Shown in pieces: positions 1 through 16,330 of a stretch of 16,330 nucleotides of DNA (the stretch's first letter is position 1; every line of letters starts with the position of its first letter). Made by a program: the position numbers and the translations under genes. Source of the DNA: Eimeria necatrix (lineage: Eukaryota > Apicomplexa > Conoidasida > Eucoccidiorida > Eimeriidae); NCBI RefSeq assembly GCF_000499385.1, contig NW_013654680.1, positions 1-16,330 of the forward strand, written 5' to 3'. Under the pieces are notes generated by a model that was not told the origin of the DNA, searched no databases, and saw nothing but the letters and a program-made list of their open reading frames with translations.

Positions 1-3000
1 GAAGTGAACCAGCTGTAAAACAGAAGGTTTCGTCTTATCACATGCATCCGGTTACTTGAAATTAAGGAAGCCTGTAATTTGCCTGAACAAAGGGCGCTTG
101 CATGAGGTACCCACTTTTTCGTGGCATGCAGCCAGTGTGTTAAGACATACGACCCAAAGTATTCATGGTTGGATTTCCAGGCTATGGTGCCGTGTGTGAT
201 GTTCTTAGTTGATCAAGTCCTGTGGATTCCAAAACAGGGCCCCGTTTAATAGTGTGGCCCACTATAATAACTGCCAGCAAGGTAGAGATCCGCATAGCAG
301 TGCTCTTGTCAGTGCCCTGTGAAGGGCTGCGATTGCTGCATTATTATTCTATTCATTCCGATTTTTTAAACGTATTCGGCTGCCATGGCCGTTTCCTTTT
401 GCTGCAGTCGTCAAATTTTAACTAGGCGTGTACAAATGAATAAACACTTTTACGGACAAGCCTTTCGGTGTCTTTTACTGTTTGTAGTTAAGTAGCGAAT
501 AGATGTGTGCTTCTATTTAACGTTTGGAGGTACTTGCATTGCCTATGTAAAGAGGTGCTTGCGGGTGTGTTTTTGTGTCTATGATCTGTGGAGAGGGATG
601 TGCAGGCACGCTGTCACTGTGCCCTAAAACATTTCGAGCAAATCTGGCTGGTGGCAAAATGCCCTTTTGCTGACTTCCACACATATGCAATCAACGCACA
701 AGACAGTGATGGCCTTTTGTTGATTTTCGTTTACATGAGTGGCTATAGCCACCTCATATGCACGTTTTCTGGCCATGGCACTTTGGGAATGCAACTGAAC
801 TTAGATCATCCGCTTTTGGCATGTGCCTGATAAATACGTTTTCCTGTATTGAGACACCTCTGGTGTTTCGCAAGGCGTGTTTGCTGTGACGCATGTTATT
901 TCACGTTGGCAGGCATCAAGAGGTATTTCTGCTATTAGGTATTTCTGTGTTTCGCAAGGCGTGTTTGCTGTGACGCATGTTATTTCACGTTGGCAGGCAT
1001 CAAGAGGTATTTCTGGAGAACGTTTCGCGTGTGCCGTACCTGTTCGCGCTTTCACGTGAAGCAGCAGGACGGCGTTCAAGACAACTCTAATTTCAAGATA
1101 AGCTCTTGTGGGGCTAAGCTTTCTCAGGGAGTATGTTGAAGAAATGGCAAAGGATCTAAATTTTGCGGAAATGGCGGCAAGTTTGCGATGCATGCCAGCG
1201 CTGAGCAATTCCGTGGCACTCGAATGGATTTATGGAAAATAGCATGTTGCCTTTTCTTTATTTTGCAAAAATACTGGAGATCAATTTGCAACAAAAAATA
1301 TAAACTTGGTTATTCTCTTCGCAGTTGCGTGTAGCACTTGTTGGGTTCCTAATGCATGAAACAGCTATCGGCAGCGAAGCCTCCAGCAAACGTTTGCCAG
1401 CCGTCTTCAGATCAAAGGCGGCCGCTGCTGCCCAGCTGTCACCAATTGCAAAATGGTGCGCTTAAAAACATCGCACTGTTCGCTATCCAGGTTGTGCGTA
1501 CAGAAGATGAGACACCTCATTATTGTTGATGTAAAACAACAAACGATAAACACGCCGCTCAAACTTCATTGATTCTCTGCTCGGCATCTCTATATCTCCG
1601 GTTGCTCGACTCATTTCTACTTAGGACGAGGGGTTTTACTGCGCTGGATCAGAAGAGTTGCTTCCGACTAAAAAACAGTTTATCTGAATTAAGACAACAG
1701 TAATGTCCAGTACTTACCAGGCAGGTCTGCAGCTATATATTGTCTTCGATAACAACCTGACGTTAGCTAGCTTTCTACCTGGTGAGAAGCCGATCGGCTG
1801 TTTAGGTGCAAGCGCCTTTTAATTGCATGCGGTAATTCATAGCTAGCGGCCTATACGACTTCAGAAGAAACCGTCCCGTGGGAGATGCCTACCTACATTT
1901 TGCGTGTCGTCCAGCCAGTATGTGAAGACACGAAGTTGGCTATTTGTTTCTGGGGTTGTGATGTCTTATAGAGCATGTGATTAAGTCTGTTGGGCAGTTG
2001 CTGTGAGATACCAAATGGACGTCCGTTCATACGTCGCTTATAAAGTAAGCGCAATAAGCAATGTGATTGGAATAGCAGCAATTTTCAGTGCAGTGTGCAG
2101 AGCAATGAGTGCTGCATGCTTGCTCTCCTTGTCGTTACTCTATCAGACATGTAACAAAGAGTCCATTTGCTCATTCCTCAAGAAATGCTGTATTTGTGTC
2201 TAAGTGCGCAAGAGGATTCAACAAGGTTCGCTCAGAAACCTGTTAGCTGCAGCATCTATCTGTTGCTTGAATGCACATCGACAAATGCAGTTGAACACAA
2301 GAGAAGGCTCACTTATGTAGTGAAATGATGCTTGTGCTCTGCTGCTTACGCGTGGCACGCGTTTGCAGCTGTGTAGTCATTATTCGTAGGCAGATGTGAG
2401 CAGCATGCCAGAGGCTTGTGGCACATGGTTGCGTCTTTCTCCAGGTGACCGCGCCGCCTTGACGATTCCTATATAGGACCTCTCTGGCATTTCGGACGGA
2501 AGAAACTTGCAATATTGCCACAACGCAGCGCTGCTGTCTAAGGGAGTGCGCGTCCACTGAAATAAGGTGTAATGTGCTACTTAATGTCAGGCCGCCACAT
2601 TGGTGTTTGCTATCGTCCAGTGCCGTGGTCGATGCCTGTTTTGCATGGGCGACGTTGCCCGGTCACCATGCCATCTGCCATCGCTACTCAGTTCACAAGT
2701 GAATGCACAGCTTTTTGATTCTTTTTTTGCGATGCATGGCTTGTGCTAAACAAATGAATAGCGGGAATGTTAGCTTTCTACGTGTTAATATCACGCGCTG
2801 CATTAGTGTTTGGCGTTGTTCGGTGGCGTGACTACTTCTTCTCGTGAGCGATTCTGACACGCTGCCCTTTTGTACGACGTTGCACTGTTCGCGTACAGGT
2901 AGTGAGTGCAGTACGGCGCTTCTTGTTTTTGGATATGAGCAATAGACAACTACAGGGCGTTCACTGCGTGTGGACTTTCGCTTTCTTAGCACTTTATGTC

Positions 3001-6000
3001 ACTGTGCAAATCTCCGCAACCCTACCTCGGTTAAGCTATAATTGTTTATCCGAAGCGAATTGACAGAAAATGGTCTGCAGCTTCCAAATGATTTGCTATG
3101 GAGGCGATTTCACAAAACCACTTGCCTGGTGGTTGATTTCCCTACCCTGCTGCTAAAGATAAAGTCTACCATAATGTACAGGGACTATTATGCAGGCGAA
3201 TTGATTATCGTCTGTTTTGGTGCAACGGTTTCCCACAACCTATGCTGCCTGTCATTATATCTCTATGGTGTGTGTTGGGAGGCAATGTGCCTGTGTACAA
3301 GATTCGAGCTTTCTAATTTGGCACAGCCAGTACGTGAAGAGAAGCGTTTCTATCGGTGAATGCATTTCCATAGTTTGACATTTACTGTGAGTCTGGTTCT
3401 CCACGCCTTTTCAAGGGAAAAAAATGAGCGCCGTCCGTTTGTCCTCCTCGCAACAAGCAGTATTAGCAAAACTTTCAAGTTTCGAATCGTTGTCAGTGCT
3501 GTATGCGGTGCAGCGTTTGTAGCATGCTAGTGCTGTCTATCCTGGTTTTCTTAACATATCCTTTTGGTGGGGGTTGCTGGTTTCGCCATTATTGTTACCC
3601 TGTTATTGGTAGCTAAGGGAAACCCCACATATGCCCATCTCCATGGCAGTCAGCAGCGTTGGCTCAACTAATCTAAAGGTTTCTACAGGGCTGACCAAGA
3701 CGCCTGCTGTCGGTGGTGTTCAACCGGAGCTTGAGTACATCTTACCTACAGCACATTCGCCTACGACCATTTGAAGAATCTTTGCGTTCTAATGCTTTGT
3801 TCAGTGTTTACCCTTGTATGTGTTTTGGTGCGTTTGCAGGCACAAAATCATATTTAGCGGCACATAGAGGATGCTAATATATTCACCACATGCTGCATTG
3901 TCCTTGTTTGTCAGTTCACAAGCGTCTGACCAGTGTCTGCAACGAGCAGCTTTCCGAAAGGTACCGAGTCCTCAGGGAGTAGGCTTTGGTGCAGGCGATG
4001 TGCTAGCAGCGTGTGAAAGCTGCGCCCACGTATGGGTTTGCTCCCTCTGGGTGCGAATATTTTTCGCACTTAGAGATAGCAAATTGGTTCTTTGTTGTGC
4101 AGCTCTAATGGATATCGACGCAGACGTTAGCGATTTGTCATACTTTTCGCAGTTTCGTGTGGCGGATTTTGAGGTCCGCTGAAAGACCAAATAGCTTTCC
4201 GTACCTAAAGTCTTGCGTAGGTTTCTTGTCTTCAGCTCGAACATGCTGACAGTGTGGCCCTCAGCGGCTGTGGTACGCTGAGTCCCTGAGCGACGCTACA
4301 TTTGTGTCACAGTCTGTGAGTGGATACTACGTTTCAGGTTTGTCGTTGGAGCACAAGAGAAATAAAAATATGCATCATCGGTACTAACTGTGCATTTGAA
4401 GTGCCTTTTGTGTAACCGTAGAGAATTATAGACATCTGCCGTACAGAAAGAGCAAATGCTGGTTTGTCCCTCCACTACGGTAAATGTCTATAATTCCCTG
4501 ACGAATTCTAACATCACGATGTGGCGTACGTGTTCTGAAGAAAATGGTTTTTCAGCAAAGGCGCGTATCCCCTTTGTGTTGCCACACAATGCGTGGCAAC
4601 ACAAAGGTGATGACATGTTGGATGAAAAGCCGGGTGTTTGACCTTAGTCGGATACTTATGTGACAGAGAGCTGATCATCATTTGTTATGGAAGCTTACTA
4701 TTACACGAGATGTGGTGTAATACGTACGATCTGTTTAAAAGGAAGTGCGCAGAGTCACGCGGATCTGTCCTTCTTCGAAAATTACAAGATGCAGACAAAT
4801 CGTGCCACTAATGGTTTCCGAATAAGTAGAGGTTTCAACGCACAGTGGAAGCATGGTGACCTGTAGCAAGAAGTAGAAAGCATGCGGACTGAAAGAGAAT
4901 AATGGCGCGCAGGCCGTGCCGGACAAGCTTGTTCCGGATTGCAAGTTACGTTTGTTAAAGCATTCGGTGCTGAAAATTGATGGTTCAGATCGCGAAATTC
5001 GGAGCCAACTCAGGATTTGTCTGTTGGGTTATCGTGAAACAGCGATTTCCGGGCCTGGAAAAAATTGTTCAGGCAATCAAGGGTGATCGCGGTGCGGAGC
5101 CTTTCGTTGTTGTGCGGGGGTGCAGACATTTTTCGCAGTACTCAGGTACTCTGTGACTTTGCTTTTGGTCCTCACATATGACTATGGCGTGAGATAAGGA
5201 GCTCATGCATTCAACAACCCGTGCCTTTTGGAACCGCGGCAGCGCAGTTATCGACTGGTCAAAGGTGCAAAATGGGTCCACAGATCCTAGCCTAGACGCA
5301 CACCTGTGGCACTCATACGAAATGCAAAAAACATCCGGGAATGCAGTTGTATGACGGATAATCGCGATTTAAGACCTTTTCGTATGAAGCGCTTTCAGCC
5401 TTATGCATTTTCGTTTTTCAGCAAACGGCAATGCCCAGGCCGGCGACCATCGGTTGCACATGTCGCTTTGTTCATCGCACATCTCCTTTTTCGCAATTGC
5501 TACATAGATCTCGGGGAAGTACAATCAGTTACGATAAATATGTGTCGATGACCGCGGTTCCAAAAGGCACGGATTGCCAGAAGCTAGTGGAGTTTCCGCC
5601 AATGCATTCTGTTTCGACGTTCCTGGGTGTATGGGTTGCTTGCTGTTTCTGTTGCGCACGAAAGAAGACCTAACATCCATTTCAGATTTTTTTTGATTGT
5701 TATGCGATTGCGGTAAGCTCGCGAATTACAGAATGCATTTTGTGCTTCGTGTTGAGTTGAGCGTCGATTGGGCTTGGACGGACGTTAGAACATCGTTTGA
5801 AATCGAACGAAGTTTAGCAGCCATGCCAGAGTGGTTTAAGACTTTGTTGAACGTAGTGAAGTTCCAAATGTCATTTACAGTGGGTGTCTAACTTCCAACA
5901 AATGCACGTGCTTGCAAAAAAAAAGATTTGGCAGCCGTGGCTGATTCCGAAACGGATGTGTCATTTGAGGGTAGTGAGGCGTTATCCAGACGTAATGGGA

Positions 6001-9000
6001 CTTTTAAAAGCACACTGCCAGTACTCAATTTGTTGCCCTTGATTTCCCAACGCGCCAATCCATGCATTGTTATGGCGTTCCTCAAATTTTCTCTCCGCAG
6101 CCCGTAGGTTCATTTGATACTGTTCGCACTTATACTTCAGGAAAAGAAAAAATGTCAAAATGTTTTTCATAGTTCTGTCGCTTTCCATCTCTCCATTGTG
6201 GCGTGAAGTGAATCTACATTAGCATCTGAACGTTGCAGTGGCCCCGATGCTAAACATGTGCGATTATGGTGCGCACGTGGTACTCTTCGTTGGAGGCGTT
6301 TTGTCGGTGGTTAATGATGTGTTCCTTGACACAATTGCCGTGTGCTCATGGCATGGCTCGAGTTCTGATGTAAAGCTGCATTCTGCACTGCGCTGACTAG
6401 CGTCTTCTTCTTAGGCGGTTATTTTTCTTGATTTTGCCTCTCATGGATCCAAGTGATTTGCAAATACGAAGGGAAACGCGACAAGCATGCATTTAGCCAG
6501 TTTAGGTGCAGAGTAGCTTTCAAAACAAAATTGGAAAGCAGCCTATGCATCTCTAGCTTTACCCATGAGCGCCACCAAATATGGCTTCACGTTTTAGTTT
6601 TGATTGCGCAATGTTTGCGGCTTCACACAAACTGCCTCGTAACCATAGCCAGTATTTGGGGTACGTTGTGACAGCTCGTTGTGGCATTCAGCCAGTGCGA
6701 CATCGCATGCTAGTTTGAAATGTCTCAGAGCGTAAATCGCTGCAGCATGACTAAATTGTTGTAGATCAGTTGCTCTGAGACTTGACAGCCAGTTTTTTGT
6801 AATACAATGCAACAGATTAAGCACGTTGCGGAAGTTTGTTCTTTGGTGACTTGCTCAAGATATTTTACGCAAGTACGCGTGGTTTGTAAATACGACTAGT
6901 ACATCACGGCTGTTTCCCAGCATGATTCTAAGCGTCACCGATTCAAAATTGTGGACATGTTTTGATTAATTGCCTTCCTGCTGCATTCCACTGAATACTA
7001 ATGTGCCGCCCCTCAGCAGTAGACGAATTGTTCCTGATTTGGGAACAATGCTGTGAAGTACACTTACGAAGCAGAGAGCTGCCACCAATTTGTAGACACT
7101 TTGAATTCCGCGTTTAGCAACGCCCCGTCACCCTTCACAGATCATTCCTCGGACTTTTCAGCAGCATCTGGTGGGCTGCCTTCTTACGTGAAATGCTCCT
7201 GCGCGGTGCCAGAAAAGGCGTGGCAGACGATGCGTGCGAAGTGACTTGAAGTTTAGATCCAGAAAATGTGATTCTAAAACACTCCTTGCAGTGGCATCCC
7301 TTCATGTTGCATGTGCACGAAAAACTAACCTTCTGCTACTTGTTGCTAAACCGTCCACAGCTACCATCGCAGCCAGAGACCTTGAGATGCGCCGGAACCT
7401 TTAAAGCAAATTTGGGCTAATTATTCAATGTGTTTGAAACGTAGTGCTTCCATCCGAATTGGGTGGCACGGCATATGGTTGCTTATTGAATTTAAAGTAA
7501 TCTTGAGTCTCTGGTATCGTTAAACGGCTATACAATACATGCTGACAGAAGGCGTAGGCTTCCGTGCACTCTTTTGTCTCAGGTTGTGCGCAAATCGCGA
7601 CAGTGGCACACTCATACAGTAAACGTTCAATGATGAGGTTTTGGATGCTTCAATAATCTTCCGGTCCACTTTGTGCGTCGTGGCTAATTTAATAAACTGT
7701 CGGCCTGTCCAGACAATGTACATGCTCTCATAATCGCTGCATTTAGTTTGCATGAGATAACACGCCTGCTTTTGTGAAGGACACCTCCGCTTTACTCAGC
7801 CGCTATTCGTTGCCTGCCGATTATTCGCCTATGTAGGCTCTCTGAGGTGCTATACCTGTCCTCCTGTTTCGTGGCAGCTTGCCTGATGATATTCTGTCGT
7901 GTATCGTTTTGTCTACTCAGGCATACGACCGTTTTGCACGTTAAGGATTGCTGTGCCCACAACCCCTAATATTGGGGCTATATCTGTGTCTAATCATTTT
8001 TTATAAGAAACGATTCAGAAACGTCATCGGATTGTGTCCTGAAATAACGTTATTTGCATACAAAACGGTGGGTTGTTTTGTCGCCAGCACCGACAGAAAC
8101 GAGTCCGATGCATTTACCCCATGCTATCGGCATGCTGTCGGGTACAGCATGGCATGCCTCATGGAATCCGTCGTGTGGAGCCTCTTGGTCTAATTGTGAG
8201 GTGAGTATGTCACTCATGTACAGAAAACGTCTAGATGTTTTGAAAAGGCTGACTTTGCAGGGAGTACGTGACAGAACATACATGCGTTTTGCACGTAGTT
8301 CTTGCGATATCATGCAGCAAAGACGATGTAGGCATTTACAGGCATGTTTACTTGAACAACTAATCTTTTAGCTATCATCACAGCTGGTCTCGAAGTATAT
8401 TGCGCAAAAGATATTTATACCTTGCCTTCATCTGCTGCATCAACATATCTTTATTTCCACTACTGCTACGCTGCAGATCATTACAGTGGCTTGGTGATTG
8501 TCATGTGCTAGACTATCGTCGGAAAAAGATTGCACTTCCGGTCCTGTCGTCTCAGGCGCTAACAGGCGGACCTTGAGAGCTTGTTTACTCATCATAATCG
8601 AGTGCGACGCACTTCCTGTTAGCCCCGTAGCGCCTTGGGATTGAAAGCTTGTCTCCTTTTTAGGCAGAATTCAAGTCGCGAGAAGGTGGAACGACAGCGA
8701 ACCAGACATGCTGCAATGTTGGCTTGTAGCCAGTGAGTGTACAGGAGGAGCTGGCGTCATGGTTGAACAGTAGAACGGAATTATAGGGGTGTGAAGACAC
8801 TAATATTGTCTTTTGATCGTGTTTGCATCATGACTGCTGTGGCAGCAAAAAAGCAGAATTGAAGCCATGTTGCCGAGGAACCAGCTCTTCGGAATATATT
8901 TTTGGTATGTCTTTTTCTGTCACTGGCTGGGAATATTTCCTTGGCTGTATTCGGCATAACTTGCTCGCTGCAGTTGTTGCAGTGGTATGAGCAGCCAGAT

Positions 9001-12000
9001 TGATATGCAGCTCAAATTGGTAAGTGTTTCCGAAATTACAGGAGGATGCGGAAAAATTTTCTCGCGGTTTACTGTGTGTTTGCAGACGCTCAGTCAATGC
9101 TTTGCGCGTGCCGCGCATGACACAGCGAGTAAGACATAAACCGAATATTTATTCTCTGGTGAGACGGCTACTTTTTTGGAACTCAGAGGGTTCACTTCAG
9201 ATTCCATATTTGCTATGAAGTGCACGAAATCTGTAGTTAGCCTGTCGCCGACGCCCTGACGTGCCTCAGAGCATTGAAACTCCTATGAAATTCTTTGTGG
9301 AACTGTGACACGTGTTTGTTACTGACGCTGACAGGAATTGTCGAATCAAAATGTCCTATTTTTGCAGGGAGTAAGTGTTGACCCATGCACACGTAACAAA
9401 CATGACTTCGTATATTGGGGCAAAAGCGAGCCAGACTATTTGGCAGTGATTCCTCTATACCATGCTTCATTCAGGTGCTATGCGCACCGGGCATTCATGC
9501 AATGCTTCGCTGTTCATGGCAATATATGCGCTCTGCTACTTTCAGTTGCACAAGAGCTCGTCAGGAAGGCCTTTGGACCATATGTATCTGAGCCTTAAGA
9601 GTTTCTGCAGATATCGCCGCAGTTCCCAAAGTGCCAAAGTCAAGCATTCTGCGGTTGCTTGTTCAGAATAGTCAGGAACGGTGCGCTTTTCGCCATGCGG
9701 TGGCTCCTTGCAGTGCCACTCCACAGCCGGTCGGACAATGACGTACCATGTGTTACCTGTTCGCAGCGTGACACTATGTGACCAGGTAGTACCACAAAGA
9801 GCAAAATCCATTGTCGTGCTGCAGCCTGTAAGTATTTCACAGAAACTTCCTGCTGGCAAAGTGACGGCTCCACATAGCTATATCGACCTTTTCCATGCTA
9901 AGGCCTGCGGCATGGCTGGCGATGTGTCATTGGCTCCATTTGACACACATGCCATATTTTTCGACACTTGTTCCTGCTTTGCCTCCCGTCATAGCTCTCA
10001 AAATGAGATGCGGGGAAACCTTTTATATGCGTTCTTCAGGTTGGAAGCCGTTTGGGCAAAGGCCTCTGCGTGTGGAGACGTTTGTATGAGCCCCACAGCA
10101 CGTTTGTCAGACTGGGCGTGAGTGTTTTGCGTTATGCGCAGCCAGTAAGAAAAATAATATAGCGTATCATATCTAGTGTGTGAGACCGATATTTGGAGAG
10201 CTTCCAGGGCTTCTTTGTGCTTTGATATTTGTTTCGCCCTTCGTGGAGTCCGCATTCAGCCTGCAGAGGAAAACGTGTCCTGTGTCGCAATCTTCGCCTT
10301 ATAGTCGAGTACTTTAGCACAACGCTGATATGGTTGAGTCACTATTGCGAAACGCAATCGGCAATTGATGCTCTGACTTTGCAGGGAGTACGCAACGGCA
10401 CGCAACACGCAACAGCTTGTGCAAACATTTCCAAAGCGTTTCATAAAATCTCTGCCGTGATAGTTGAGCATACCCACGTTAGTAAATCGAACTTTCATCG
10501 TGGTGTTAAGCTCAGGTGGTGTTTCATGAATTATCTGGCTACTGCTTAAGCAAATGCACACCTCCGCTGCGTCCCGCTAATTTACAACACAGCTGGATTT
10601 ATCAATCATCTTATACTGGAACGCACGTAGCAGAGTTTCACCTTAGAGCTCCCACCTCCTCTAGAAATGTGGAAGATACTGTATATTCGACGCGCAGCCT
10701 GTACGTGCCGTGGAGGCCGTCGTTTCCTGCTAACACGGTAAACCACAATCATACAAAAACACACACATCGACGCTTTCCCAGTACAATGCCTGTAGCAGG
10801 CTTGTTGTTGCGAAAAACTACGCTCAAACAGATGTTGTCAACGATAGACTAACTCATAATACCGTGCGAAGCCTTCTGAAAATAGTGCGATGTCCTTTCA
10901 AGCCAACGTAGATGCATCGTGCTGCAGCGTTTCGCCTTCCGTTGCTGCTGTTTTGATAAGATGCTCCATTGTTCGCCCCATTCGCACTTTGGGTAGGACA
11001 GTGTTATTTTCAGAGCTATTGTATGCAACGTCACTTGCGCGAGGTGAGAAGCTTGTCTGTCGGACGTTTTGGAAACGTTTTGTGAGCACTGTGTCTCACA
11101 GCCAGTACGAAGCCAATGTTAGATTTATGGTTTAATGCGCATCCAGAAGTGTGTCGGGAAACTGCATTTGTGGTCCCCCTGTTGAGATCAATAGAAACGG
11201 TGTCAGAGCACTCGTCTTTTCGGACAGGCGCTTTGTAAAAGCGCGAAACCGTTGAACGGCTCATGCAGGACGCATTCTGCGTTTGGAGAGGCTGTTATTC
11301 TGCAGGGAGTAGGCTATGGTGCATGCAGAAGTTCCCAAAGTGACTCATCTAATATGTGCGCACTAGCATGCCTCAGGCATTGGCAATTATTCTCACTTAG
11401 TCGCACAGTTTCGCGAGAGATCCGCACAGTGAGCGGTGCCTGAGTGCGGTGCTGAACCTAGATTCAAGGTTTGTATAGATATTTTTCATGTGCAAATATG
11501 CGCTCGAGATGTTTCCTGTTTGCTTTAAATTTATTAATGTTTCTGAAGCGTGCAGCCTGTCAAGCTTTATGAACTAATAATAACCATTTTGTTTGTTGTA
11601 ATTTGCATTACAGAGGACAAGGCCAATCGTTGTTCCTTTTCTGTCACCTGAAACGATATGTCATTTGTTTTGCGGCGGATATGTCCAGTGCGAAACTACC
11701 GCACTTCGGGCACTTAGGTGTCTTTTCTTACTTCGATGAACATTGCAAGTGGCAAGAAGGTGGAAGACGAGCAAGTGAAGTATACACCGTTATCGGGCTG
11801 CAGCCTGTATGTATAGGGGAGATGCATGCTTTTGCGTGATGGTCCCGTTTTGCAATGGAAAATGTGGTCAAAGGATGGCAAATGAATCGGCTATGTTCAG
11901 CTCAATGTCTGTGGCGTGCCTGCTGTAAAGACGAACTGTCAATTTCGAAGTCATGTTACTGCCAATTAGATGATACATAATGGTGTCTAGGGTTATCGCT

Positions 12001-15000
12001 GTTTAGACGTGAGTAGGGATATCTCATGTTTTGAAATGAGTGTGTTTTTCCTTGAGCACTGCTGCTTGCTTTGCTTTCCACAACAGTCACCGGAGTAATG
12101 ACAAAAAAGTGCTTTTTCTAAGATAGCCAAAAATGCCTCTAGATGAGCAGTTTGGTTCTGATACTGCAACTAGTTGTGTTCGTTGATGTGTAGGCGCTTC
12201 GTCGAGGTGCGCAGTGTGTGTGTAGACCTGCTTCCGAATTTGGAAGAACCGCGTTGCTCGCAGCCAGTACGAAATCCAGTGTCATATGCGTGAGCTTTAG
12301 TGCGCAAAAAGCTTGCGCAGCACGTGTGGGTTTGCCCATTTATTCAAATGTGTACGAAATTCATAGTCAGCCTATAGAGAGCAACGTCCATTGTGTTACA
12401 GCAATGCATCTTTTGCAATGGCTCATGCCTTAACAGTGGCATGGCTCTGTCAGTCATACAGAAAACAGTAAGCGATTAGAAGGCCTTCATTTTTCAGGGA
12501 GTAGGCGTTGGCTCATTTATGCATAGCAGGCGTGGCTCGTATACTACCCGGCCGCAGGCACCGGCGATTAATATTGTCGATGCGAAAAATGCTATGAGCA
12601 ACCACGAGTGCAACCTGAACCTTTGTTTGCTAATTACCACACGTTCATGCATTCTATTGGTGCTCTACTTTTATAAATATGCATTTGAATGGCTTCTCGC
12701 CAGCAGTACTTATTAACGTTTGCAGCCTGCGACAAGACATGCATTTGGATGTTGCTCAGCTGTCTCGGGCTTTGTGAGCGTCGCTGGATGCCCTGACAGC
12801 CGCTGAGCATTTTCTAGGATTCTTGAATTATGCTGTTGTGTTCGAGACTGACTAGTTCGGAGCAACGCCGCAGCACTTCGGGTTCAGACACATGTTGTGT
12901 CGCTTCTCCTCAGATTTGAACAGTCTAGCAGCTATAGCGGATGCGAATGCACCAAGCCGAATTGCCGACGTGAAGGAAGTATGTGTCAGTCACGTGCTCG
13001 CCTCACGTGTAAAAAGTGAAACGGGACCATACGGCTGCACGCACATCAAGGTATGGAAAGCCGAGATCTGCGGCGCGCCTTCCCTGTAGTGAAAATGCCT
13101 TCCCCGCATCAAAGTAGTATTCAAGTATAGAGCAGTTCGGAGTTGTCTGGAGACTTTGCCCGTTATAAATGTACTCTTCCTTGATCATTGCCATTAGAGA
13201 TATTGTAGACAGAGGCAGAATTTTCCTTAAATATGATAAGCTTGCGTCTGACGGCGTCACGCGTCACTGACAAAGTTGTTCATTGCGAGTACACCTGCTA
13301 AAGGTTCGCAGTGAGTTTACTAGGCGCTTTTGATCTTTCTGGAAGATCGTGTGGAACGCAGCCAGTACGAAATGCAACACAAGATAGCAGCTTCAGTGTA
13401 CGTGATGCAGTATCTTAGAATGAAATCCGTATTCAGCGTGTCCACGATAGTATGCGTCACAGCACTGGTCCTTCTCTAATGTGTCTGTCCGCAACTGTGA
13501 ACGAATTCTGTCCCTCATGCACGGCGCATTTGGTCTTTAAATGGCCACCTATTTTGCAGGGAGTAAGCTATGGCCAATGCGAACGTCCCAAATGTGGCCG
13601 AAGTTACATCTAGCCACTCCTATGCTGTTTATATTGGCGGTTAATCCCACCGGTATTCACGGCATCGTAGGAGACCGCAGTTGCAACTTGCATCCTAGTT
13701 TGATGCTGGGACTCCCTGCACGTTATGTCAAGGTCTTCTGCTTGTCAAAGAGTGTTTCTCCAATGTTGATGCCTCACCTCGACCTAATATGCGGCGCTTG
13801 AAAGTTGTAGCCTGCCAGCGTGTGTGCACTTGAATGCAGCAATCTTGCGTTTCGTGTGGCCTTTTTCACGTAGTCCAATGTCACAGCATTTCGTCGTCTC
13901 TCCTTGAAACTTCCAGTGTTTCCGTTATGCAGACTGTAAAAGCCAAAATACTGAAACGCAAGTGGACAAAGTAGGCTGCATTGTCGATGTGCAGGCTGTA
14001 AGAGTGCAGAAGGCGCTAAAAACAAACAGTGCCACCGCACCATGCAGCTGCATGGGCATCGACATTGTCAAGAGGTGAATCTGCCGCAGGCGTGCTGTGG
14101 AGAGGAGCTGGAAGGCCTAGATGCTTGTAAATGATTGGATGCTTCAGAGTAGTGTCTGAGTTCATCGTTGTTCGGTGTTTACAGAAGGTGTTTCCTCGGC
14201 TGTGTTCAAGACAAACGCACTTTACAGCGAGGCAAGCTCTTCTCCATTTTTCGTTCTTGTTTCATGTGTTGAAGCAGCCACTGGTAGACGCGGACTTCTC
14301 GTTCTACCTCGTTACCACTTGTTATACTGTGTGCAAAGACACTTCCGCAAGGTGCGCACCGCGTTTGGCAAATGTTTACGGACAGGCGTGTCAGCACCTT
14401 GCGGAACCCAGCCAGTAAGACATACGTTTTTAGTTGTTTATTTTATTGTGTAGAGAGTAATTGTTTGGGCCTGACGGTGATTCTTTGCGATTGGCACGTG
14501 TTCCAATGTGCGTGCAATGGTAGTCACACTGTTGAGGGTGTCATATCTTGCTGTACGGCCTTCGATGCCTTGTAAACAATTCTGTGTCCAGTGTGTTTTA
14601 GTCGTGCATGCAAGGCTCAGTTGATGTTCGAAATACCTTGAATTTGCAGGGAGTAAGAGATGGCCGAAGCAAGCGTTCCAAACATTTCTCAGATTAAAAT
14701 GTCTCAGTCTCAGTAACAGGTTACACACATTGTTTGGACGGAGGACATCGTGACGGCGAGCCTTTCACCGTAGACGTAGACTCACATGATTTATTGGTGT
14801 TTAGCCCTGCGTACCTAACTATTTCAAGCTCTTCTTGCTTGGTATCGGAGGTGTGTGAAGACTGCAGCGCCTTATAGTACATGAGGATGAATGCGGCGTT
14901 TCTGTCCCGCGAATATGAATGTTGCCCTACTGTGTCGTTGAGCGTCACGAGGCAGCTGCTCATCCGGTGTCCAATCGTCATTATTAGCCAAACGTTTCTG

Positions 15001-16330
15001 TATATTTTGTCGCTGGCTCGTGCGGTACGGCGCTACAGCATTTCGGGATTAGATCTTCTACGCAAACTACAGAAGCCGGCAGGGCCGAATGGAAGCAAAA
15101 GAAATGTGGTGCTTTGCTGTCCCTAAGGAAGTACGTTTCTATGAGTTGCTTTTATGGGGTGATGGCTCCCCGATTCCAACGTGATAGAGCACCATATACG
15201 TAAACACATGTCGACATTTTTCATGCCACTGTCTGTGCATTTCCTGCTGGAAACTCGAAACGGCAGGCTTGAAGTCATATTGTCAAAGGTTCAGTGATTC
15301 ACATCGCGCTTAGGGATTTCTTTGTTTTGAGTTGGCTGGGGATGTTTCCTTGGCTTTGTCTCACAAAAATGCCCATTTCCTCGAAGGCTGCTACTGCTTT
15401 GGCTTTTCGTTGTAGCTCGTATAGCTAGATATGTTGTTCAGCTTGGACCGGGTAACATTACTGGCTGCTTTGCATACGGCAACAGTCATCTCAGGAGTGC
15501 AGTTCGTTCGTCTAACGTTTTGTTTGTTTTCTTTGTGAGCACTGCCTGGAATGCAGCCAGTACGCAATCCAACGCTCGATATGAGCTTCAGTGTACATGG
15601 AGTAGTGTCACGGGACGAAGACTACAGTGAATCCGCCCACCATAGCATGCCATGTGTCAGAGCACAGGACGCTCTGTAAAGTCTCTGCGTACACGTTTGA
15701 CATAATTCTCATTCACGCGAGACAGAATCAATCGAATGGTTGCTGATTTTGCTTATTTCGCAGGGAGTATGCGGGCGATCGTGTATGCAAACAAAGCTGG
15801 CTCGCTGAATATCTGGGCATCAATATGCAGCAAGTGATGACGATTAACATTGCTGTTGTGTAAACCGTCATCGGTGATCCTGAATGCAACTTCCTCGTTG
15901 ATTTGATCCTGGGCAGTAGCGAATTGTATAACTGTCTGCATATGCGGTTTGGTTGGTTTTTGACCACTTTAAGCTAGCCAGTGGTACTTCTAGCCTCCAA
16001 ACGTCAAGACATCTAAATGTTTCGTTCGTGTATGAGGAGTTGTTCATGTCACCATACTGACGTTTAATCGTTCTTTGTTCACTAAAACGTGAGACCGTGT
16101 GATGTTTGCATTATGACTGGTATGTGTTGTTCAATGCCAGAGCCACTTGGGCTATGATATACGCTGCGTCGTATGTAGGCAACCTGCATGAACCACAAAC
16201 GGTAGATGACAAGCAAGTGCAATATATTGTACTTTCGATGCGCAGTCTGTACGTGCCGTGGAGGCCGTCGTTTCCTGCTAACACGGTAAACCACAATCAT
16301 ACAAAAACACACACATCGACGCTTTCCCAG
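1..16330 (+). CDS. Interior of a giant collagen-like gene built of single-codon exons (partial both ends)
   Basis: Seen: about 36 AG|NNN|GT sites whose 3-nt cores, read 5' to 3', cycle Gly, X, Y. The 3' run (8261-16248) gives GPR, GPP, GPP, GPP, GEP, GAP, GEP, GS; the 5' run (1128-4744) gives GVP, GVP, GSE. All confidently placed Gly exons are GGA. Y is CCA except CGA and GAA. X is CCT, GCT, TCT, GAA, GTT, GTA or CCA. The exact string CAGGGAGTA occurs 10 times and CAGCCAGTA 8 times, against about 0.06 expected per 9-mer in a random window this size. Introns start GTA/GTG and end mainly CAG, and all junctions are phase 0. Known: Gly-X-Y with X=Pro and Y=Pro is the collagen triple-helix motif. 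Inferred: splicing joins these codons into a collagen-like segment, at roughly 1.1-1.4 kb of gene per three residues. No start, stop, signal peptide or non-collagen domain lies in the window. An alternative is a non-coding or decayed array, but the strict order and homologous flanks argue against chance. Confidence 0.82.
132..134 (+). CDS. Microexon, Y position, Pro (CCA)
   Basis: CAG|CCA|GTGTGT. The donor is GTG rather than GTA, but the intron continues with aagacatacg, as in the Y-type intron after the exon at 14412. It lies 993 nt before the Gly exon at 1128, so it fits the last codon of a triplet whose G and X exons lie upstream of the window. Confidence 0.55.
135..1127 (+). other. Intron, Y to G class (993 nt), containing an 84-bp tandem duplication
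   Basis: This is the longest intron among the confidently placed exons; its sister Y-to-G introns in the 5' array are 625 and 646 nt. I see no exon-like AG|NNN|GT site in the right order inside it. The 84-bp duplication at 864-1015 accounts for part of the extra length. Open frames here are short and resemble nothing known. Confidence 0.5.
864..1015. repeat. 84-bp-period tandem duplication
   Basis: Bases 864-931 and 948-1015 are direct copies at an offset of 84. Both start tgtttcgcaaggcgtg and end aagaggtatttctg. The 16 bases between them repeat the end of the unit imperfectly. Two identical copies point to a recent duplication inside an intron. It opens a minus-strand frame with a repeated peptide, which I take as a by-product. 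Confidence 0.9.
1128..1130 (+). CDS. Microexon, G position, Gly (GGA)
   Basis: A pyrimidine-rich acceptor, aagctttctcag, is followed by GGA and the donor GTATGT. It matches the other CAG|GGA|GTA sites exactly. The next intron (360 nt) leads to the Val exon at 1491. Confidence 0.75.
1491..1493 (+). CDS. Microexon, X position, Val (GTT)
   Basis: The acceptor tgttcgctatccag is followed by GTT and the donor GTGCGT. Upstream bases (cgcactgttcgc) match those before the Val exon at 2899, and the junction resembles that at 7583. GTT could be misread as the start of the donor, but the position between G and Y exons supports the codon reading. Confidence 0.6.
1915..1917 (+). CDS. Microexon, Y position, Pro (CCA)
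   Basis: The acceptor ttgcgtgtcgtccag precedes CCA and the donor GTATGT. The intron start GTATGTGAAGA matches GTACGTGAAGA after the exon at 3327, one unit downstream. It completes a Gly-Val-Pro triplet with 1128 and 1491. Confidence 0.78.
2543..2545 (+). CDS. Microexon, G position, Gly (GGA), AAG acceptor
   Basis: gctgctgtctaag precedes GGA and the donor GTGCGC. Both sites depart from the CAG/GTA consensus, but the exon is 1415 bases after the GGA at 1128 and the gaps on either side match the unit. Gly codon identity is kept. Confidence 0.62.
2899..2901 (+). CDS. Microexon, X position, Val (GTA)
   Basis: gcactgttcgcgtacag precedes GTA and a strong donor, GTGAGT. The site reads CAG|GTA|GTGAGT, so it could also work as a zero-length (recursive) splice site using CAG|GTAGTG. 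The spacing (353 and 425 nt introns) and the upstream match to 1491 favour a Val exon. Confidence 0.6.
3327..3329 (+). CDS. Microexon, Y position, Pro (CCA)
   Basis: ttctaatttggcacag precedes CCA and the donor GTACGT. A branch-point-like ctaat lies close upstream. It ends the second Gly-Val-Pro triplet, 1412 bases after the CCA at 1915. Confidence 0.78.
3976..3978 (+). CDS. Microexon, G position, Gly (GGA)
   Basis: gtaccgagtcctcag precedes GGA and the donor GTAGGC. The intron start gtaggctttggtgca closely resembles gtaggctatggtgca after the Gly exon at 11306, over 7 kb away. This is good evidence that the two are paralogous units. Confidence 0.78.
4313..4315 (+). CDS. Microexon, X position, Ser (TCT)
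   Basis: tacatttgtgtcacag precedes TCT and a consensus donor, GTGAGT. It lies 1414 bases after the X exon at 2899, which in turn lies 1408 after the one at 1491. Ser at X also occurs at 16246. Confidence 0.65.
4423..4496. repeat. Inverted repeat, 21-nt arms with a 32-nt loop
   Basis: Arms 4423-4443 and 4476-4496 are complementary at 19 of 21 positions, with one of the two exceptions a possible G-U pair. They lie in the X-to-Y intron between the exons at 4313 and 4742. The RNA would fold into a hairpin. I see no transposon terminal motif or target duplication. Confidence 0.75.
4571..4607. repeat. Perfect 15-bp stem-loop with a 7-nt loop
   Basis: 4571-4585 (cctttgtgttgccac) pairs perfectly with 4593-4607 around the loop acaatgc. 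It lies in the same intron as the inverted repeat at 4423. It has no terminator-like U tract and no coding role that I can see. Confidence 0.85.
4742..4744 (+). CDS. Microexon, Y position, Glu (GAA), AAG acceptor
   Basis: gatctgtttaaaag precedes GAA and the donor GTGCGC. Spacing predicts a Y exon here: the intron of 426 nt matches 421 and 425 nt in the two previous units. Glu at Y is unusual beside the otherwise near-constant Pro. The AAG acceptor recurs at both other GAA exons (12976, 15128). Confidence 0.5.
6101..6103 (+). CDS. Microexon candidate, Pro (CCC), X or Y position
   Basis: aaattttctctccgcag is one of the best pyrimidine tracts in the window. It precedes CCC and the donor GTAGGT. 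By spacing from 3327 and 4742 it would be a Y exon; if the CCA at 6692 is used it would be X. The register is unresolved. Confidence 0.5.
6692..6694 (+). CDS. Microexon candidate, Y position, Pro (CCA)
   Basis: cgttgtggcattcag precedes CCA and the donor GTGCGA. The following gacatcgc resembles gacatacg after the Y exons at 132 and 14412, suggesting common origin. Its spacing to 6101 (588-nt intron) is longer than usual for X to Y, so it may be a decayed copy. Confidence 0.42.
7583..7585 (+). CDS. Microexon candidate, Val (GTT), probably X position
   Basis: cactcttttgtctcag precedes GTT and the donor GTGCGC. The junction GTT|GTGCG and the upstream gcact tract match the X exon at 1491. A GGC|GTAGGC resembling a Gly-exon donor lies only 29 nt upstream, as if the G-to-X intron had suffered a deletion. 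Confidence 0.45.
8261..8263 (+). CDS. Microexon, G position, Gly (GGA), first of the unbroken 3' run
   Basis: aggctgactttgcag precedes GGA and the donor GTACGT. The string ctgactttgcagggagtacg is shared with the Gly exon at 10385. From here each expected exon is found in order to the end of the window. Confidence 0.85.
8730..8732 (+). CDS. Microexon, X position, Pro (CCA), TAG acceptor
   Basis: caatgttggcttgtag precedes CCA and the consensus donor GTGAGT. It is the only X-position Pro written CCA. The upstream bases agaaggtggaacgac align with agaaggtggaagacg before the X exon at 11804, which fixes it as X rather than Y. Confidence 0.65.
9126..9128 (+). CDS. Microexon, Y position, Arg (CGA)
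   Basis: gccgcgcatgacacag precedes CGA and GTAAGA. The intron start gtaagacata matches that after the Y exon CCA at 14412, so this is a CCA exon changed at one base. Gly-Pro-Arg is a common collagen triplet. Confidence 0.78.
9368..9370 (+). CDS. Microexon, G position, Gly (GGA)
   Basis: gtcctatttttgcag precedes GGA and a full-consensus donor, GTAAGT. It is 239 nt after the Y exon and 454 nt before the next X exon. Confidence 0.88.
9825..9827 (+). CDS. Microexon, X position, Pro (CCT)
   Basis: cattgtcgtgctgcag precedes CCT and a full-consensus donor, GTAAGT. It is one of three exact CAGCCTGTA sites, all at X positions, whereas Y-position Pro is CCA throughout the 3' run. Confidence 0.87.
10142..10144 (+). 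CDS. Microexon, Y position, Pro (CCA)
   Basis: ttttgcgttatgcgcag precedes CCA and GTAAGA. It completes Gly-Pro-Pro with the exons at 9368 and 9825. Confidence 0.87.
10385..10387 (+). CDS. Microexon, G position, Gly (GGA)
   Basis: gatgctctgactttgcag precedes GGA and GTACGC. It shares its junction sequence with the Gly exon at 8261, two units upstream. Confidence 0.88.
10692..10782 (+). repeat. Exon-intron block duplicated at 16240-16330
   Basis: The 91 bases match 16240-16330 with one difference, the first base of the X codon (CCT here, TCT there). Upstream of the acceptor similarity falls off quickly. The match runs to the last base of the window, so its true length is unknown. Confidence 0.95.
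10698..10700 (+). CDS. Microexon, X position, Pro (CCT)
   Basis: tatattcgacgcgcag precedes CCT and GTACGT. It lies at the start of the block repeated near the window end, where the same site carries TCT (Ser). Confidence 0.87.
11102..11104 (+). CDS. Microexon, Y position, Pro (CCA)
   Basis: cactgtgtctcacag precedes CCA and GTACGA. Upstream ttgtgagcactg recurs before the Y exon at 15557. It completes a second Gly-Pro-Pro. Confidence 0.88.
11306..11308 (+). CDS. Microexon, G position, Gly (GGA)
   Basis: aggctgttattctgcag precedes GGA and GTAGGC. The intron start (gctatggtgcatgc, then gttcccaaa) resembles those after the Gly exons at 13560 and 14650. Confidence 0.88.
11701..11710 (+). promoter_or_regulatory. 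Conserved intronic element GCAYTTCGGG (copy upstream of 11804)
   Basis: gcacttcggg lies 103 bases before the X exon. Copies or near copies are at 12873-12882 (103 before its exon), 15038-15047 (90) and 13886-13895 (gcatttcgtc, 109). A role in recognising the X exon is possible; simple shared ancestry of the introns is the plainer explanation. Confidence 0.45.
11804..11806 (+). CDS. Microexon, X position, Pro (CCT)
   Basis: ttatcgggctgcag precedes CCT and GTATGT. The intronic element gcacttcggg lies 103 bases upstream, as it does for the X exon at 12976. Confidence 0.87.
12264..12266 (+). CDS. Microexon, Y position, Pro (CCA)
   Basis: ccgcgttgctcgcag precedes CCA and GTACGA. The intron start gtacgaaatcca resembles gtacgaaatgca (13365) and gtacgcaatcca (15560). 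It completes a third Gly-Pro-Pro. Confidence 0.89.
12498..12500 (+). CDS. Microexon, G position, Gly (GGA)
   Basis: aggccttcatttttcag precedes GGA and GTAGGC. It has a strong pyrimidine tract and follows a 231-nt Y-to-G intron. Confidence 0.88.
12873..12882 (+). promoter_or_regulatory. Conserved intronic element GCAYTTCGGG (copy upstream of 12976)
   Basis: gcacttcggg lies 103 bases before the Glu exon, the same distance as in the unit before. The equal offset despite diverged sequence around it is the reason to list it. Confidence 0.45.
12976..12978 (+). CDS. Microexon, X position, Glu (GAA), AAG acceptor
   Basis: ttgccgacgtgaag precedes GAA and the donor GTATGT. The acceptor is AAG with a poor pyrimidine tract, but the position (475 nt after G, 383 nt before Y) and the gcacttcggg element 103 bases upstream match the X exon at 11804. 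Gly-Glu-Pro is a common collagen triplet. Confidence 0.68.
13362..13364 (+). CDS. Microexon, Y position, Pro (CCA)
   Basis: atcgtgtggaacgcag precedes CCA and GTACGA. The following intron shares agcttcagtgtac with the one after 15557. Confidence 0.89.
13560..13562 (+). CDS. Microexon, G position, Gly (GGA)
   Basis: ccacctattttgcag precedes GGA and GTAAGC. The intron start gtaagctatggcc and the later cgtcccaaa align with the introns after 11306 and 14650. Confidence 0.89.
13995..13997 (+). CDS. Microexon, X position, Ala (GCT)
   Basis: ttgtcgatgtgcag precedes GCT and GTAAGA. GCT is one base from CCT and TCT. The related element gcatttcgtc lies 109 bases upstream. It gives Gly-Ala-Pro. A weaker CAG|ACT|GTAAAA near 13931 is a less likely alternative. 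Confidence 0.78.
14412..14414 (+). CDS. Microexon, Y position, Pro (CCA)
   Basis: ccttgcggaacccag precedes CCA and GTAAGA. The intron start gtaagacata is the same as after the Arg exon at 9126. Confidence 0.88.
14650..14652 (+). CDS. Microexon, G position, Gly (GGA)
   Basis: taccttgaatttgcag precedes GGA and GTAAGA. Downstream gatggccgaagcaagcgttc aligns with the intron after the Gly exon at 13560. Confidence 0.88.
15038..15047 (+). promoter_or_regulatory. Conserved intronic element GCAYTTCGGG (copy upstream of 15128)
   Basis: gcatttcggg lies 90 bases before the Glu exon, preceded by aca as in the copy near 13886. Confidence 0.42.
15128..15130 (+). CDS. Microexon, X position, Glu (GAA), AAG acceptor
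   Basis: tgctttgctgtccctaag precedes GAA and the donor GTACGT. The tract is pyrimidine-rich despite the AAG. Element gcatttcggg lies 90 bases upstream. The surrounding introns (475 and 426 nt) match their classes, giving Gly-Glu-Pro. Confidence 0.7.
15557..15559 (+). CDS. Microexon, Y position, Pro (CCA)
   Basis: ctgcctggaatgcag precedes CCA and GTACGC. Both flanks align with other Y exons: ttgtgagcactg upstream as at 11102, and gtacgcaatcca downstream as at 12264. Confidence 0.89.
15764..15766 (+). CDS. Microexon, G position, Gly (GGA)
   Basis: ttttgcttatttcgcag precedes GGA and GTATGC. It is 204 nt after the Y exon, as expected for this class. Confidence 0.88.
16240..16330 (+). repeat. 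Second copy of the exon-intron block at 10692-10782
   Basis: Identical to 10692-10782 except for one base, the first base of the codon, at a constant offset of 5548. It is cut by the window edge. Confidence 0.95.
16246..16248 (+). CDS. Microexon, X position, Ser (TCT)
   Basis: actttcgatgcgcag precedes TCT and GTACGT. The downstream intron is identical to that after the CCT exon at 10698, so a single C-to-T change turned Pro into Ser. The matching Y exon should lie some 300-460 nt beyond the window. Confidence 0.82.

Follow-up and report, generated by a model that had tools for sequence, protein, structure and literature searches.

A probable collagen-like gene of Eimeria necatrix, predicted to be written one codon per exon

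Recursive (ratchet) splicing of long introns uses sites at which an acceptor is directly followed by a donor, and their stepwise use leaves an exon of 0 nt. Animal fibrillar collagen genes encode Gly-X-Y repeats in exons of 45, 54 or 108 bp and have grown by exon duplication. The locus described here resembles the latter in its predicted Gly-X-Y coding and in its probable growth by exon duplication, but its predicted exons are of 3 nt and each triplet is split over three of them. It differs from recursive splicing in that the leftover exon would be one codon, and the ratchet would therefore write protein sequence. Extreme microexons such as those of Arabidopsis and RPS24 are, to our knowledge, isolated exons in normal genes, and we know of no genes built of them. 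A 1-nt exon in Arabidopsis (PMC4674806) and a 3-bp exon in RPS24 (PMC12686416) illustrate that exons of 1–3 nt can be included by spliceosomes, which is the likeness with the present case. By analogy, the nearest known system would be the micro-exon genes (MEGs) of Schistosoma, in which long introns separate numerous very short exons, usually of a length divisible by three, and which are missed by automatic annotation (PMC10526429). MEG exons measure 6–81 bp according to the text of that source (3–81 bp in its abstract), mostly 15 bp, with 10–20 of them per gene (PMC10526429). Here, too, the DNA predicts a gene that consists largely of tiny exons with a length divisible by three, whereas the MEG exon size is not what was found, since contig C485 of the same genome holds 110 candidate exons of 3 nt and three of 15 nt. 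The other differences from MEGs are the density of sites (126 strict sites over 16 kb in C485), the Gly-X-Y order in the window and the apicomplexan host. In the open-licence literature, as far as it could be searched, no papers on single-codon exons or on coccidia with tiny exons were found, and no Eimeria tenella microexon report was among the matches listed. The earlier note, whose author knew of no described gene with long runs of single-codon exons, thus met no counter-example in that literature, which leaves absence itself unproven.

The window, that is, the whole stretch of 16,330 nt that was analysed (E. necatrix contig NW_013654680.1, positions 1 to 16,330 of the forward strand), most probably lies inside an Eimeria gene (probability of about 0.88) with predicted exons of one codon each (GGA, then X, then Y), from which intron removal would yield a collagen-like Gly-X-Y protein. 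The 23 sites of the form AG-NNN-GT that had been proposed in Gly-X-Y order are all present, on the + strand, and are given here as acceptor, codon and donor. Triplet 1 consists of Gly (CAG-GGA-GTACG, 8261..8263), Pro as X (TAG-CCA-GTGAG, 8730..8732) and Arg as Y (CAG-CGA-GTAAG, 9126..9128). Triplet 2 is formed by Gly (CAG-GGA-GTAAG, 9368..9370), Pro (CAG-CCT-GTAAG, 9825..9827) and Pro (CAG-CCA-GTAAG, 10142..10144), and triplet 3 by Gly (CAG-GGA-GTACG, 10385..10387), Pro (CAG-CCT-GTACG, 10698..10700) and Pro (CAG-CCA-GTACG, 11102..11104). In triplet 4, Gly (CAG-GGA-GTAGG, 11306..11308) and Pro (CAG-CCT-GTATG, 11804..11806) are followed by Pro (CAG-CCA-GTACG, 12264..12266), with a competing TGT site at 12215. 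Triplet 5 contains Gly (CAG-GGA-GTAGG, 12498..12500), Glu with a weaker acceptor (AAG-GAA-GTATG, 12976..12978) and Pro (CAG-CCA-GTACG, 13362..13364). The X residue of triplet 6, Ala (CAG-GCT-GTAAG, 13995..13997), is preceded by Gly (CAG-GGA-GTAAG, 13560..13562), has competing sites at 13819 (CGT) and 13933 (ACT), and is followed by Pro (CAG-CCA-GTAAG, 14412..14414). Triplet 7 holds Gly (CAG-GGA-GTAAG, 14650..14652), Glu with a weaker acceptor (AAG-GAA-GTACG, 15128..15130) and Pro (CAG-CCA-GTACG, 15557..15559). The incomplete triplet 8 comprises Gly (CAG-GGA-GTATG, 15764..15766) and Ser (CAG-TCT-GTACG, 16246..16248), the contig end lying 82 nt downstream. Joined in silico, the 23 codons read GPR GPP GPP GPP GEP GAP GEP GS; the spliced chain, GPRGPPGPPGPPGEPGAPGEPGS, places Gly at every third residue and is Pro-rich at X and Y, as a property of this chosen chain.

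The order G, X, Y was described earlier as unbroken, which is true of the chosen chain alone, because other sites, some with a similar score, are interspersed (TGT 10177 and TTC 15503, among others, besides the competing sites above). A blind order test on thinned window sites gave a Gly-to-Gly step of 3 in four of seven cases (permutation p = 0.017), a modest result owing to the competing sites between the chosen exons and to the weaker AAG acceptor of both GAA sites. The spacing of the sites is class-specific, as had been stated of the intron lengths, and loose rather than rigid: 313–498 nt from G to X, 317–460 nt from X to Y and 198–243 nt from Y to G. The flanks are homologous, weakly so and mostly near the exons; a 114-nt segment around the X exon CCT (10669..10782, + strand) is 94% identical to a second copy at 16217..16330 (+ strand, with TCT instead), inside which the contig of the window (C1040) ends.

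The series also continues on the 5' side of the reported start at 8261, with ten more sites in the first 5 kb that fit the same order, again on the + strand. These are a Pro (CAG-CCA-GTGTG, 132..134), an upstream triplet a of Gly (CAG-GGA-GTATG, 1128..1130), Val (CAG-GTT-GTGCG, 1491..1493) and Pro (CAG-CCA-GTATG, 1915..1917), and a triplet b of Gly (AAG-GGA-GTGCG, 2543..2545; weak acceptor, score 7.6), Val (CAG-GTA-GTGAG, 2899..2901) and Pro (CAG-CCA-GTACG, 3327..3329). Triplet c comprises Gly (CAG-GGA-GTAGG, 3976..3978), Ser (CAG-TCT-GTGAG, 4313..4315) and a tentative Glu (AAG-GAA-GTGCG, 4742..4744; weak acceptor, score 7.6). Triplets a and b are similarly spaced from G to X to Y (363/424 and 356/428, respectively), and the X-to-Y spacing of triplet c (429) is close to both. 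Between 4745 and 8260 there are 3-nt sites without Gly-X-Y ordering, among them three + strand sites outside any triplet: a Pro (CAG-CCC-GTAGG, 6101..6103, score 17.1), a second Pro (CAG-CCA-GTGCG, 6692..6694, score 13.4) and a Val (CAG-GTT-GTGCG, 7583..7585, score 14.4). Ordinary exons or RNA genes were rejected as the content of the window, which has no tRNA, no Rfam match at gathering scores and no closed ORF above 149 aa from stop to stop; ten of its 26 closed ORFs of at least 90 aa were scanned against Pfam, and none reached the cut-off of a family, with one DUF3549 match below it.

The distance between acceptor and donor was followed with the pattern YAG-N(k)-GTRNG. In the window, the + strand gave 36 matches at k=3 against a mean of 4.65 over the 20 other lengths in k=1–21, and the − strand gave 4 at k=3. 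The same peak appeared on the coding strand of the window plus 19 other loci (271 at k=3 versus a mean of 52.3 at other lengths), in four loci of contigs C200 and C561 (50 versus 0–7 at other k) and on the coding strand of C485 (14 kb), where the 110 matches at k=3 compare with a mean of 4.25 and with 1–7 at every other length. No excess was found in the C485 length spectrum at 6, 9 or 12 nt, and none at k=0, the arrangement of a recursive splice site (30 matches versus 33 on the other strand in the 20 loci, one in C485); the 20 loci have a slight excess at k=1 (79 versus about 52). A splice model trained only on C485 found 37 k=3 sites in the window at a score of at least 9, against 2 on the other strand and 2–6 at each of 11 other lengths. 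Genome-wide, TTGCAG-N(1–15)-GTAAGT gave 23 of 99 matches at k=3 (mean of 5.4 at the other 14 lengths; 52 matches for the reversed control). For TTGCAG-N(1–12)-GTACGT, k=3 accounts for 22 and k=1 for 26 of the matches listed (100 of 145; reversed control, 86), 25 of these 26 k=1 matches being one recurring motif. The motif TGCAGGGAGTANG had 51 matches on 37 contigs and none for its reversed control.

Strict sites numbered 447 on coding strands and 51 on the opposite strands. No stop codon occurs among the 447 (4.4% expected, p = 1.8e-9), a set that omits weaker sites, some of which are stops (TGA in L050 and one in L028), and that leaves out L034, whose strand is ambiguous; the genome-wide unoriented k=3 lists hold one stop each (TAG, 1 of 23; TAA, 1 of 22 among the matches listed). 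Sites of the form AG-NNN-GT are common by chance, with simple counts of 108 for the window's + strand and 44 for its − strand, which would suit a non-coding tandem repeat or a chance enrichment of AG...GT in T/G-rich DNA. This explanation is extremely improbable in view of the exact 3-nt peak, the strand asymmetry, the 13–19 sites in second-order Markov versions of C485 (n=5) against 126 in the real contig, and the single 54-nt row found by TRF. Chance or base composition as such was rejected on the length spectrum, the strand asymmetry and the Markov controls, and a plain tandem repeat as the content of the window on the TRF result.

Five pairs of diverged contigs, with an overall identity of 70–92%, were compared using the splice model trained on C485 only. 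Of the 48 k=3 sites, 46 had retained both splice dinucleotides, compared with 16 of the 65 sites that had another length (p = 2.5e-15). Two further pairs, L033/L046 and L033/L051, contributed one site each, one of them with GC instead of GT; the splice model used to count them had collagen sites in part of its training set, and they are not included in the 46 of 48. Two pairs of duplicates within a locus had retained the splice dinucleotides at 3 of 3 and 2 of 2 sites, and all five residues had changed, two of them from Gly; a within-locus pair of L044 (L044dup), aligned to itself, was excluded from the counts. The retention of the dinucleotides at such an overall identity, together with the 0 of 447 stops, argues against decaying one-codon-exon genes, that is, pseudogene-exon arrays amplified by tandem duplication. 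That reading would account for the duplicated arrays, for the sparse or disordered sites of some loci (L039, L044–L046 and L051) and for the part of the window series missing at 4745–8260, and we consider it quite unlikely.

The codon letters behave differently from the splice dinucleotides. Between the contig pairs, letters 1, 2 and 3 were kept in 39, 39 and 37 of 46 cases; they change at about intron speed and, apart from the Gly bias, carry no purifying signal at the amino-acid level. Gly was kept in 14 of 15 between-contig comparisons and other residues in 21 of 31 (p = 0.07 when taken alone). Drifting codon letters between preserved splice dinucleotides would be anticipated if the sites were real ratchet points for the removal of a giant intron, their three bases being absent from the mature mRNA or untranslated, and the joined C485 peptide, which is without a relative, is in line with this. 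The placing of the peak at 3 nt instead of the 0 nt of classic recursive splice sites, the lack of stops in the 447 strict sites, and Gly at every third site of the chosen window chain and kept between contigs make such an intron ratchet unlikely. The proposal of one phase-0 codon per exon is supported, as a prediction from DNA, by the 3-nt peak, the strand bias, the missing stops and the dinucleotides kept in paralogues.

The 126 one-codon sites of C485 spell a non-collagen sequence, in which 18 amino acids are used and G occupies codon position 1 in 56 of 126 codons. C485 also contains tandem duplicates of short units of ~130–280 nt that bear one or two codons each. The peptide has no relative in Pfam, PDB or protein databases, and no normal-exon paralogue was found in the same genome, an empty result that by itself shows nothing. 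A weak match of this peptide to the Cor a 1 allergen (E = 0.13) was gone once the peptide was extended. Across a set of 20 stretches, Gly-X-Y order is clear by eye in nine (L032, L036, L037, L038, L040, L041, L043, L049 and L050), with L041 as an example (RGICPGPPSGPPAGPRGPPG); five have few Gly/Pro sites only (L033, L035, L042, L047 and L048) and six have no clear Gly-X-Y order (L034, L039, L044, L045, L046 and L051). The earlier note had named equally ordered sites in unrelated DNA as a refutation; what turned up instead were similar arrays on other contigs, nine of the 20 stretches having clear Gly-X-Y order, and the one-codon sites of C485, which lack collagen order, so that the phenomenon is not limited to collagen.

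The array loci have a GC content of 45–49%, lower than the 57% of two tubulin loci, as could be the case if the array contigs came from a contaminant organism in the Eimeria assembly. However, such values are expected of intron-rich DNA, since the introns of E. falciformis average 47.1% and its coding exons 55.9% GC (PMC4287421). Long contigs have one-codon sites as well, C200 (258 kb) among them, and C703 carries a ROP17-like ORF plus one match to the G-exon motif, so that contamination is very unlikely.

The window array would likely encode a collagen-like Gly-X-Y protein, a class also marked by triple helix formation and hydroxyproline. The Gly-X-Y coding claimed earlier finds support in the order of the window sites, in the Gly retention already given and in the match of the joined 23-mer to Pfam Collagen (PF01391; 20.5 bits, E = 4.1e-4), which stays below the curated cut-off of 27.2, a test of little power since the model has 60 positions and the query 23. 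The Pfam Collagen profile run on the same genome, with 150 of 418 candidates scored, gave at least 132 matches. Many of these share one short place, in overlapping frames or on both strands, and are probably simple repeats. No prolyl-hydroxylase-type domain (PF13640) was found in the six-frame genome, in which introns could hide one.

The intron signals consist of GTRNGT-type donors, a T-rich segment from −15 to −3 and mostly CAG acceptors, features partly built in by a search that requires YAG and GTRNG; no clear branch-point motif was found. Introns of about 0.2–1 kb, which look like GT-AG introns of the usual kind and have a strong G at +5, would be removed between neighbouring codons. Both splice-site complexes are unlikely to fit on a 3-nt exon at the same time, and each acceptor would therefore probably be joined first, at once placing the next donor three bases downstream. 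Every step of this ratchet would add one codon, as in recursive splicing but with an exon of 3 nt instead of 0 nt. Since each unit is one phase-0 codon, the reading frame would always survive when units are duplicated in tandem, lost or skipped. The arrays may grow residue by residue, by short duplicated units as in C485, or triplet by triplet, as the G-to-G steps of 0.9–1.2 kb in the window suggest, and the same layout would spell non-collagen sequence elsewhere in this genome.

A wider proposal, to which we give slightly less than an even chance, is that Eimeria has a second gene layout, in which exon equals codon throughout a class of loci, the spliceosome ratchets across tens of kb with one amino acid added per intron, and such genes perhaps fill part of the 'feature-poor' segments, AT-richer and free of repeats, that alternate on the chromosomes. 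The one-codon-exon claim would be directly testable with the chromosome-level E. tenella assembly that exists (PMC8515493) and RNA data. If true, such genes would be missed by gene finders, and also by RNA mapping that demands exons above 10 nt. There would be no practical lower limit to exon size, more than 100 splicing steps being spent on a peptide of as many residues, and with one-codon units that are neutral to the frame, proteins could lengthen, shorten and vary one residue at a time. The finding would then bear on microexon recognition, on the origin of introns and proteins (by codon-by-codon tandem duplication) and on the seemingly empty large segments of Eimeria, and collagen-like apicomplexan proteins may be of interest for the walls or the surface of the parasite.

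All 23 AG|NNN|GT sites claimed in the earlier note were found at their positions in the window, and they spell GPR GPP GPP GPP GEP GAP GEP GS, the Gly-X-Y order it had described; the observation of ordered one-codon sites (k = 3, k being the number of bases between acceptor AG and donor GT) is confirmed. The distances between sites in this series (313–498 nt from G to X, 317–460 nt from X to Y and 198–243 nt from Y to G) are specific to each class as had been proposed, but their ranges are too loose to be called rigid. The flanking homology lies mostly beside the exons, whereas the introns between triplets are mostly unalignable. The Gly-X-Y series continues upstream with ten further sites in the same order (P132; G1128 V1491 P1915; G2543 V2899 P3327; G3976 S4313 E4742, each residue with its first coordinate), two of them with a weak acceptor, which follow a fairly regular set of spacings of their own (363/424/628, 356/428/649 and 337/429 nt, with 996 nt from P132 to G1128). 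Between 4745 and 8260 there are strong sites (P6101, P6692 and V7583) without assignable order. A blind order test on thinned window sites was modest (p 0.017), because unassigned sites interrupt the series and one or two of its members score below the threshold. The window also holds a perfect 69-nt direct repeat (863–931 and 947–1015, 84 nt from start to start) within a predicted intron and a 25-nt inverted match (5215–5239 and 5552–5576, 96%).

The cleanest test was independent of the codons and counted YAG-N(k)-GTRNG at every k. The window gave 36 occurrences at k = 3 against a mean of 4.65 over 20 other lengths (1 to 21), the window together with 19 other loci 271 against 52.3, and C485, a contig with a non-collagen one-codon locus, 110 against 4.25. 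Little or no peak was seen on the opposite strands (4 in the window, 0 in C485, and 47 over the 20 loci, where other lengths give 24–50). With a splice model built from C485 alone, the window had 37 k = 3 sites scoring at least 9, its opposite strand 2, and each of 11 other lengths 2–6. Genome-wide (44.0 Mb in 1,148 contigs, the window being all 16,330 bases of C1040), TTGCAG-N(1-15)-GTAAGT is most frequent at k = 3 (23 of 99 matches). A slight excess at k = 1 (79 vs about 52) appears on the coding strand of the 20 collagen-type loci. In a second genome-wide scan of this kind, the motif TTGCAGTGTACGT accounts for 25 of the 100 matches listed, and many others among those listed also end in TGTACGT.

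The triplets were then read as codons. No stop was found at 447 strict coding-strand sites, those with strong splice signals (36 in the window, 126 in C485, 50 in contigs C200 and C561 and 235 in 19 loci), against 4.4% stops among the triplets of the loci themselves (p 1.8e-9); this set includes chance sites, and its coding strand was assigned by majority. Opposite strands carry stops at 2 of 51 strict sites. Outside the strict set there is a TGA site (score 7.9) in L050 and one stop in L028, whose contig bears its array on the other strand, and unoriented genome-wide k = 3 matches contain stops in 1 of 23 and 1 of 22 among the matches listed in two lists. Glycine (63) and proline (65) dominate the 235 sites of the collagen-type loci and are not dominant among the 126 of C485 (18 and 6).

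The C485 locus (1–16000, minus strand), retrieved through the G-exon motif, has 126 strict one-codon sites that would specify 18 different amino acids, about one every 111 nt across 16 kb, with 101 of 125 spacings within 80–150 nt. At a looser score its first 14 kb also contain 126 sites, a separate count, and 6 on the opposite strand, against 13–19 in five second-order Markov versions. Neighbouring units with one or two codons include tandem duplicates. Searches of Pfam, PDB, a large protein set and the genome itself gave no match to the joined peptide. The C200 and C561 loci behave similarly, and the one-codon layout extends beyond collagen, more widely than the earlier note claimed.

Several one-codon loci are paralogues of each other. 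In five between-contig pairs (70–92% identity) AG and GT are both retained at 46 of 48 k = 3 sites against 16 of 65 sites of other lengths (p 2.5e-15), both kinds picked alike from either copy. Glycine is unchanged at 14 of 15 positions and other residues at 21 of 31 (p 0.07), and of 46 sites, 39, 39 and 37 retain codon letters 1, 2 and 3. Two pairs of within-locus duplicates retain their splice sites (3/3 and 2/2) and have all five residues altered, two of them from glycine; a third aligned to itself and was left out of the counts. Two further pairs offer a single site apiece, and in one of them GC replaces GT. The 92% identical loci L006 (C206) and L011 (C354) share eight one-codon sites with a single residue difference, CTC vs GTC. 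In these alignments the splice frame is plainly kept between copies, and residue identity is kept at most at glycine and not in every copy. A non-translated ratchet, in which the splice sites are real and the three bases escape translation, would show the same kept frame and drifting residues, and this drift is the main result against the coding reading; at collagen X and Y positions it is tolerable.

Donors are strong on the intron side (GTRNGT, +5 G) and acceptors are mostly CAG preceded by a T-rich stretch, a consensus partly built in, since YAG and +5 G belong to the search pattern. Under the one-codon-exon reading, three bases would be unlikely to bear both splice complexes together, and the introns would therefore be removed one after another, every joining step generating the next donor. 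Two minus-strand loci show by eye a hydrophobic one-codon run ahead of Gly-X-Y, TVVLLAIATLGIFV in L042 (C426:1-10000), before the first such sites, and AISITALIFI, then L after 2.1 kb, in L048 (C845:1-10000); both are placed as a signal peptide or membrane anchor would be. On the plus strand of L048 (about 989–5100), ORFs that, judged by eye, resemble gag, reverse transcriptase and integrase parts of an LTR retroelement lie between opposite-strand predicted sites, inside a predicted intron, and similar parts were seen by eye on the minus strand of L034.

Ordinary genes are also present. Tubulin matches span 84 to 507 nt, and the nearest relatives of a beta-tubulin exon are tubulin chains, presumably Toxoplasma entries. 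The surface antigen family PF11054, which is linked to Eimeria, has 131 matches, many in long tandem arrays (C26, C38, C79, C58, C996, C1056 and others). A rhoptry-kinase-like ORF of 579 residues (C703, L025:3-1745, minus strand) shares 93% identity with E. tenella ROP17; among its four matches, the next one with a name is from E. praecox (52%). From these matches the genome is probably that of an Eimeria near E. tenella, and E. necatrix would be compatible.

The one-codon-per-exon interpretation is supported as a prediction from DNA. By their machinery such genes would be an extreme form of micro-exon genes. We know of no described gene in which exon equals codon throughout, and a literature search at the level of titles and abstract openings found none; this difference from every described gene known or found would make them categorically new, because exon would equal codon throughout. 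One-codon exons could easily be overlooked, because one cDNA mapping study demanded exons >10 bp (PMC3315734) and the mean exon reported for the E. tenella assembly is 350 bp (PMC8515493). The loci have 45–49% GC, similar to the 47.1% of E. falciformis introns (PMC4287421). According to PMC3505466, feature-poor P segments of E. tenella, AT-richer and nearly devoid of simple repeats, alternate with feature-rich R segments, and our guess is that P segments may harbour one-codon genes. Finally, the tandem units of C485 and the two 114-nt copies in the window, which carry different codons at 10698 (CCT) and 16246 (TCT), suggest that such arrays may grow and vary by unit duplication without frame shift.
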